Assembly: GCF_025685425.1 (NCBI RefSeq)
Contig: NZ_JAGTAS010000051.1
Location: 1-64,000 of the forward strand
Direction: 5' to 3'
From: Terriglobus albidus
Lineage (GTDB): Bacteria; Acidobacteriota; Terriglobia; Terriglobales; Acidobacteriaceae
DNA: 64,000 bases
In this document: positions 1 through 64,000 of the stretch, one piece after another
Layout: the number at the start of each line of letters is the position of its first letter
How positions within the stretch are numbered: position 1 is the stretch's first letter
The notes under the pieces: model-generated
Database searches by the model: none
Seen by the model: the letters and a program-made list of their open reading frames with translations, nothing else
Told to the model about the DNA's origin: nothing
Translations under genes and position numbers: made by a program

Positions 1-342
1 CCCAAGCTGCAACTGGATCTGAATCGTTACTCGTTCAAAATCATCCAGCTGACTGTAGCTGCAACCCATCCAACACCCCCAAACTTAGAGATGTTGCACT
101 TAGATTTTGATTCCAATCAGATTTCTCCGCTTCGCTACGAAATGACAAAAGAAAAATGCGGGAGAATATTGAACTTTGATGTGACCTCAGCGGCTGAAGC
201 CGCTCTCGTCACGAGGCCTTCTTCGGCACGGCTGAAGCCGTGCCCTTAAACAAAGCATTCGCACCTGCGGTGCGAAACGGGGTCGATCGCCAAGGCGGAA
301 ACTTCGGGTCCCCAGCGAACATTCACTAGGGACCCGTTTCCT
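1..342. repeat. Intergenic region with GGCTGAAGCC-type palindromes
   Basis: I see no coding sequence here. From about 188 to 285 there is a run of small inverted repeats: CGGCTGAAGCCG, GGCACGGCTGAAGCCGTGCC, and a TTCGCACC/GGTGCGAA pair. The same kinds of palindrome recur near 7140-7400, 42150-42260 and 45100-45190, often ending in CCCTTAA. The first ~180 bases show no pattern I recognise. Confidence 0.6.
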
Positions 343-1635
343 TCACGTCTTCGACAACCTACGCAGTGCAACCAGGCCCGCGACTGCGGATGCGATCAGC
401 AGACATACCAAGATCCCGGTCCACTCCAGGTTCATTGCAAGCTGCGGCACTCTGGCCTTCCATCCGAGATAAATGAAGACACTCACCGCAGCAGCGATGA
501 TCGCGTAGTCCCACCACTTTCGCGGCGTCGTGCGATCAATCTCCGGAGTGGCATAATCTCGCAGCACCTCAGAGATGTCGAGATTGTAGCGGTCGCACTC
601 GCGTTGCAGGGCATCGTTCATCGAGATATGCTCGCGCTGCGTCGCGACCGCGCTGCTGATCGCAATGGCTCCGCCGATCATGATCAACGACCCGGTAATG
701 ACCATCACCCGCTGGCCGGAGGTGGCGTTCGCCAACTCGCCAAAGACCAATGCTCCCCAGGCCAGGCCCCACAACTGGTTCGTGTTGGAGAGGGGAATGC
801 CGCGGCCAATGCCCAGATACTTGGTCGCGAACTGCTGGAAGATATCGCCGATCACCCAGACGAAGCCGCCGAGGAAGAGCCAAAAGAGCAGGTGGCTCAA
901 GCCTTCCTTATGGAAGATCGGCGCCTGCGCTCCGCCATCGAAGTACCATACCAGCGCAAAGACTGTGCCCAGCTCACCGAAGGTAAACGCCGTGACGAAT
1001 GACAGCGGATTCATGCCGCTGATGTATGCCTTGCGGTAAGGGATATACATCGTTCCCCACAGCAGGCTGGCTCCGAGCGCCGCCAGGATACCCTGCACAG
1101 CGCGATGGCCGTGCCCGTTATCGCCATGCATGGTGCTGAAGCCAAGCAGCGTCGCCGCCGAGACGATAGCGATGGTGCCCACCACCACCTTAAGAATGTT
1201 CGACCGGCTGGCGTTATTCAGCTCTCCAAAGAGCAGGCGTCCCCAAAGGAGACCGATCAGTGAGTTCGTATTCCAGAGAGGAAAGGCGATCGTCAGTCCC
1301 ACATCGCGGATGGCAAAGACCGTCAGCGTGTTGGCAACAGCCCACAGCATGCCGGCGAGCAGCGCCCAGAGGATCAGGTACTTCTTCCGCATCAGGTCCT
1401 TGGTGACCTGGCTTGTGCCTTTCAGCAGCGTGGGAACGGTCCATCGCGCGGCAAAGACGCCCGAGACCATGCAGAGCGACACCGCAAACGGTGACAGTCC
1501 GGCGTTGACGAGTTTCGTCGGAGCCTCCGCCGCGCCCAGCCAGACGCCGGCACTAAGACCGCAGATCACACCAGCCCAATGCAGACGGCTGGCTTCTTCC
1601 AGAGCATGTGGTTTGTCGAGAGATGCCATCGGCAT
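343..1635 (-). CDS. DMT-superfamily sugar permease (GRP/RhaT-like) with C-terminal extension
   Basis: Integral inner-membrane transporter, probably for a sugar. About ten hydrophobic segments fill residues ~15-330 in two similar halves. The internal duplication shows in NTNSLIGLLWGRLLFGE and NTNQLWGLAWGALVFGE, and in the two conserved small-residue helices GLSAGVWLGAAEAPTK and LGASLLWGTMYIP. This is the pattern of glucose/ribose-porter and RhaT-like proteins. After the core there is a short soluble stretch containing NDALQRECDRYNL and two further membrane segments, an extension beyond the usual ~300-340 residues. I chose ATG 1635 (MPMASLDKP) over the longer frame starting at 1686. It is the last gene of a same-strand set after a TonB receptor and a secreted enzyme-like protein, which suggests uptake of the released sugar. 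The substrate is inferred from context only. Confidence 0.7.
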   Translation of the reverse strand: MPMASLDKPHALEEASRLHWAGVICGLSAGVWLGAAEAPTKLVNAGLSPFAVSLCMVSGVFAARWTVPTLLKGTSQVTKDLMRKKYLILWALLAGMLWAVANTLTVFAIRDVGLTIAFPLWNTNSLIGLLWGRLLFGELNNASRSNILKVVVGTIAIVSAATLLGFSTMHGDNGHGHRAVQGILAALGASLLWGTMYIPYRKAYISGMNPLSFVTAFTFGELGTVFALVWYFDGGAQAPIFHKEGLSHLLFWLFLGGFVWVIGDIFQQFATKYLGIGRGIPLSNTNQLWGLAWGALVFGELANATSGQRVMVITGSLIMIGGAIAISSAVATQREHISMNDALQRECDRYNLDISEVLRDYATPEIDRTTPRKWWDYAIIAAAVSVFIYLGWKARVPQLAMNLEWTGILVCLLIASAVAGLVALRRLSKT

Positions 1636-1850
1636 AATACTTTTCTCAATTAGTGAAGTTGAATCAGCAGAATGATCCCAAGGCAAAGAACGATCAACGG
1701 GATCAGGAAATGAATATCGGTAAGGATGGCTTTCGCGGTTCGCATCAAGGGCATTCGTTTGGTTCCTTCCAACAATCTGTACAGAACTCCTGCACAGTCA
1801 ACGGCACAGGAAGACCGGCGACGATGCCGGTACGGGCTCTGCTTTCGGCA

Positions 1851-3416
1851 TCATTCCACTGGCTTGATATTGAGTCTCAGGTGGCTCAAACCGGAATAGA
1901 CCAGATCCACCGAATCTGCTCCGTCGTCGATACTAAACCCGGAAGCATCCGTCACGATACCTACTTGTAAACCCGGCAGTTTCCAAGCCTCGGCCTTGAG
2001 CTGATCCTTGAGCTGATTTTTGAGCTGCCCCTTCTTCAGACCGGCCACATGAACCCGCAGACGAATGGCGCCTTTCGTGTCGATATCCAGGCCGTTCTCG
2101 TCGGCGCTGGCATCGACCAGCGGGCACGCCACCAGTTGCACCCATCCAATCTCACCGGCGGGTGTACGCCAGTGAACCGTCGCGGGATGGAACTGTGAAC
2201 TCGGCCCACCAGCGTCCTTCGTCTTCGAGGTCAGCTCTCCGCCGACGAGCACTCGATCACCGATCCACGCCGTCGCGGTCCGCTCCCCGCTGATGTTCTG
2301 GCGAATGGCATGGGATCCAGCGAAATGCTGCATCTTTGCCAGCGCATCCGATGGGATCGCCGTTCCCAGAATGGCGATATGCGAAGCAAACCAGATATCC
2401 GCCAGGTGATCGGTCGTCGCGGAGATCGGCGGCAGGGGAGCGGTAGCGGCATCGAGAACAGTCCTCATCCACACACCCACTACGCTGACGTAATGCGTCA
2501 TATCCATGCCGTAGGCGCGATCGAAGGGACCGCTCAGGTTTCTCAGGTCAGGCTGATAGTAGTTGGCAAGCTCACGCCACAAACTGGCTTCCATCGCCCC
2601 GCCCATCTCACGCATATGTGCTGAGGAGCCATAATCGCGCCACAGCGCCAGGCCATAGATATCGACACCGCTGTAGGTCGGTGAGTTGTACTCCGGAAAG
2701 GTTCCGTACTTCTCGAACAGACGATACACCGCTTCGTTCCAGGCAACTGACTTCTTCTTCCACGCCGCGTTGTGATCGTGAATGGCTGCGAAATCCCAGA
2801 GGAAGCCATACATCAGCGCGATATTGGTATACGCCGGAATTAGCCGCCCCTCACGCATCTCGCCGTCGATGGCCAGATCGATCGCTTTATACATCCGTTG
2901 CCGCAACTCAGCGGGGATACGATCCGGATACTCAATCAGGATCATCGCAAAGGTCGTCCCGATAAAGACACGCCAGTTCGGGTCATAGTCACGCCACAGC
3001 TCGCTCTTGCTGGGCGGCATCGGCTCCGCGGGAGTTCGCTTATAAGTCCCGTACCAGGGGACATTCGGATCGGTGTACTGCTGCTTCAGCACGGCATCCA
3101 GGATCTTTGCGGCGCGTTCGCGGTCGCCGGGCTGGTCACGAAAGAGCAGACCTAAGGCGTACCAGCTCGACTCGCGAACCATGTATCTGCGGCCCTCGCC
3201 CTGAGTTCCGTGCGTAGCACCTCCGGACGGACTCTTAACGAGAGAGACTGCCGGGTCATAGAAGTACTCATTCCAATGCATCGACTCCTGGAAGAGCTCA
3301 CCGGTATTTCGATTGAGAGAAACGGGAGAGACATGCCGGGCATGTGGTGGTTGGTCCTGCCCATAGAGAAACGACGTTGCTCCACAAAGCGCCATCACTG
3401 CGATAAGCTTGCGCAC
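1851..3416 (-). CDS. Secreted protein of unknown function, probable alpha/alpha-toroid carbohydrate enzyme
   Basis: 521 residues if started at GTG 3416. An ATG lies 15 bases upstream at 3431, but ATGGAGGTG there supplies a good Shine-Dalgarno (GGAGGTG) six bases before the GTG, so I prefer GTG. The N-terminus VRKLIAVMALCGATSFLYG is a signal peptide. The body is Trp/Tyr-rich and helical up to ~residue 330 (WYALGLLFRDQPGDRERA, PEYNSPTYSGVDIYGLALW). A beta-rich C-terminal region follows (VHWRTPAGEIGWVQLV). That order of helical toroid then beta-sandwich is seen in heparinase-like and other polysaccharide lyases, but I cannot assign a family or catalytic residues. It sits between a TonB receptor and a sugar permease, which supports a role in glycan breakdown outside the cytoplasm. 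The function is inferred. Confidence 0.6.
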   Translation of the reverse strand: MRKLIAVMALCGATSFLYGQDQPPHARHVSPVSLNRNTGELFQESMHWNEYFYDPAVSLVKSPSGGATHGTQGEGRRYMVRESSWYALGLLFRDQPGDRERAAKILDAVLKQQYTDPNVPWYGTYKRTPAEPMPPSKSELWRDYDPNWRVFIGTTFAMILIEYPDRIPAELRQRMYKAIDLAIDGEMREGRLIPAYTNIALMYGFLWDFAAIHDHNAAWKKKSVAWNEAVYRLFEKYGTFPEYNSPTYSGVDIYGLALWRDYGSSAHMREMGGAMEASLWRELANYYQPDLRNLSGPFDRAYGMDMTHYVSVVGVWMRTVLDAATAPLPPISATTDHLADIWFASHIAILGTAIPSDALAKMQHFAGSHAIRQNISGERTATAWIGDRVLVGGELTSKTKDAGGPSSQFHPATVHWRTPAGEIGWVQLVACPLVDASADENGLDIDTKGAIRLRVHVAGLKKGQLKNQLKDQLKAEAWKLPGLQVGIVTDASGFSIDDGADSVDLVYSGLSHLRLNIKPVE

Positions 3417-3499
3417 CACAAACACCTCCATGCATTCGTACGGGCGATGTCCTCATAAGAGAACACCGCCCGGTAAGAACTCAACCTCTAATTTGTTTT

Positions 3500-6400
3500 T
3501 TAGAAGTTGAATTTAGCCGCGAACTCCACCGTACGCTGTTGGTACGTGGGCGTGCTGCTCGTGGATGTAATGGACCCAATCGTGGACGTGTTGCTGATGT
3601 TCGCGTTGGGAGTTCCAAAGTTGGGATGGTTGAAGACATTGAAAGAATCGGCACGCAATTGCACGCGATACCGCTCCTTGAAGACGATGTTCTTCTGCAG
3701 ATTGATATCCCAGTTCTGATACCGGGGTCCCCGCAGCATGTTATAGCCGGAGTTACCGTAAGCTCCACCGGGAATGCCGTTTGCATCCGTCGGTGCAGTA
3801 AAGGCCGCTGGATTGAACCACTGTGTTTTGTTTTTCGTTGTGGGATACAGAGAGGCGCCTGCAACCCGGCTGGCACGGCCGCTGACCAGATTCGTCCACT
3901 TGTTGCCGTTGCCATCGGTGTAGGAGCCCGGAGCCGTATAGGTGACCGAGAAGGGCTGGCCCGTCTGGAAGACCGAGATGCCGGAGACCTGCCATCCGCT
4001 CACGATCTTATCCACGACATTGCCGGCCGTTCCCAGGAACGCCTTCCCTTTGCCGAACGGCAGCAGGTAGGAGTAGTTGACCGTCAGCGCCTGCGGCGTA
4101 ATACCGCCGACGTTGCCGTAGGAGTCGTTCGGCGTCGCACCGGATGGATTCTGCAGATTCTCCGTACCGATCACGCGCGTCCACTGATACTCAGCGCCGA
4201 AGGAGACGCCGTTGTGATACTGACGATGAGCGCCGACCTGCAGCGCGTTCATCGTGCTGTGGAAGATAGGAGCCATGTTCAAGCTGATGGTCGAGAACGG
4301 CTGTACCAGGTTCAGGCTCTGCGCCGTCACCGAACCGTTCTTGATCAACACCGGCTTCGACGGAAGGTTAATATTCGGAGCGTAGTTACCCGATCCGCCA
4401 TAGTTGTTCTGCTTCAGGTTGTGCTGCCCCGCGTAGCCAACGCGGACCGTCCAGTTGCCGGCGAACTGATGCTCCAGCGCGAGGTTGTATTGCTCGGTGT
4501 AAGGCGTCGTCGTTGAGGCCTGCGCCAGTACCGAGGGATTGGCCGCAAAGCTTCCGGTTCCGGAGAACGCATTCGACATTGAGAACGACGGCGTGGAACC
4601 CGAAGAGTTGTTGAAGGTCTGCGAGCCCGAGAATGGCAGGTTAGCGAACGGCGCCGTGGTGACATAGGAAGCCGGCAGCAGGTTGTAGTAGATACCGAAG
4701 GCGCCGCGCAGTACCGTGTTCGGCTTTACCTCATACGCAAAACCAAGACGCGGAGCGAAGTTCTTCTTGTTCTGCCCTAGATAGCTGAAGACATTGTTGG
4801 GCAGATTGGCGGTGCTCGATAGCGTGATCGGAATAGAGCTCAGGAAGCTGGGAATCGCCGCCGACGGATACGAATTGCCGAAGACCACCACCTGCTTCAG
4901 GTTAGGAATATAAAGAGCGGTGTTGCGATAGAGGTTGTCGCTGAACAACTGCAGGTCATAACGCAGGCCGGCATTGATAGTGAGGTTGCGCAGGATCTTC
5001 CAGTCGTCCTGGATATAAGCCGCGTACTGGGCGGAGATATCGCGCTTCACATAGTCGTTCGGCACCGGCTTGACTGCCGTTACCGGATAGCCCAGCAGGA
5101 AGTCCGCAAAGGCGTTGCCGGAGTACTGGCCCGTGAAACGGAACGAGCCGCGCTGCGGACTGGTCGCGGAGATGTTCCAGTGGTTGTCATACAGATACGA
5201 GAAACCGGTCTTAATGGTGTGATTTCCCGCGATCTTGGTCAGCGACGTTCCGATCTGGCCAACCTGCTCCAGGTCCTTCGATCCGGACTCCCCAACATTC
5301 GCGATGTTCGTGATCGTGATCTGCGGAGCACCCTGAATCAGACCGGTTCCCAGTCCAGGAATAATGCTGGAGAAGTCGGTCTTATAGTTCTGCGGCGTGC
5401 GATAGATCGGTAGATGGAAGAACGAACCATAAGTATCGAGCAGCAGATTGGGAGAGAACACGTGCGTCCATCCCAGGATGATATTCATGTTGTGCTCGCC
5501 GTCCTGTGCGTTACCGCCCTGCAGGCTGGTCGTACCGTTCGTCGGGCTGGGGCCGTAGAAGGCGCGCAGGAAGGTGAAGCGGAGCTGATCGTTGGCGGTG
5601 AGCTGATGATCGAGCCGAACCGAAACGCGGCTCGCGGTAGAGGTCGTCTGCACCTGCTCGTAAGTATTGACGCCCGTACCGGAAGTCGTCGGATTCGGAT
5701 AGAGAAGGCTCAGCAGCTTCAGAGAAACAGCATTCTGATTCGCCGTCGGAATGGTCTTGTTGGCAAAGGCCGTTCCGGTCGATGGGTTCGTGATGTTGCC
5801 GGAGAACTCCGTGAAGATACCCTGCCGCATCAGCGCCGTCGGCTGCTGCGTGTTGTCAGCGTACGACTGCGTCAGGCGAAAGCCCTCATAGGCCACGAAG
5901 AAGAAGCTCTTGTTGCGGCCGTTATAAACATGAGGAATCAGGATCGGGCCCGAGAGGTTGGCGCCGAACTCATTGCGCTGGTACGGCGGCCGCGGATTCG
6001 CTCCGCTGAAGTACGCCTTGGCGCCCATGCCCTTGGAACGGTTGTACTCGAGCGCGCCGCCATGGAACTGGTTGGTTCCGCTGGCCGAAACAACAATCAG
6101 AGCAGCGGGCTGGCCGAACTCGGCAGGCGCACCATTGGAGAGCACCTTGAACTGTGAGATGGCATCGAGCGACGGTACCTCAGGTTCGGCGCGCTGCAGC
6201 GTCACCTCCTGATTGGTAACGCCGTCCAGAGTGGAGGTGAGTCCACCGTAGGAGCTACGAGAGCCGGTGCCGGCTGCAAAGGTAATACCTCGGGTCGCAA
6301 GCTGATCCTGCGCTCCCACACCCTGAATACCAGGCGCAAGCGAGATCAGGCCCATCAGGCCAAGGCGGCCATTGAGCGGCGTGTTCTGAATCGCCTGGCT

Positions 6401-6865
6401 CTCCACCACAGTTCCGATCGAAGAGTCCTGCGTCTGGATGGTGTTGCCGGCGCCGGTCACCTCGACCGTCTGCGTGACCTCACCGTTGGGAAGAACAGGA
6501 TTGAGCTGAATCGTCTGGTCGATCACCAGCGTGATTCCTACCTGACGGAAGGTCTGGAATCCCGCGTGGTCCACCTGAACGGTGTAATGCCCCGGAGGAA
6601 GCTGGGTGACGGTGAAGCTTCCAGTATCAGAGGTGGTAACTTTGCGGACAGTGTTGGTCTCTGTCTGCGTAATGGTTACGGTTGCCTGGGTGATGGTGGC
6701 TCCGGTAGCGTCTGTTACGTTTCCGGCGATCGTTCCGGTAATACCTTGCGCAAGCAAACGCTCTCCACTCAGAAATGCCAGACTCAACACAAAACACAGA
6801 CTCAACGGGGCGAGTGCCTTGCGTCCGAGAATCCGCTTAATTGGATTTATCTTTCTTTCGTTCAT
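3500..6865 (-). CDS. TonB-dependent receptor, Oar-like, with carboxypeptidase-regulatory N-domain
   Basis: Outer-membrane receptor of 1121 residues. A signal peptide (residues 1-40, LSLCFVLSLAFLSGERLLAQ) is followed by a carboxypeptidase-regulatory-like beta domain (~41-130: GTIAGNVTDATGATITQATV, GSFTVTQLPPGHYTVQVDHAGF). A TonB plug domain follows (~140-260: SSIGTVVESQAIQNTPLNGR, then STLDGVTNQEV). The rest is a long beta-barrel rich in NLTINAGLRYDLQ- and APRLGFAYEV-type strands, and the protein ends in Phe (KFNF), as expected for Bam-dependent insertion. Such Oar-like receptors are heavily expanded in Acidobacteria and are usually annotated for carbohydrate uptake. The gene follows a membrane-anchored regulator on the same strand and precedes the secreted toroid protein. 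GGAGG lies 10 bases before the ATG. Confidence 0.9.
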   Translation of the reverse strand: MNERKINPIKRILGRKALAPLSLCFVLSLAFLSGERLLAQGITGTIAGNVTDATGATITQATVTITQTETNTVRKVTTSDTGSFTVTQLPPGHYTVQVDHAGFQTFRQVGITLVIDQTIQLNPVLPNGEVTQTVEVTGAGNTIQTQDSSIGTVVESQAIQNTPLNGRLGLMGLISLAPGIQGVGAQDQLATRGITFAAGTGSRSSYGGLTSTLDGVTNQEVTLQRAEPEVPSLDAISQFKVLSNGAPAEFGQPAALIVVSASGTNQFHGGALEYNRSKGMGAKAYFSGANPRPPYQRNEFGANLSGPILIPHVYNGRNKSFFFVAYEGFRLTQSYADNTQQPTALMRQGIFTEFSGNITNPSTGTAFANKTIPTANQNAVSLKLLSLLYPNPTTSGTGVNTYEQVQTTSTASRVSVRLDHQLTANDQLRFTFLRAFYGPSPTNGTTSLQGGNAQDGEHNMNIILGWTHVFSPNLLLDTYGSFFHLPIYRTPQNYKTDFSSIIPGLGTGLIQGAPQITITNIANVGESGSKDLEQVGQIGTSLTKIAGNHTIKTGFSYLYDNHWNISATSPQRGSFRFTGQYSGNAFADFLLGYPVTAVKPVPNDYVKRDISAQYAAYIQDDWKILRNLTINAGLRYDLQLFSDNLYRNTALYIPNLKQVVVFGNSYPSAAIPSFLSSIPITLSSTANLPNNVFSYLGQNKKNFAPRLGFAYEVKPNTVLRGAFGIYYNLLPASYVTTAPFANLPFSGSQTFNNSSGSTPSFSMSNAFSGTGSFAANPSVLAQASTTTPYTEQYNLALEHQFAGNWTVRVGYAGQHNLKQNNYGGSGNYAPNINLPSKPVLIKNGSVTAQSLNLVQPFSTISLNMAPIFHSTMNALQVGAHRQYHNGVSFGAEYQWTRVIGTENLQNPSGATPNDSYGNVGGITPQALTVNYSYLLPFGKGKAFLGTAGNVVDKIVSGWQVSGISVFQTGQPFSVTYTAPGSYTDGNGNKWTNLVSGRASRVAGASLYPTTKNKTQWFNPAAFTAPTDANGIPGGAYGNSGYNMLRGPRYQNWDINLQKNIVFKERYRVQLRADSFNVFNHPNFGTPNANISNTSTIGSITSTSSTPTYQQRTVEFAAKFNF

Positions 6866-7534
6866 TTATTACGGCCTCCATGTCTGCCGCAAACTACAGC
6901 AGACGAGTGTCGGGAGTATCGAAGGTGCAAAAATGATTGGCAAAGTATTTAACTGTGATAGCCCGGTTTCACCGTGAATACCACCGCAAGCCAGTCAATT
7001 TAAAGTGCTTACGTTCCACGTGAAGTTCAGGAAAGCACCGTTTTCATCGGAGAGCTGAAAAAGCAGGCTTGAAGCTTCTTTGTATTTCTCCCGCCTCTAA
7101 ATCTCCTGCGCGCAGCGCAACGATTCGGACCGAAGGTGCGAATCGTCTTGCTTAAAGGGGCGGCTTCCAGCCGTCCCATACCTCGCTGACGAAAGATCGC
7201 GGCTTCAGCCCCTGAGGAGGCTATGTATTTGGTCGAAACAGATTCCGCTTACGCTGGGAGTGACAAGAAGGAAGCTTCAAGTGGATGAATCTGACCTCAG
7301 CGGCTGAAGCCACCCCTTTCAGCCCCTGCTACGGGACGACTGAAAGCCGTCTCCTTAAGCACGACATTCGCGCGTAGCGCGAACAGACCGGAGCGACCAA
7401 GTTTTGTCCACTCTCAGAAGGTCTCGTCATCGATGTAGTCATCGCTGAACGCGGCGAAGGAGCTGAGTTTCGGCGGCGGCAAAAACTCTTCACGATTCAT
7501 GCCGCGAACCTTTAGAGACAGGACACTCGCTTTT
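6866..7534. repeat. Intergenic repeat region upstream of the TonB receptor
   Basis: No gene is seen. From ~7085 to 7400 there are small palindromes of the GGCTGAAGCC and TTCGCGC/GCGCGAA type. From ~7408 to 7527 there is a diverged copy of the family B element described at 49291 and 49642. It shares CTCAGAAG at the left, GGCAAAAACTCTT in the middle and GACAGGACACT at the right. Its right end is eight bases from the stop codon of the regulator gene (TAG, 7537-7535). The receptor promoter should lie in ~6866-7080, but I could not identify it. Confidence 0.6.
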
Positions 7535-8857
7535 CTACAGAACGTGATAGCAGACGACACTGCGCTGATAGGAATTACCGTTCAGATTCTGCGCCGAAAG
7601 CAGGATCTCAAAGTGAGGCAACGCTCCACCCTTATCCAGCGTGTGAAGGAAGGTAATAAACCGGGGACTCAGAAGAAACTCCGCGGCTGTTTCTGTCCCG
7701 GCCTTGCTGGTTCCACCAATCAGAAGCGAAGAGCTTTCCCCATCCAGGCTCGGAAGGTAGGAGATCACGCCATAGGCCAGGTGGTCGGCGCTGTCGGCGG
7801 CCTCATCGTAACGTGCCTGCTCACCCTTTCCGGGATTGCGGTTCTCCACCAGGTTGGTATGGGTTTTCGAATCGTAGCCCACACGGAAGCGCCCGGCGGA
7901 GGAGAAGAGATCGACCCATGGGTTCGCACGTGTACTGCCAATTAAGACGACGTTGTTCTGTTTTAGCTCGCTTACGCTGACATCCCGCGCAAAACGAACC
8001 TGCGTCTTGCTGTGGTCAACCTCTGGCAGACGCTCCAGGGCAGAGACCAACCTCAGGTCCACCACGTTCGTATATTGACTCGTCAGCAACTGGTTCCAGA
8101 TCCGGCTCGTTTCCGGCGGGGGAACTGTGCTGCGGTACTTCCGGTTCATGTAGTCCGACAACGTAATCTCGTTGCCGATAAGCTCATCCATGAGCACCAG
8201 GCTGCTATCGGCCGGAACAAGAATGGTCGTCCGGTTCGAATCGAAGATGCTGGCCCAGAAGCGTACCTCCACCGGAACTCCGGTGTGCCGATGCTCCTCT
8301 CCCCGTAGCCACCAGCCGATGCCCAGTGCCAGACACACGACTACGCCGACACTCGCCGCGACATACACCCAGAAATGCGATTTCTTCGAGGGAACGTCCG
8401 CCGAATCCCCATTGCCGACGGGTGACGGGGGATGGTCGGTCGAAGAAGGAACCAGGGGGACTGAAATGCTAACCGTCTCCTGTACCGCTCCTGGGGCAAG
8501 CTCCCGATAGTGAAACTCGGGCACATAGCTTCCCTTGGGAATCGTCAGGATGATGGGCTCGTCCTTACCCTCAGTCGCGAAGTACTCCTGCAGGCGAATC
8601 CGCAGGAAGCGTGCCTGGGAGCGGACGATGGAGTCCTCTCCCATGTGGTAGCCCTCGTTCCGGCCGAAGACCTCCGTACCGATACGCTGCTCGTTGATCG
8701 AGTCAGCCTTACCCATCTGCTGCTGCTCGCAGATGAACTGGAGGAAGGTCGCGAGCTTGCGCGACTTGCGAAAGAGCGCCGAAGAGAGGATACGGGAGAC
8801 AAGAAGCCGCTGCTGTTCTATCGATGGAGGGTCGGCAACAGGCTTCGCGGTAGACAT
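7535..8857 (-). CDS. Membrane-anchored regulator-like protein of unknown family
   Basis: 440 residues from ATG 8857, which has GGGGAG seven bases upstream. An in-frame ATG at 8890 lacks such a site. Residues ~10-110 form a helical domain (LVSRILSSALFRKSRKLATFLQFICE, RSQARFLRIRLQEYF, then IILTIPKGSYVPEFHYR). The last motif, basic and ending in KGSYVPEF, resembles the wing of winged-helix DNA-binding domains, so this is probably the cytoplasmic regulatory part. After a Pro/Ser linker there is one membrane helix (~165-185, WVYVAASVGVVVCLALGIGWWL). The ~250-residue C-terminal domain would be periplasmic. The layout is like CadC-type one-component sensors: DNA-binding domain, one helix, periplasmic sensor. 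It precedes the TonB receptor on the same strand, so it may control that locus. DNA binding is an inference. Confidence 0.55.
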   Translation of the reverse strand: MSTAKPVADPPSIEQQRLLVSRILSSALFRKSRKLATFLQFICEQQQMGKADSINEQRIGTEVFGRNEGYHMGEDSIVRSQARFLRIRLQEYFATEGKDEPIILTIPKGSYVPEFHYRELAPGAVQETVSISVPLVPSSTDHPPSPVGNGDSADVPSKKSHFWVYVAASVGVVVCLALGIGWWLRGEEHRHTGVPVEVRFWASIFDSNRTTILVPADSSLVLMDELIGNEITLSDYMNRKYRSTVPPPETSRIWNQLLTSQYTNVVDLRLVSALERLPEVDHSKTQVRFARDVSVSELKQNNVVLIGSTRANPWVDLFSSAGRFRVGYDSKTHTNLVENRNPGKGEQARYDEAADSADHLAYGVISYLPSLDGESSSLLIGGTSKAGTETAAEFLLSPRFITFLHTLDKGGALPHFEILLSAQNLNGNSYQRSVVCYHVL

Positions 8858-9040
8858 ACCTACTCCCCTCAATGCCTTCTTCACTCGCAATTCACTGTGA
8901 AATCAGCGGACATCCGTGAAAGCGTTTGGCCAAAGGCAGGAGGCGACAGATACATTGTAACGAGATTGACGGATGCTGGCGACGCTTTGTGTACATTGCA
9001 CGGCATGGTCCGTTACAGAACCCTGTCGGAAGAGTTACGG

Positions 9041-10216
9041 ATGACGCTTTCCTCCTCGATACCCCGTCCCGAAGTCAGCAACGAAGGCCAGGCGCCCTCC
9101 TCCTCCCCCCGGCTCACCTCCCTCGATGTCCTGCGCGGACTCACTATCGCCCTGATGATCATGGTGAACACCAGCGGTGACGGAGCTCATACCTTCCCCT
9201 TCCTCTCCCATGCCGCCTGGAACGGCTGCACCCTGGCCGACGTCGTCTTTCCCTGCTTTTTGTTCATGGTGGGCATCTCCATCGTCTTCTCCCTCCGCGG
9301 CAAACTGCGAAAGGGCGTCCCGTCATCGACCATCATCCTGCAGGCTGCGAAGCGTACGCTGGTCCTGTTTGCCATCGGGCTGGCCGTAAGCTCCTTCCCC
9401 CACTACACCTGGCACACCTTCCGGGTCTTCGGTGTGCTGCAACGGATCGCCATCTGCTTCTTCGTTGCCACCCTCCTCTACCTCAAGGCGAAACCAAGGA
9501 CGCTGGTCGTCGTGACCGTCTCGATCCTGCTCGGATATTGGATCCTGCTGCGCTGGGTTCCCGTACCCGGCTTCGGCATGCCGGGCGTCGATGTGCCGTT
9601 CCTCGATCCGGTCGGCAACTTCCCGGCATGGCTGGATCGCCACCTATTGCCGGCCAGCCATCTTTACCGCATAGGCTTCTATGACCCGGAGGGCCTGCTC
9701 AGCTCCGTTCCCTCGCTCGCCACCGCCCTGCTCGGAGTTCTGACCGGCATCTGGATCACCCGCCACGGAGTTACCTCCGCCACGGCGCGCGGCCTGCTGA
9801 CCGCCTCTGTCTCCCTTCTGACACTGAGCGGCCTGTGGAGCATCTGGTTCCCGCTGAACAAGCGACTTTGGACCAGCTCGTTCGTGCTCTTCAACGCCGG
9901 TCTCAGCCTGCTGGTCCTGTGGCTTTTCTTCCGGATCATCGACCTTCGCCCGGGGAAAAAGCGCTTCATCGAACCGGCATTGGTCTTCGGCACCAACTCC
10001 CTGGCGGTGTACGCCTTCTCCGAGTTCTTCGCCGGCACCCTGGATGCCATCCGCCTGCCCAGCCACCGGACCGTCCAACAGTGGCTCTTCCATCCGCTGA
10101 CTCTGGTCTTCCCGAACCTCTATATCGCCGCGCTGGCTTATGCCCTTCTGTTTGTCGGCGTCTGCTATCTGCCCATGCTGGCGCTCTACCGGAAGCGGAT
10201 CTTCATCAAGATCTAA
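9041..10216 (+). CDS. Heparan-alpha-glucosaminide N-acetyltransferase-like membrane protein (DUF5009/NagX type)
   Basis: 391 residues, ~10 membrane helices. The N-terminus has the family signature: LTSLDVLRGLTIALMIMVN, then HAAWNGCTLADVVFPCFLFM and GISIVFSL. The His in SHAAWNG matches the His that takes part in acetyl transfer in human HGSNAT. Bacterial members (NagX, YeiB-related) are inner-membrane proteins thought to acylate amino sugars or cell-wall/glycan precursors, though few have been tested. I start it at ATG 9041 because GGAAGAG lies seven bases before it; an in-frame ATG at 9005 has no such site. It is divergent from the regulator at 8857 across ~180 bases. The acetyl-CoA donor is known from the family, not seen. 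Confidence 0.75.
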   Translation: MTLSSSIPRPEVSNEGQAPSSSPRLTSLDVLRGLTIALMIMVNTSGDGAHTFPFLSHAAWNGCTLADVVFPCFLFMVGISIVFSLRGKLRKGVPSSTIILQAAKRTLVLFAIGLAVSSFPHYTWHTFRVFGVLQRIAICFFVATLLYLKAKPRTLVVVTVSILLGYWILLRWVPVPGFGMPGVDVPFLDPVGNFPAWLDRHLLPASHLYRIGFYDPEGLLSSVPSLATALLGVLTGIWITRHGVTSATARGLLTASVSLLTLSGLWSIWFPLNKRLWTSSFVLFNAGLSLLVLWLFFRIIDLRPGKKRFIEPALVFGTNSLAVYAFSEFFAGTLDAIRLPSHRTVQQWLFHPLTLVFPNLYIAALAYALLFVGVCYLPMLALYRKRIFIKI

Positions 10217-10536
10217 GTGCGAGTCACCATCCTGGGTGCCCATCCATGGCGAAGCCATGGGTGGGATGTGTTCGAGCGGCAGCTCGAATAGGTTTGGTCC
10301 TCGAATAGGTTTTGGATGGGTATTCCGGAAGGAGTGTGAAGCGGCGTTTTGGTTGCGGAAAAACATCCATAGATGCGGAAGCCTACTCTACACCTAGAGC
10401 ATTTTCCCTGTTGTTGGGTATCCCGGAAAAGGAGTGCAGCGGCGTTTTCATTGCGGAAAACGCCCATAGATGTGGATGCTCTGGGTTACACCTACAGGGA
10501 AAAATGCTCTAAAGCCCTTCCATGGAACCGGTCGTT
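10217..10536. repeat. Convergent intergenic region with palindromes and two family A copies
   Basis: No convincing gene; short open frames here are translations of the repeats. The order is: a GGGTGCCC/CCATGG palindrome (~10230-10265), a TTCGAGC-GCTCGAA hairpin (~10269-10292), a partial family A element (~10315-10394), then a complete family A element (10395-10511). It separates the convergent genes ending at 10216 and 10537. Confidence 0.65.
10395..10511 (+). repeat. Family A element (117 bp, TA-bordered inverted ends)
   Basis: It begins TAGAGCATTTTCCCTG and ends CAGGGAAAAATGCTCTA, so the ends are a near-perfect inverted repeat of ~15 bases with TA at each border. A second hairpin lies inside (GGCGTTTTC, six-base loop, GAAAACGCC at ~10440-10463). 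A degenerate partial copy lies directly to its left. Other copies are at 30758, 32083, 47772 and 49908. No transposase gene is present in the window. Confidence 0.8.
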
Positions 10537-11109
10537 TCACGGGCCTGAAGGCCCATGCTCCCTCCACCCCGCCTTCTCCAGTCGGCGCTTCGCATGCCTG
10601 GCGCGCGCTTTCATCGCGGGCGTACCTTCACGCAGAGCTCGTTCAATCATCTCCTCAGCAATCGCGCGCAGCGACCGTTCTTCATCCGCCAGCAATCCAA
10701 TCCCCTCTACGGCCGAGCAGCGCGTCACATTGCTCTCCTCCTCGAAAAGCAGTTCCATCAGCCTCGCCGCACGGAGCCTCTGCTCGCGCGTATGCGCCGT
10801 GCGTGCCACGACGAGACCCAGATGCCATCGCGTCCTAGATTCCTCCATCGGCACTTCAGCCAGCAGCCCGGCAAGCTCATCGGCAAACGGCCATAGCGCT
10901 TTGGCGTCGTTCTCCGTAACGCGGCGCGCAACGTCAGCCGCCCGCTTCCGTAGTTCCACCTCGCCGAACATTGCGCCTACAAGCAACCGCAACGCACGAC
11001 GGTCCGCCTCAATAGCACGAGCAGTTGCCCGAGCACGCTCAAGCCCCCATCGGCCGGCGTCCAGATTCAGTAGTCGAGGAGCAGTCAATTTCCTACGCGC
11101 CCTCACCAT
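10537..11109 (-). CDS. HEAT-repeat-like helical protein
   Basis: 190 residues, almost entirely helical, very rich in Ala, Arg, Glu and Leu. Repeating helix pairs such as LVGAMFGEVELRKRAADVAR, RLRAARLMELLFEEESNVTR and LREGTPAMKARARHAKRR have the look of HEAT/Armadillo-type repeats, as in small DNA-glycosylase-like AlkD relatives or scaffold proteins. I see no catalytic motif. It starts 23 bases after the stop of the DinB-family gene on the same strand and is probably cotranscribed with it. Its function is unknown. The 3' end faces the acyltransferase gene across a repeat region. Confidence 0.6.
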   Translation of the reverse strand: MVRARRKLTAPRLLNLDAGRWGLERARATARAIEADRRALRLLVGAMFGEVELRKRAADVARRVTENDAKALWPFADELAGLLAEVPMEESRTRWHLGLVVARTAHTREQRLRAARLMELLFEEESNVTRCSAVEGIGLLADEERSLRAIAEEMIERALREGTPAMKARARHAKRRLEKAGWREHGPSGP

Positions 11110-11132
11110 CTCCGCAACCTGCGTCGATGCCG

Positions 11133-11642
11133 CTAAAACCTTTCATCCGCCGAAGGCCCATAGATCGCCGGCACCGCCGCTTCATTCAGCCGCAGATACA
11201 CCGTCAGTTGGCCACGATGATGCGCCCAGTGCATCAACATGCCACTCAAAATATTGATGTAGCGGGGCTCCTCGGTAATCAACTGGCCGTGCGCCTTCAG
11301 CTGCCAGTTCGTCATTAAGTGCTCGTCCGTCGTCCCTTCGAGCGCCGCCACGGCCTTCTTCATGCTCTCGTCGAAAAGCGTCACCAGCTCCGCGTTCTTC
11401 GTCCACACGAACGGCTTCGGCCTCTGTGCCGGATCGACTGGTGCGTAATCAATCCCAGGCTGATTAACCATCATGTCGATCCACCCCGGCATCGACGCCA
11501 CCAGTGACGCCAGGTACCCCAGCTTCATCGACTTCTCATGCGGAGCCCAGTCATTCTTCCCCTCAGGCACGCGCTCCAATGTCTTGCGCGTTGAAGCCTC
11601 TTCGCGCTTCAATGCTTCCAGCAACAGACTCTTTGTCGTCAT
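11133..11642 (-). CDS. DinB-family (DUF1569/DinB_2-like) protein
   Basis: 169 residues with the four-helix DinB fold. It begins MTTKSLLLEALKREEASTRKTLERVPEGKNDWAPHEKSM, with the helix-1 Asp/Trp region typical of the family, and ends with HWAHHRGQLTVYLRLN, the conserved His-rich helix 4 (HxxxHxGQL) that binds a divalent metal. The third metal-site His, usual in helix 2 (HLxxx), is not clear: the equivalent stretch reads LGYLASLVASMPGW. The family includes thiol-dependent (bacillithiol/mycothiol-type) S-transferases. The chemistry here is not predictable. It lies upstream of the HEAT-like gene and is divergent from the TetR gene. Confidence 0.75.
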   Translation of the reverse strand: MTTKSLLLEALKREEASTRKTLERVPEGKNDWAPHEKSMKLGYLASLVASMPGWIDMMVNQPGIDYAPVDPAQRPKPFVWTKNAELVTLFDESMKKAVAALEGTTDEHLMTNWQLKAHGQLITEEPRYINILSGMLMHWAHHRGQLTVYLRLNEAAVPAIYGPSADERF

Positions 11643-11877
11643 CGGCTCATTCTCCTTTTACACAACGAAGATGAGCCTACCGCCATCCTGCTGACACCAT
11701 CCTGTCAGCAGCGCAAATTTTATAGATGCGGAGCAACGTACTTCGCCATAAAGTCCGCAAACCCGTGCCATGCGGGGCATGCCAATGGGAACTGCGAACG
11801 CTCCTACAACAAACACCGACTGGAAAGTTCTGCTTGCCTCTTTTTATCCTTCTCTTATAAATTCGTATCCCTACCTC

Positions 11878-11902
11878 AAATTCGAAATACCATTTCGAAT
11901 TT
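11878..11902. promoter_or_regulatory. Perfect palindrome, probable TetR operator
   Basis: AAATTCGAAAT and ATTTCGAATTT form a perfect inverted repeat with 11-base arms and a 3-base spacer, 18 bases before the ATG of the TetR gene at 11920. Half-site-like sequence (ATTCG) recurs just outside on both sides (~11861 and ~11909). Size, symmetry and position are those expected for an autoregulatory TetR operator. It is AT-rich compared with its surroundings. Confidence 0.7.
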
Positions 11903-11919
11903 AAGGTATTCGACAGACG

Positions 11920-12627
11920 ATGCAGAAGAAGGCAAAAGCCCGCACCTACCACGCTCATCGCGAGCGTCAGCGCCGCCGGATTCTGGATGCGGCACAGTCC
12001 CTGTTTATTGAGCAAGGCATCGAACGGGTCACCATGGCCGAGATCACACTGTCCAGCGGTCTGCAGCCTTCGACCATGTATCAGTACTTCTCCAGCAAGG
12101 ACGACATCGCTTGGGAGCTCATCAGCGAATTGCTGGCAGCGACGGCTACGCGGGTAAAGCAGCGCATCGAAGGCGCGCCCAATGCACTCGCCGTCATCAC
12201 TGCGTTTCTGGAGTTCATGGCCGACGAGCTCTCCGGCAACCAGGCAGCGGTTCGCTTTCTGGCGGAGTTCGATGCCAGATATGCGCATGACTGGCCGGTG
12301 GAACGGCTGCTCACTCTTGAGTCGCAGATCGATCCCCAGCCATTCCGGTTCTTCACGGATCTCATTCGTAGCGGGATCGCCGACGGCTCCCTGCGCGCCG
12401 ACCTCGATCCGGAGCTGACGATGCACGCGGTGATGAACGCAGTCATCGGAGCGCAGCGCAGACTGGCTTCGCTCGGCAGAAAAGTCGAGGTCGAGTACGG
12501 GCAACCGGTCGATCGACTGTTTCGCGAGACCCTGCGTATTCTCCTGCTCGGTCTACGGGCCCCGGAAGCCTCAACCATAAAGTCCTCGAATACACGGAAA
12601 CGCACCGCCAGAAAGAGGTCATCATGA
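11920..12627 (+). CDS. TetR-family transcriptional regulator
   Basis: 235 residues. The N-terminal helix-turn-helix (~residues 15-65) is typical: RRRILDAAQSLFIEQGIERV, TMAEITLSSGLQPSTMYQYF, SSKDDIAWELI. The ligand-binding part is helical with no recognisable ligand signature, and the C-terminus is a basic tail (KSSNTRKRTARKRSS). The stop codon overlaps the start of the GH2 gene (ATGA at 12624-12627), so the two are translationally coupled. With the perfect palindrome at 11878-11902 in front, it very likely represses its own operon and responds to a sugar or glycoside related to the GH2 substrate. The ligand is inferred. Confidence 0.85.
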   Translation: MQKKAKARTYHAHRERQRRRILDAAQSLFIEQGIERVTMAEITLSSGLQPSTMYQYFSSKDDIAWELISELLAATATRVKQRIEGAPNALAVITAFLEFMADELSGNQAAVRFLAEFDARYAHDWPVERLLTLESQIDPQPFRFFTDLIRSGIADGSLRADLDPELTMHAVMNAVIGAQRRLASLGRKVEVEYGQPVDRLFRETLRILLLGLRAPEASTIKSSNTRKRTARKRSS

Positions 12628-15203
12628 ATCGCCTGTCCTGCCGCCAGATCGGTCTCGCCGCCATACTTGCTGTCCTCGTTCCCGCGGCAGCCGCTGTAAC
12701 TTCAAAGACACCGCGTCAGGATCTCGCTGCCGATGCAGGCTGGAAGTTCCAGCTCGGCGATGCCGCCGGCGCAGAGAACCCCTCCTTTGCCGATTCGTCC
12801 TGGCGCACCGTCGATCTGCCCCATGACTGGAGCATCGAGAGCAGGCCAAACAAGGACAACCCCAGCGGTACAGGCGGCGGCTTCTTTCCCAACGGCATCG
12901 GCTGGTATCGCAAGACCTTCACCGCGCCTCGCGAATGGAGCGGCAAACGCGTGACAGTTCAGTTCGACGGTGTCTACCGCGATGCCACGGTGTACCTGAA
13001 CGGCCATAAGCTGGGAACACATCCCTACGGCTACACCTCCTTCACCTTTGATCTCACGCCCGATCTCAAGCTCTCTGGCACAAACGTGCTGGCCGTGCGA
13101 GTCGACAACTCGGCGGAGCCGAACAGCCGCTGGTACAGCGGATCGGGCATCTACCGGCATGTTCACGTCATCGTGACCGACTTGACGCATGTGGCGCACT
13201 GGGGTGTCTTCGTCACGACACCGGAGGTCTCGGCCACCTCTGCCAAAGTCTCCATCAAAACGCGCGTCGCGAATGAATCGTCCGCCGCCGGAGTCACCGT
13301 CGAGACCATATTGCTCGACAAAGCCAACAAAACCGTTGGCACAGGCCACTCCAACCTGAACCTTGCCTCCGGGCAAGAAGACGAGACAGCGCAGGAGATT
13401 GCCGTCGCCAACCCCGGCTTATGGACGCCCGAGACACCCGCGCTGTACCGGGCCATCTCCACGATTCGCAAGGACGGCAAGATCGTCGATCAGGTCACGA
13501 CCTCTTTCGGCATCCGCTCCCTCACATGGTCGGCAGAGAAGGGCCTGCTGCTGAACGGTAAATCCATCAAGCTCACCGGTGGCAGCGTGCATCATGACAA
13601 CGGGCCGCTGGGTGCGGCAGCCTTCGATCGTGCCGAGGAACGCAGGGTTCAACTCATGAAGGCTGCGGGCATGAACGCGGTGCGCACCGCCCACAACCCT
13701 CCCTCGCCTGCGTTTCTCGATGCGTGCGATCGTCTCGGCCTCCTGGTGCTGGATGAGCCGTTCGACGTGTGGCAGGCGCACAAGGTCAAGTTCGACTATG
13801 GCAGCAACTTCGATGAGTGGTGGAAGCGGGACATCTCATCGATGGTGCTTCGTGACCGCAATCATCCCTCGATCGTGATCTGGGGCATCGGCAATGAGAT
13901 TCCCGAGCTCGAAGTGGATCGAGGCGCTCCGCTCGCCAAACAGCTTGCGGAGCAGGTACGGGCGCTCGATAACACCCGGCCGCTTACGCTTGCATTTCCC
14001 GGAACAACCACCATGCCCACGGCACAGGCTGTCTTCTCACAGCTCGACATCACCGGCTACAACTACAACCTGATCCCTACCTATGCCAAGGACCATGAGC
14101 GATTGCCTTCACGCCTGATGCTGACCACTGAGTCGTGGCCGGCGAAGGCTTTTCCGCTATGGGCGATCACGCACGACAATCCCTACGTTCTCGGTGACCT
14201 CACATGGACGGCCATGGACTACCTTGGCGAATCCGGCATCGGCGCATGGCAGTATGGGACAACGGAGCAGGCCAAGGCGGCAGACCAGGCGGGGAACATG
14301 ATGGCGAATACCGGCATGGTCGATCAACTCTTCGCCGGAATGGCGAAGGGTGTGGACGTGATGGCCGAGATGGCCAAAGGAGGTTCCTCCGACCCAATGG
14401 CAAAGGCGGCTATGGAGCTGTTCTTCCACCCATACCCATGGCACGCCGCGGTCTGCGGCGATCTTGACCTGACCGGCTTCCGCAAGCCGCAGTCCTACTA
14501 TCGCGACATCCTTTGGAACGGCGGCGATCATGTCTACGCTACCGTCCGCCTGCCCGAACCGGAAGGCAAAAAGATCATCGCCATCATGTGGGCCACCTAT
14601 CCCACACTTCCCACATGGAGCTGGCCGGGCCAGGACGGCAAGGAGATGCAGGTCGAGGTCTACTCCGGCGCGGAGAAGGTGCGGCTGTACCTGAACGACA
14701 AACTGATCGGAGAAAAACCGACAGGCCGCGAGCAGGAGTTCAAGGCTGTCTTCTCCGTACCCTATGCCCCGGGCACATTGAAAGCGGTGGGCGTGCGGGG
14801 CGGCCGCGAGGTCGCCCAAAGCATCCTTACTACGGCGGGCAATGCGACGAAGCTGCGGCTCACGGCAGACCGGACCGTACTGCAGGCCGACGGCGAAGAT
14901 CTCTCGTTTGTGACCGTAGAAGCGGTGGACGATCAGGGCCGTTTCCAACCCCGCGCAGAACAGGAAGTCGAGTTCTCTATCAGCGGCCCCGGGACGATCG
15001 CGGCTGTCGGAAACGGAGACGGACAGGACGCGGACTCCTATCACGCTGAACGGAGAAAGCTGTACCAGGGCCGCGCCCTGGTGGTAATTCGCACTTCCAG
15101 AAAAGCAGGAGCCATCAAACTGACCGCCACAAGTATGGGACTCACCGATAGCACTGCAATGATTGAAGCAAAGGCGGCTCCGTCGCAGGCGGAGCTGCAA
15201 TAG
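12624..15203 (+). CDS. Secreted glycoside hydrolase family 2 enzyme (beta-galactosidase-like)
   Basis: 859 residues with an N-terminal signal peptide (IGLAAILAVLVPAAAAV). The GH2 order is clear: jelly-roll sugar-binding domain (~residues 30-200: WRTVDLPHDWSIE, GIGWYRKTF, NSRWYSGSGIYRHVHV), immunoglobulin-like domain (~205-305), and TIM barrel from ~310 (TGGSVHHDNGPLG, NAVRTAHNPPSP). The acid/base is probably Glu425 in IGNEIPE and the nucleophile Glu503 in TTESWPAKAF. The C-terminus carries a DUF4982-like and a further beta-sandwich domain (~680-850). Such GH2 enzymes cleave terminal beta-galactosides, glucuronides or related units; the exact specificity cannot be read from sequence. It is coupled by a 4-base overlap to the TetR gene. 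Confidence 0.88.
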   Translation: MNRLSCRQIGLAAILAVLVPAAAAVTSKTPRQDLAADAGWKFQLGDAAGAENPSFADSSWRTVDLPHDWSIESRPNKDNPSGTGGGFFPNGIGWYRKTFTAPREWSGKRVTVQFDGVYRDATVYLNGHKLGTHPYGYTSFTFDLTPDLKLSGTNVLAVRVDNSAEPNSRWYSGSGIYRHVHVIVTDLTHVAHWGVFVTTPEVSATSAKVSIKTRVANESSAAGVTVETILLDKANKTVGTGHSNLNLASGQEDETAQEIAVANPGLWTPETPALYRAISTIRKDGKIVDQVTTSFGIRSLTWSAEKGLLLNGKSIKLTGGSVHHDNGPLGAAAFDRAEERRVQLMKAAGMNAVRTAHNPPSPAFLDACDRLGLLVLDEPFDVWQAHKVKFDYGSNFDEWWKRDISSMVLRDRNHPSIVIWGIGNEIPELEVDRGAPLAKQLAEQVRALDNTRPLTLAFPGTTTMPTAQAVFSQLDITGYNYNLIPTYAKDHERLPSRLMLTTESWPAKAFPLWAITHDNPYVLGDLTWTAMDYLGESGIGAWQYGTTEQAKAADQAGNMMANTGMVDQLFAGMAKGVDVMAEMAKGGSSDPMAKAAMELFFHPYPWHAAVCGDLDLTGFRKPQSYYRDILWNGGDHVYATVRLPEPEGKKIIAIMWATYPTLPTWSWPGQDGKEMQVEVYSGAEKVRLYLNDKLIGEKPTGREQEFKAVFSVPYAPGTLKAVGVRGGREVAQSILTTAGNATKLRLTADRTVLQADGEDLSFVTVEAVDDQGRFQPRAEQEVEFSISGPGTIAAVGNGDGQDADSYHAERRKLYQGRALVVIRTSRKAGAIKLTATSMGLTDSTAMIEAKAAPSQAELQ

Positions 15204-15540
15204 AAGTTCGTGCACCCATGCTTTGGGTGCCTCATGTCCCCTTAGGGACATGGGTTGTTCGAGCGAAGCACGAATAGGTGAGAGCCGTGGACTTTCAGCC
15301 CACGGTCTAGCGGTTCAACAAGTAAATGGGCTTCAGCCCTGGGCCTTTTTCTTGTTAGACAGAGAACGCCCAGGGCTATAAAGCCCATTTACTTTACCGC
15401 TTTATCAGCGGGCTGAAGCCCGCTGACCACCCCAGCCAGCAAAGCTGGCCGGGGACCCGGCTGCTTCCATCCGGTTTCAGCCATGTTCCACGGTCTATTC
15501 AGTGAATAATTCGTCGATATCTATTCACTCGGCCCGCTAC
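15204..15540. repeat. Convergent intergenic region with family C palindromic module
   Basis: It separates two convergent genes. In order: a CACCCATGCTTTGGGTG hairpin, a CATGTCCC/GGGACATG hairpin, a TTCGAGCGAAGCACGAA hairpin, then the ~155-base family C module (about 15277-15431). That module contains GCCGTGGACTTTCAGCCCACGG, a long stem made of AATGGGCTTCAGCCC and its complement near 15375-15390, and AGCGGGCTGAAGCCCGCT. A further hairpin (CCAGCCAGCAAAGCTGGC) follows. No gene is seen. Confidence 0.7.
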
Positions 15541-17883
15541 TTACTTAGCACTAACGTGCAGACTGTAAGTTGCCGTATGGGTCAGGAAGCCATCCGTCAC
15601 GGTCACGGTATAGCTATAGTCTCCCGGAGCGGTATAGGTGGCATTCGCCGCAGGCGCTTTTCCGCTACAACCGGCCGCTCCCAAACTGAGCGTCGCCAGT
15701 ACAACCAGCATCAACGAAACCCGTACAACCTGTCCCGCGCGGCGGCGGCAGACCAGAAGCAGCAGTCCTGACCCAAACCCAACAAGCCAGAGATACCTGC
15801 CTCCGCCAAAACCGCCATATCCAATGACCTGATAGTGCGATGTCGTCTTAATCGTGAGCTGCGCTGTCGTTGCGGCGGTTGGGATAAACGTTGCTTTCGA
15901 TGAGCTGCAGGTCGAACCAGTCACCGAATCCGTGCAACTCAACGTAACGGGATTGGCAAATCCACCCATTGGGGTCACCGTCGCAACCGTGGAGCTATCG
16001 ATCCCCGCGATGGTCGAACCGCTGGCCGGAGCCAGCGACAGCGTAAAATCCACGCCCGTGCCGCTTAGTGCCGCAGTCAGCCCGGAGTAAACAGGAGCCG
16101 TCGACGCGGAAGCCCATGTGCCGGTACGGCTCCCCGTCCCGGTGGGACGAAAGGTAATCGTGACCAGGCAGCTTGCTCCCCCCGGAATCGAAGTACCGCA
16201 GTTGGAGGTTGCGGCAAAATCACCGGTCACGGCAAACGCTGGAGTCGGAATGGCTCCCGAAGCGAGGTTCGTAATCGTGATGGCCTGTGTTGCCGAGGCG
16301 CCGACGTCCAGGCTGCCAAAGGTCAGCGACGTGGGCGCAGAGGTCAGGCCCGGCACGCCTGTGCCGGTCAGTGTGGCCGACAATGCCTTACCGCTGGACT
16401 TCACCGACAACGTTCCCGTAGCAGCGCCGAGGACAGTTGGCGTAAAGGTCACGGCGATCTGGCAGGAAGCCCCGGAGGCGACATTGGTGCAGTTGATCGG
16501 ATTGGCGGCGAAATCACCGGTCACGGTTGCAGAGGTCACTGTGCTGTTAAAGCTGGAATTATTGGTCCACGTGAAGTACTTCGTAGCGCTGGTAAAGCCG
16601 ACCGGTTCGTCGCCGAAGTCATACGAGGATGGATCGAGCGTCGGGGACCCTCCATCGCTGGTCAGCGAAAACAGTGAATACTCCAGCAGCTTCTCCTGCG
16701 GTGTCATTGGAGTGTTAGGACACTCGTTCGGGAAGATCACATTCTGATTCGGGATCGTCGGATTCTCGACGTGATACTCATCAAACAGCACACGGCCACA
16801 CTGATTGCTGCTGCTGATCGGTGTATCGAAGGTAAACTGCATCACCGGATTGCTAAGGGCCGTATTATTCAGGGTCAACCATGTCTTGGTGGGTGGATTT
16901 ACGGTCGTAAAGTCAAACCTCAGGGTGGAGATATTCATCTGCCCCAGCGTCGTGGACGCGCCTACAAGCTGTAACCATTGGGCCAGCGTCTGCCCCCCGC
17001 CGAAGGTCTGGTTTACGGTGGCCGTGCCGTTGTCGGCCGGTGGATAGTGGCCAAGACTCCAGTTCACCACGCCGTCAAAAGGTGGATTGTGATACATCCA
17101 CACATAGCTGTAGTGGCTTGCATACACACGCCCGCCCGAATTGACGAAGTTCTGGAAAGCAGCCAGCTGGGCTGAATTTCTGGTATTGAGATTCGTTCCT
17201 TGACAAGGCAACATCAGTACGTCATAGGCGTTTAAGGTGGAAGAACTGACGTCGAGCGCCGTCTCATTGGGAGTGGCGGTACTGGCACGGGCTCCAGGGT
17301 TCACGCTGGCCGAATAGAAGTTAATATGTCCAGCCCCGGACGGATCCGTAAACTCCGAATCCTTAATTCCTACCTTCCGCAGAACACACTCTACGGAGTC
17401 AGCAGCGCCAGTCACGATGGCGATCTTCGGAATATCGCCTTCCGTGTGATCTTTGGGCATGCTTGCGTCAAAGCTGGTGTCGGCGCATGCCGTTGTGCCC
17501 GGCACCGTCAACTGACGGCGCCAGCGTCCGGAGACGATGACCAGAGGGAGGTTCGCGCCGACGGGAACATTCGTCAACGTGAACGAGCCATCCACATCCG
17601 ACACGGTTCCCACCAGTGGAGACCCGGAGGGCGGCGTGCCCACCACGGGACACGAGACACCTGCGGTAAAGGGGTCGACCGGCGCGTTGGGGATATACAC
17701 CGTCACATTCGGCAGGGGATCGGTGCCGTTGGGGGCATAGATCTTCCCGCTGATGGAGGTTGTCTGTCCGGACGGACAGGTCACCTGCTGCAGGCAGAGG
17801 CCGGTGCAGGTCGACGGGCTTTGGGCATGGCTCCAAAGTGTCGCAATAGACAAAAGCAGGGCAGGAACAACGCGACGGTGCAT
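15541..17883 (-). CDS. Surface protein: regulatory-like beta domain, GATase-like fold, choice-of-anchor-D repeats, two-helix C-tail
   Basis: 780 residues with a signal peptide (VPALLLSIATLWSHAQ). Residues ~35-130 resemble a carboxypeptidase-regulatory domain (GKIYAPNGTDPLPNVTVYIP). Residues ~150-400 look like a ThuA/glutamine-amidotransferase-type alpha/beta fold (KIAIVTGAADSVECVL, AYDVLMLPCQG, FVNSGGRVYASHYSYVWM) without a clear catalytic triad. Then come two ASPM/SPD-2/Hydin-like (choice-of-anchor-D) domains (~410-620: YDFGDEPVGFTSATKYFTWTN, LTFGSLDVGASATQAITITN) and an Ig-like domain. The C-terminus has a helix (LWLVGFGSGLLLLVC), a basic loop (RRRAGQVVR), a second helix ending LGAAGCSG, and a beta-hairpin-like tail. 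The same tail is found in the protein at 24743-28348. Function unknown; probably displayed on the cell envelope. Confidence 0.65.
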   Translation of the reverse strand: MHRRVVPALLLSIATLWSHAQSPSTCTGLCLQQVTCPSGQTTSISGKIYAPNGTDPLPNVTVYIPNAPVDPFTAGVSCPVVGTPPSGSPLVGTVSDVDGSFTLTNVPVGANLPLVIVSGRWRRQLTVPGTTACADTSFDASMPKDHTEGDIPKIAIVTGAADSVECVLRKVGIKDSEFTDPSGAGHINFYSASVNPGARASTATPNETALDVSSSTLNAYDVLMLPCQGTNLNTRNSAQLAAFQNFVNSGGRVYASHYSYVWMYHNPPFDGVVNWSLGHYPPADNGTATVNQTFGGGQTLAQWLQLVGASTTLGQMNISTLRFDFTTVNPPTKTWLTLNNTALSNPVMQFTFDTPISSSNQCGRVLFDEYHVENPTIPNQNVIFPNECPNTPMTPQEKLLEYSLFSLTSDGGSPTLDPSSYDFGDEPVGFTSATKYFTWTNNSSFNSTVTSATVTGDFAANPINCTNVASGASCQIAVTFTPTVLGAATGTLSVKSSGKALSATLTGTGVPGLTSAPTSLTFGSLDVGASATQAITITNLASGAIPTPAFAVTGDFAATSNCGTSIPGGASCLVTITFRPTGTGSRTGTWASASTAPVYSGLTAALSGTGVDFTLSLAPASGSTIAGIDSSTVATVTPMGGFANPVTLSCTDSVTGSTCSSSKATFIPTAATTAQLTIKTTSHYQVIGYGGFGGGRYLWLVGFGSGLLLLVCRRRAGQVVRVSLMLVVLATLSLGAAGCSGKAPAANATYTAPGDYSYTVTVTDGFLTHTATYSLHVSAK

Positions 17884-18225
17884 AGCTCAGGTGAAGAATT
17901 ACCCTTGAGGCTACGTACGCCCGGTGCCTTACAGCAAGCAAAATTATCGTCAACGTGAGATTTCACTTGCTATCCGTCCCGATCTCCGCAGGCGGACTGA
18001 TAGATTTCCGCCAGGCCTCTCCGGATCACCCGGACGAGTGCCGTGTTGGGAATGGATGCAGAGAAGTCCCTTCGAATGGTTCCCCGAAGAAGCACAGCTG
18101 CATATAGCATGGGAATCGCAACCCCCTCCCCTCGCCAGCGTCTGCCCCGCGGGCGGTTGTTTTAGTTAGTTGAGAGTCCTGCTGTTTTCAACGTGCGGGA
18201 GAGGTGTAAGAGGAAACATCCCCAA
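17884..18225. other. Divergent intergenic region without recognised features
   Basis: About 340 bases between the surface protein and the sensor kinase, which are transcribed away from each other. Both promoters should lie here. I see no convincing -35/-10 pair, palindrome or repeat of the families found elsewhere in the window. Confidence 0.5.
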
Positions 18226-21200
18226 ATGAATATGTCGGCAGTTGTATCCGGTCACTATGACCCGAGTCTGGTCGTCCTCTCTGTATTTATCGCGATTCTC
18301 TCCGCCGGGGCCGCATTAGATCTCTCCGGACGTGTCAGCTCTTCACGGGGCACAGTACGCCAGATCTGGCTTCTGGGCGGCGCCATCGCCATGGGAACCG
18401 GCATCTGGGCCATGCACTACATCGGTATGCTGGCCTTCACCCTGCCCTTCAGAGTGCTGTATGACTGGCCCCTGGTCACGCTTTCCTGGACGGCTGCGGT
18501 TGTTGCCTCGTGGATCGCACTCTTCATCGTCAGCAGGGACAAGATCGGCGTACTGCGCGTTGCCATCGGCAGCGCTCTGATGGGAAGCGGCATCGCCTCC
18601 ATGCATTACATCGGCATGGAGGCCATGCGTATGCCGGCCATGTGCCACTATCACCTGGGTCTGCTCGCGCTTTCCGTTGTCATCGCAATCGTCATCGCCT
18701 GTGTCGCCATCTGTATGGGCTACTTTTTTCGCGGCGCCACGGCCAGCGGCTGGAGATGGCGCAAGGTTCTCACTGCTATTGTCATGGGCGGGGCTATTCC
18801 GGTCATGCACTACACCGGCATGGCGGCTGCCAGATTTATGCCCATCCCCATGAGAGAGGTTGATCTCCGTCATGCCATCAACATCTCCGATCTCGGGGTA
18901 CTGACCATTACCCTGACTGCCGTCTTGCTGCTTGGCCTGGTCTTCCTGACCGCAACCGTAGACCGCCGGTTTGCCCAGCAAGCGTTGCAGCTGCAGAGCA
19001 GCGAACAACGATATCGTCTGATCGTCGAATCTGCATTCGATGCTTTCCTCGAGATTGATCCGAACGAAACGATTACCGACTGGAACGAACAGGCACAGCG
19101 CACCTTCGGTTGGACCCGCGAAGAAGCACTGGGCAAGACCATCGGCGATCTCATCGTTCACGACGACCACAGGACCGGAGCTTTGCGCGAACTTCTGGCC
19201 GAACGGGAGCAACGCGGTATCCAGGCGCGCCTCGAAGTAAGCGCCCGTCATCGCGATGGACATATCTTTCCGGCCGAGATGACGCTCTCAGAGATCACAT
19301 GGGGCGACTCGAAGCTGGTTGCAGCTTTTGTTCGCGACGATACCGAGAGAAAGCAGGTCGAGCGGGAACGCGAAGCCGCCAAGGCACAGGCAGAGGCTGC
19401 CAACCGCGCCAAGAGTGAGTTCCTCGCCAACATGAGTCACGAGATCCGTACTCCGCTGAACGGCGTCATCGGTATGACCGAACTCGCGCTCGAGACGGAG
19501 CTCACCGGCGAACAACGCGAATATCTTGAGACGGTCAAACTCTCCGCCGATGCCCTTCTGCACGTCATCAACGACATTCTCGATTTCTCGAAGATCGAAG
19601 CAGGCAAGGTCGACCTGGAAGAGATCGACTTCGATCTGCGTGAATGCATGGAAGGCGCTCTCAAGACGCTCGCTCTCCGTGCCGACGAAAAGGGCCTCGA
19701 ACTGCTGTGCGATGTGGATGCCAACGCTCCTGAAAGCGTCCATGGCGACCCTGGCAGACTGCGGCAGATCCTGATTAACCTTCTCGGCAACGCCGTCAAG
19801 TTCACCCATGAGGGCGAAGTCTCACTCCACGTTGAGGCTCTCGGTGCGGATGAGGACCATGTCCGCCTGCACTTCACCGTTACGGATACCGGCATTGGAA
19901 TTGCTCCTGAGAAACAGCAGGCCATCTTCGAGAGCTTTACCCAGGCGGATACCTCCACCACGCGAGAGTACGGCGGCACCGGCCTTGGCCTGACGATCTC
20001 ACGCCGCCTTACCCGCATGATGGGTGGCGATATGTGGGTTGAGAGCGAAGCGGGGATGGGCTCCAGGTTCCACTTCCGCATTGTGCTGCGTCTGGCGAAA
20101 GACCTTCCGCAGGCGCCCGCCGTCCCTGTCACAGACGATCGGCTGCCTCCAGCCCGCACTCTCGTCGTCGACGACAACCGCACCAACCGCCGCATTCTGG
20201 AAGGAATGCTGCTGCGGTGGGGCATGCAGCCGCACTCCGCTGCCAGCGGCGAAGAGGCGCTGCGCTTGATCGAGGAAGCGAACCGGAACCAGCGTCCCTA
20301 TGAGCTTCTGCTGACCGATATGCATATGCCGAAAATGGACGGTTTTGACCTTGCGCAACGGCTGCAGTTGGACCCCGGCCACGCAGCCACCATCATGATG
20401 TTGAGCTCCGGCGGGCAGAAAGGCGACGCAGTTCGTTGCGAACAACTCGGCATCTCGGCGTATCTGTTGAAGCCCATTCGCCAGAGCGAGTTGCGCGCCG
20501 CCATCGCGCGCGTGTTACATGATGGTATCCGCGGAAAGGAGACACAGGTGATTACCCGCACTTCGCTGCTGGAAGAGCTGGATCCCGCCCGCAGTCTGGA
20601 TATCCTGCTGGCGGAGGACAACCAGGTTAACCAGATGCTGGCGACACGTCTGCTGCAGAAGCGCGGTCATCGGGTTGTAGTTGTCGGTAACGGCCGCGAA
20701 GCCCTGACAACTCTGAGCCATAGGAAGTTCGACCTGGTGCTGATGGACGTACAGATGCCTGAGATGGATGGCCTGGAGGCGACCCGCGAGCTTCGCCGGC
20801 GTGAGGACGGAACCGGCGCACATCAGACCGTCATCGCCATGACCGCGCTTGTTATGAAGGGCGACAAAGAGCGCTGTCTTGAGGCCGGCATGGACAGCTA
20901 TCTCTCCAAGCCGTTACGCCAGCAGGAGCTCGATGAAGTTCTGGATAATTTTTTCTCCGCCCGTGATGTCGAAACAGAGGACGGTGCGTCGAGCGTGTCT
21001 CCAGCCTCTGTGCATGAAGATGAGCTGATGGAACGTATCGATAATGATCGTGCCTTTCTGGCCGAACTTCTGGCCATCTTCCGTGATACATGGCCGGGCC
21101 AGCTCGCCGCCGTCAGAAGCGCTCTCGCCCTGAGCGATCGTGAAGAGGTAAAGCGTACCGGGCACGCCCTCAAGAGCGCGCTTGGTAACCTTTCCGCGAT

Positions 21201-21348
21201 GCAGGCTTATCACTTTGCGTCCGGCATCGAAACCGCCGGCGGAGCAGGAGACATGGCGCGCGCAACGGTAATGACCGATCAACTTGAAGCCGAGCTGCCA
21301 CGTGTAGAGATTGCGCTCGAAGGAATGTGCCAGGAGGCAGCACGTTGA
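18226..21348 (+). CDS. MHYT-domain hybrid histidine kinase with PAS, two receivers and HPt
   Basis: 1040 residues from ATG 18226 (AGAGGAAA upstream; an in-frame GTG 33 bases earlier is less likely). Residues ~1-255 are a seven-helix MHYT sensor with its three signature repeats MHYIGM, MHYIGM and MHYTGM, thought to bind copper and sense oxygen, CO or NO. A PAS domain follows (~270-390: [20 protein letters not shown]). The dimerisation domain has His405 in [13 protein letters not shown]. The ATPase domain has the N box [13 protein letters not shown] and G boxes DTGIGIAP and GGTGLGLTI. Receiver 1 has Asp698 ([12 protein letters not shown]), receiver 2 Asp841 ([13 protein letters not shown]), and a C-terminal HPt domain has His980 ([13 protein letters not shown]). 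All phosphorelay residues are present. Its stop overlaps the diguanylate cyclase start, so the HPt probably feeds that receiver. Confidence 0.9.
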
Positions 21349-22304
21349 GAATTCTGGTCGCTGATGACGACGCGGTATCGCGTCGCCTGATGGAAAAGAT
21401 TCTGACACAGAGCGGCTACGAGGTGATGACCGTAGCCGATGGCCGCGGTGCGCTCGATGCCCTCACACAGAAAGATGGACCTCGCATGGCACTTCTGGAC
21501 TGGATGATGCCCGGCTTCGACGGCCCCGAGGTCTGCCGTCAGATTCGCGCCCGCCAGGAAGCGTCGTATGTCTACCTGACCCTGCTTACCTCGCGTCAGA
21601 ACCGCACCGATGTTATTCAGGGTCTGGAAGCGGGCGCGGATGATTACCTCATAAAACCATGCAACCCGGAAGAACTAAAGGCCCGCCTGCGCACCGGTCT
21701 GCGGATTCTTACGCTCGAGGACAAACTCGTCGAAGCCCGGGAAGAGATGCGCATACGTGCCACGCACGATGCCCTGACCGGCTTGCTGAACCGTGGGGCA
21801 GTCTTGAACCTCATGAAAGTTGAAATGGCCCGCTGCCGGCGCGAGCGCACGCCGCTCTCTATCCTTCTTTGCGATGTCGACCATTTCAAACAGGTGAACG
21901 ACGTCTATGGCCACCTGGTAGGCGATCAGGTCCTTCGCGAACTTGCCGAGCGCCTCAAACAGGCCGTCCGTCCATTTGACGGAGTGGGCCGCTACGGCGG
22001 CGAGGAGTTTGTTCTGGTTCTGGGCGGCTGCGGAAGCGAACAGCTTCATCACCGTTCCAGCGACATACTGAATGCCGTGCGGTCGAAGCCGATTGAGACC
22101 TCGGCCGGCCCGCTGCACATCACCATCAGCGCCGGGGCATTCACCATGGACAGTCTGGGATGGAGCGGCGATGTGGAGTTCCCTCTGGGCCGTGCCGACA
22201 GCGCTCTTTATCGCGCGAAAGTGAACGGACGCAACTGCGTCCAATTTGCCGATCATTTGTCGACAAATGATAGTGAACACGTAGGCCTTCCGACTGTATC
22301 CTGA
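21345..22304 (+). CDS. REC-GGDEF response regulator, diguanylate cyclase
   Basis: 319 residues. I start it at TTG 21345 (MRILVADDD), which overlaps the kinase stop in TTGA and has GGAGG eight bases upstream; an in-frame GTG lies at 21327. The receiver domain (1-125) has the acidic pair in VADDDAVS, the phospho-acceptor Asp52 ([11 protein letters not shown]) and Lys in YLIKPCN. The GGDEF domain (~150-305) has an intact active site, GGEEF at 218-222, and an inhibitory site RPFD at 209-212 with the usual spacing. It should therefore make c-di-GMP and be product-inhibited. Together with the upstream kinase it forms a full relay from a membrane sensor to c-di-GMP. Confidence 0.9.
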
Positions 22305-22324
22305 TACGCGGAGGTCCACCTGCC

Positions 22325-23449
22325 TTGCGTCTGCGCCATCTGCTTTCCGCTGCCGTTCTTGTCGCCTCGTTCCTTCCAGCCATTGCCCAAGGTGTCAGCG
22401 AATTCATCTTTCAGCCAGGCTCGACCAGCTTTCCTGAGAGCCATGCCTCGACCATCGTGGAATTGAAGGATCACACTCTTATGGCGGCGTGGTTCGGGGG
22501 AACCAGAGAGGGTGCGAACGACGTTGCCATCTGGGGAGCAGTCCGCAACGCTTCCGGTTGGTCCAAACCCGTCGAGCTGGCTCGCGAGCCGAATACGCCC
22601 TGCTGGAACCCGGTGCTCTTCCATACGAAGGATGGCGTTCTCTGGCTTTATTACAAATACGGCAAAGCGCCGGCGGAATGGGCGGCAGCCCGTATGTCCA
22701 GCAACGATGAAGGCAAGACCTGGTCGAAGATAGAGAAGCTGCCTGCCGGCCTGATCGGCCCGGTACGTGCCAAGCCCCTCATCCTGGCCGATGGAACCAT
22801 CGTTGCCGGCAGCTCGATTGAGAGCGCCGCGGGCTGGGCTGCGTGGATTGAGCGCTCCACCGACAACGGCAAAACCTGGGCGAAGATCGGCCCCATTACC
22901 GTTCCGGATTCGCTGGATCTTCCGAGTGCAGAGTCGAAGGCAGCCCAGGCGCTTGGCAATGTCGCCAAGGGAGAAGGCGTCAACGGCGCCGATGAAAAGC
23001 TCTATCCGCCGCCATCTACCAACATCGGCATCATTCAGCCCGCGATCGTGGACATGGGGAAGAAGCATCTCCGACTGTATGCCCGCAGTCACAGCCAGGC
23101 GTCCAGGATCGCAGTCGCCGATTCGATTGACAACGGTGTGACCTGGACACAGGCGCGCTATATTGATCTCCCAAATCCCAGCTCGGGCATCGACGCCGTA
23201 CGCCTGAACGACGGCCGTATCGTGTTGATCTACAACCATAGCTATAACCGCAGGTCACCCATCAATCTGGCTGTCAGTACAGACGGCGAACACTTCCGGA
23301 TGTTCAAGGTACTGGAACAGGGACCATCCCAGTACAGCTACCCCGCGATGATCGTGGACTCAAACGGGGACCTGCAGATCACCTACACCTGGCACCGCCT
23401 CACCATTCGTTATATGAAAGTCCCAGCCAGCGAGATCCCGAAGAATTAG
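22325..23449 (+). CDS. Secreted sialidase-family (BNR repeat) protein
   Basis: 374 residues, starting at TTG 22325 with GGAGG ten bases upstream. A signal peptide (RLRHLLSAAVLVASFLPAIAQG) precedes a six-bladed propeller. Asp-box repeats are visible: SSNDEGKTW, STDNGKTW and SIDNGVTW, plus a weaker STDGEHF. The family includes exo-sialidases and many proteins of unknown specificity from soil bacteria. The arginine triad that binds the sialic-acid carboxylate cannot be assigned with certainty, so sialic acid is not assured as substrate. It follows the diguanylate cyclase by 20 bases on the same strand, so the two may be cotranscribed, though no functional link is evident. Confidence 0.75.
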   Translation: MRLRHLLSAAVLVASFLPAIAQGVSEFIFQPGSTSFPESHASTIVELKDHTLMAAWFGGTREGANDVAIWGAVRNASGWSKPVELAREPNTPCWNPVLFHTKDGVLWLYYKYGKAPAEWAAARMSSNDEGKTWSKIEKLPAGLIGPVRAKPLILADGTIVAGSSIESAAGWAAWIERSTDNGKTWAKIGPITVPDSLDLPSAESKAAQALGNVAKGEGVNGADEKLYPPPSTNIGIIQPAIVDMGKKHLRLYARSHSQASRIAVADSIDNGVTWTQARYIDLPNPSSGIDAVRLNDGRIVLIYNHSYNRRSPINLAVSTDGEHFRMFKVLEQGPSQYSYPAMIVDSNGDLQITYTWHRLTIRYMKVPASEIPKN

Positions 23450-23712
23450 GCACCATACGCCGGGTGCCCATGTCCCTCGGGGACATGGGCATTGGAGCGA
23501 CGCTCGAATCGGTGGGAGCCGTGGGCTTTCGGCCCACGGTCTATCGAGTGCAAGAAAAGTCGGGCTTTAGCCCTGGGGCTTCGTTCCGATGGGCAGAGAA
23601 AGCCCATTTACTTTAATCCTTTATCAGCGGCTGAAGCCCGCTGCTCCTACCACTTCCCCACTCAATAATTTTGACGAAAATCCGACTTGCTTCAACTCGC
23701 GCCGCCGCGTCA
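23450..23712. repeat. Convergent intergenic region with family C palindromic module
   Basis: It separates convergent genes. It starts with GGGTGCCC and CATGTCCCTCGGGGACATG hairpins and a GAGCGACGCTCGAA hairpin. The family C module follows (about 23511-23651). It begins GGTGGGAGCC, contains GTGGGCTTTCGGCCCAC and GGGCTTTAGCCCTGGGGC, and ends GAAGCCCGCTGCTCCTACC. No gene is seen. Confidence 0.7.
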
Positions 23713-24675
23713 CTACGCCGTACGTCGCACACGCTTCACGGCATCAGCCGAAGGCCGGCCAAGCTCCAGCACCGATTCCTGGAAGCACTCCTTCGCAATG
23801 CGGCAGAGCAGCAGCGATTGCTGCCAGCGGTCGAACTCCTCACGCCCCTCGCCGGCGATGCTTCGCGGGGGCAACAGCTCCGGAGCAAACGTCAGGAAGG
23901 GCTGACGCGTTGTCTCTGATGTCAGGAAGCCTCGAAACACGCGTCTCCAGAGGGCGCGGAAGTGGGCAATGCCGGGATGGATATCAATGTCGCCGCTTCC
24001 AAGATCGACCTGCATCGTCTCAGAATCTCCAATGCGGCCATGCAGGAAACGCACACTGCTGAGAAGATGCTGCAGAAACGCGACCTTCTCCTCAAAACCA
24101 CCAAAGACCATCTCCTGGCCGGTATACCAGTGCGAGAAGTCTCCATTGAACTCCAGCGTCGGGAAGCGGCGGTGAAATGTCACGGCTCGCCACATATCCT
24201 GAAAGAGCGTCGCGCGCCGCGTTTCCACATAGATCGGCACACTGTACTTGGCAGAGGCGTTCAGCACAGCTTCAATCAGACGCACCGCCACATCGTCCTC
24301 TTCCAGGCCTGTGCCGAGACCGACCGTAACACTTTCCAGACCGGCCAATCGTGCCTCTGAGGCGAGACGAATGGCGTCACGTGCGTGATTAATATGACCC
24401 GTGCCGGCTGCTCCGAGGCCAAGATTTAGCGCCTGTTCGAGCTCAGGTCCGTGAAGTGGATCGTGAAACTGTACGCCTTCATAGCCGGCATCACGGATAG
24501 CCTGCATGGCGCCATAGGGGAATGGACCCATGCCGGGAAGTGCATAGACGGGGAAGTAGCAGCGGAGATGGCGTTGCGGGGTCAGAAGCGCATCCCTCCG
24601 GGAAGCAGTTTGAGCGGGAATAGTACATGAGCCCGGTGACGCTTGCCTACGGTGAAGAAAGGAATTTTTCCTCAT
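23713..24675 (-). CDS. Sugar phosphate isomerase/epimerase-like TIM-barrel protein
   Basis: Up to 320 residues. The fold of the xylose-isomerase-like TIM barrel is recognisable: AIRDAGYEGVQF (strand 1 and helix), DAIRLASEARLAGLESVTVG, KYSVPIYVETRRATLF with the conserved Glu of strand 4-5, LEFNGDFSHWY, and FLHGRIGD. Such proteins bind a divalent metal and isomerise or epimerise sugars or inosose-type polyols; the substrate is unknown. The start is doubtful. The ATG at 24675 lies only 12 bases past a terminator-like hairpin and has no Shine-Dalgarno, whereas GGAGGG lies eight bases before an in-frame CTG at 24585, close to the conserved LRCYFPVYALPGMG. The mature protein may thus lack the first 30 residues. 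Confidence 0.65.
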   Translation of the reverse strand: MRKNSFLHRRQASPGSCTIPAQTASRRDALLTPQRHLRCYFPVYALPGMGPFPYGAMQAIRDAGYEGVQFHDPLHGPELEQALNLGLGAAGTGHINHARDAIRLASEARLAGLESVTVGLGTGLEEDDVAVRLIEAVLNASAKYSVPIYVETRRATLFQDMWRAVTFHRRFPTLEFNGDFSHWYTGQEMVFGGFEEKVAFLQHLLSSVRFLHGRIGDSETMQVDLGSGDIDIHPGIAHFRALWRRVFRGFLTSETTRQPFLTFAPELLPPRSIAGEGREEFDRWQQSLLLCRIAKECFQESVLELGRPSADAVKRVRRTA

Positions 24676-24686
24676 CTGAAAAGTAG

Positions 24687-24715
24687 AAAGGTGCGCCTTT
24701 CCGGCGCACCTTTTT
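24687..24715. terminator. Rho-independent terminator-like hairpin
   Basis: AGGTGCGCC and GGCGCACCT form a perfect 9-base GC-rich stem with a 5-base loop, with an A/T run on each side (GAAAGG on the left, CTTTTT on the right). It lies 28 bases after the stop codon of the nuclease gene that ends at 24743 on the minus strand and would terminate that transcript. The T run on the plus strand would let it act in both directions. Confidence 0.7.
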
Positions 24716-24742
24716 CTGGGACTTCTTGTTTAATGCGTTTTG

Positions 24743-27700
24743 TTATTGCACGTTGAGAGTTACAACAACCGAGTGTGAAAGCGAGCCACTGGTTGAGGTC
24801 ACCGTATAGGTGTAAGCCCCTGCGGGTGTTCCAAGAGGGTTGGTGGACGGCTTGTTATCACCGCATCCCATGGCAGTAAAGCTGATGCCGAGCAACACCA
24901 GCAACAGACCAGCCTGCCGCGCGAAACGGCGCGTGCGTCCGGCAAGCAGCATCATTACGGCGCCAAATGCAATGCTTAGAGCCATTCCGATCCCTGAGCG
25001 TGAGCCGCTCGCCACGCCGCTCGCCACATTGCGCGTCGTGGTGCTGAAGGTCACGTTCTGAGTCGTGGTGCCGGTCAGCGTGAAGTTAGCAGGCGTGTTG
25101 CACACCACGCCCGGAGCAGGTTTCGTTAGCGCACAGCTAATGCTGACGGTTCCGCTGAACCCACCCATTGCGGTAAAGGTCAGCGGCAGCGTTGCGGTAT
25201 CACCTGCCGAAACAGTAAGTGAGACAGAGGTCCCCGACGTTCCCGAAGAGCTGAAATCCGTGCCGGCGCCGCTGAGCTGAATTGTGAAGGTCTGCCCTCC
25301 ATTGGTCTTCAACGTCAATGTTCCGGTACGCGTTCCAATCCCCGTGGGTGTAAAGGTCACGTTCACACCGCAGGTGCTGTTGATGGCGGCGCCTGTGGTG
25401 TTGCAGGTCGTGGAGTAGGCAAAGTCGCCGGTGATGGTTCCGCTGGTCACCAGCAACATCGACTCACCCGTATTGGTGAGAACGAGATTCTGCCCAGCCG
25501 ATGTCGCCCCAAGGTTGATTGCTCCGAAGCTCACCGAACTCGGCGTGATGGTACCGCTGAGTACCGGAGAGGGCAGCGTGAAGTAGCCGTTGACAGGATC
25601 GTGATCCGACGCACGGAAAGCAGTCGTGCCGTCGGCATAGTTCATCAGCGGCTGATCGGCGTTGATGTGAGCAACTTCAACGCGGGCTCCGCCCACCAGT
25701 TCCTGCGTCGCAACAATATGGTCGAGCACCTGCGCGCTGCCGAACTCGCTGTACGTCCAGCGCTCCGCGGCAGGACGCAACGTGATCAGATCCGTTGCCT
25801 GCGGATTCGTAATCGCTGTACCGGGCTGCACGACCTGGTCCGAGGGAAGAATGCGTCCGGTCACCGTTCCCAGCGTGTCCGTGTATCCATCGGAGAACTC
25901 GAAGGCGTTGTAGTCGCCTACCGAGATCACGTGCTCCCCGTTCACCTGCGCTGCCTGAATGATCTTCGCCAGCGACTCGGCCTGCAGCTCTTTCTTATAG
26001 CGGGTGTAGTTGCTCGCATCCGAGATGCCTGAGAGCGAGCGCAGATGATTGACGATCACCGTCACCGGGTAATCCTTCACGCCCGTGCCACGGCTGATGC
26101 CCGCCTTCAGCACAAATGCCGGACGATCATTCAGCGCAGTGGTGGAGTTATCGACCGGGCTCTGGAAGGTCTCGTTCTGCCCTATCTGCTGCGTGCTGGT
26201 CACATGGACCTTGCTCGCTTTCACCAGGAAGCCGGTAGAGATACCGCCTATGTCAGAGGTATAAGTGCCGGCACTCGCCGAGACACCATAGCCGATATAG
26301 CCGGGGTCCGCCATGTTCAGAGTGGAAGCCAATGTCGAGGTCTTCGCCGCAATTGCCTGGGCCACGCCCTGGTTTTCAATCTCTTCCAGACCGACGATAT
26401 CGGGCGCCTTCAGGTTCTGCAGGATGCCCATCGCGATCTTGGTGATGCGCTTATCGAAAGCGGTGGAGCTCAGATTCACAGCCGACGAGGTCTTCACCGA
26501 CTGCGAGACCGGATCGTAGTACTTGTTGTCGCTAGAATCCGAATTGAACATGCGCTCGACGTTGTACGTGGCCACCGTGAACTCACTAGCGCCCTGCGCC
26601 GAGACAGTATAGGTCTTCGATGGAGCCGTGAGCGACGGCGTATAGCTCTTATCGATAAGAATGCGCGCCGGATCGTAGTACGAATCCGAGCTGTACGTCA
26701 TATCGACAATACCGGTCACATTGCTGACCACCGTGCCGGTCTCGAGGTTGATCACGCTGCCTCCCAGGAACTTCGAATCCATCAGCAGACGCTCGGGATT
26801 GTCATCGAAATGAGCAACATTTGCTGGAGTATTCGGCACGGCAGCATCACGAATGTCGATTCCCGCCTCACGGAACGGGCGCGGATAGTCCGGAAGCACC
26901 GCATAGAACTGGCCATTCGAGCTTACCGTCGCTGACGCTTCAGTAATACTGCCATCTGTCCCGGTAACCGCATTCAGTGTCGGGATAGAGATACGCATAC
27001 CCTCATAGCGAGCCATCTGATAAATACCGCCGCTCGGTGTCAGCATGGAAGCTGTCAGCGTGATTGCCGTTGGCAGATTCACTCCGGACGAGACCAACGT
27101 GGTCGTCGAAGACGTCAACTCCGATGCTGGAGTATGGCTATCCGTCACTGCCGGATAGATCGCAACGGTGCCCGTGACTGAGACAAGGTTTCCAATAACC
27201 GCCTCTGCAGGAACTTTTCCTGACCCTGTGTACACGTAGATACCTTCAGGAGTAGATGGATCACTGTCGGCGTCCGAATCCTGTGCCTGGATGAAGAAGC
27301 CTGCGCTCCCCACGCCGATCACAACACCTGTTACCTCTACGTTCTGCCCAGCATATGGAGAGGCCGCTGTCACATTCAGTGGCTTGCTTCCTTGCACGGT
27401 GTGAATTGCAAGGTGCGGTGCAGGTATTTGCACACTTAGGCTTATGGAGCTTGTCCCGGTCCGTGTCTGCGCGTCTGTAATCGTAATCGGCAGCGAAAAG
27501 CTACCGCTGGCAGTGACAGTAGGCGTGATCGTGAAAGCGTACGTGGTTCCGGAAGAGAGGGCAAATACCTGATTTGCATTCCCGCCAATCGAGGACAAAT
27601 CAGCCGCGACGGAGATCCCCGTTGAAGTTGGGTTCGTTCCCGGAGTTACCGTGACTGAGAGCGTGACGGATGTTAAACCAGACACAGCAGAACTCGGCGA

Positions 27701-28348
27701 CGCGGCAGACGATGCCGTCGGACTCGTAGGCGTACCAGTCACACATGGGGTCGGAGTCGTAGCCGTATTCCTGGGATTGGGAGTACCCGCTGCAAAGTCG
27801 GATCCGTTGTTATTGCTGTCTGAACAAAGATTGCTGCGAATTGCGGCCGTCATGTTCGTCAGAGTGGGGCCGACACTGCCTTCGTAGCAGGTTGCCGTAC
27901 CAAATCCGAGCAGGTCGACGATATTTGAATCGCTGCAGCCGGTAATGGACGTAGATTTCGCAAGGGCTACCTTACCGGCACTTTGCGAAATGGTAATGCT
28001 GGAATTCGATGCATCCGGTGTCGGGAGATTCGCGACACCAGATCCCGAGCTACCTGCAACGAGATAGAACTGACCGGGCGCAAGCGTCGAAGCCAGGGTT
28101 TTCGAGGAACTCCAGTTTGCATTCGAAGCTGAACCATAGAAGACGGTATACGAGCTCAAATCCACAGACGTGGTGCCCGCATTGAAAATCTCAATGAAGT
28201 CACTCTTATAGGGAACGGTCGCCGTTGAACCTCCACCTCCGCCGTATACCTGAGAAATAACGAGTTTGTCCTGAGCCGCAAGATGAGCCGCGGCAAATAG
28301 ACACACAAAGACAGCGATGAATCGAGACAGAAGTTTCTTCAATGCCAT
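24743..28348 (-). CDS. Extracellular endonuclease (ExeM/NucH-like) with lamin-tail and choice-of-anchor-D domains
   Basis: 1201 residues with a signal peptide (FIAVFVCLFAAAHLAAQ). Domain order: lamin-tail domain (~27-135: VISQVYGGGGGS, FIEIFNAGTTSVDLSSYTVF), Ig-like region (~200-310), OB-fold/YhcR-like region (~325-470: GQNVEVTGVVIGVGSAGFFI), then an endonuclease/exonuclease/phosphatase domain (~610-930). The last carries EFTVATYNVERMF, the metal-binding Glu in DIVGLEEIENQ, ISVGDYNAFE and the catalytic SDHDPVNGYF. One choice-of-anchor-D domain follows (~945-1045: VSFGAINLGATSAGQNLVLTN). The C-terminus has a helix, a basic loop (GRTRRFARQ), a second helix ending TAMGCGDN and a short beta tail, matching the protein at 15541-17883. 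Members degrade extracellular DNA for nutrients or biofilm turnover. AGAGG precedes the ATG. Confidence 0.82.
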   Translation of the reverse strand: MALKKLLSRFIAVFVCLFAAAHLAAQDKLVISQVYGGGGGSTATVPYKSDFIEIFNAGTTSVDLSSYTVFYGSASNANWSSSKTLASTLAPGQFYLVAGSSGSGVANLPTPDASNSSITISQSAGKVALAKSTSITGCSDSNIVDLLGFGTATCYEGSVGPTLTNMTAAIRSNLCSDSNNNGSDFAAGTPNPRNTATTPTPCVTGTPTSPTASSAASPSSAVSGLTSVTLSVTVTPGTNPTSTGISVAADLSSIGGNANQVFALSSGTTYAFTITPTVTASGSFSLPITITDAQTRTGTSSISLSVQIPAPHLAIHTVQGSKPLNVTAASPYAGQNVEVTGVVIGVGSAGFFIQAQDSDADSDPSTPEGIYVYTGSGKVPAEAVIGNLVSVTGTVAIYPAVTDSHTPASELTSSTTTLVSSGVNLPTAITLTASMLTPSGGIYQMARYEGMRISIPTLNAVTGTDGSITEASATVSSNGQFYAVLPDYPRPFREAGIDIRDAAVPNTPANVAHFDDNPERLLMDSKFLGGSVINLETGTVVSNVTGIVDMTYSSDSYYDPARILIDKSYTPSLTAPSKTYTVSAQGASEFTVATYNVERMFNSDSSDNKYYDPVSQSVKTSSAVNLSSTAFDKRITKIAMGILQNLKAPDIVGLEEIENQGVAQAIAAKTSTLASTLNMADPGYIGYGVSASAGTYTSDIGGISTGFLVKASKVHVTSTQQIGQNETFQSPVDNSTTALNDRPAFVLKAGISRGTGVKDYPVTVIVNHLRSLSGISDASNYTRYKKELQAESLAKIIQAAQVNGEHVISVGDYNAFEFSDGYTDTLGTVTGRILPSDQVVQPGTAITNPQATDLITLRPAAERWTYSEFGSAQVLDHIVATQELVGGARVEVAHINADQPLMNYADGTTAFRASDHDPVNGYFTLPSPVLSGTITPSSVSFGAINLGATSAGQNLVLTNTGESMLLVTSGTITGDFAYSTTCNTTGAAINSTCGVNVTFTPTGIGTRTGTLTLKTNGGQTFTIQLSGAGTDFSSSGTSGTSVSLTVSAGDTATLPLTFTAMGGFSGTVSISCALTKPAPGVVCNTPANFTLTGTTTQNVTFSTTTRNVASGVASGSRSGIGMALSIAFGAVMMLLAGRTRRFARQAGLLLVLLGISFTAMGCGDNKPSTNPLGTPAGAYTYTVTSTSGSLSHSVVVTLNVQ

Positions 28349-28833
28349 GGACCTCTACGAAATTGTTTTGGCAACAGACGTGGGGAACCCGGGTCTTCGT
28401 GCGACCCGGTTGAGTTGGGAAAGTCTCTTACTTTCGTGAAGTGTCTGTTCTAACGCCGCCCATGCGAGCGGGCAAGAGAAATTTCCATAAAACCTGGAGC
28501 AGAGTTCTCCACTGTTAGTCAACTTGCCAACAGGCGGGCCGGGCGATAGCATCCAAGAATGAGACCGGCCTGCTAAGCAGGTGCGGCGATCTACGCTGGT
28601 TGAACCAACATTCATTGAACCAGGGGTTCGGCTCGTATATATGGCTCGGTGCGCTAAGTCCGCCAGTCCGGAAAGCCTAAAGAGCCACGGCTGATCTCCG
28701 AACGTCTTAGGACGGGTTCACCGGCGCTTCGCTGCACGGCCACGTGGGTCGGTTTTCATTTTTTAAGCGGCAAACGTCTCTTTCCTGTCTCTCCTGGGAA
28801 CGCCCATGTTCGCACTGCATTAAACTGTTAAGC
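28349..28833. other. Divergent intergenic region with a possible structured RNA
   Basis: 485 bases between the nuclease gene and the Lgt-like gene, which diverge. No repeat family from the rest of the window is present. Between 28626 and 28703 nested complementary segments occur (GTTCGG/CCGAAC enclosing GGCTC/GAGCC), followed by a small CGTC-TTAG-GACG hairpin at 28703-28714. It matches no RNA family that I recognise. Promoters for both flanking genes should be here but were not identified. Confidence 0.35.
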
Positions 28834-29598
28834 ATGCACCCGTGGCTGTTTCGGTGGGGAAAGTTCGGTCTGCCGACGCGCGGCGCGTGCGCGGCCATTG
28901 GCATCATTGCGGCCCTGGCGCTGGGGCAGCGTGTTGCTCGCCGCTCAGGTGTCGATCCTGAAAAGTTCTGGGATCTCGGCTTTTTCGCCGTCATCACGGT
29001 CTTCGTGCTCTCGCGCCTGGAGCTGGTGCTGGTGAACTGGAAGGTCTTTCTGCAATCGCCGGCAATCGTTCTCGCGCTGCCCACCGTCAGCACCCTTGGC
29101 CTACTGCTCACCGGTCTGATCTGCCTGTTGTACATGCGCCGTAACGGCATGCCGATACTGAAGACACTCGACGCCGCGGGCATCTGCGCAACCTTGCTTC
29201 TGGTCTTTGTACATCTCGGCGATTTCTTCTCCGGCGACGACATCGGTCTTGCTACTTTGAGCCTTCCGGGGCGCCTGCAGCGCGGCCAAGGTGTCTTCGC
29301 TCACGTTGGCCTGCATCCGGTGGCACTCTATGCGGCGCTTGCATCGCTGCTGATCTTCTTCACGCTGCTGTGGTTTCTTCCACGACGTGGACAGGAGGGA
29401 GAGGTCTTCGGCCTTGCCCTTGGGCTTGCCGCCGTCGCACGCTTCTGGGTGGACTGCTACCGCATGGAGACCATCTTTGAGATCGCAACGCCCTTCGGCC
29501 TCGATCCGGACCAGGTCGTCATGGTCGTTGTCATGCTTGCAGCGGCAGCCTTCTGGCTGAAGTGGCCTATTAATAAGGAGAACGCGCATGCCCTCTAA
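28834..29598 (+). CDS. Lgt-like membrane protein, probably not a functional diacylglyceryl transferase
   Basis: 254 residues from ATG 28834 (MHPWLFRWGKFG), about seven membrane helices, with the overall plan of prolipoprotein diacylglyceryl transferase: N-terminal FGLPTRGACAAIGI, a mid-protein G-F-SG-G loop, HPVALYAALASL corresponding to HPSQLYE, and a C-terminal ARFWVDCYRMET corresponding to the RxxxEFFRxPD region. Key residues differ. The SxHGG motif with the catalytic His is replaced by STLGLLLTG, and the signature GRxGNFINGEL(W/Y)G reads VHLGDFFSGDDIG, so its Arg, Asn and Glu are lost. It overlaps the pseudouridine synthase gene by 11 bases and is divergent from a nuclease with a lipobox-like Cys in its tail. 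Probably a paralogue with a changed role. Confidence 0.6.
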   Translation: MHPWLFRWGKFGLPTRGACAAIGIIAALALGQRVARRSGVDPEKFWDLGFFAVITVFVLSRLELVLVNWKVFLQSPAIVLALPTVSTLGLLLTGLICLLYMRRNGMPILKTLDAAGICATLLLVFVHLGDFFSGDDIGLATLSLPGRLQRGQGVFAHVGLHPVALYAALASLLIFFTLLWFLPRRGQEGEVFGLALGLAAVARFWVDCYRMETIFEIATPFGLDPDQVVMVVVMLAAAAFWLKWPINKENAHAL

Positions 29599-30760
29599 GC
29601 ACATGCTGCCCAAAGGTCAGCGCCGCCGCACCGTCAAGCATGACTACCGCATCGCCCGCGATGCCGCGCGCGCCGCCGGTCTGGAAGAAGGCATCGACCC
29701 TGAACATGTCCTTGCTCCAGAGCACGAGATTCCCATCGCGGAACGCGTGATTCCACAACTCGAAGAAGAAGACCTGGAAGCAGAAGATGGCGTTCGCAGC
29801 TTCGCCGCCGATGCAGCCGCAAACGGCATGCGCCTGGATGCATATCTCGCCAAAGCCATTCCGGATATCTCACGCTCGCGCATCCAGCTTCTTGCCGATA
29901 ATGGCCAGATCTCCGTCAATGGCCAAAGGGCCAAGAGCAGTCTTAAGCTCAAGGGCGGCGATCAGATCTCCATCGAAGGCGAACCCCGGCCGGAGCCGCT
30001 GCGCGCCTTTGCCGAAGATATCCCGCTCACCATCGTCTATGAAGACAAAGACATCGCCGTCATCGACAAGCCTGCCGGCATGATGGTCCACGCCGGGGCA
30101 GGCGCTACCGATGACGCTCGCAACCGCGGCACGCTGGTGAACGCTCTGCTTGGCCACTTTGGTAAGCTGAGCGGCGTCGGCGGCGAGGAGCGCCCCGGCA
30201 TCGTCCACCGTCTCGATAAGATGACCAGCGGCCTGATCGTCGTTGCGAAGAACGACGTCATGCATCGCAAGCTGGCCCAGCTCTTCGTCGACCGCAAACT
30301 GGATAAGACCTACCTGGCACTCGTGCAGGGCTGGCTCAAGAAAGATGCGGTCATGCTCGACTTGCCGATCGCCCGTGACCTGGTACACCGCACCCGCATG
30401 ACCACCCAGCGTCCCGACGGAAGAGCCGCCGTCAGTCACATCAAGGTCGTGGAGCGTATCGAAGGCCGCTACGGCAAGTTCACCCTGGTCGAAGTCAAAA
30501 TCGAAACCGGACGCACCCACCAGATTCGTGTCCACCTGCAAGCACTTGGACATCCCGTCGTCGGCGACACGCTCTACGGCGCTTCTGGCTCTTTGCGTGA
30601 TGGGGAAGAGCGGATTCCGCTCGAACGGAATTTCCTGCACGCCTGGAAGCTGCACTTCTCTCATCCTTCCACCAGGAAAAAGCTGGAGCTCACGGCGGAG
30701 TTGCCTGCCGAGCTGGTAAATATCTTGAATATCGTGAAGGAGCGGGTAAAAAGCCGCTAG
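29588..30760 (+). CDS. RluA/RluD-family 23S rRNA pseudouridine synthase
   Basis: 390 residues. Residues ~1-75 are a charged N-terminal extension. An S4 RNA-binding domain follows (~78-140: RLDAYLAKAIPDISRSRIQLL, NGQISVNGQ). The catalytic domain (~150-370) contains VIDKPAGMMVHAG and the motif HRLDKMTSG with catalytic Asp210, then KTYLALVQG and GRTHQIRVHLQALGHPVVGD. It converts specific uridines in 23S rRNA or tRNA to pseudouridine; this arrangement is most like RluD (helix 69), though substrate is not certain. Translation is coupled to the Lgt-like gene by an 11-base overlap. The stop codon TAG (30758-30760) is the first three bases of a family A element. Confidence 0.88.
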   Translation: MPSKHMLPKGQRRRTVKHDYRIARDAARAAGLEEGIDPEHVLAPEHEIPIAERVIPQLEEEDLEAEDGVRSFAADAAANGMRLDAYLAKAIPDISRSRIQLLADNGQISVNGQRAKSSLKLKGGDQISIEGEPRPEPLRAFAEDIPLTIVYEDKDIAVIDKPAGMMVHAGAGATDDARNRGTLVNALLGHFGKLSGVGGEERPGIVHRLDKMTSGLIVVAKNDVMHRKLAQLFVDRKLDKTYLALVQGWLKKDAVMLDLPIARDLVHRTRMTTQRPDGRAAVSHIKVVERIEGRYGKFTLVEVKIETGRTHQIRVHLQALGHPVVGDTLYGASGSLRDGEERIPLERNFLHAWKLHFSHPSTRKKLELTAELPAELVNILNIVKERVKSR

Positions 30761-30875
30761 AGCATTTTTCCTGTAGGTGTTGTATAGGGCTTTGGCATCT
30801 ATGGGCGTTTTTCCACAATGAAAACGCCACTGCGCTCCTCTTCCGGGATACCCAGCAACAGGAAAAATGCTCTTA
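30758..30875 (+). repeat. Family A element supplying the stop codon of the pseudouridine synthase gene
   Basis: It starts TAGAGCATTTTTCCTGT, with this TAG in frame as the stop of the preceding gene, and ends ACAGGAAAAATGCTCTTA. The internal hairpin GGCGTTTTTCCACAATGAAAACGCC is retained. It is inverted relative to the copy at 10395. Removing the element and one TA would leave CGC-TAA-GGC, that is, a TAA stop at the same codon. Confidence 0.75.
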
Positions 30876-30975
30876 AGGCAAAAAGCCCGTAACAGGACTA
30901 CAGGCAGACATATTGGCGTGTTTCAGCGTCCAATCTGGTAGGTCTCCGGTAGAATTTGGGCCAGTGACTCCGACG

Positions 30976-32085
30976 ATGTTCAAAAATATTCAACGCGGTA
31001 CTTCGATTGCGTTTCTTTTGCTCGCCTGCTGCGCCTTTATCGCCGCTCAGCAGCCTTCTCCCACCCCCACACAGCCGACGCAGCAGGCCCAACAGCAAAC
31101 GCCGCAACCGCAGCAACAGACCGCGGCCCAGCAACAGACCCCGGCGCCCCAACAGGCCCAGCAACAGCCTGCGCAGCAACAGCCTACGCTGCAACAGCCT
31201 GCGCAACCGCAACCTGTGCTGCCCGGCCAACCGGGTCAGGAGTCGCCGCTTGATGTAACCACCATCAAAGGTATCGGTGCTCGCGAAGTTAACCAGATCT
31301 TTACCGTCACGGACAAGAAGGGGAAGTTCATCACCGGCCTGCGGCAACAGGACTTCGGCCTTCTCGACGACGGAAAGCGCCCGGAGCGCGTCATCCGCTT
31401 CACGCAGCAGACCAATCTCCCGTTGCGTGTCGGCATCATGCTGGACACGTCAAGCTCCATCCGCCAACGCTTCGAGTTCGAGCAGCAGGCGGCCGTCGAG
31501 TTTCTGCTACAGGTGTTGCATCGCCAGGATATGGCCTTCGTGGAAGGCTTCGATGTGCAGATCGACCTCGAGCAGGGCTTTAGCAACAACGTCGACCTGT
31601 TGAACCAGGGTATTCACAAGCTTCGTCCCGGCGGCGGTACCGCGTTATTTGATGCGCTGTACACCACTTGCCGCGATCAGATGCTGATGCAGGGTTCCGG
31701 ATATCGCAAAGCCATCATCATGGTCACCGACGGCGATGACAACTACAGCCACGCGCTCATGACCGACGCCATCAAGATGTGCCAGCGCGCCGAGACCATG
31801 GTCTACGGCATCAGCACCAACGTGAGCCCCACCAAGGACAAGGGCGACGACATCCTGAAGGCCATCAGCGAGGCAACCGGCGGACGAGCCTTCTACCCAA
31901 CACGCATCGAAGAGGTCGCCAACGGATTCCGCTCCATTGAAGAAGAGCTGCGCAGCCAGTATTCGCTGGAATACGTACCTTCGGACTTCAAGGCAGACGG
32001 ATCGTTTCGTACAATTTATCTACAGGCTCTCGATCCTCGATATAAGGTGCGCGCCCGTAAGGGATACTTCGCTCCACGTCAGTAG
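30976..32085 (+). CDS. Secreted VWFA-domain protein (acidobacterial VWFA-related type)
   Basis: 369 residues from ATG 30976. The signal peptide (IAFLLLACCAFIAAQ) is followed by a ~65-residue region made almost only of Gln, Pro, Ala and Thr (~residues 20-85), probably an extended linker. Then comes a short beta region (VNQIFTVTDKKGKFITGLRQ, FGLLDDGKRPERVIRF) and a von Willebrand A domain (~150-340). Its metal site is intact: DTSSS (DxSxS), the Thr in PGGGTALFDAL and the Asp in MVTDGDDN. The end, YKVRARKGYFAPR, is typical for the group. These proteins are very common in Acidobacteria, but their partners are not known. The TAG stop belongs to a family A element, and the fluoride riboswitch begins about 110 bases downstream. 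Confidence 0.8.
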   Translation: MFKNIQRGTSIAFLLLACCAFIAAQQPSPTPTQPTQQAQQQTPQPQQQTAAQQQTPAPQQAQQQPAQQQPTLQQPAQPQPVLPGQPGQESPLDVTTIKGIGAREVNQIFTVTDKKGKFITGLRQQDFGLLDDGKRPERVIRFTQQTNLPLRVGIMLDTSSSIRQRFEFEQQAAVEFLLQVLHRQDMAFVEGFDVQIDLEQGFSNNVDLLNQGIHKLRPGGGTALFDALYTTCRDQMLMQGSGYRKAIIMVTDGDDNYSHALMTDAIKMCQRAETMVYGISTNVSPTKDKGDDILKAISEATGGRAFYPTRIEEVANGFRSIEEELRSQYSLEYVPSDFKADGSFRTIYLQALDPRYKVRARKGYFAPRQ

Positions 32086-32170
32086 AGCATTTCCCTATAG
32101 GTGTAGAGTAGGCAATGAAAGCTCCGCTTGTACTTTTTTCGGGCTACCCAGCAACAGGGAAAATGCTCTA
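32083..32170 (+). repeat. Short family A element supplying the stop codon of the VWFA gene
   Basis: 88 bases, from TAGAGCATTTCCCTAT to CAGGGAAAATGCTCTA; the middle of the element, including most of the internal hairpin, is deleted. TAG at 32083-32085 is the in-frame stop of the VWFA gene. Removing the element and one TA would give CAG-TAA-ATC, a TAA stop at the same codon. It ends only 23 bases before the fluoride riboswitch, so it may carry part of the promoter used there. Confidence 0.8.
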
Positions 32171-32193
32171 AATCGAGGCTTTCAATAAGCTGC

Positions 32194-32259
32194 AAGGCGA
32201 TGGGGTTCCGCCTGAAACCGCCCCCGGACGATAAGTCCGGGGAGCTGATGACTCCTACG
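32194..32259 (+). promoter_or_regulatory. Fluoride riboswitch (crcB motif)
   Basis: The aptamer is recognisable from its conserved blocks. A stem AGGCG...CGCCT encloses the ATGGGGTTC loop, then GAAACCGC, then a GC-rich hairpin (CCCCGGAC, GATAA, GTCCGGGG), then the conserved 3' block GCTGATGACTCCTACG. GGGGT in the first loop can pair with ACTCC in the last block, forming the pseudoknot of the fluoride aptamer. It lies just upstream of a gene of the fluoride-antiporter CLC clade, which is the classical genetic association of this riboswitch. Confidence 0.92.
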
Positions 32260-32276
32260 AGAACGACCCGTAGGAG
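32252..32276 (+). promoter_or_regulatory. Expression platform: anti-Shine-Dalgarno hairpin
   Basis: CTCCTACG (32252-32259, the 3' end of the aptamer) is exactly complementary to CGTAGGAG (32269-32276), which contains the Shine-Dalgarno sequence five bases before the GTG start at 32282. Without fluoride the hairpin would hide the ribosome site. With fluoride bound, the CTCC bases are taken by the aptamer pseudoknot, freeing GTAGGAG. This predicts translational activation by fluoride. The exclusivity of the two pairings is read from the sequence; the direction follows from known fluoride riboswitch structure. Confidence 0.8.
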
Positions 32277-32281
32277 ATCGT

Positions 32282-33514
32282 GTGTCCCGAGTTCGTCAAT
32301 CGGCTGAAAAAAAACTATTCCCTTCGATTCTGTTATCTGCCGGCATCGGTATTGTCGCCGGCGCCGCATCGGCGCTTCTGATCGCCGCGCTGAATTGGGC
32401 CAATACTACACGCGAGCATCATCGCTGGCTGCTGGCGCTGCTACCGCTCTCCGGCTTCGCCGTGGGCTGGGTGTACTGGCGCTACGGAGGCCGTGCCGCC
32501 GGCGGCAACAATCTCCTGCTCGAAGAGATCCACGACCCTCAGGAGACAGTACCGTTGCGTATGGCACCGCTGGTGCTACTCGGCACCGTGCTGACGCATC
32601 TCTTCGGCGGCAGCGCAGGCCGCGAAGGCACTGCCGTGCAGATGGGCGCGTCGTTGGCGGAATGGCTTGCCGAGCTGTTCACCGAGCATCAGATGCGCCG
32701 TGCCGTGCTGATGGCCGGTATCGCCGGTGGCTTTGGCGGCGTCTTTGGAACGCCATGGGCAGGCGCCATCTTCGGCGTCGAGGTGTTGGCTGTGGGCTGG
32801 GTAGGCTGGTCCTCCGTCCTCGAAGGAATAGGCCCGTGCCTCATCGCCTCTTTTGCAGGTGATCTGACCGTACGCCTGATCGGAGTTCACCACACGCAGT
32901 ATCCCGTAGGCGCTCAGCCATCGCTCCAGCTCATGAGCTGGGTATGGGCGGCACTGGCGGGCATGGTCTTCGGGACGATCGCACGGCTCTTCTCCATGCT
33001 CGAACATGGCCTGACTGCATGGTTCAAGAGGATGTTTGCTTATCCGCCGTTCCGGCCGCTTGCAGGCGGTGCCCTGGTAGCCCTGCTGATCTGGAGCCTG
33101 CATGCGTGGCAGTTCGCCGGGCTCGGCATACCCTCGATCATTGCCTCCTTCGCCGGGCAGCAACCATGGTGGGTATGGGCAGCAAAACTCGGCCTTACAG
33201 CATTGACTCTGGGGGCCGGCTTTAAAGGCGGCGAAGTCACACCGCTCTTCTTCATCGGCGCAGCCGCCGGCAGCGCCATCTCCGCGGTAATTCCCCTCAG
33301 CACCGGCGCGCTTGCAGCCATGGGCTTTGCAGCAGTCTTCGCGGCGGCGGCAAACACACCCATCGCCGGCCTGATCATGGCGATTGAACTCTTCGGACCA
33401 CACACCGGCCTGCTGGCCGGTGCAGCTTGCATCGTTGCGTACCTCTGCTCAGGTCCTGTAGGTATTTACGCCGCGCAGCAACCAATGGAAACGCGCTGGA
33501 AATTCCGCCTTTAA
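32282..33514 (+). CDS. eriC: CLC-type fluoride/proton antiporter
   Basis: 410 residues, CLC fold with ~10 or more membrane segments. It starts at GTG 32282 with its Shine-Dalgarno inside the riboswitch hairpin. Diagnostic motifs are those of the CLC-F clade: GREGTAVQ at about 113-120 (Glu115 as gating glutamate) instead of the chloride-type GREGP, GGNNLLLEEI in place of GSGIP, and GGEVTPLFFIG in place of GxFxP. Family knowledge: CLC-F proteins export fluoride in exchange for protons and protect against environmental fluoride. The fluoride riboswitch directly upstream gives independent support, so this is much more likely fluoride than chloride transport. Confidence 0.9.
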   Translation: MSRVRQSAEKKLFPSILLSAGIGIVAGAASALLIAALNWANTTREHHRWLLALLPLSGFAVGWVYWRYGGRAAGGNNLLLEEIHDPQETVPLRMAPLVLLGTVLTHLFGGSAGREGTAVQMGASLAEWLAELFTEHQMRRAVLMAGIAGGFGGVFGTPWAGAIFGVEVLAVGWVGWSSVLEGIGPCLIASFAGDLTVRLIGVHHTQYPVGAQPSLQLMSWVWAALAGMVFGTIARLFSMLEHGLTAWFKRMFAYPPFRPLAGGALVALLIWSLHAWQFAGLGIPSIIASFAGQQPWWVWAAKLGLTALTLGAGFKGGEVTPLFFIGAAAGSAISAVIPLSTGALAAMGFAAVFAAAANTPIAGLIMAIELFGPHTGLLAGAACIVAYLCSGPVGIYAAQQPMETRWKFRL

Positions 33515-33786
33515 GAGGCCGGGTGCCCCATATCTCGGCATAGCCGAGATGTGGGAGATTCGCGCTACGCGCGAACCGGGTGGGAGCAGCGGGCTTCAGC
33601 CCGCTGATAAAGGATTAAAAAAATAAATGGGCTTTTAGCCTGGGCCTTCTTTCGACGGACAGAAAGAGCCCAGGGCTAAAAGCCCATTTCGATATTGAGC
33701 CGATAAACCGTGGGCTGAAAGTCCACGGCTCCCACCCGATTCGAGCTTCGCTCGAATCGCTATCTCGAATTGTTGCCACCACACCG
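33515..33786. repeat. Convergent intergenic region with family C palindromic module
   Basis: It lies between convergent genes. First come hairpins ATCTCGGCATAGCCGAGAT and TTCGCGCTACGCGCGAA, then the family C module in inverted orientation (33579-33736). The module begins GGTGGGAGCAGCGGGCTTC, has a long stem made by AATGGGCTTTTAGCC and AGGGCTAAAAGCCCATT, and ends CCACGGCTCCCACC. A GATTCGAGCTTCGCTCGAATC hairpin closes the region. No gene is seen. Confidence 0.75.
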
Positions 33787-36700
33787 CTACACCGTAGTCG
33801 TCTTAATCTGAACCAGCGTGCTTCCCGGCAACGTGTAATCCGGCCGGGCCCATTTGCGCTCCACCTCGACACCCGGCTGCGGCGTGCGATGTCCATGACG
33901 GAAATTTCCAGGCGGCAACGGATTCGGCCTCTGCTCCCCAAGCTTCGTCAGGCTGACCGAAAGCTCCTTGTACGCCGGCGTATGCGTCGCACGGTCGACG
34001 TGAGCACCGGTCAGCCGATTGACGGGTTGATCGACAGAGTTCAGCGGCATATAAAGCTCACGTCCCTGAACACGGCTGGTCACCACCACAGGCACCCTTG
34101 CGTTGCCGTAGGGGCTGCGCAACTCGACCAGCGTGCCATCCGATAATCCATGTTCCGCCGCCAGCTCCGGCGAGACTTCTACAAAGTTCGTCGGTGTCAG
34201 CGCGCGAATTCCCTCAGACTGGTACGTCATCGCTCCCTGCTCGAAGTGTTCCAGCAGGCGGCCATTGTTCAGATGCAACGTGAACTCGCCATCACGCTGC
34301 TCTTCACTCGGCTCAACCCAATTCACCGGATGGAAGCGCGCTTTGCCATCTGGGAAAGGGAACCCGTCCTTGAAGAGATAGGGCGAATCAGTGCCGTCCT
34401 TAGCCACCGGCCATTGTAGGGACTTGTATCCCTCAAGCCGCTCATAACTCACACCGGCAAAGAGAGGTGTCAACGCCGCAACCTCATCCATCACCTCCGA
34501 CGGATGCTTATACTTCCACTTGCCGCCCATACGGTTCGCGATCAGTTGGATGATCTCCCAATCCGGTTTCGAAAATCCAAGCGGCTTGATTGCCCGATAG
34601 AGCCGCTGAATACGGCGTTCGGTATTGGTGAAGGTACCTTCTTTCTCCAGCGAAGGCGATGCCGGCAACACCACGTCGGCGAACTTCGCTGTCTCTGACA
34701 GAGAGATATCCTGCACCACCAGAAACTCAACCTGCTCGAGTGCCACCTTGACATCGTTGGCGTTGGCATCGGAGGTAATAGTGTCTTCGCCTTTGAGGTA
34801 AAGACACTTCAACGTGCCATCGTGAATGGCACGGATCATCTCGTGATTATCCAGGCCATCCTTTGTCGGCAGTGTGCACTGCCAGGCCGCTTCAAACTTG
34901 GCGCGTACCTGTTCGTCGGCCACCTTTTGATAGCCGGAGTATACGTTTGGCATGGACCCGAAATCAGAGGCGCCCTGCACATTGTTATGTCCACGCAACG
35001 GATATGCTCCGGTAGCCGGACGCATGTAATTGCCGGTCAACAGCAGCAGATTCGAGATGGCTGTGGAGGTATCGGACCCGCCGCAGTGCTGCGTCACCCC
35101 CATCGCCCACAGAATGCAGACCGTCTTTGACTGTGCGATCCAGTTGGCAACCTGGATCAGGGTCTCCTGTGCAATGCCGGTGCGCTGTTCTGCAAACTCC
35201 AGCGTGTACTGCGCCAGCGACTCACGTTGCGCATCGAAGTTGTCGACCCACCGGTCGATGAACTCCTGCTTATGCCATCCCTGTTGCAGGATGTAGTTCG
35301 CAACGGCATTGATCCAGATCGGATCGGTCGACGGCTTGGGATGCAGGAAGAGATCGGCACGCTCTGCCATCTCGTGCCGGCGAAGGTCGGCAACAATCAC
35401 CTTCTGCCCGCGATGCTTCTGGCTCCGTTTAATACGCGTCGCCAACACTGGATGCGACTCACAGGTATTCGAACCGACGATAATCACAAGCTCAGCCTGC
35501 TCGATATCAGCAATCGATCCCGCATCTCCTCCGTAACCGACGGTGCGGCTCAGGCCCATGGTTGCCGGGGTCTGACAGTAGCGCGAGCAGTTGTCGATGT
35601 TATTCGTGCCGATCACCTGACGCGCCAGCTTCTGCATCAGGTAGCTCTCTTCGTTGGTGCACTTCGAGGATGCAATAAACGCGAAGGCATCCGGTCCATG
35701 ATTCTGCTTGATCTGTTTGAATCGCTGCTCGATCAGGTCCAGAGCCTCTTTCCATGTCGTCTTGCGAAGCTCGTTGGTCTTCTCATCGCGGACCATGGGA
35801 TGACGGATCCGCTCCTTCGAGTTCACGAAGTCCCAGCCGAACTTTCCCTTCACACAGGTCGAGATACCATTCGCCGGCCCATCTGCCGGCTCGATCTTCA
35901 GGATGTGACGTCCCTGTGTCCAGACATCGAAGCTGCAGCCGACACCGCAGTAGGTGCAAACCGTCTTCGTGCGTTTGTTCCGCAGCTCGCGCGCGGCAGC
36001 CTCTCCGTTCGAGATCGCCATAATGGGCGGGAATCCAGTCGCAGGTTCCACCGCCTTCACCGCGGCAATCATGCCGTTCAGCACCGGCTGCGGAAGCGCT
36101 GTCAGATATCCGGCGCGGCCGAGCATGGATTTCTCCATCAGTGCATTGCACGGACACACCGTCACACAGTGTCCGCAGGAGACGCACGACGAGCCGGCGA
36201 TCTGCGTTCCGCCATCCCAAAGAACCCGCGGATGCTCCGACTCCCAGTTGATGGTCAGCGTCTCGTTCACCTGCACGTTCTGGCACGCCTCAACACAGCG
36301 CCCGCAGAGAATGCATTGCGATGGATCGTAACGATAGAACGGATTGGAGTGGTCCTGCGGATAGGGCTTGTGCTCGAACTCCCGAACCTGGTGCTTTACA
36401 TCCAGGTTCATCGCCGTGTTGTGCACCGTGCAGTTGTGATTGGAGTTGTCGCAGACCGTGCAATAAAGATCATGATTGTGCAGAATGCGATCGAAGGCAT
36501 CTCGCTGTGCCGCGTCCGCGCGCTGAGAACGGGTAGCGACCTCCATCCCCGGAGTAACCGGCGTTGCGCAGGCGCGCACCAGCTTGCCATTAACTTCAAC
36601 CAAGCAGGTATCACAGGTCTCGATCGGCCCCATCGAGTGGTGATAGCAGACCTGTGCCAACTTGCGGTCCGGAAGCGCATGGTTGATACGCTCCACCAGC

Positions 36701-36798
36701 AACTCGCCCGTCGCAGCGAGCACCGGGGCGCCGTCCAGTTGGATTGTAGTGTCGAGAGGCAGAACGGCTTCGGTATTGAGCAGGCGCTTGGCAGGCAT
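33787..36798 (-). CDS. Formate dehydrogenase alpha-subunit-like molybdopterin oxidoreductase with atypical active site
   Basis: 1003 residues from ATG 36798; a longer frame from GTG 36873 is possible, and AAAGGAG sits unusually close (one base) to the ATG. N-terminal NuoG-like part: a 2Fe-2S domain (CYHHSMG, CDTCLVEV), a His-Cys cluster site (HDLYCTVCDNSNHNC), then two 4Fe-4S motifs (CILCGRCVEAC, CVSCGHCVTVC). The Mo-bisPGD domain opens with CTYCGVGCSFDV. The metal ligand is Cys408, in NCSRYCQTP. In formate dehydrogenases the next residue is normally His (RVCHSP or Sec-His); here it is Gln. No beta or gamma subunit or FdhD accompanies it, so the electron acceptor and even formate as substrate are uncertain. 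The final ~120 residues are the molydopterin dinucleotide-binding domain. Confidence 0.75.
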   Translation of the reverse strand: MPAKRLLNTEAVLPLDTTIQLDGAPVLAATGELLVERINHALPDRKLAQVCYHHSMGPIETCDTCLVEVNGKLVRACATPVTPGMEVATRSQRADAAQRDAFDRILHNHDLYCTVCDNSNHNCTVHNTAMNLDVKHQVREFEHKPYPQDHSNPFYRYDPSQCILCGRCVEACQNVQVNETLTINWESEHPRVLWDGGTQIAGSSCVSCGHCVTVCPCNALMEKSMLGRAGYLTALPQPVLNGMIAAVKAVEPATGFPPIMAISNGEAAARELRNKRTKTVCTYCGVGCSFDVWTQGRHILKIEPADGPANGISTCVKGKFGWDFVNSKERIRHPMVRDEKTNELRKTTWKEALDLIEQRFKQIKQNHGPDAFAFIASSKCTNEESYLMQKLARQVIGTNNIDNCSRYCQTPATMGLSRTVGYGGDAGSIADIEQAELVIIVGSNTCESHPVLATRIKRSQKHRGQKVIVADLRRHEMAERADLFLHPKPSTDPIWINAVANYILQQGWHKQEFIDRWVDNFDAQRESLAQYTLEFAEQRTGIAQETLIQVANWIAQSKTVCILWAMGVTQHCGGSDTSTAISNLLLLTGNYMRPATGAYPLRGHNNVQGASDFGSMPNVYSGYQKVADEQVRAKFEAAWQCTLPTKDGLDNHEMIRAIHDGTLKCLYLKGEDTITSDANANDVKVALEQVEFLVVQDISLSETAKFADVVLPASPSLEKEGTFTNTERRIQRLYRAIKPLGFSKPDWEIIQLIANRMGGKWKYKHPSEVMDEVAALTPLFAGVSYERLEGYKSLQWPVAKDGTDSPYLFKDGFPFPDGKARFHPVNWVEPSEEQRDGEFTLHLNNGRLLEHFEQGAMTYQSEGIRALTPTNFVEVSPELAAEHGLSDGTLVELRSPYGNARVPVVVTSRVQGRELYMPLNSVDQPVNRLTGAHVDRATHTPAYKELSVSLTKLGEQRPNPLPPGNFRHGHRTPQPGVEVERKWARPDYTLPGSTLVQIKTTTV

Positions 36799-36912
36799 AC
36801 TCCTTTGGATGATACCGATCTTAGGTTGGTGGTATTCACACCAAAGACCGTCGCAAAGAGGGCGGGCAGCCACTCATCTTAATTGCGCATCTAGCCTGCT
36901 GGAGAGCTTCGC

Positions 36913-37839
36913 ATGACTGGTGACATAAGAATCGGCATCTCGGGCTGGAGGTACGCCGGCTGGCGCGGAGTTTTTTATCCACCGAAGCTGGTACAGCGGC
37001 GCGAGCTGGCGTTTGCCGCCGAACGTTTCCGCTCCATCGAGATCAATGGCACCCACTATTCGCTGCAACGTCCAAACCACTTCCTGCAGTGGGCCGCCGA
37101 GACCCCGGACGACTTCGTCTTTTCGATCAAAGGATCTCGCTTCATCACCCACATGAAGAAGCTGCGCGACGTTGAAGATGCGCTGGCAAACTTCTTCGCC
37201 CAGGGAATGCTCGCACTTGGCCGCAAACTGGGACCCATTCTCTGGCAGTTCCCACCACAGCTCCCATTTGATCGGGATCGTTTCGACAGCTTCTTCAGGA
37301 TTTTGCCGCGCACCCTGGGTCAGGCCGCAAAGCTGGCCTGCTTCCATGGGCCCCGGCTGCAGGGACGAGCCGTAACCCAGGCTCCGCGAGGAACGGCAAA
37401 GATGCCGCTTCGCCACTGCATCGAGATTCGTCACGAAAGCTTCGCGGTACCCGAGTTCGTCGATCTGCTCCGCAGACACAACATCGGCCTCGTCGTCGCC
37501 GACACGGTCGAGTGGCCGCTGCTGATGGACGTCACCAGCGACTTTGTCTATTGCCGCCTGCATGGCTCCGAACAGTTATACGCCAGCGGCTACGAAGAGA
37601 AAGCCATCGCGCAATGGGCCGACCGGGTGGTGCGCTGGGCGACAGGACAGGAATCCCACAACGGCCGCTTTGCCTGTGCGGAGCAAGCACCCAAGAGGCC
37701 GCAGCGCGATGTCTATGTCTACTTCGACAATGACATGAAGGTACGCGCTCCCTTCGATGCCCTGGCGCTACAGGAGCGTGTCAACCAGCTACTGCCGAAG
37801 TGCCTCCATCGCGATAACGATCAGCAACACGCAGCTTAG
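36913..37839 (+). CDS. DUF72-family protein
   Basis: 308 residues, TIM-barrel-like DUF72 (YecE-type) protein. The family signature is clear: RIGISGWRYAGWRGVFYPP at the N-terminus, AAERFRSIEINGTHYSL, FVFSIKGSRFITHMKKL, LGPILWQFPPQL, CIEIRHESF, and the C-terminal YVYFDNDMKVRAPFDA. The family resembles AP-endonuclease/xylose-isomerase barrels but has no confirmed reaction. It is divergent from the molybdoenzyme across 114 bases, and its last four bases overlap the end of the convergent amine oxidase gene. Confidence 0.85.
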   Translation: MTGDIRIGISGWRYAGWRGVFYPPKLVQRRELAFAAERFRSIEINGTHYSLQRPNHFLQWAAETPDDFVFSIKGSRFITHMKKLRDVEDALANFFAQGMLALGRKLGPILWQFPPQLPFDRDRFDSFFRILPRTLGQAAKLACFHGPRLQGRAVTQAPRGTAKMPLRHCIEIRHESFAVPEFVDLLRRHNIGLVVADTVEWPLLMDVTSDFVYCRLHGSEQLYASGYEEKAIAQWADRVVRWATGQESHNGRFACAEQAPKRPQRDVYVYFDNDMKVRAPFDALALQERVNQLLPKCLHRDNDQQHAA

Positions 37840-39188
37840 TCAGCGCTTTGACGATCCTCGAGTACCTGCTGTGCCGCACGCAGGCCGCTGCGCATCGCGG
37901 CATGGACCGTCCCCCAATGCCCGGTAGTATCTGTATGCTCGCCGGCAAAAAAGAGTGTTCCCTCCGCAGGCTCACTCATAAGGCGGGAGGACTCTGCTCC
38001 ACCCACCGCGACATAGCTATATGCCCCGGCAGCGAGGGGATCGTCATGCCAGTCATGGGTCCGGCATTGCAGCAGTTGCGAGCGAATCTGCTCCACCGGC
38101 CGCGAGAAGATCGTGGCAAGCTGCACACAGGCAAGCTCCGCAAGTTTCGCTTCCGTCAATCCCGCCATCTGTTGCGAGCGCGGACCGCCGACCCATCCGG
38201 TCAAAGTACAGCTCGACGCCGGATGTGGCGTCCACCAGACCGGTGGCATTCCGTCAAAGGCGAAGAGAAAGCTCAGCTTCTCCAGCTCCGTATCAGTAGC
38301 CCAGAAGCGATCGCGGAAGACGAGCGTGAAGCGGCGCGCCTGCCCCATACACAGCCCGTGTGCGTGCCGTAACGCCGGAGGACTCGGCGAAAAAGCAATA
38401 CGTCCCGCCTGCAGCACGCCCAGCGGGACCGCCACGATCACGCGCCGTGCAAGAAAATGCACAGAACGGCCATCCTGCAATGCCTGCACACGGACCCGAT
38501 GGTAGTTCCAGCCCACACTCTCGACCTTCGTATTCAGAGAAAGCTTCGCACCCGCAGCACGAGCGCGATCGAGCTGGTGCTGCGGCAACAGATCGTACCC
38601 GGCACGAACCCGGAAAGCGCGCTCGCCTTCGATCTGCCCTTCGGCCTTCTGCTGGATACCGAGCGACACCACCGAGATCTTGTGATGGTCGGCAGCGTTG
38701 AAGCCCTCTACAAAGTTGATGAGATGCCTGCGCGTCCCCTCGTCGAGCTGCGGATGCTGCTCGAGGAATGCTGCGAACGAGAGATCCGGCTGTTGCCAGT
38801 CTTCGCACTTCTCCAGGAAGGTGAACCCTTCGCCAACCTCATCGTTCTTGCGAAGGTGATTGTCTTCGAAGCTGTAGTTATCGCCGTCGATCTCATAGGT
38901 CTCCAGGCCAGCCTCTTCGATCAACCGCCAAAGCTCGGGCGCCTTGCCGTGGATAAACTCCGCCCCCAGCTCGACGACCTCGTCGCTTTCGCGTACCGTC
39001 AGGATGCGGCCGCCAGCACGCGACGCAGCCTCCAGCAACATCACCTGCACGCCGGCCTCCGCCAGGGTGCGGGCCGCGGTAAGCCCCGCCATTCCGGCGC
39101 CAATGATCAGTACGTCAGTCTCCACACTAGCTGGATGTTGCGTCTCGCCTAGTGGTTTACCTGCGGCATCGGATGCTTTTGCTTCCAT
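37836..39188 (-). CDS. FAD-dependent amine oxidase (flavin monoamine oxidase family)
   Basis: 450 residues. The N-terminal dinucleotide-binding motif is VLIIGAGMAGLTAARTLAEAG (residues ~26-46), followed by the second FAD contact AASRAGGRILTV. The C-terminal FAD motif is GTLFFAGEHTDTTGHWGTVHAA. The middle matches amine/polyamine oxidases (GAEFIHGKAPELW, VIVAVPLGVLQAG). It would oxidise a primary or secondary amine, possibly a polyamine, with release of peroxide. No export signal is evident, so it is likely cytoplasmic. The assigned start overlaps the pectate lyase end by 40 bases; GTG 39125 is an alternative that would drop ~21 unconserved residues. It is probably cotranscribed with the pectate lyase gene. 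Confidence 0.85.
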   Translation of the reverse strand: MEAKASDAAGKPLGETQHPASVETDVLIIGAGMAGLTAARTLAEAGVQVMLLEAASRAGGRILTVRESDEVVELGAEFIHGKAPELWRLIEEAGLETYEIDGDNYSFEDNHLRKNDEVGEGFTFLEKCEDWQQPDLSFAAFLEQHPQLDEGTRRHLINFVEGFNAADHHKISVVSLGIQQKAEGQIEGERAFRVRAGYDLLPQHQLDRARAAGAKLSLNTKVESVGWNYHRVRVQALQDGRSVHFLARRVIVAVPLGVLQAGRIAFSPSPPALRHAHGLCMGQARRFTLVFRDRFWATDTELEKLSFLFAFDGMPPVWWTPHPASSCTLTGWVGGPRSQQMAGLTEAKLAELACVQLATIFSRPVEQIRSQLLQCRTHDWHDDPLAAGAYSYVAVGGAESSRLMSEPAEGTLFFAGEHTDTTGHWGTVHAAMRSGLRAAQQVLEDRQSAD

Positions 39189-40450
39189 GATGCAAAGGCT
39201 ACCAGTGTCTGGTTCGCAGCGGTGTTGTACCAGCCATATCCATTGCGGCGCTCGTCAGAGATTTCGAGCAGATCATCGTGGATCGTCCGGTCACGATCGC
39301 CAAAGATCGGGTTCTCCCGATCGAGGGAATAGTAGCGCGACCACAACGGCGGCGCTCCGGCCTTTTCAAAGAGACGCCGGCCGCCGGGAGTCTCCTTCCC
39401 ACCGGTGTAGATGTAGCCGGAGATCGCGTGCTGCTGAAACCAGGCAGAGGCAGCATAGACAGACCGTACCACCGCGGGCGAAGGTGAAGGCAGGGTCATC
39501 AGGTAGTTCACCAGCGCCGCCGACTCCGAGCTCGAGAGCGAGATCATTTCGTAGTTGCGTGCACCCGCCGGCGCCAGCGTCAGCGCATCAACCTGCTGCG
39601 GCCAGATGGTGAGCCGGCCGCCGATCGTCACCTGCGACTTCAGGATGCACTCCAATCCATGCGCGATCGCCTGCGCGGCCTGCTGCCGCAGAGTGGCCGG
39701 AAGAAAACCGTAGTGCGGATCGGTCACGGCCAGGTTCAATGTCTCGATGGCGTTGATCATCGCGTTGTCATTGAAAGTGATGGCATCGTGGTACCCGCCC
39801 TCCAGCGGCCAGACCTGAGGCCAACCGCCGTTGGGATACTGCGCACTCAGGATGTAGCGGATGCCGCGTTCGATGGACTGCTGGTAGCGAGTACGATCAG
39901 CAGCCGACGCATGCGGTAGCACCAGGGCAAGAAAACGGATCTCGCTTGTGGTGGCATCGTTGTCCAGCGTGCCGACATAGTTCCACGTCGGCTCCATCGG
40001 CCTGTCCGCATCGTCAGGAGCAAGATGCTGCGAGGTGTTGTCCGGGGCGTAGTCCTCGCCAGGCTGGCGGTGATGTTTATCGACCTCGATGTTCTTGCTC
40101 CATCCCCCGGCAGGAGTCTGGAAGCTGACGATGTTTTCCGCGATGGTATGTGCCTCGGCCGAGCTATAAAATCCTGCCTCGCGATTCAACGGCATGGAAT
40201 TGGCTCCATGGCCCGCCTTGGAGTGAATCGACTCCGTCAGTCCCGCAGCTTTGACCTCCGCGGCCAACGCAGCCTTATCAGCCAGACGCTGTTTCTGCGA
40301 GCGTGCGAGATAGTCCAGCCACACCGGCTGCTCCCCGGCTGGAAGCGTATGAATCCGCGCCTCCGTAAGAGGTTCGGCAGGCTGCATGTGGCCAAGCACA
40401 GCAGCATGAAGCGTGACAGCAAAGGCGGGGACAAGCAGAAGACGACGCAT
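39149..40450 (-). CDS. Secreted pectate lyase, PL10-like
   Basis: 433 residues from ATG 40450, which opens a signal peptide (RRLLLVPAFAVTLHAAVLG). The open frame extends 27 codons further up to 40531 without a signal-like start. The sequence shows PL10 features: NIVSFQTPAGGWSKNI, DNDATTSEIRFLA, LSAQYPNGGWPQVWPLEGGY, HDAITFNDNAMINAIETL, and the C-terminal WSRYYSLDRENPIFGDRDRT. PL10 enzymes cleave polygalacturonate by beta-elimination with calcium and a catalytic Arg. It fits the plant-polymer-degrading profile of the window. No regulator or uronate pathway gene is adjacent. Confidence 0.85.
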   Translation of the reverse strand: MRRLLLVPAFAVTLHAAVLGHMQPAEPLTEARIHTLPAGEQPVWLDYLARSQKQRLADKAALAAEVKAAGLTESIHSKAGHGANSMPLNREAGFYSSAEAHTIAENIVSFQTPAGGWSKNIEVDKHHRQPGEDYAPDNTSQHLAPDDADRPMEPTWNYVGTLDNDATTSEIRFLALVLPHASAADRTRYQQSIERGIRYILSAQYPNGGWPQVWPLEGGYHDAITFNDNAMINAIETLNLAVTDPHYGFLPATLRQQAAQAIAHGLECILKSQVTIGGRLTIWPQQVDALTLAPAGARNYEMISLSSSESAALVNYLMTLPSPSPAVVRSVYAASAWFQQHAISGYIYTGGKETPGGRRLFEKAGAPPLWSRYYSLDRENPIFGDRDRTIHDDLLEISDERRNGYGWYNTAANQTLVAFASWKQKHPMPQVNH

Positions 40451-40590
40451 GATGTGATGGAAGGCTACATCCGGAAAGACACCCGAACACTGTGCGCGGT
40501 TGCGGAGGAAATGAGCTTCTACGACTTGCATAAATAAATCTCAGGCTCTTGGAATTATCGGAATGTGATTCGCATCTCCATGCGCTTTTC

Positions 40591-40633
40591 GTTGGGAGCA
40601 GCGGGCTCCCAACGATTCGAGCGAAGCTCGAAT
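40591..40633. repeat. Pair of hairpins between the CCA enzyme and pectate lyase genes
   Basis: GTTGGGAGC and GCTCCCAAC (5-base loop) form a 9-base stem at 40591-40613, followed at 40615-40633 by ATTCGAGC-GAA-GCTCGAAT. They lie 11 bases past the stop codon of the CCA enzyme gene. The two hairpins are the same types that flank family C modules elsewhere, but the module itself is absent. They could act as a transcript end. Confidence 0.6.
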
Positions 40634-40643
40634 ATGGATACCC

Positions 40644-42023
40644 TTATTGCGGCGGACCAAACTCTGCCATCACCAACGCCAGCCCTTCTTCCGTGGAGTG
40701 AATCTGCCCTTCGAGCTGTGCATCTTCCGCCGCCCGCAACATCTCCGTAAATTTCGGACCTGGTTTGTAGCCGGCATCAATCAGTGTTCTGCCATTCACC
40801 AGCAGAGCCGGCTTGATCTCGTCTTCCGGCGTCTCTTCGTAGTGCCTCTTCGCAAACTCGTAGAGCTCCAGGTTGCCGCTCGCCGAAGACGCATCCAGAT
40901 AGTGAAGTTCCAGATGCTCCTCAAAGCGAGGCATACGCAGGAAGCGCTTCAGCGTCGACTGCTTCATATGCATCACATCCGCAAACCTCATGTGATTGTG
41001 AATCAGCGCCAGGATCTGCTCCTTCTCCTCATTGGAGAAACGCAGCCGGTTCAGGATCTCTACGGCGATCCGTTCGCCTACCTCCACATGGCCATCAAAA
41101 CGAATGCGGTCGGGAGCACGGCGAAAGGTCGCGGGTTTGCCGATATCGTGCAGCAACGCTCCCCACGCCAGTGTTGCCGGCGGCATGGGTGGAAGCCTCT
41201 TGAGCAAAAGCAGCGTATGCACCCACACATCGCCCTCCGGGTGATATTGCGGCGGCTGCTCCACACCCTGCAGCTTCTTCGCTTCCGGCAATACCTGGGT
41301 CAGCAGACCGGTCTCGTCCAGCAGCTTCAACGCGACATCGGCATTCCCCTGGGTCAGCATGCGTGTCAACTCATCGCGCACACGCTCCGGCGAGACCTGA
41401 TGAATCTGCGGCGCTAGCTCACGAATCGCCGCATGCGTCGACAGCTCAATGCTGTAACCCAGCCGTGCAGCGAAGCGCACCGCCCGCAACATGCGCAGCT
41501 TGTCTTCCGTAAAACGCCGCCGGGCATCACCAACAGCGCGCACCACATGCGCACGCAAATCTTCACGGCCACCGACGAAGTCGAGCGTTGCCTCCTCAGC
41601 CGTAGCTCCATTCACAAACTTCGCCGGATCGAGCAACATGCCGTTGATAGTGAAGTCTCTCCGCCGGACATCCTCCTGCGGCGAAGTCGAAAAGGTCACC
41701 TGGTCGGGTCTACGTCCATCCGAGTAGGAACCGTCATTACGGAAGGTAGCAACCTCGGTGGCAATATCCGCTGCTTCCGGCCCGGGATACTCCGGTCCCG
41801 GCTGCAACACCAGGATCACCCCGAAGTGCGCCCCAACCGCAACGGTCTTCGGAAAGATGGCCTGTACCTGTTGCGGCGTCGCCGAGGTGGCCACGTCATA
41901 ATCCTTCGGCGAGACCCCCAGCAGCAGATCGCGCACACATCCACCGGCAAAGTACGCCTGGTGCCCGGCAGTATGAAGAGCCTGGGCAATCTGAAGAGCG
42001 GCCTGAAACTTGGGTTCCTGCAT
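40644..42023 (-). CDS. cca: CCA tRNA nucleotidyltransferase / poly(A) polymerase family protein
   Basis: 459 residues from ATG 42023, which has GGAAGA just upstream; an in-frame ATG at 42065 is less likely. The catalytic head domain has GGCVRDLLLG and KDYDVAT (the two metal-binding Asp), then RRDFTINGMLLDP and the RRFTEDKLRMLRAVRFA neck motif, all class II nucleotidyltransferase features. The C-terminal part carries an HD-type domain (LAWGALLHDIGKPAT). The expected role is adding CCA to tRNA 3' ends. In some phyla CC-adding, A-adding or poly(A) functions are split among such paralogues, which cannot be excluded here. Confidence 0.87.
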   Translation of the reverse strand: MQEPKFQAALQIAQALHTAGHQAYFAGGCVRDLLLGVSPKDYDVATSATPQQVQAIFPKTVAVGAHFGVILVLQPGPEYPGPEAADIATEVATFRNDGSYSDGRRPDQVTFSTSPQEDVRRRDFTINGMLLDPAKFVNGATAEEATLDFVGGREDLRAHVVRAVGDARRRFTEDKLRMLRAVRFAARLGYSIELSTHAAIRELAPQIHQVSPERVRDELTRMLTQGNADVALKLLDETGLLTQVLPEAKKLQGVEQPPQYHPEGDVWVHTLLLLKRLPPMPPATLAWGALLHDIGKPATFRRAPDRIRFDGHVEVGERIAVEILNRLRFSNEEKEQILALIHNHMRFADVMHMKQSTLKRFLRMPRFEEHLELHYLDASSASGNLELYEFAKRHYEETPEDEIKPALLVNGRTLIDAGYKPGPKFTEMLRAAEDAQLEGQIHSTEEGLALVMAEFGPPQ

Positions 42024-42294
42024 CGTCTTCCGCTTAGGATGAAACCGGTCCCCTCTCATTTGCATTGCGTTTTTGCTTAAGGGGACCCCAGCCAGCTCTG
42101 CTGGCTGGGGTAGTTAAGGGCACGTGCCGTCAAAGGCGCAAAACTATGGGGCTTCAGCCCCTGAGGGCACCCGACACAGAGGCCTCAGCGGCTTAAGCCG
42201 CGCATTACAACCACTTTATACGGCACGGCTACAAGCCATGCCCTTAAGCAGGACGAGAACAGCCCTCAACCGACAAGCTATCTACAATAAAGAG
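42024..42294. repeat. Divergent intergenic region with small palindromes
   Basis: From ~42086 to 42255 there are hairpins CCCCAGCCAGCTCTGCTGGCTGGGG, GGGGCTTCAGCCCC, CAGCGGCTTAAGCCGCG and GGCACGGCTACAAGCCATGCC, the last followed by CTTAAG. These resemble the palindromes at 188-285 and 45100-45190. It is the one clear divergent (head-to-head) region in the window that holds such repeats. Confidence 0.6.
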
Positions 42295-43431
42295 ATGGCT
42301 TCCGGTCTGATTCTTGGCATTGAGAGCTCCTGCGATGAGACGGCAGCCGCCGTCGTCCGCAGCGGCAGCGAAGTGCTCTCCAATGTCGTCGCCTCACAGA
42401 TCGCCACCCACGCCCTCTACGGCGGCGTCGTGCCGGAGCTTGCCTCGCGCGAACACCTCACCAACATCGTCCCGGTCGTCCGCACCGCCGTCGCCGAAGC
42501 CGGCATCACGCTCGCCGATCTCGATGCCGTCGCCGTCACCGAAGGTCCCGGACTCGCCGGAGCGCTCCTGGTCGGCATCACCTACGCCAAAGCGCTGGCC
42601 TACGGTCTCGGCACGCCGCTCATCGCGGTGAATCATCTCGAAGGCCACATCCATGCCGTCCTGATGGAGGCGAAGGAGACCCTCTCCCTTGCCTCTGGCG
42701 TTCCCGTCCTCGCTCTGGTCGTCTCCGGCGGACATACGCATCTCTACCTCGCCGAAGAGCGCGACGGCCTGTGGAACTACCGCAACGTCGGCCGCACCAT
42801 CGATGACGCCGCCGGCGAAGCCTACGATAAGAGCGCCAAGCTGCTCGGCCTGGGCTACCCCGGAGGCCCGCTGATGGACTTCCTCGCCAGCCACGGCGAT
42901 CCTAATGCCGTGGAGTTCAAGCTCGGCGGCATCAAGCCCAAGCTGCACCGCGACGGAGCCTCGCGCGGCGGCGAGTTCGACTTCTCCTTCAGCGGCATCA
43001 AAACCGCCGTCCTGCGCTATACCGAGCTGCACAGCATGCGTGAGCGTGCCGCCGCCCGCCACAATGCCCTGATGCAGGTAGAAGGGAACCGCCGCGAAGT
43101 TGCCCTTGCTCTCTGCGATCGCGAAACCCTGGATTTGATCGCCTCATTCCAGAAGGCCGTTGCCGGCTATCTGGTCAAACAGACCATGCGTGCGGCTGAG
43201 GAGTTCGGCGCCGGCAGCATCATCGTCTCCGGCGGTGTCGCCGCTAACCGTGCGCTGCGCGAGCGGATGTCAGCCGAAGCCGCAACCCGTCACCTCCAGA
43301 TCGCCTTCCCGTCGCTCGCGCTTGCCACCGACAATGCCGCCATGATCGCTGCTGCCGCCTGGCCCAAGTTCGCCGCCGGACTCTTCGCCTCGGACGATCT
43401 GAACGCCGTACCGCAGTTGCGCCTTGGTTAA
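42295..43431 (+). CDS. tsaD: tRNA N6-adenosine threonylcarbamoyltransferase TsaD
   Basis: 378 residues from ATG 42295, with AAAGAG in front; the open frame continues upstream through repeat sequence. It is an ASKHA-fold protein beginning GLILGIESSCDETAAAVV, with the metal-binding HLEGHIHAV, VSGGHTHLYL, DDAAGEAYDKSAKLLGLGYPGGP and the C-terminal IIVSGGVAANRALR and ATDNAAMIAAA. It transfers the threonylcarbamoyl group to A37 of ANN-decoding tRNAs together with TsaB and TsaE, which are not in this window. The cysS gene follows after 50 bases on the same strand. Confidence 0.95.
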   Translation: MASGLILGIESSCDETAAAVVRSGSEVLSNVVASQIATHALYGGVVPELASREHLTNIVPVVRTAVAEAGITLADLDAVAVTEGPGLAGALLVGITYAKALAYGLGTPLIAVNHLEGHIHAVLMEAKETLSLASGVPVLALVVSGGHTHLYLAEERDGLWNYRNVGRTIDDAAGEAYDKSAKLLGLGYPGGPLMDFLASHGDPNAVEFKLGGIKPKLHRDGASRGGEFDFSFSGIKTAVLRYTELHSMRERAAARHNALMQVEGNRREVALALCDRETLDLIASFQKAVAGYLVKQTMRAAEEFGAGSIIVSGGVAANRALRERMSAEAATRHLQIAFPSLALATDNAAMIAAAAWPKFAAGLFASDDLNAVPQLRLG

Positions 43432-43481
43432 GACATCCGTTGACCGGACGGGTAGAATCTACAAGGAAAGTGCCCTCCGGA

Positions 43482-44963
43482 ATGCCTGAGATCAAGCTCT
43501 TTAATACTCTGACCACCACCGTTGAGCCCCTGATGCCCCAGCGGGACAACACCCTGCGGATGTATGCCTGCGGACCCACGGTGTATGACTACGGACACAT
43601 CGGCAACTTCCGCACCTTCCTGCACGTCGACGCGCTGCGCCGCTTCGCCCGCCAGTCGGGCATGAAGGTCGAGCACGTCATGAACGTGACGGACGTCGAC
43701 GACAAGATCATCCGCAACGCCGCCGCCGCGCAGATGCCCATCCAGGACTACACCGCCAAGTACACTCAGGCCTTCTTTGAAGACCTGGAAGCTCTTGGCA
43801 TCGAGAAGCCGGAGTTCGTGGCCAAAGCCACCGAGAACATTCCGGAGATGGTCTCGCTGATCGAGAAGCTGGCCAGCGAAGACATCGCCTACAAGACTGA
43901 GGACGGAAGCTGGTACTTCCGCATCGCCCGCTTCCCGGCCTACGGCAAGCTTTCGAAAAAAGACTTTGACGGCATCGAAGACGGTGCCCGTGTCGATGTC
44001 GACGAGTACGAGAAGGACGCCGCCCGCGACTTCGCTCTTTGGAAGGCGCCGAAGCCGGGCGAAGCGCAGTGGAATACGGCCATCGGCTGCGGCCGCCCAG
44101 GCTGGCACATTGAGTGTTCGGCCATGGCGATGAAGTACCTTGGCGAAACTCTCGACCTGCACGCTGGCGGCGAAGACCTGATGTTCCCCCACCATGAAAA
44201 CGAAATAGCCCAGAGCGAGGCCGCCACCGGCAAGCCCTTCGCCCAGCACTGGATGCACGTCCGTTTCCTTCTGGTGGAAGGCAAGAAGATGTCCAAGAGT
44301 GAAGGAAACTTCTTCACTCTGCGCGACCTCTTGCTGAAGGGCTATCGCGCCTCGGCCATTCGCTTCCTGCTGCTGAGCGTCCCCTACCGCAACCAGATGA
44401 ACTTCACCTTTGATGGCCTGACGGAATCGACCAATGCCATCGACCGCCTGCGCACCTTCGTCGATCGCCTGCGCAAGGGAACCTTCGCCGAAGGCATCAA
44501 CGAAGAGATCTCGGCCGCTACGAAGAAGGCCGCTGAAGGCTTTGCCGCAGCGATGGCCGACGATCTGAACACCGCGGTAGCCCGTGCCGCAGTCTTTGAC
44601 CTGATCCGCGCCGCCAACTCCGCCATGGATAGCGGCAAGCTGCTCGCCGGCAATGTCCCGGAGATCGAAGCCGTACTCGCCTCCTTCGACGGCATCTTCG
44701 CCGTCCTCACCGACCGCGACGCCGAGCTGACCAAGGCCGCGCTCGCTTGGGCAGAAAAGGAAGGCAAGCTCGACCAGGCATCTCCCGAGCTGCTCGCCAC
44801 CATGTCGCTCAGCGACGAAGAGGTAGACAAGCTGGTCGCCGAACGCACACTGGCCAAGAAACAACGCAACTTCGCCCGCGCCGACGCCATCCGCAACGAG
44901 CTCCTGGAAAAGGGCATCATCATCGAAGACTCAAAAGACGGCGTCCGCTGGAAGCGTAAATAA
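43482..44963 (+). CDS. cysS: Cysteinyl-tRNA synthetase
   Basis: 493 residues, class I aminoacyl-tRNA synthetase. Visible are the zinc-binding MYACGPTVYDYGHIGN with the HIGH-type motif, MNVTDVDDKI, CGRPGWHIECSAMA (zinc ligands), LDLHAGGEDLMFPHHENE and the KMSKS loop KKMSKSEGNFFTLRD. The C-terminal DALR-type anticodon-binding region follows. The start is ATG 43482 (MPEIKLFNTLT). A GTG four codons earlier is directly preceded by AAGGAA but is too close to it. Cytoplasmic; charges tRNA-Cys. Confidence 0.95.
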   Translation: MPEIKLFNTLTTTVEPLMPQRDNTLRMYACGPTVYDYGHIGNFRTFLHVDALRRFARQSGMKVEHVMNVTDVDDKIIRNAAAAQMPIQDYTAKYTQAFFEDLEALGIEKPEFVAKATENIPEMVSLIEKLASEDIAYKTEDGSWYFRIARFPAYGKLSKKDFDGIEDGARVDVDEYEKDAARDFALWKAPKPGEAQWNTAIGCGRPGWHIECSAMAMKYLGETLDLHAGGEDLMFPHHENEIAQSEAATGKPFAQHWMHVRFLLVEGKKMSKSEGNFFTLRDLLLKGYRASAIRFLLLSVPYRNQMNFTFDGLTESTNAIDRLRTFVDRLRKGTFAEGINEEISAATKKAAEGFAAAMADDLNTAVARAAVFDLIRAANSAMDSGKLLAGNVPEIEAVLASFDGIFAVLTDRDAELTKAALAWAEKEGKLDQASPELLATMSLSDEEVDKLVAERTLAKKQRNFARADAIRNELLEKGIIIEDSKDGVRWKRK

Positions 44964-45275
44964 ACCAAAAGCTCGCGTTTATCGTCAGGGATAGCCACGT
45001 TGGCTATTCCTTCGCCTTGATCGGCCGATGTCTCCAAAGATCCTTTACAGATTGAGGCAGCGTGTGACGCTACTGTCGTTGCCCACCCGCACAGCGCATC
45101 CCGTTTCGCACAGCAGGTGCGAATGTCGTGTCTAAGGGGACGGCTGAAGGCCGTGCCCTTAAGCAAAACATTCGCGCTACGCGCAAACCGCTTTTTGTTT
45201 GTCATTTCGTAGTGACCAACGGGAACGAAGAAATCTGCTTCTCTACCACCGCGCCGAATTTCCCAACTCCGCCTA
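44964..45275. repeat. Convergent intergenic region with small palindromes
   Basis: A hairpin of GGATAGCC and GGCTATTCC (44989-45011) follows the cysS stop by 25 bases and may end that transcript. Between ~45098 and 45195 there are palindromes of the TTCGCACAGCAGGTGCGAA, GGACGGCTGAAGGCCGTGCCCTTAAG and TTCGCGCTACGCGC types. No gene is seen. Confidence 0.55.
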
Positions 45276-46187
45276 CTACGCCGTCTTCTTCACCTTCGAC
45301 AGATTCACCAGCGCCACAGCAGCCAGAATCACGAACATCCCCGTCCACTCATACACACCCATCCCCTCATGCAGCAGCCAGATCCCCAGGATCGACGCCA
45401 CAATCGGATTCACATACGCATACGTCGCCACCTTCGCCACCGAGACGTGATGCAGCAGCCACACATACGCCGTAAATCCGATCAGCGCTCCAAAGACCGT
45501 CAGATACGCCAGCCCTAACACCGCGGGCCGCGTCCACCGAGCCTCTGCCCATGAACCCATTCCTGTAGCAATCAACAGGTTCAATCCACCGCCAAGCAGC
45601 AGTTGCCAACCGGCCAGCACCATGGGATCCCGCTGCATCTTGAACCGCTTCGACATCACCGAGCCGATCGCCCAGCTCAACGCCGCCCCCAACAACAACA
45701 CACTACCGAAGACCTTACCCGTACCACTGAACGAGATGTGACGGACAGTCGGCCATAGCAGCGTCATCAAGCCGGCGAATCCAAGGAACAACCCCGCCCA
45801 ACCGCGCCGGGTAAGCCCATCACCGCCGGGCACCAGCGTATCCAGTAGCGCGATAAAGATCGGAATCGCAGCCAGCACCATGGCGGCAAAACCGGAGTCG
45901 ACCGTTTTCTCCGCCCATACCAGCAGGCAGTTATTGCCCACCAGCAAGATTGCGCCCAGGATTCCACAGCGCCACACCTCGCTTGAAGTAATCCGGATCG
46001 ATTGCTTGTTGAAGCGGCACAGCAGAAAGATGAACGGCGCCGACAGGAAGTACCGCAGGCCGCTGATGATCGGCGGCGCCAGATCGATTACCGCATAATG
46101 AATCGCCAGAAACGTCGATCCCCAGATCAGATAAATGCAGGCAAAACACACGATGATCTGGGCCGTAAATTTCCGGGAGGTAGGCAT
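45276..46187 (-). CDS. EamA-family (DMT superfamily) transporter
   Basis: 303 residues, ten membrane helices in two EamA repeats. Repeat 1 begins IIVCFACIYLIWGSTFLAIHYAV, and repeat 2 includes GSVLLLGAALSWAIGSVMSKR. The sequence ends after the tenth helix with a short basic tail. YedA/RhtA-like members export amino acids or other metabolites; the substrate is not predictable. It diverges from the yraN gene with only 25 bases between the two start codons, so at least one promoter must lie inside a neighbouring coding region, or the yraN start is further downstream. Confidence 0.83.
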   Translation of the reverse strand: MPTSRKFTAQIIVCFACIYLIWGSTFLAIHYAVIDLAPPIISGLRYFLSAPFIFLLCRFNKQSIRITSSEVWRCGILGAILLVGNNCLLVWAEKTVDSGFAAMVLAAIPIFIALLDTLVPGGDGLTRRGWAGLFLGFAGLMTLLWPTVRHISFSGTGKVFGSVLLLGAALSWAIGSVMSKRFKMQRDPMVLAGWQLLLGGGLNLLIATGMGSWAEARWTRPAVLGLAYLTVFGALIGFTAYVWLLHHVSVAKVATYAYVNPIVASILGIWLLHEGMGVYEWTGMFVILAAVALVNLSKVKKTA

Positions 46188-46212
46188 CGGCGGTACCTTA
46201 TGATTTCACACG

Positions 46213-46650
46213 ATGCCCGCACTTCAACAACGGACGTTGCTCTGGATGGAACGGCTTGCCACGGCGCTGGGCCGCCGGCCCTCACAACCGAAGCATCTCC
46301 GTGTTGGTGAACGTGGCGAAGACGCTGCCTTCTGGCATCTGCGGCGGCACGGTTATACCGTCGTAGCCCGGCGGTGGCGCTGGGCCGGTGTTCCCGGCGG
46401 CGACGTGGACCTCATCGCCTGGCAAGGACCGATACTCTGCTTCATCGAGGTAAAGACACGCAGCAAGCGCGACCTGGTACCGGCGGAGTTCGCCGTCGAT
46501 GACGCCAAACAACGAATGCTGCGCCGCCTGGCATCGGCCTACGTACGGCATTTCCCAGACAAGGTACGCGATAGCATCGCCATTCGCTTCGATGTCGTCT
46601 CGGTATACCTTAACGACACCGCCTGCGAGCTGATGGAAGGAGCCTTCTAA
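46213..46650 (+). CDS. YraN-family (UPF0102) nuclease-like protein
   Basis: 145 residues. The PD-(D/E)xK nuclease-like core is plain: RVGERGEDAAFWHLRRHGYTVVARRWR, then GGDVDLIAW and CFIEVKTRS, giving the D-(x)n-E-x-K pattern, and AKQRMLRRLASAYV. The family is widespread and presumed to act on DNA or RNA, often encoded near rnhB or translation genes, but its role is not established. No clear Shine-Dalgarno precedes ATG 46213; ATG 46246 (MERLATALG) is an alternative. The following DinB-family gene starts two bases after its stop. Confidence 0.82.
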   Translation: MPALQQRTLLWMERLATALGRRPSQPKHLRVGERGEDAAFWHLRRHGYTVVARRWRWAGVPGGDVDLIAWQGPILCFIEVKTRSKRDLVPAEFAVDDAKQRMLRRLASAYVRHFPDKVRDSIAIRFDVVSVYLNDTACELMEGAF

Positions 46651-46652
46651 CC

Positions 46653-47135
46653 ATGTCCACCTACACGCCCCCCACCGATGTCGTGCTGCTGGAGCCGGAA
46701 AGGCTGGCTGACGACCTTGCCCAGGCTCTCGACAGCGCCCTGCCGCGTCTGCGGCAGATGACCGATCTGGAGTCGCAGCAGCCGCGCGGGCCAGGCAAGT
46801 GGTCGCCGCGCCAGATCATCGGACACCTGATCGACTCCGCCTGCAACAACCACCAACGTTTCGTCCGCCTGCAGATCGATCCCGAGATTCATCTGCCTGG
46901 CTACAAGCAGACCGAGTGGGTCGCCGTGCAGCACTATGACGAACGTCCCTGGAAAGATCTCTTGAATCTCTGGGAAGGACTCAACCGGCATCTCGTGCAC
47001 GTCATCGCGCACATCCAGAAGCCGCACCTGCGCCATGAGTGGATCACCCCGGACCGTGCCTGGACTCTTGGCTTCCTGATCGAGGACTATATCGCCCACA
47101 TGGGCCACCACCTGCTGCAGATTCTTCCGGAGTGA
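46653..47135 (+). CDS. DinB-family metal-binding protein
   Basis: 160 residues in the DinB four-helix fold. Metal-site histidines fit the family: His in GHLIDSACNNHQRF (helix 2) and the pair in DYIAHMGHHLLQIL (helix 4). It starts two bases after yraN and is surely cotranscribed with it. DinB-like enzymes transfer or hydrolyse groups using thiol cofactors such as bacillithiol; no substrate can be named. It is not closely similar to the other DinB protein in the window (11133-11642), which lacks the helix-2 His. Confidence 0.8.
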   Translation: MSTYTPPTDVVLLEPERLADDLAQALDSALPRLRQMTDLESQQPRGPGKWSPRQIIGHLIDSACNNHQRFVRLQIDPEIHLPGYKQTEWVAVQHYDERPWKDLLNLWEGLNRHLVHVIAHIQKPHLRHEWITPDRAWTLGFLIEDYIAHMGHHLLQILPE

Positions 47136-47187
47136 ACAATTTTGCCCCGCGGGTGTCTAATCTAGTGAGAGGAAAGGGATTTGAGCC

Positions 47188-47679
47188 ATGAGCGGATTGA
47201 TGGATGCACCGGTCTACGATGAGCAAAGAGAGAGGCGCAAGACAGCCCTGCTGATCGCGGCAGGGGTGCTGGTGTTACTTTTGGCCATCCTCTTTGTCGC
47301 CGGCTTCATCGCCGGACATGGCTGGTTCTTCTCGAACCTTCCCGCCGAACACAAGGTCGACCGCTTTCTGACCGCAATCGAGAAGAAAGACTTCGACACC
47401 GCATATGGCGTCTACGTCAACGACGAGAACTGGAAGGCGAATCCCGGCAAATACAGCGGCTATCCCCTGAAGCGGTTCACCGAGGACTGGACGCAGTACT
47501 CACCGGTAGGTGAGATCCACAGTCATCACGTGGACATCTCGCGCACCGACGGAGAAGGCTTCTGGGGCTCGGGCACCATCGTCGGCTCAACCATCAACGG
47601 GAAGAAGCGACTGTTCCTCTGGGTCCAGCGCAGCGACGGCACATTGACCTACCCAACCCCACACATCATCCAGTATTAA
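47188..47679 (+). CDS. Small membrane protein with NTF2-like extracytoplasmic domain
   Basis: 163 residues. After ~20 charged residues there is one membrane helix (ALLIAAGVLVLLLAILFVAGFIAG). The rest would face outside and looks like a small alpha+beta domain (VDRFLTAIEKKDFDTAYGVYV resembles the first helices of NTF2-like/DUF4878 domains). No catalytic residues are recognisable. GGAAAGGG precedes the ATG. It follows the DinB gene by 52 bases and may belong to the same transcript. Function unknown. Confidence 0.65.
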   Translation: MSGLMDAPVYDEQRERRKTALLIAAGVLVLLLAILFVAGFIAGHGWFFSNLPAEHKVDRFLTAIEKKDFDTAYGVYVNDENWKANPGKYSGYPLKRFTEDWTQYSPVGEIHSHHVDISRTDGEGFWGSGTIVGSTINGKKRLFLWVQRSDGTLTYPTPHIIQY

Positions 47680-47771
47680 ACTGACCGATACGAAGCCTGC
47701 CCCACACGTGGGTGACGCATCCATGGAATCCTGTATACCCTGTTTTTGTTCTCCGTTTATACGGGGTGACC

Positions 47772-47888
47772 TAGAGCATTTTCCCTGTTAGGTGTAGAGT
47801 AGGGCTTCCGCATCCATGGGCGTCTTCCGCAATGAAAATGCCGCTTCACGCCCCTTCCGGAATACCCAGCAAAAGGGAAAATGCTCTA
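47772..47888 (+). repeat. Family A element upstream of the wzy-like gene
   Basis: It runs from TAGAGCATTTTCCCTGT to GGGAAAATGCTCTA, with TA at both borders and the internal complementary segments GGGCGTCTTCC and GAAAATGCC. It has the same orientation as the copies at 30758 and 32083. It ends 28 bases before the GTG start of the polymerase-like gene, so it could influence that gene's transcription or leader. Confidence 0.8.
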
Positions 47889-47916
47889 ATGACGACGGGA
47901 ATGAGGTAAGGCAACT

Positions 47917-49293
47917 GTGATTGTGTGGTGGTACTGCACATATTTTGCGTGGCTCGCATTACAGAACATCGTCGCGCCGTATGTCTACCACGCCGGTCTG
48001 CTTTCCCTGGAACAGACCTACGTCCTGATGGCGGCAAAGGACGCTATCCTGTTCGTCGCCATTCTGCTGCTATCCGTCCGCGTCTTCCGAAAAGATTTTA
48101 AGTGGCATTGGATCGACACCTGCGCCTGCGGCTACATGGCTCTTCTCGCAGTCTATGTTTTCGTCCCCGACTGGCTCCATCTCGACGTTCCTTTCCCAGT
48201 CAGGCTGATCACTTATCGCGCGCAGACAGCGCTGGTGATGTTCTATCTCTGGGGACGCTTCACCCGGCTTCGCTGGTCCCAATGGAAATCCATCGCCATC
48301 TTCCAGATCGTGATGCTGGCAGCCGCTTCGGTTTTTGGCATTTTCGAACGGTTCATGCTGCCACTTTCATTCTGGAGTAGAACCATCGGCGTAAGCGACT
48401 ACCTCCTCGACGTGAAAAAGCTCGACAGCAACCTGAATGTTCAGGATGGCTTGCCTTCGAATCTCTTTCACTTCGGTCTCCGGCGGCTACTTTCCGTTTA
48501 TGCCGATCCTCTTGGCATGGGAACCGCCTGTGTTTTCCCCTTGGTAGCAGCAATCGCAATTATGCTTTGCCTGAGGCGGGAGCGGGATCCAGATAGGATG
48601 AAATGGATCCCTTACTATCTCTGGGCCGCAACCCTGATCGCGATTGCCTTGCTGCTGACAATCGGTCGCGAATCGATTGGAGTAGCCTGCGTTGCGATCC
48701 TGGTGCTCTGCATCGCCCTCGGAGAGACACGTTTCCTGCGCGCCCTTGGTGTTCTGGCTTTTCTCTCAATCCTGATTAATCCGTCCGTCACTAAATTCAT
48801 CGTTGATACCGTCACCTTTCAGGAGTCGAGTGCTATCGCGCATCTCAACCTTCTTTCCACGGGGCTTCAAGATCTATCCACGCTGTTGGTCGGACATGGT
48901 GTCGGAACTACCGGCGCCTGGGCCACTTCCTTGGGAGTACATGAATTGACCGACATCGGGGAAAGTTCATACCTTGAACTGGCTGCACAAGGCGGTGCCG
49001 CGACGCTAGTAGTGTTTCTCGCTTTCCTGATCGGGCTCTCCCGCTGGCTCTGGATGACGGCGAGACGTTGCGACGATCCTGTCTGGAAGGGTATGTTCCT
49101 CGCCATCAGCACCTCCCTGATTGCGCGACTTATCTTCGCGGTATTCTCACCCTCTTTTTTTGCGCTGATTCCAATGGCAAACATGTTCTTTCTGGCTGGA
49201 GCCGCACTGAGCACCGTGAACCGTATTTCATTCGAGCCGGAGAGCGTTCTCGTGGAAGAAAGCACAGAGACCGAATTGGAGGTATATGCCTAG
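47917..49293 (+). CDS. O-antigen polymerase/ligase-like (Wzy/WaaL) membrane protein
   Basis: 458 residues with about eleven membrane helices, starting at GTG 47917 with GAGGTAAGG upstream. A larger external loop lies after ~residue 280, and the region RESIGVACVAILVL and GHGVGTTGAWATSLGVHEL... with GESSYLELAAQGG fits the Wzy_C pattern, in which loop residues handle lipid-linked sugar chains. It would polymerise or ligate the repeat units made by the downstream cluster. It lies apart from the main operon, between a family A element upstream and a family B element whose first bases form its TAG stop (49291-49293), and it is convergent with the SLBB export gene. Confidence 0.7.
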   Translation: MIVWWYCTYFAWLALQNIVAPYVYHAGLLSLEQTYVLMAAKDAILFVAILLLSVRVFRKDFKWHWIDTCACGYMALLAVYVFVPDWLHLDVPFPVRLITYRAQTALVMFYLWGRFTRLRWSQWKSIAIFQIVMLAAASVFGIFERFMLPLSFWSRTIGVSDYLLDVKKLDSNLNVQDGLPSNLFHFGLRRLLSVYADPLGMGTACVFPLVAAIAIMLCLRRERDPDRMKWIPYYLWAATLIAIALLLTIGRESIGVACVAILVLCIALGETRFLRALGVLAFLSILINPSVTKFIVDTVTFQESSAIAHLNLLSTGLQDLSTLLVGHGVGTTGAWATSLGVHELTDIGESSYLELAAQGGAATLVVFLAFLIGLSRWLWMTARRCDDPVWKGMFLAISTSLIARLIFAVFSPSFFALIPMANMFFLAGAALSTVNRISFEPESVLVEESTETELEVYA

Positions 49294-49416
49294 GGTGGTG
49301 TCTCAGAAGTTCTTGTCATAAATGTCCTGAACTTAGTGAAAGACCTGCTTTTTCGACGCTCCGGACGGCAAAAACCCTTAATGATTTATGCCGTGAACTT
49401 CAGGGACAGGACACTA
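49291..49416 (+). repeat. Family B element, copy 1, supplying the stop codon of the wzy-like gene
   Basis: It begins TAGGGTGGTGTCTCAGAAG and ends GACAGGACACTA. The ends are an imperfect inverted repeat (TAGTGxxxTGTCxCxGAAGTTC type). TAG at 49291-49293 is the in-frame stop of the preceding gene; removing the element with one TA gives GCC-TAG-CTG, again a stop at the same codon. A second copy lies at 49642-49773 in direct orientation, and a diverged one at ~7408-7527. Confidence 0.75.
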
Positions 49417-49641
49417 GCTGCCATGGCGTGAGAACAGCCAAGTATCGAGCGCAAGCTCGATCCGGTGGGAGCCGTGGGCTTCAGCCCACGGATCAGCGGC
49501 CTAAAAAAATTGGGCTTTAGCCCTAGGCTTTCTTATTCCATAAGCGAAAGCCGGAGGCTAAAGCCATTCATTTTTGTGCCTCAAATCAGCGGGCTAAAAG
49601 CCCGCTGCTCCCACCCAATTCGAGCTTCCCTCGAACGTTTC
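49417..49641. repeat. Family C palindromic module between two family B copies
   Basis: A TATCGAGCGCAAGCTCGAT hairpin is followed by the module at 49464-49615 (GGTGGGAGCCGTGGGCTTC to GCCCGCTGCTCCCACC) and a TTCGAGCTTCCCTCGAA hairpin. It separates convergent genes and is bracketed by direct copies of family B. No coding sequence is seen. Confidence 0.7.
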
Positions 49642-49773
49642 TAGTGAGGTGTCTCAGAAGTTCTTGTCATAGATGTTGTCGTCCTGAACGTAGTGAAAGA
49701 CCTGCTTTTTCGACGCTCCGGACGGCAAAAACTCTTAATGATTTAGGCCGTGAACTTCAGGGACAGGACACTA
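49642..49773 (+). repeat. Family B element, copy 2
   Basis: 132 bases from TAGTGAGGTGTCTCAGAAG to GGGACAGGACACTA with TA at each border. It is highly similar to copy 1 (shared AAAGACCTGCTTTTTCGACG and CTCCGGACGGCAAAAAC blocks) and carries a 6-base addition near the left end. From 49774 to about 49907 I see no feature. Confidence 0.75.
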
Positions 49774-49907
49774 GTACCTCTACCGCTCCGACAGGGATTC
49801 GGCGCCGCCTGCTGAAGACGTTGGTCAACGATAAAACCCAAACTCATAGTCGGCCCGGCGTCCAAAACTGCGCCTGCACTGTCGCCCCTGTTCCAACACT
49901 GTTTGGA

Positions 49908-50006
49908 CCATTTTCACTGGGTATCCCGGAAGAGGAGTGCAGGGCGTTTTCATTGCGGAAAACGCCCACAGATACGAATACCTTGGACTACAGGGAGAAT
50001 GCTCTA
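49908..50006 (-). repeat. Family A element, left end degraded, supplying the stop codon of the SLBB gene
   Basis: Read from the minus strand it begins TAGAGCATTCTCCCTGTAG, and TAG (50006-50004) is the in-frame stop of the export gene. The internal hairpin GGGCGTTTTC/GGAAAACGCCC is perfect. The far end is truncated near CATTTTCACTGGGTATCCC. Relative to its upstream gene it has the same orientation as the copies at 30758 and 32083. Confidence 0.75.
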
Positions 50007-52565
50007 GCGGCTTGCCAGAACACTCACTGTCGCCGCGCCTAATGCGAACTGCGAGAAAAGTTGTGAGTAGTCGAGGACCGTACGGAAACCCGAAATCTTG
50101 ATCGGTTTGTCGGGAATCACAATCGTATCTCCGGGATAAATAGGCAGCTTTTCGAAAGACGCGTGTTCCCTTCGTTTCGCCGACGTACGCCCGATAACTG
50201 AGCCATCCGCTCGAATCAGAAAAGAATGTTTCGGGTCTGCACCCGGGCGCAGATCGCCTGCGGCTTCCAGATAGTCCCTGAGCTTCCATGAAGATGAATA
50301 GCGAAGCGAGGTCTGTGCAAACACCGCGCCGACGACGTTCACCACCATCGGCCGCGACGGGACCCGCAGCACATCTCCGTTCTCCAGCTCAACCGCTCCT
50401 AAATCATCGGGCAACGATGCGGACGGCTCCAGCCCAAGCACGATCCGTCCTGTCGCATGTACCGCCTGCAAGCGCGCGATCTGGTTTTTCTGCGCATCCA
50501 CCGCACTGGAACGGAGACCCGCCTCTTCGGAAGAAGCTGCTTTCATCTGCTCACGGGCCGAAGCGCGATCCAACTCCAGGGCAACCGATGTCAGATATTC
50601 GTCAAGCCGCTGCTGTTGCATTATCCGCGTCGATTCGCGTGTGAAAGAGGCGCCATAAAGATAAGCGCTCCGCGTGAAGCCGCCCGCTCTCCTGATGACA
50701 TCGGTCAGTGTCTCATTGGGTTGCACACTATAAACGCCGGAGCTGACGAACTCTCCTTCCAACCGGATATAACGTGTCTGTTGTTCCCGGCTGGCGACCA
50801 CATCCAGCTGCGAAAAGATAGTCACCACATCGCCCGGTAGAAGAGGTAGATTCTGAGTTGCGTCATGCTCGTCAACCAGCTTCCCTAAATTGAACGGCAG
50901 CAGTTCACTATGCAACGTCTGAGGATTCAGACGCTCAATTACCGCGTAGTTCCAATTGATCTCCGGGGCCGCGATCGTCACTGTAGTACGCCGCTCCGAT
51001 GGATCTGCGGTCTGGATCCCGAGAGGCGAAGGGGAGTTGCTCGTAGAGCGCTGGGAAGACACCCTGCCCGCCTCCGTTGCCGCAGGGGTTGATTGCCGTT
51101 GAAAACTGAGAATGGGTACACCCAATTCATTGCGATGTTCCCAATATCCCGGTGTAAGCAACGCCGGTTTCTCAGGAAGAATGTCTGAGAGCCTCATGCC
51201 CGGTTTCCATCCGAAGCGCCCGGGCTCTGCGACGTTTCCGCGCAGCGTTACGGTGTTGTCGTATTCGTGGCGAAGAACGCCGACGCGCAGCAAATCGCCG
51301 TTCCGCAACGGCTGATTCGCCATCGCGACATCGTTCACAGCGATCTCGGTAGTAGTACGTCCTTTGCCCTTTTCCACCCGTTCCAAAGAGACACGCCCAT
51401 CCCCCGCGGCCGCGGCGGAGTAGCCACCCGCCAATGCCACTGCCGCCGAAAGCGTCTCTCCCTCGCGGATCTCATAAATTGCAGGACGCTCCACACCGCC
51501 CACCAACGCTACCTGTGGCCCGACGGTGGGGATGAAGATGATATCCCCGGGCAGAAGGCGAAGATCCTTAAGACGATCTCCACGCTGCAGAAGATCATAG
51601 AAGTCAAAAATAGCGGCAGTCTTACCGTCGCGCCGCAGTTCGATACTCCGCAGAGAACCATGGACCGATGGCCCGCCAGACGCCATCACCGCATCCACCA
51701 GTGTGCTCAGGGCACTGACGGTATATGTTCCTGGCCGTACCGCGTCTCCAAGAACGACAATAGAGATCGAACGGAGATGTCCGAGGTCGACAGACAGCGA
51801 GAAGTTGCGGAAGCTCTTCCGAAGCGTGCTTTCAAGAAATTGCTGTAGTTCGCTGAACCGGAGCCCCGCCACCCGTACCGATCCAAATTGCGGAACGTAG
51901 ATGTTTCCGCCGCGGTCGACCGTGAGCTGCTCATTCCGCGACTCGGCTCCCCATAACCGCAGAAGGATTTCGTCCCCAGGGCCAATCACATAGTCGCCGG
52001 TAACCTGCGCAGTCGGGCCAGGTGCAAAGGTGGAAGGAACTCCATAGAAGAGCTCTCGCCCATATACCGGAATCAGCTCTCCGGTCGACTCTCGCACCAT
52101 CTGTTGCATCGCACTCAAAGGTTGCCCCGCAAACAACACGGTTCCATCGGATGCTCGCTGAAACAACGTCCCCTTCGGAATGCGATCGAAGGATCGGTCC
52201 TGTATTTGGTCCTGGTTGCGATCCTGATTCCGCGGATCCAGGTTTCGAAGATCCTGGTTCCGAGGATCCTGGTTCCGAGGATCCTGGTTTCGCGGGTCCT
52301 GGTTTCGCGGATCCTGGTTTCGCGCTGGAGTACGCTCGTCCGTCTGTGGCAATCCCGCGGAGTCCACATACACCGAGGGTCGCTGCACGCTCGCTGCTCC
52401 CGCGCCCGTATTGCCGCCGGCATTACCACTTGGATTGCTGCGCGCCATGCACGCCGCGCTGTCCGCCGAAGCTGGGTCGGAACAATCGGACTGGGCGATT
52501 GCCAAACGAACCGTCAACAATGAGATAACACAAAGCAACGCACGGGAACAAAACCGGAAATGCAT
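50004..52565 (-). CDS. SLBB-domain polysaccharide export protein (Wza/OPX-like)
   Basis: 853 residues, far longer than E. coli Wza (~380). The signal peptide (ALLCVISLLTVRLAIAQ) lacks a lipobox. Residues ~80-120 are a run of RNQDP pentapeptides, encoded by near-identical 15-base repeats. Next comes the polysaccharide export domain (~190-270: VTGDYVIGPGDEILLRLWG) and then several SLBB domains (SISIVVLGDAVRPGTYTVSAL, ALVGGVERPAIYEIREGETL, IRLEGEFVSSGVYSVQPNETL, PMVVNVVGAVFAQTSL). A C-terminal hydrophobic segment (LFSQFALGAATVSVLA) could cross the outer membrane. It would form the envelope exit channel for the polysaccharide of the downstream cluster. It is divergent from the flippase gene by 83 bases. 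Confidence 0.88.
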   Translation of the reverse strand: MHFRFCSRALLCVISLLTVRLAIAQSDCSDPASADSAACMARSNPSGNAGGNTGAGAASVQRPSVYVDSAGLPQTDERTPARNQDPRNQDPRNQDPRNQDPRNQDLRNLDPRNQDRNQDQIQDRSFDRIPKGTLFQRASDGTVLFAGQPLSAMQQMVRESTGELIPVYGRELFYGVPSTFAPGPTAQVTGDYVIGPGDEILLRLWGAESRNEQLTVDRGGNIYVPQFGSVRVAGLRFSELQQFLESTLRKSFRNFSLSVDLGHLRSISIVVLGDAVRPGTYTVSALSTLVDAVMASGGPSVHGSLRSIELRRDGKTAAIFDFYDLLQRGDRLKDLRLLPGDIIFIPTVGPQVALVGGVERPAIYEIREGETLSAAVALAGGYSAAAAGDGRVSLERVEKGKGRTTTEIAVNDVAMANQPLRNGDLLRVGVLRHEYDNTVTLRGNVAEPGRFGWKPGMRLSDILPEKPALLTPGYWEHRNELGVPILSFQRQSTPAATEAGRVSSQRSTSNSPSPLGIQTADPSERRTTVTIAAPEINWNYAVIERLNPQTLHSELLPFNLGKLVDEHDATQNLPLLPGDVVTIFSQLDVVASREQQTRYIRLEGEFVSSGVYSVQPNETLTDVIRRAGGFTRSAYLYGASFTRESTRIMQQQRLDEYLTSVALELDRASAREQMKAASSEEAGLRSSAVDAQKNQIARLQAVHATGRIVLGLEPSASLPDDLGAVELENGDVLRVPSRPMVVNVVGAVFAQTSLRYSSSWKLRDYLEAAGDLRPGADPKHSFLIRADGSVIGRTSAKRREHASFEKLPIYPGDTIVIPDKPIKISGFRTVLDYSQLFSQFALGAATVSVLASR
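52210..52328. repeat. 15-base tandem repeat inside the SLBB gene
   Basis: About six to eight units of a 15-base repeat (typical unit CGAGGATCCTGGTTC on the plus strand) encode the RNQDP pentapeptide run. Units near the centre are identical or differ by one base, while those at the edges are degenerate (RNLDP, RNQDQ). Because the unit is a multiple of three, copy-number changes keep the frame. Confidence 0.8.
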
Positions 52566-52648
52566 GCAACAATCGCCTCAAAAAACTAAAGATGTTCACA
52601 CAACAGCGCGGGGAAACGTGATCGAAATGTAGACTAACATTCTTACTT

Positions 52649-54106
52649 ATGCCAACGTACCAGGCGACGACCTCGGTATCCGGTGATGGGATTGCCCAGC
52701 TGCGCAGGCGATCGGCTGAAGGTTTGGCCCTGCTTCTGACCCGCAACGGAATCACCATCGCACTCAATCTCCTCGGCACCATCCTGCTGACAAGAGCCGC
52801 CGGGCCGCAACTATGGGGCGCCTTTTCCGCAGCCCTATTCCTCTATCTGATGGCACAGGAGGTTCTGGTCCGCGGTCTCGCGGGGCATCTGATCCGCATG
52901 CCGGAAGAGCCCTCCAGATTTGAGATCCGCAGCACCTTTGCTCTCTGCAATCTGGCCGGCCTTTTCGTCCTGCTGCTGTGCGTCCTCTCTCGCCCTTTTG
53001 CCACCCGTTTCTATCCTGTGCCCGGAATCTACATGCTCCTGCTCGCAGGAGGCGTGGCCTGCTGGGCGACGGCATGGAGAGCTCCTTCGATCGCCATGCT
53101 CGAACGGCGATTATCGTACCGGCGCGTACTTGCGATCGAAGTACTGGATACCGCCCTCTTCGCCTTATCAGGAGTACTTCTTATTCATCTGCTGCCGGTC
53201 TGGCAGGCACTCGCGGCGGCACTCGCGCTACGCGGCATAGCGCCGGCATTACTCGCCTTCGCGTTGCAGCCGTTTCCCGTGGGCGCCTGGCCCGACCTCC
53301 ATCACCTTCGGGAGATTACACATTTCGGTACGGTGATGTCGGGTATCAGCCTCATCTCGGTTGGCGCCATGGCAATGCCCCCCCTGATCCTTGCTCCTCT
53401 GGCCGGCCCACGCGCCCTGGGGCTGCTGCAACTGACGTTCAGCATTCTGGGAAATCTCTTCTTCGCCGCATCGGCGCTATTGCGCCTGAGCCTTTCAACC
53501 TATGCACGGATGGAGCACCTGGACCACATTCACAACGACGTTGCTGAAAAGATGAGGATCTTGCCGCAGTTACTCGGCCCTCCCATATGTGTTGTCCTCG
53601 GAGGTTCCTCCTGGCTGATTCCCGCCCTCTTCGGCGCAAAGTGGATCGATATCCCTCCCTTACTCTTGCTTGCCGTACCGGGATACCTTCTGGCTGCCAC
53701 CGTGTGGCCGGTGATGAGCGGAGCTCTACTGGCGAAGGATCCACGGCAAGCCCTTCTCTTCGTACCGCTGATTCAGGCAATTGTTCTTGCTTTAACCATC
53801 CTGCTCACGGCTCATCGCTGGGGCGCGGCTTCGGGAGCCCTCGGCTACACCCTGGGACAACTCGCAAGTCTTTTACCGTTATTTCTCCTGTTTCGCAGAA
53901 CCTTCCGTCTGCCCCCCGTCACCGGCCCTCTAGCTACAGTGTTGGTGTGGAGTATCGTCGCCGTACTCCTGCACCGGCTCGCCACCCAGTCAAAAGTAGG
54001 GATATGGTGCCTGGTATCTTGCGTCATCCTGGTGTTTTGGGGTTTTCGTCAAGTACCACATGGACTGCGTGCACTTCTACCCGCGCGCGAGGGCTCCTCT
54101 GCATGA
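52649..54106 (+). CDS. Wzx-like polysaccharide flippase
   Basis: 485 residues with about 12-14 membrane helices, MATE/MOP superfamily. It begins RRSAEGLALLLTRNGITIALNLLGTILLTRAAGPQLWGAF, the usual flippase start (N-terminal amphipathic region, helix 1, then a G-x-L/Y-x-W/Y-G-x-F/L motif). Such proteins turn lipid-linked repeat units across the inner membrane. It is the first gene of a tight operon; its stop overlaps the next start (ATGA at 54103). It shares an 83-base divergent promoter region with the export gene. Confidence 0.85.
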   Translation: MPTYQATTSVSGDGIAQLRRRSAEGLALLLTRNGITIALNLLGTILLTRAAGPQLWGAFSAALFLYLMAQEVLVRGLAGHLIRMPEEPSRFEIRSTFALCNLAGLFVLLLCVLSRPFATRFYPVPGIYMLLLAGGVACWATAWRAPSIAMLERRLSYRRVLAIEVLDTALFALSGVLLIHLLPVWQALAAALALRGIAPALLAFALQPFPVGAWPDLHHLREITHFGTVMSGISLISVGAMAMPPLILAPLAGPRALGLLQLTFSILGNLFFAASALLRLSLSTYARMEHLDHIHNDVAEKMRILPQLLGPPICVVLGGSSWLIPALFGAKWIDIPPLLLLAVPGYLLAATVWPVMSGALLAKDPRQALLFVPLIQAIVLALTILLTAHRWGAASGALGYTLGQLASLLPLFLLFRRTFRLPPVTGPLATVLVWSIVAVLLHRLATQSKVGIWCLVSCVILVFWGFRQVPHGLRALLPAREGSSA

Positions 54107-55278
54107 TCGGCGATGCCAACATCCTTCCCGCGTTGACAATACCGCTGCAGATTACCCTTGCCTGTTGCACGTGGCCTCAGGATACAGAAGTGCGCCACCG
54201 CCTGAGTTTCCTGCTAGACAGGCCATGGGACGAGAGGGAATTGGCAAACCTGCTTCGGCAGCATGGTATTGAACCGGTCGCATGGAGAGCTCTGCGCCCC
54301 CATCAACACCATTTGAGCTCGGAGTTCGCCGCTTCTTTGCAGGCAAAGTCACTCCACAATACGCAGCGCAACCTGCTTTATGCCGGCGAAACCATGTGCC
54401 TGGTTGAGAGATTCCAGACCGAAGGTATTCCGCACCTCTTCCTCAAAGGACAAAGCCTGGCCCAACGGGCCTACGGGGACGGCATGTTGCGTGTCCTTAA
54501 AGATATCGACGTCCTTGTTCCGCCTGACGCAGCGCCTGCAGTCGAAGCTATCTTGCTGGAGATGGGATACCGAACAAAATTTCCAGCCTGGCAAAGCCTT
54601 ACCCCTGAAGGCCGGAAGCGGCGTGCTGTAGCCTATAAAGACGTCACCTACGTTCATCCCCAGCGAAAGATCGCCGTTGAATTGCATACACGTCTGGTAG
54701 AGAGCCCCTACATGCTGGACCTGCTTTCCTTGCGGCCTGACCGCGTAACGATTCCCGGTCTGCCACACCCTATTCCTACACTCACAAGGCTCGAAGAGCT
54801 GCTGTACCTTTGTGTGCATGGAAGCGTGCACCGCTGGGGCCGCTTGAAATGGCTTGCCGACACTGGCGCTCTCCTTCGCCGGATGGAGCCAGCGGAACAT
54901 CAGGAGCTTTTCGAGCTGGCCACAAAGCATCGCGTCAACCGTGCGGTCTCACAGACCTACGAACTTATCAGCACACTGCTGCTGACTGACCTTCCCAAAC
55001 CGTCTTCCAGCCGGATAGGGAACTCTTTAACCTCCGCAAGCCTCCGGAGCGTGACACGGGATGGAGGCCTCCTTCATCCTGAAGCAACCGTTCGCGGAAA
55101 GATCGGCATGTTGTGGAACGCACTTCTACTCAAACCTGACTTGCAATACCGGTTGTGGGAACTCTGGCGCCGGGCCCTTCCTATAGGAGATAAGCAGGGG
55201 CATCTCCTCACTCCGCGGCAACGGCTGGCCTATGCTCTGCGCCTTCCGTTTTCTGCACACCGAAAAGTCACTTTATAA
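54103..55278 (+). CDS. Nucleotidyltransferase-fold protein of polysaccharide clusters (NTP_transf_5-like)
   Basis: 391 residues from ATG 54103, which overlaps the flippase stop. The longer frame upstream is out of phase with that gene and is not used. The core is nucleotidyltransferase-like: HLFLKGQSLAQRAYGDG followed by LRVLKDIDVLV, where DID is the likely metal-binding pair, then YVHPQRKIAVELH with the third acidic position. A helical C-terminal half follows (CVHGSVHRWGRLKWLAD). The family is common in capsule and exopolysaccharide operons, but its reaction is not established. It is the second gene of the operon. Confidence 0.75.
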   Translation: MIGDANILPALTIPLQITLACCTWPQDTEVRHRLSFLLDRPWDERELANLLRQHGIEPVAWRALRPHQHHLSSEFAASLQAKSLHNTQRNLLYAGETMCLVERFQTEGIPHLFLKGQSLAQRAYGDGMLRVLKDIDVLVPPDAAPAVEAILLEMGYRTKFPAWQSLTPEGRKRRAVAYKDVTYVHPQRKIAVELHTRLVESPYMLDLLSLRPDRVTIPGLPHPIPTLTRLEELLYLCVHGSVHRWGRLKWLADTGALLRRMEPAEHQELFELATKHRVNRAVSQTYELISTLLLTDLPKPSSSRIGNSLTSASLRSVTRDGGLLHPEATVRGKIGMLWNALLLKPDLQYRLWELWRRALPIGDKQGHLLTPRQRLAYALRLPFSAHRKVTL

Positions 55279-55291
55279 TTTCCGCACCTCT

Positions 55292-56563
55292 ATGAATTCG
55301 GCAGAACCCGAAACGGTTACACATACAAGCGCCAATCCGGAAGAAGCTTCCAATCCGCGCCGCCGTTGGATTGTCGTTTCGGACAGCAATCCTTCCCCGC
55401 GCCCCAGAACCTCACCGTCGAAACATACTCTGCGTAGTCTGTTGCTGCACCTGCTGCAGCAAAAACGGCAGATCCTGCTTTCAGGGCTTATCTGCGGGGC
55501 CCTCACGGCAGTTATTTCGCTCTTTGTCCACAACACCTATACCGCGACCGCGTCGCTTCTGCCGCCGCAGCAAAACCAACCGGCCCTGACGGCATTGGTC
55601 GGGCGGCTGGGAGATGTAGCCAGTCTGGCCGGAGCCCGTGATCTGCTTCGTAATCCTGGGGCTCTCTACACAGCTCTGCTGCGCAGCCGCAGTATCGCCG
55701 ATGCCATTGTCGACCATTTCCAGCTGCAGCAGGTCTATCGCAGCAAACTGCGATCGTTGGCCATCTCCGAGTTGGAGAATCATACCGTCATCGATCTCGC
55801 TAAAGAAGGCGTAATCACCATTACCGTTAAGGATCATGATCCGAAACGGGCCGCCGCTATCGCGAACGCCTATATCGAAGAGCTAAGTAAGCTCTGTGAC
55901 CGCATGGCAATCTCTGGCGCCTCACAACGCCGCGTGTTCTTCGAAAAACAGGCAGCAAAGGCGGGCAACAACCTGGCCGACAGCGAGCATGACTTGCAGC
56001 TCCTACAGGAGAACAAGCACCTGTTAGCCCCTGAACAGCAGGTACGTGTCCTGATTGCGGGAGAAGCGGAGCTGCGTTCCCGCATTGCGACGAAGCAGAT
56101 AGAGATTCAACACCTGTTGAATTTCCGCACTCCCGATAACCCCGACGTCCTGCAGGCACAGCATGATCTCGCCGCGCTCCAGGCACAGTTGAGCGTTGCT
56201 CAGGCTACCGGGGGAACCGGGATCAAAGATCTGCCCGGCGCCGGTCTGGCCTTCTATCGCAAGCAGCGCGAGGTGAAGTATTATGAAGCGCTGCTCGAAG
56301 CATTGATGCGCCAGGTCGAAGCCGCACGGCTGGACGAAGCGAATGAAGCAGTGGTGCTGCAGACAGTCGATCAAGCTGTGGTTCCTGATCGCAAGTCAGG
56401 ACCGATGCGCAAACAATGGGCGTTGACCGGAATACTTTTCGGCATTATTCTCGGCATCGCGTACCTTACACTCAGGTTCTTTACGAAAAGCGCCGGCGGG
56501 CTGCGTGGTACCTGGAAGAATTTTGTAATGAATAGTGTTGTGCCCAGTGAGGATAGGACCTGA
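55292..56563 (+). CDS. Wzz/GumC-type chain-length determinant without kinase domain
   Basis: 423 residues from ATG 55292. The N-terminus is a ~50-residue Pro/Ser-rich cytoplasmic stretch, then the first membrane helix (QILLSGLICGALTAVISLFV) and the Wzz motif YTATASLLPPQ. A long periplasmic helical region (~residues 195-360) with coiled-coil character follows (EKQAAKAGNNLADSEHDLQLL, LLEALMRQVEAARLDEANEA). The Pro/Ile-containing stretch VVLQTVDQAVVPDRKSGP leads into the second helix (ALTGILFGIILGIAYLTL). It ends ~25 residues later, so there is no fused tyrosine kinase; none is found elsewhere in the window. It should set polymer length together with the Wzy-like protein. Its stop overlaps the next ATG by one base. 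Confidence 0.85.
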   Translation: MNSAEPETVTHTSANPEEASNPRRRWIVVSDSNPSPRPRTSPSKHTLRSLLLHLLQQKRQILLSGLICGALTAVISLFVHNTYTATASLLPPQQNQPALTALVGRLGDVASLAGARDLLRNPGALYTALLRSRSIADAIVDHFQLQQVYRSKLRSLAISELENHTVIDLAKEGVITITVKDHDPKRAAAIANAYIEELSKLCDRMAISGASQRRVFFEKQAAKAGNNLADSEHDLQLLQENKHLLAPEQQVRVLIAGEAELRSRIATKQIEIQHLLNFRTPDNPDVLQAQHDLAALQAQLSVAQATGGTGIKDLPGAGLAFYRKQREVKYYEALLEALMRQVEAARLDEANEAVVLQTVDQAVVPDRKSGPMRKQWALTGILFGIILGIAYLTLRFFTKSAGGLRGTWKNFVMNSVVPSEDRT

Positions 56564-57393
56564 TGTCCCCCGATGAGCATGTTGCCTTGCTTCGTACCGT
56601 AGAACGGATTTCCATCTTCGATATTCCAATCTGCCGCATCAGCCACAAAGCGGCAACCGCTACATTGATTCATGAAGCAGAAAGTCCGGGCCAGTGTGTT
56701 GCGGTGTTCACCGCGAATGCCGATCATGCGGTTCGGATACAACGGGACGAAGCGTTTCGCCGTGCTTATCAGGCCGCCGATGCCATCTTTGCCGACGGCA
56801 TGCCTCTGATCTGGACATCCCACCTGATGGGCCAGCCTCTACCGGCCCGCGTGACTGGCATCGACCTTTTCCATAGCCTCTGCGAGAAAGCGTCCGAGCG
56901 CAAACTGCCATGTTTCCTGCTCGGAGCGACCCAGGCCGTTCTGGAAGAGGCCGCAGTTTCGCTGCAAACGAAATATCCATCGCTCATACTAAGCGGTCAA
57001 TGCAATGGATATTTTCATGATGATGAAGCCGTATTGCGCCTCATCGAAGAAGCTCACCCGGCCATCCTCTTCGTCGCTCTCGGCTCCCCGAAACAAGAAG
57101 CTTGGATTGCCAAGTATGCGCCACGGCTACACTGCCGCATCGCCCTCGCAATCGGAGGCACTCTTGATGTCGAGGCCGGCCGTGTAAGCCGTGCCCCGGT
57201 GCCGCTTCAGAAGATTGGCATGGAATGGTTCTGGCGTCTCTTACTGGAGCCCTCGCGGCTCTGGCGACGATACCTCCTGGAGTGCCCTCGCGTATTGCCA
57301 TTATTGTGGCGCGATGTCCTGCGGGCACGCTTCCCCACTTCGACCTATCCCATCTTTGAAAAGATCGGCCAAGAACGGAAGGATCGCTCATGA
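56563..57393 (+). CDS. WecG/TagA/CpsF-family glycosyltransferase
   Basis: 276 residues. Family signatures: VFTANADHAVRIQRDEAFR, AADAIFADGMPLIW with the catalytic Asp/metal region, CFLLGATQAVLEEAA, ALGSPKQEAWIAKY and ALAIGGTLDVEAGRVSRAP. It adds N-acetylmannosamine (TagA) or its uronate (WecG) to a lipid-linked sugar at the cytoplasmic face. The window also encodes WecB (UDP-ManNAc formation) but no WecC dehydrogenase, so ManNAc itself is the more likely donor sugar. The C-terminal basic amphipathic region (RRYLLECPRVLPLLWRDVLR) would bind the membrane. Confidence 0.87.
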   Translation: MSPDEHVALLRTVERISIFDIPICRISHKAATATLIHEAESPGQCVAVFTANADHAVRIQRDEAFRRAYQAADAIFADGMPLIWTSHLMGQPLPARVTGIDLFHSLCEKASERKLPCFLLGATQAVLEEAAVSLQTKYPSLILSGQCNGYFHDDEAVLRLIEEAHPAILFVALGSPKQEAWIAKYAPRLHCRIALAIGGTLDVEAGRVSRAPVPLQKIGMEWFWRLLLEPSRLWRRYLLECPRVLPLLWRDVLRARFPTSTYPIFEKIGQERKDRS

Positions 57394-58385
57394 CCTCGGC
57401 CTCCCAACTGCTCTCCCGGCGTGAGACGGTCGTTTGCGGCCTTTGTGGATCAAGCAGGAACGAGCAGATCCTTGATCAGGACCAGCATGGCCTCGGCCTG
57501 AAGACCGTCATCTGCAACTCCTGCGGTCTGCTGTTTCTGAATCCAAGACCGACAGCCGATGCCTATCAGGCGTTTTATGAGGGCTTGTACCACAAACTCT
57601 ATCCCTCCAGGCTTGCCTTTGCGGGAAGCTCCATCTCACAGACCACCGGGGAAGCACGCGTTCGTTCCTATCTTCCCTATCTCGATGGAGAGATTAACCT
57701 GCTCGAAGTAGGAGCCGGTGATGGCAGTTTTCTCTTTGCCATGCGCCAACTGCTCACAACAGCGCGGGCCAGCGGTCTCGATCTCGCTCCCGAAGAAGTA
57801 AACCTCTGCCGGCAGCGCGCACTGGATGTACGTTTGGGAACAATTGAGACCGAATCCTCGGGAGCGTATACACATATCGCGGCGTTTCACACCCTGGAAC
57901 ACGCCTTAGACCCTCTTGGAATGTTGCGGGCAATGGCCGCGCGTCTGGTGTCCGGCGGGCTCTTGTTCCTGGAGGTACCCGATATTGAAAGCAACTGGCA
58001 CGGCCTCAGCATGATCCATGTCGCGCACCCGTACATGTTCTCGGCACATACGCTTTCACAGCTGCTTCGGACCGCTGGGTTCGAGCCGCTGACGGTAGAG
58101 CAGCTTCAGACAGAACCATTCACTCACAGCCTGCGGGCGATCGCCCGGCTGGCGGCAGATCCTGTTACGATCAGCTATTCCGCACCTGACGTGAAACTGA
58201 CCCGCGACGCCATACAGCGAAAAGTCGGCAACCTGCAGAAGCAGGCCCTCTTGCGTACTGTTCGGAATACAGCACGAGCGTTACTACCCCAGCGTCTGAT
58301 TGCTCTGTTGTGGCGTGTACGAACTTACGGTTTTCAAGCCACCACAGGGAAAGGCAATCCTCATACACCGGGAGTTCACGCGTGA
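57390..58385 (+). CDS. SAM-dependent methyltransferase with N-terminal zinc-binding motif
   Basis: 331 residues, overlapping the previous gene by four bases (ATGA). Residues ~15-45 carry CGLCGSSRNE and CNSCGLLFLNPRP, a four-Cys zinc site found in sugar C- and O-methyltransferases. The class I domain has motif I LLEVGAGDGSFL and a family-typical FHTLEHALDPLGMLR, then GGLLFLEVPDIESNW. The target is probably a nucleotide sugar or lipid-linked sugar. It is clearly a paralogue of the protein encoded at 63027-63968. Confidence 0.83.
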   Translation: MTSASQLLSRRETVVCGLCGSSRNEQILDQDQHGLGLKTVICNSCGLLFLNPRPTADAYQAFYEGLYHKLYPSRLAFAGSSISQTTGEARVRSYLPYLDGEINLLEVGAGDGSFLFAMRQLLTTARASGLDLAPEEVNLCRQRALDVRLGTIETESSGAYTHIAAFHTLEHALDPLGMLRAMAARLVSGGLLFLEVPDIESNWHGLSMIHVAHPYMFSAHTLSQLLRTAGFEPLTVEQLQTEPFTHSLRAIARLAADPVTISYSAPDVKLTRDAIQRKVGNLQKQALLRTVRNTARALLPQRLIALLWRVRTYGFQATTGKGNPHTPGVHA

Positions 58386-59347
58386 AGTTCTTCGTTAGCG
58401 GAGGTGCGGGGTTTCTTGGCAGTGCAGTCACACGATCCCTCCTCCAGTCCGGCCATACCGTCCTTGTCTATGACGACTTGAGCTGCGGATGCCAGCCGCC
58501 TTCACCGCATACCGGCTTGACCTTTGTGCGGGGAGACATCGTCAATACGGAACTGCTCGAACGAACGCTCCACGAGTTCCAGCCGGAAGGCGTCATCCAT
58601 CTGGCGGCATTGCACTTCATTCCAGCCTGTAACGCCCGCCCACAGCACACATTACGGATCAATGTTGAGGGCACCCAGGCGGTGATGCTTGCATGCCTCC
58701 GCACCATCAGCGTACGTGGAGTCGTCTTCGCATCATCGGGAGCCGTTTATGGACCCGATGATCGCTGGCACGTGGAAGATGAGCCATTTGAACCCACCGA
58801 TGTCTATGGCCTCAGCAAAGTTCTGGGGGAACAGGTAGTGCGGCACTACACCGCGGAAGGAAATTTCGGCGCGGCATCTCTTCGCTTCGCCAACCTTTAT
58901 GGCCCCGGTGAAACCAACCCCCACGTCATCCCCGAAATTGTGCGGCAGGTACGCCCGGGCAGCACTCTCGAGCTCGGCCGGATCGATACCTATCGGGACT
59001 TTCTCTATATCGAGGATGCGGCGCGCTGCGTCCTGGCGGCCTTGAATCTGGTCATACGCGAACAGACGTACCAGGTCTTCAACGCCGCTTCAGGTATTGA
59101 GTATTCTATCCGGGAGATTCTGCAAGAGATTGAAGAGATCGTGGGCTACCCTCTGCCGGTGCAGACGGCTCCAGCACGTGTGCGCCGTGTTGAACGCAAT
59201 CATCTCCGCCTTGACCGCACTCGTCTGACTGAGACCCTTCAGATCGGCGCCGGCGTTCCGCTGCAGGAAGGTTTGCGGCAGACCCTGCAGGCCGCGGGAG
59301 TTCCAGTTGACGCCGTCGCTCTCGCCACCAGTGAAGAGGCAGGATGA
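58382..59347 (+). CDS. NAD-dependent nucleotide-sugar epimerase/dehydratase
   Basis: 321 residues, extended SDR. The start is GTG 58382 (VKFFVSGGAGFLGS), which overlaps the previous stop (GTGA); the frame further upstream is inside the methyltransferase gene. The nucleotide-binding motif is GGAGFLG, the catalytic motif is YGLSKV with SSGAVYG before it, and HLAAL and LRFANLYGPGE fit GalE-like enzymes. The usual Tyr-xxx-Lys pair is present. It could interconvert UDP-Glc/Gal or GlcNAc/GalNAc forms; substrate not determined. Fifth gene after the flippase in the overlapping operon. Confidence 0.85.
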   Translation: MKFFVSGGAGFLGSAVTRSLLQSGHTVLVYDDLSCGCQPPSPHTGLTFVRGDIVNTELLERTLHEFQPEGVIHLAALHFIPACNARPQHTLRINVEGTQAVMLACLRTISVRGVVFASSGAVYGPDDRWHVEDEPFEPTDVYGLSKVLGEQVVRHYTAEGNFGAASLRFANLYGPGETNPHVIPEIVRQVRPGSTLELGRIDTYRDFLYIEDAARCVLAALNLVIREQTYQVFNAASGIEYSIREILQEIEEIVGYPLPVQTAPARVRRVERNHLRLDRTRLTETLQIGAGVPLQEGLRQTLQAAGVPVDAVALATSEEAG

Positions 59348-60423
59348 AGTTGTTACGCATTGCGATGGTCGCACAGGCAGTCTATCCGGTGCGAGGTGGT
59401 GTCGAGATGCATGTGCACAATCTTGTGACACTGCTGCAGCAACAGGGACATGAGATTACCGTCCTAACCAGCCGCCCCGTTCCCCAGGATCCCGCACACA
59501 TCTACAAAATGCGGGACAGACTCGGTATACCTGCGATGATCAGGGCCATTCTGCAAGGCAACTTTGATGTCGTACATGCGCACGGAGTACGAGACCCCTT
59601 CTCGGCAGCGGCGATCATGACCGCACACCGCAATGGGATTCGTACCTGCGTAACGCCACACTGCTTTTATGAGGCGACGAATCTTTTTGGGCACATCAAA
59701 CGGTTCCTCTACGATGGCACTCTTGGGCGCATGGCGCTCGCGGGGTCAGACTCCGTAATCTGCCTCACGGAGATCGGAAAAAAGGATGCCCTGCGGCAAC
59801 CGGGCATCCGCCCCGACGGCATTCACATTATTCCGAACGCTATCCGCTTGCCTCCTCCAGTATCCGCGGAGGCCATCAGGGAATTCCGCGAGCAGTGGGG
59901 CGACTTCCTGCTGTGCGTCGGAAGACTCGATCGCGTAAAGCGCGGTGACTTCCTTATTGCCGCATTGAAGCGGCTGCCTGCATCGCTCAAGCTGGTCTTC
60001 ATCGGGCCGGATGCGGGAGCCTATGCCGCCTGGCAGGAGCAGGTAAAAACCGCAAACCTCACGGATCGGGTCGTCTTTCTTTTGAACACACCTGATGAGA
60101 CGCTATGGACGGCCTATGCGGCCGCACGCGCGGTCGTCATGGCATCGGCTCAGGAAGGCCTGCCCACCGTGCTTCTGGAGGCAATGGCGAGCGGGACACC
60201 CGTGATTGCTTCCAATAGCGGCGGTATTCCGGAGCTAATCACTCATGGCCAGAATGGTCTACTGTTCGCATACGATGATGAACAAGCCTACGCGGAGTGC
60301 GTTCTGCGTATTCTTCAAAGCGACCCGGAATCACTGATACAACAGGCGCGCCGGCTGGTGGAAGCGCAATATACGTGGAAGACCAATGCCCGCCGCGTCG
60401 TCGAGGTATACGGCAGGGGATGA
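59344..60423 (+). CDS. Family 4 glycosyltransferase
   Basis: 359 residues, GT-B fold. The N-terminal domain starts RIAMVAQAVYPVRGGVEMHVHNLV, the typical GT4 acceptor loop, and FDVVHAHGVRDPFSAAA follows. The C-terminal donor domain has LLCVGRLDRVKRGDFLIAAL and the E-x7-E motif region ASAQEGLPTVLLEAMASGTPV. It would add one sugar in retaining fashion to the lipid-linked repeat unit. It overlaps the epimerase by four bases and the next gene by four. Confidence 0.88.
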   Translation: MKLLRIAMVAQAVYPVRGGVEMHVHNLVTLLQQQGHEITVLTSRPVPQDPAHIYKMRDRLGIPAMIRAILQGNFDVVHAHGVRDPFSAAAIMTAHRNGIRTCVTPHCFYEATNLFGHIKRFLYDGTLGRMALAGSDSVICLTEIGKKDALRQPGIRPDGIHIIPNAIRLPPPVSAEAIREFREQWGDFLLCVGRLDRVKRGDFLIAALKRLPASLKLVFIGPDAGAYAAWQEQVKTANLTDRVVFLLNTPDETLWTAYAAARAVVMASAQEGLPTVLLEAMASGTPVIASNSGGIPELITHGQNGLLFAYDDEQAYAECVLRILQSDPESLIQQARRLVEAQYTWKTNARRVVEVYGRG

Positions 60424-61790
60424 CCAACGCACCGTCAACAGCGATAGAAGGCGACGAGCTATGGGCCGCAATCTACACCACTCTTAGCCGTTTCGAAGGC
60501 GATCTGGCCTTCGCGATTCGTACTGAACTCTTCTTTCACCTCGCTCTTGCAGCGGCATGGCCCATGCGCTTTCGCGCCAAAAATCTTGCCTGGCCGATCC
60601 AGGTACTGCGCCGGATGACAAAAAAAGGTACTGGCCTCGATACATTGCATGCTGCTCGATTGCTCGCGGTTTGCGACTATGCCGCTGAACCTGGATTCGG
60701 CAGCATTCGGCCAGTCGTGCAAGCTTATGGCGCAGATGCAGCCATCATCATGAATGCACCCGTGTGGGATGTTCGGTCGGCAGAGGCTCTGTCCTATGGA
60801 GCCCCCTGTGCCTCCATTGACAGAGGACTATCCGCCCTCGAATCCCGCGGAGCTCTCGCCTTTGCCCGGAAATGGACGCCGCAGATCGAACAGGCGGCGA
60901 ACGGCAGCCTTCGAGAGCTGTTGCGCAACGCAAGGTTCGTCGTCTTTACCTTGCTCGCGCGAGCTTTTGCTTATCGCGAGCGCCTGGTCAGGGCAATACG
61001 CCGATGTGAGCCGTCCGTTGTGCTCACGCATAATGACTTCACTACGCTCAGCTACCTGGCGGGGGCGGTCGCTCGCGATGCCGGCATAACCGACATCACC
61101 TTGCAGCACGGCCTTATAGCGCCGGAGTACCTGCCGGTCTCCGCCAGCCACTATGTCACATGGGGGAAGTTCCACTCCGAAGCTCTTGGCCGGGGAAGCC
61201 CTGGGAGCACAACTCTCTTTCACGCCATCGGAGCTCCTCGCCTGGATCACCTATCGGCCGCACGGCGCTCCTGCAATGCCGTCGCTGCAGATGCGCCTGT
61301 ACGCCTTCTCTTTCTCTCTCAGATGCACTCGCCGGCAATGCGCGAGAACGAGCGGGAAACGCTCTTCCAGCTCCTTCTGGCAGCCGCGCAGCTGCCAGGA
61401 GTCGAGCTCTCCATCAGGCCACATCCTCAGGAACGGACGGAACATCGGAAACGCTATCAAGCCTTGCGGCTTCGCCTTCGGCCCGAAGGAGAGACACTGC
61501 GCGATGCGGTCGAGCAAAGCCACGCCGTACTCTCCTCCGCGTCCACAGCCATGCTCGAAGCCGCGCTTCTGGGCGTTCCGGTGCTGTCGCTGCCTTCCCC
61601 CCCGGCTACACCGGTCTTTCCCAGGACCGCATGCAATCTCACGGAGCTCGGCACAGCCGTGGCGGCGCTTCACTCCCGAGAGGAACTCGCCAGATGGATC
61701 AGCGAACAGGATGCGGCCATGCAGCGTTTTCTTGTTAACCCAGGTGAGGCAACGGGAACTCTGCTGAATTTTTTGCGCAGCCTGCCATGA
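60420..61790 (+). CDS. GT-B-like surface carbohydrate transferase of unknown specificity
   Basis: 456 residues from ATG 60420, overlapping the GT4 stop. The C-terminal half resembles CDP-glycerol glycerophosphotransferase and polysialyltransferase-like GT-B proteins: ITLQHGLIAPEYLPVSASHYVTWG, ELSIRPHPQERTEHRKRY (the RPHP motif), then HAVLSSASTAMLEAALLGVPVLSLP, where SS-T-ME is the donor phosphate-binding loop. The N-terminal half is less conserved and helical. It may add a sugar or a glycerol-phosphate-like group. Specificity cannot be predicted. Confidence 0.7.
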   Translation: MTNAPSTAIEGDELWAAIYTTLSRFEGDLAFAIRTELFFHLALAAAWPMRFRAKNLAWPIQVLRRMTKKGTGLDTLHAARLLAVCDYAAEPGFGSIRPVVQAYGADAAIIMNAPVWDVRSAEALSYGAPCASIDRGLSALESRGALAFARKWTPQIEQAANGSLRELLRNARFVVFTLLARAFAYRERLVRAIRRCEPSVVLTHNDFTTLSYLAGAVARDAGITDITLQHGLIAPEYLPVSASHYVTWGKFHSEALGRGSPGSTTLFHAIGAPRLDHLSAARRSCNAVAADAPVRLLFLSQMHSPAMRENERETLFQLLLAAAQLPGVELSIRPHPQERTEHRKRYQALRLRLRPEGETLRDAVEQSHAVLSSASTAMLEAALLGVPVLSLPSPPATPVFPRTACNLTELGTAVAALHSREELARWISEQDAAMQRFLVNPGEATGTLLNFLRSLP

Positions 61791-63055
61791 TAGGTTCTTT
61801 CATCATCAAGAAGAAATCGCTTAGGATATTACCGACATTGACGACCCCCATTGCATCGCCGTTATACGGGAAAACAGTCTCCTCTTCGCTTGGCAAAGTC
61901 CTGATGATTGTCGGGACGCGTCCGGAAGCCATTAAAATGGCTCCGGTTGCCCGTGCTCTCGCGGAAATTCCCGGTCTGCAGCCTCTTCTATGCGTAACCG
62001 GACAGCAACGGCAGATGCTGGATCAGGTGCTGGACATGTTCCAGTGGACCCCGGACTTTGATCTCGACCTGATGCATACGCATCAGAGTCTGACCGACGT
62101 GACGACCAGAGTCATGCAGGGCGTAAGCAAGGTTCTCTCTGAGACGCAGCCGGCGGCTGTCGTAGTCCAGGGAGATACGGCAACCACCCTGGCCGCGGCT
62201 CTAGCGGCATTTAATGCGCGGATTCCTGTCGCTCATGTCGAAGCCGGCCTTCGCAGCGGTGATGTTCAGAATCCGTTCCCTGAAGAGGCTTATCGGCGCA
62301 TGGTGACAGAGCTTGCGACATGGCACTTTCCGCCGACAGAACAGGCGCATCAGCACCTCCTCAGAAGTGGTATCCCTCCCAATCGTGTATTTTTGACCGG
62401 CAACACCGTGGTGGACGCCATGCACCATATGTTGCGTTCACCTGCGTGCTGTACCCCGCCACAGATTGCCAACGTGGACTGGGATCGTCACATTGTCGTG
62501 ATGGCCACAGCACATCGCCGCGAGAACTGGACGCGCATGGAAGAGATCTGCGATGGCCTGCGTCGTGTCGCCGTCCTGGATCCTTCTATTCGAATCATCT
62601 TTCCGGTCCATCCCAATCGGGTGATACGCGATGTTGTCTATCGCGAGCTGCAAGATATCCCCGGCATTGCCCTTCTCGAGCCACAAACCTACCCTGAATT
62701 CCTTGCCTGCCTCTCCCGGACTCGGCTCGTTCTGACCGACTCGGGCGGAGTTCAGGAAGAAGCCACTTCACTCGGGAAGCCGCTCGTCATTCTCCGTGAA
62801 GCAACAGAGCGTCCCGAAGTTCTCTCCTGCGGCCTGGGCGTACTCGCGGGCACAGACCCGTCTGCGATCGCTGCGGCGGCTGAAGCCTGGCTCAAACGGC
62901 AACCGCCTCGCACCCATGGCAACGTCTTCGGCGATGGTTACGCGGCAAAGCGCATCGCACAGGTAATTGCGGAGGCACTTCTTCCCAATCAGAGCAGATT
63001 GGAGGAACGCAGCTCGCTTTCAGACATCACTGAAGCGCAAACCGTAAAAGCCTGA
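61787..63055 (+). CDS. wecB: UDP-N-acetylglucosamine 2-epimerase (non-hydrolysing)
   Basis: 422 residues. After ~35 extra N-terminal residues the conserved core begins: VLMIVGTRPEAIKMAPV, CVTGQQRQMLDQVLDMF, VVQGDTATTLAAALAAF, HVEAGLRSGD, ATAHRRENW, FPVHPNRVIRD and LTDSGGVQEEATSLGKP. It converts UDP-GlcNAc to UDP-ManNAc in the cytoplasm. The ATG overlaps the previous stop (61787-61790), though ATG 61904 (MIVGTRPEA) would match the usual length better. It probably supplies the ManNAc donor for the TagA/WecG-like enzyme. Its 3' end overlaps the convergent methyltransferase gene by 29 bases. Confidence 0.93.
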   Translation: MIGSFIIKKKSLRILPTLTTPIASPLYGKTVSSSLGKVLMIVGTRPEAIKMAPVARALAEIPGLQPLLCVTGQQRQMLDQVLDMFQWTPDFDLDLMHTHQSLTDVTTRVMQGVSKVLSETQPAAVVVQGDTATTLAAALAAFNARIPVAHVEAGLRSGDVQNPFPEEAYRRMVTELATWHFPPTEQAHQHLLRSGIPPNRVFLTGNTVVDAMHHMLRSPACCTPPQIANVDWDRHIVVMATAHRRENWTRMEEICDGLRRVAVLDPSIRIIFPVHPNRVIRDVVYRELQDIPGIALLEPQTYPEFLACLSRTRLVLTDSGGVQEEATSLGKPLVILREATERPEVLSCGLGVLAGTDPSAIAAAAEAWLKRQPPRTHGNVFGDGYAAKRIAQVIAEALLPNQSRLEERSSLSDITEAQTVKA

Positions 63056-63968
63056 TGAAGGCACGCGGGTAGCCATTGCGCAGCGACGCGGGCTGTAATT
63101 GGCCTCGCATATATCGCAGATCTGCGTGCAGATCGACCGGAATCCGCACGCCGTCGTCGGTCGCGGGCCTCGCAAAAACACGCAGGTTTCCGTGGTAAAT
63201 CCCGTCCGGTTCCTTCTGGATATGCTCCACTCGAAGCCCGCTGCTACGAAGCAGATTCGTAAGCGTCGCCTCGGTAAAGTACGAGCGATGTCCGACATGA
63301 AATTGCAGGAGGTTCAACTCCTTCCAGTCCGCCCGCAGATCCGGAACCTCGAGCACCAATAACCCCTCGGGTGCGATACACCGCGCGATATTCCGGAGAA
63401 GTTCTCCTGGCTGTGAAAGATGTTCCAGAACATGGAAAAGGACAATCACCCGGGGCGCAAACGGCACACGCGTTTCTGCAGTAAATGGCTCCGGGGAGAG
63501 AACTTCTTCGCTGAACTGATATTCGCGTCGCGCATACTCGCGCTGCACATTTCCCGGTTCCAGGCCATAGATGAGGCGAACTCCTTCCTTGCGCGCAAGC
63601 GCGAGAAAGTCACCGAAGCCCGCTCCGATCTCCAAAAGAGATTCCGGTGTGCCGCCATATTGTTTGATAAGGCTCCAGCGTCTTTCCGCGAACTCGCGAT
63701 ATTGCCGATGCCCCTGACTGTCTGGGGGCCACCCCATCAAGGTGCTATAGATCGATCGGTAGAACTCAGCCTCCGGCTCTCCCTGCAGGCCAGATGCTGC
63801 GTATATCAAACCGCATTGTTTGCAACCGCTCACGTCAATTGGAAGCAGATAACGGTCGCGACGCAATAGTAATTCGGGACTCTTGCTGCCGCACGAAGGG
63901 CAGGCAAGTTCCGCCATTGCGCGAGCCGTCTTCCGAAGTTTCGACAAAAAGTTGGTAAAGGAGGACAT
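63027..63968 (-). CDS. SAM-dependent methyltransferase with N-terminal zinc-binding motif
   Basis: 313 residues. CPSCGSKSPE and CKQCGLIYA form the zinc site, followed by the class I domain with LLEIGAGFGDFL, LFHVLEHLSQPGELLRN and GLLVLEVPDLRADW. It aligns along its length with the protein at 57390-58385 and is probably a sugar methyltransferase of the same polysaccharide system. It runs against the main operon and overlaps wecB by 29 bases at the 3' ends. Its start is 32 bases from the right edge of the window, so promoter and upstream neighbours are not visible. Confidence 0.82.
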   Translation of the reverse strand: MSSFTNFLSKLRKTARAMAELACPSCGSKSPELLLRRDRYLLPIDVSGCKQCGLIYAASGLQGEPEAEFYRSIYSTLMGWPPDSQGHRQYREFAERRWSLIKQYGGTPESLLEIGAGFGDFLALARKEGVRLIYGLEPGNVQREYARREYQFSEEVLSPEPFTAETRVPFAPRVIVLFHVLEHLSQPGELLRNIARCIAPEGLLVLEVPDLRADWKELNLLQFHVGHRSYFTEATLTNLLRSSGLRVEHIQKEPDGIYHGNLRVFARPATDDGVRIPVDLHADLRYMRGQLQPASLRNGYPRAFIRLLRFALQ

Positions 63969-64000
63969 AGCCGCAAGAACTTGGGTTTCCAGAATAGTGC

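Follow-up and report, generated by a model that had tools for sequence, protein, structure and literature searches.

Stop-supplying repeats have already been published, BOX and GTAG-REPs among them; family A, the repeat described here, is a new and unusually clean case. The BOX repeat of Streptococcus pneumoniae resembles it in encoding the stop codon of 36 of the 58 genes that it overlaps, with no strong evidence of truncation, but BOX is modular, with another sequence and another proposed transposase, and the available text of that report (PMC3049150) gives neither base-exact insertion in a stop-codon TA nor an empty-site test, both of which are given below for family A. The termini of GTAG-REPs and TIRYT repeats likewise often provide a TAG stop and lie near gene ends; as described in the accessible part of the source (PMC3733652), these palindromes are 20–40 bp long, carry GTAG at a single end and have a Y1 partner, whereas family A is 116 bp long, alike at both ends and TA-duplicating. 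RUP, also from S. pneumoniae, is a 107-bp element proposed to be mobilised by IS630-Spn1 and shares with family A its size, TA-bounded terminal inverted repeats, TA target, link to the IS630 family and hundred-copy scale (PMC2229807, PMC3049150). The portions of these papers at hand describe RUP as enriched between convergent genes and as appearing to target IS elements, with no count of stop codons (PMC2229807, PMC3049150), whereas a third of family A copies lie on stops; unlike RUP, family A has no partner IS found in either its source genome (G000) or a same-genus genome (G128). QMITE1 and QMITE2 of Coxiella burnetii are MITEs that in several cases overlap gene 3′ ends by a few bases, but their overlaps run from 1 to 50 bp, and no stop-codon rule appears in the text available (PMC5896051). 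Among the titles listed in a search of largely non-subscription literature, none concerned family A or Acidobacteria MITEs at stops. To the pattern given in words or raw counts for BOX and GTAG-REPs, in the parts of those reports at hand, family A adds numbers from two genomes, empty-site orthologues and a weighted null; it offers a base-exact example of how a mobile element can multiply into the hundreds almost free of cost, since the codon it enters is rebuilt by the base at its own end.

The family A consensus is 116 bp, palindromic and non-coding, with TA at both borders. Its two ends resemble each other, each reading TA followed by GAGCATTTTCCCTGT, and its terminal inverted repeats are 17-bp arms (TAGAGCATTTTCCCTGT). 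A pattern search allowing three mismatches found 692 family A ends in the 6.1-Mb source genome, against 4 matches to the reversed control pattern; once all ends on contig C28 are counted, they show no strand bias. Comparison with Rfam gave no match above the gathering score for family A, and a fluoride riboswitch only for the window, that is, the whole 64,000-nt stretch of DNA that was analysed.

Three of the six family A copies in the window are on a stop. The copy at 30758–30875 (+) opens with the TAG that ends an RNA pseudouridine synthase gene (29603–30760, +; PF00849 and an S4 domain); a copy shortened to 88 bp (32083–32170, +) opens with the TAG of a VWA-domain gene (30964–32085, +), where excision yields TAA; and a copy whose far end is worn (49906–50006, −) has as its border TAG, at 50006–50004, the stop of an SLBB/Poly_export polysaccharide-export gene (50004–52109, −). 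Two further copies, at 10395–10511 (−) and 47772–47888 (+), are intergenic and off any stop codon, the first adjoined by a partial copy at 10314–10396 (−). A second repeat, family B, behaves similarly at one site: its copy at 49291–49417 (+) begins with the TAG stop of a gene at 47917–49293 (+), and excision there leaves TAG. Another full family B copy (49642–49774, +) is off any stop codon, and a worn one (7402–7529, +) stands 8 bases from the TAG stop of a minus-strand gene without a Pfam match (7535–8857, −). The initial annotation had described the arrangements at the five gene ends, and sequence and gene calls agree with it at the three family A stops (30758–30760, 32083–32085 and 50006–50004 on the minus strand), at the family B stop (49291–49293, where the gene call ends) and at the gene lying 8 bases from family B. 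Pfam also backs its identification of the pseudouridine synthase, VWA and SLBB genes; its label "wzy-like" for gene 47917–49293 is unconfirmed, because that gene has no Pfam match.

Excision of the element restores a stop, TAA or TAG, at the same codon in all 43 stop cases where both borders could be read, as had been proposed from three copies: the far-end TA is followed by G in 24 and by A in 19 (in the remaining 19 of the 62 stop cases the far end is unreadable). TA is duplicated on insertion, for at 12 sites in a cross-genome comparison the flanks stand exactly two bases apart in the genome without the element, and these two bases read TA at 11 sites and TG at the twelfth. Eighteen stop insertions (11 + 7) have no element in the other genome. 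Thirteen of these empty orthologues were read (9 + 4, with flanks at most 60 bases apart; the five others had gaps of 80–385), and all 13 have a stop at the predicted codon, with no frame running past it; two, from their C-terminal sequences, we take to be PurH and MreB. All 13 agree with the original proposal of a mobile, TA-bounded element that enters a stop codon at its TA, regenerates TAG and leaves the protein unchanged. That the elements instead interrupt genes and supply premature stops has a vanishingly small probability: although the border TAG would stop any in-phase frame that it entered, and 12 of 170 insertion sites do lie inside called genes, the excisions (43 of 43) and the readable orthologues (13 of 13, ending at the same codon) rule out premature stops for the stop cases read.

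The sites themselves show a target preference. Away from stops, TA was followed by G in 53, A in 20, T in 20 and C in 7 of 100 readings; the preferences at such sites are 2.3-fold for G, 0.8–1.0 for A, 0.7 for T and 0.2–0.3 for C. At stop sites the base preceding TA was C in 16, T in 10, A in 8 and G in 7 (n = 41). IS630 is said to prefer CTAG, a preference attributed to work by Tenzen and Ohtsubo in 1991, and the C-TA-G preference of family A is in line with it. IS630-family elements are described, in the part of the source at hand, as inserting at TA and duplicating it (PMC2170065). We think it likely that family A, and probably family B with it, is a MITE derived from a TA-targeting IS630-family (Tc1/mariner-type) IS, for which stop codons are tolerated targets. 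The element goes into a TA dinucleotide and duplicates it, choosing C-TA-G by preference and TA-R more loosely. Stops of the TAA or TAG type offer a TA of this kind, and because the element begins with G, TAG is re-formed in frame and the protein stays unchanged. Insertions elsewhere in genes would mostly be lost, and stop codons would therefore account for much of the tolerated target set.

How far the coincidence with stop codons exceeds expectation depends on the null. In 1.26 Mb (1.2 Mb of contig C28 plus the window), with genes called by our own Markov caller rather than a standard program (82.5% coding in C28), the border is the gene's stop codon in 38 of 105 family A copies, against 8.3 expected from TA availability alone (p = 3e-16). 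In 1.2 Mb of the same-genus genome the figure is 24 of 73, against 5.0 expected (p = 5e-11); 14 of the copies counted there are common to both genomes, and with these dropped the pooled samples have 57 of 164 copies at stops. No other distance from border to facing stop is held by more than two copies in either genome. The distribution of border distances, named in advance as grounds for refutation, does not speak against insertion at stops in the sample examined. In other genera of the family 51 element ends were counted; a long frame running in from upstream is closed by the border TAG at 21 of them, in frame +1 at 0 and in frame +2 at 5. For genomes G116 and G089 the analysis covered 20 stretches out of the 26 end matches listed, together with the loci given directly by that listing, which showed the first places in each genome.

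The statement that the number of insertions on stop codons is beyond chance holds as an excess in both genomes but needs qualifying: with flank preference included, the expectation rises from 8.3 to 14.5 of 105, and for gaps up to 200 bp the expected number of stop cases is 29–31, with 49 observed (flank-weighted ratio 2.5–2.7). The ratio is 2.8–3.0 in gaps of at most 300 bp, and the widest-flank estimate for gaps of at most 100 bp is 1.71 (interval 0.97–3.11). Genes missed by our simple caller probably account for the low insertion rate beyond 200 bp from starts, and this short-gap null, with flank weights computed afresh from 95 non-stop insertions, is therefore preferred. Flank weighting leaves a 1.7- to 3.0-fold excess at stop TAs unexplained. 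In the separate binning by distance, in which 158 of the 170 insertion sites were placed and the 12 inside called genes omitted, the weight used for A after TA was 0.98 where 0.84 was measured; this slightly raises the expectation at stops, a bias that runs against the favoured reading.

The residual excess could mean that transposition is drawn to the stop or translation-termination region beyond its TA/CTAG preference, a reading that we consider unlikely. The excess persists in the short gaps of at most 200 bp; in the source genome the weighted insertion rate is 3.3% at 0 nt past the stop, about 2.7% at 3–16 nt and about 0.7% from 17 nt on, thus remaining high through 16 nt before it falls; and the share of stop cases among unshared insertions is no lower than among shared ones. 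In the same-genus genome, however, there is 1 insertion in 344 sites at 3–16 nt, so the high-rate zone is not replicated, and the interval of 0.97–3.11 in the shortest gaps also tells against it. We know of no mechanism linking IS630 transposases to translation termination, a further point against such targeting. Attraction of insertion to stop codons as such, for instance by way of DNA that is exposed at sites of translation termination, with the nascent RNA bare there, seems rather improbable; if it did occur, stop codons would be a dispersed landing pad across the genomes of a bacterial family. We infer that neutrality and target preference, not active recognition of gene ends, make most of the stop pattern. 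The suggestion that integration favours gene ends is less well supported than the anatomy of the insertions: it comes down in part to the plain C-TA-G/TA-R preference combined with stop TAs being permitted sites, and the 1.7- to 3.0-fold excess is what weighting leaves. Were purifying selection alone to have cleared the other sites, TAs just upstream of starts would be expected to be the emptiest; they carry insertions at 39 of 2,425 (within 49 bp), a rate no lower than the 29 of 2,430 seen just downstream of stops (3–59 nt). The residual excess makes insertion bias versus selection directly testable.

The other half of the original suggestion was that selection retains copies at stops as 3′ ends, whether as terminators or as mRNA stabilisers of the kind suggested for REPs. 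The consensus is predicted to form a long hairpin (−53.9 kcal/mol, z −6.3), a post-transcriptional action has been proposed for REPs (in the text available of PMC3733652), and orientation is weakly biased (38 versus 24, p = 0.098). Yet a hairpin followed by a T run, sought with loops of 3–8 bases, was absent from the copies at 30758–30875 and 32083–32170; operon-like tandem gaps of 0–39 bp carry insertions at a rate similar to that of gaps of at least 40 bp (14 of 176 and 33 of 564); arms at stops are no less diverged (3.0 versus 2.2 mismatches of 17, p = 0.17); and older, shared insertions are not richer in stops (4 of 14, versus 11 of 26 unshared; p = 0.50). Terminator scan, operon gaps, orientation and shared-insertion age lend this suggestion no clear support, and we regard it as improbable.

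The derivation from an IS630-family element draws on relatives in which IS630-family transposases lie between A-like ends. In locus L281 the ends are 1017 bp apart and match family A at 14 and 12 of 17 terminal bases; in L264 they are 1031 bp apart, with 13 and 12 of 17; and in L271 the distance is 1025 bp, with 13 of 17 at one end and TAGAGC at the other end too. Across these three and L277 and L269, 12–15 of the 17 terminal bases match, a moderate likeness confined to relatives, the figure of 15 coming from L269 compared with the G089 version of family A. The best chance matches at other positions in such loci are 12 or 13 of 17, against mostly 12–14 at the IS ends. With the model NF033545, L264 and the longer frame of L271 score above the curated cut-off and the two frames of L281 below it, at 44 and 46 bits; the PF13358 match of L281 is above its own cut-off. 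Four of the nine loci tested (L277, L281, L283 and L286) have an end scoring above all 40 shuffles, and in L281 and L286, which represent one IS, 29 bases in a row from the left end of family A align exactly at the IS terminus, above the 40 shuffles. No end of L264, L269, L271, L278 or L287 scored above all shuffles, nor did the second end of L281. A-like ends were absent from the PF13358 loci of the source genome (two) and of the same-genus genome (two; a single-contig genome), and the longest frames between the five end pairs on contig C28, 419–3776 bp apart, did not look transposase-like by eye. In these two genomes the partner is accordingly lost or unseen; a MITE does not require an autonomous partner in the same genome, and such a partner can be lost. 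We infer that an IS630 transposase probably moved the family A copies.

Mobilisation of the palindromes by a Y1 (RAYT/TIRYT) transposase, the mode known from GTAG-REPs and TIR repeats, would be a highly improbable source of the pattern. According to the portion of the literature available (PMC3733652), GTAG-REP termini often supply TAG stops, and Acidobacteria, G. mallensis among them, have TIRYT genes; the source genome has 10 Y1_Tnp matches. But only two of these 10 loci have one family A copy within 3.3 kb, a frequency close to background, and no locus has a copy on each side. The family A ends, moreover, are alike, TA is duplicated, and there is no fixed GTAG tag, G preceding TA at 7 of 41 stop sites.

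Annotation of gene ends in these genomes should take stop-codon insertions into account. Family B, probably an IS630-derived MITE too, is found at stops in 6 of 17 matches of at least 40 bits across both samples, plus one weaker match, given as a raw count.

Family A, represented in the window by a copy at 30758-30875, is a 116-bp repeat with inverted ends TAGAGCATTTTCCCTGT...ACAGGGAAAATGCTCTA. Allowing ≤3 mismatches, we found 346 + 346 such ends in the source genome, G000 (6.1 Mb, 58 contigs), where a reversed control pattern at the same setting matched 3 + 1 times; the consensus RNA has a computed fold of -53.9 kcal/mol (z -6.3). Family B (~130 bp, ends TAGTGT...ACACTA) is less common. Acidobacteriaceae records with exact 20-base family A ends include Granulicella mallensis X5P3 and Bryocella elongata, and a scan of 150 genomes from the bacterial family shows A-like ends (≤1 mismatch) in 20, G000 counted in, with none at that setting in the same-genus G031, G095 and G148. 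Head-to-tail arrays (period ~115 bp, few bases between copies; L007 1501-1863 on G000 contig C42, and other loci) look as if copies had inserted into their own borders or been amplified. The exact ends also appear in two Paludibacteraceae MAGs and one Desulfobacterales MAG (L293, L310, L312), which could reflect chance given the size of the collection, contamination or transfer.

The initial annotation had proposed that element borders coincide with stop codons too often for chance. Taking 1.2 Mb of one G000 contig (C28) in order and blind to elements, and adding the window, we predicted genes by a Markov model (833 and 38, respectively) and located family A copies by profile. The border TA is the TA of an in-frame stop codon at 38 of 105 copies, while every other border-to-stop distance, for genes reading into the element, accounts for at most two copies. 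The naive expectation is 8.3 (586 stop TAs versus 7205 intergenic TAs; p 3e-16), and the pattern recurs in the same-genus genome G128 (24 of 73; expectation 5.0). The claim that chance would not place so many needs some qualification: in the G000 sample, weighting by the TA-flanking bases at non-stop sites lifts the expectation from 8.3 to 14.5 (p 7e-9). Pooled, 62 of 178 copies lie at stops versus 22-23 expected (with weights taken from 1 to 6 bases beside the TA), or 57 of 164 with the 14 insertions shared by both genomes removed. TAG is the most frequent stop codon in C28 and the window (326 of 871 called genes), which is unusual among bacteria; removing element-borne stops leaves TAA 299 and TAG 287, so the elements explain little of its abundance.

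Insertion at these sites leaves the reading frame's end in place. Wherever both borders of a stop case can be read (26 + 17), the TA at the far side and its next base spell TAA or TAG (19 A, 24 G), so that excision restores a stop at the same codon, as had been predicted; the other 19 cases, whose far end is unreadable, fall outside these 43. At non-stop sites A or G follows TA in 73 of 100 border readings. C28 is colinear with G128 1.56-2.73 Mb by the positions of 15 genes, and of 40 G000 copies mapped to G128, 14 are shared and 26 absent there (14 of 30 are shared in the reverse mapping). Twelve clean empty sites have flanks separated by exactly two bases, TA in 11 and TG in one. At 18 stop sites one genome has the insertion and the other lacks it; 13 of these have readable orthologues, and all 13 stop with TAA or TAG at the predicted codon. 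In other genera, too, element ends close long reading frames with the border TAG (5 of 16, 8 of 18 and 8 of 17), and at L146, a locus in G089, the two ends of one element each close one of two convergent frames.

The excess at stops was also measured against a short-gap null, which takes in only the spaces separating convergent or tandem genes and draws its weights from 1 to 4 bases. Gaps ≤100 bp hold 37 stop cases versus 29-30 expected (ratio 1.7-1.8, interval's lower limit ~1), gaps ≤200 bp 49 versus 29-31 (2.5-2.7) and gaps ≤300 bp 51 versus 27-29 (2.8-3.0). Stop TAs are plentiful, tolerated and matched to the TA-R preference, which accounts for 14.5 of the 38 stop copies across the full G000 sample and 29-31 of the 49 in gaps ≤200 bp. 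Active targeting to gene ends is a less likely, unproven possibility: the excess over the flank-weighted expectation would fit the suggestion that integration favours them. In G000 the 16 nt beyond the stop form a hot zone, with 11 insertions at 381 sites, but the same zone in G128 holds one insertion in 344 sites. The proposal that selection keeps stop copies for a 3'-end function finds no clear support, since the two family A copies scanned contain no terminator-like site, operon-like gaps are hit alike (14 of 176 versus 33 of 564 elsewhere) and stop cases are no richer among shared insertions (4 of 14 versus 11 of 26 unshared). Orientation bias at stops is weak (38 to 24, p 0.098).

We consider it likely that family A is an IS630-derived MITE that targets TA and re-forms the stop with its own G, a confidence tempered by mixed partner results. 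Among IS630-family transposases of related genomes, three loci carry A-like ends on both sides (L281 and L271, both in G062; L264 in G014) and two on one side (L277 in G104; L269 in G089, 15 of 17 bases alike to the G089 version of family A). The end upstream of the L281 transposase resembles the AGGTGTA end of family A, and the opposite end the TTGCTG end. The NF033545 profile matches L264, L277 and the longer L271 frame above its cut-off, and L269 and both L281 frames below it. An end exceeds all 40 shuffles at L277, L281, L283 and L286, and none does at L264, L269, L271, L278 and L287; the likeness to family A ends is moderate. A-like ends are absent at the PF13358 matches of G000 (two) and single-contig G128 (two), so the partner is unseen in these genomes. 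IS630, going by the title of a study cited in PMC2170065, reportedly prefers CTAG, with which the C-TA-G preference of family A agrees.

Repeats that give genes their stop codon are already in print. In excerpts of the published accounts, the BOX repeat supplies it in 36 of 58 overlapping genes (PMC3049150) and GTAG-REPs do likewise (PMC3733652), while RUP is the nearest kin by mechanism (PMC2229807, PMC3049150). New here are family A itself, the base-exact rule with its empty-site proof, and the numbers.

Directly past the family A copy at 32083-32170, and ahead of the gene at 32282-33514, lies a fluoride riboswitch (32187-32264; RF01734, 53.7 bits). A third dispersed repeat, a GGTGGGAGCCGTGGGCTT...AGCCCACGG palindrome, occurs at 15258-15312, 23492-23546, 33701-33736 and 49464-49508, with no TA bounding among these copies. 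The window also holds a 46-base repeat in inverted copies (236-281 and 45100-45145) with a CGCACCTGCGGTGCG-type hairpin inside, and a 15-bp tandem repeat of ~7 units (52220-52324).
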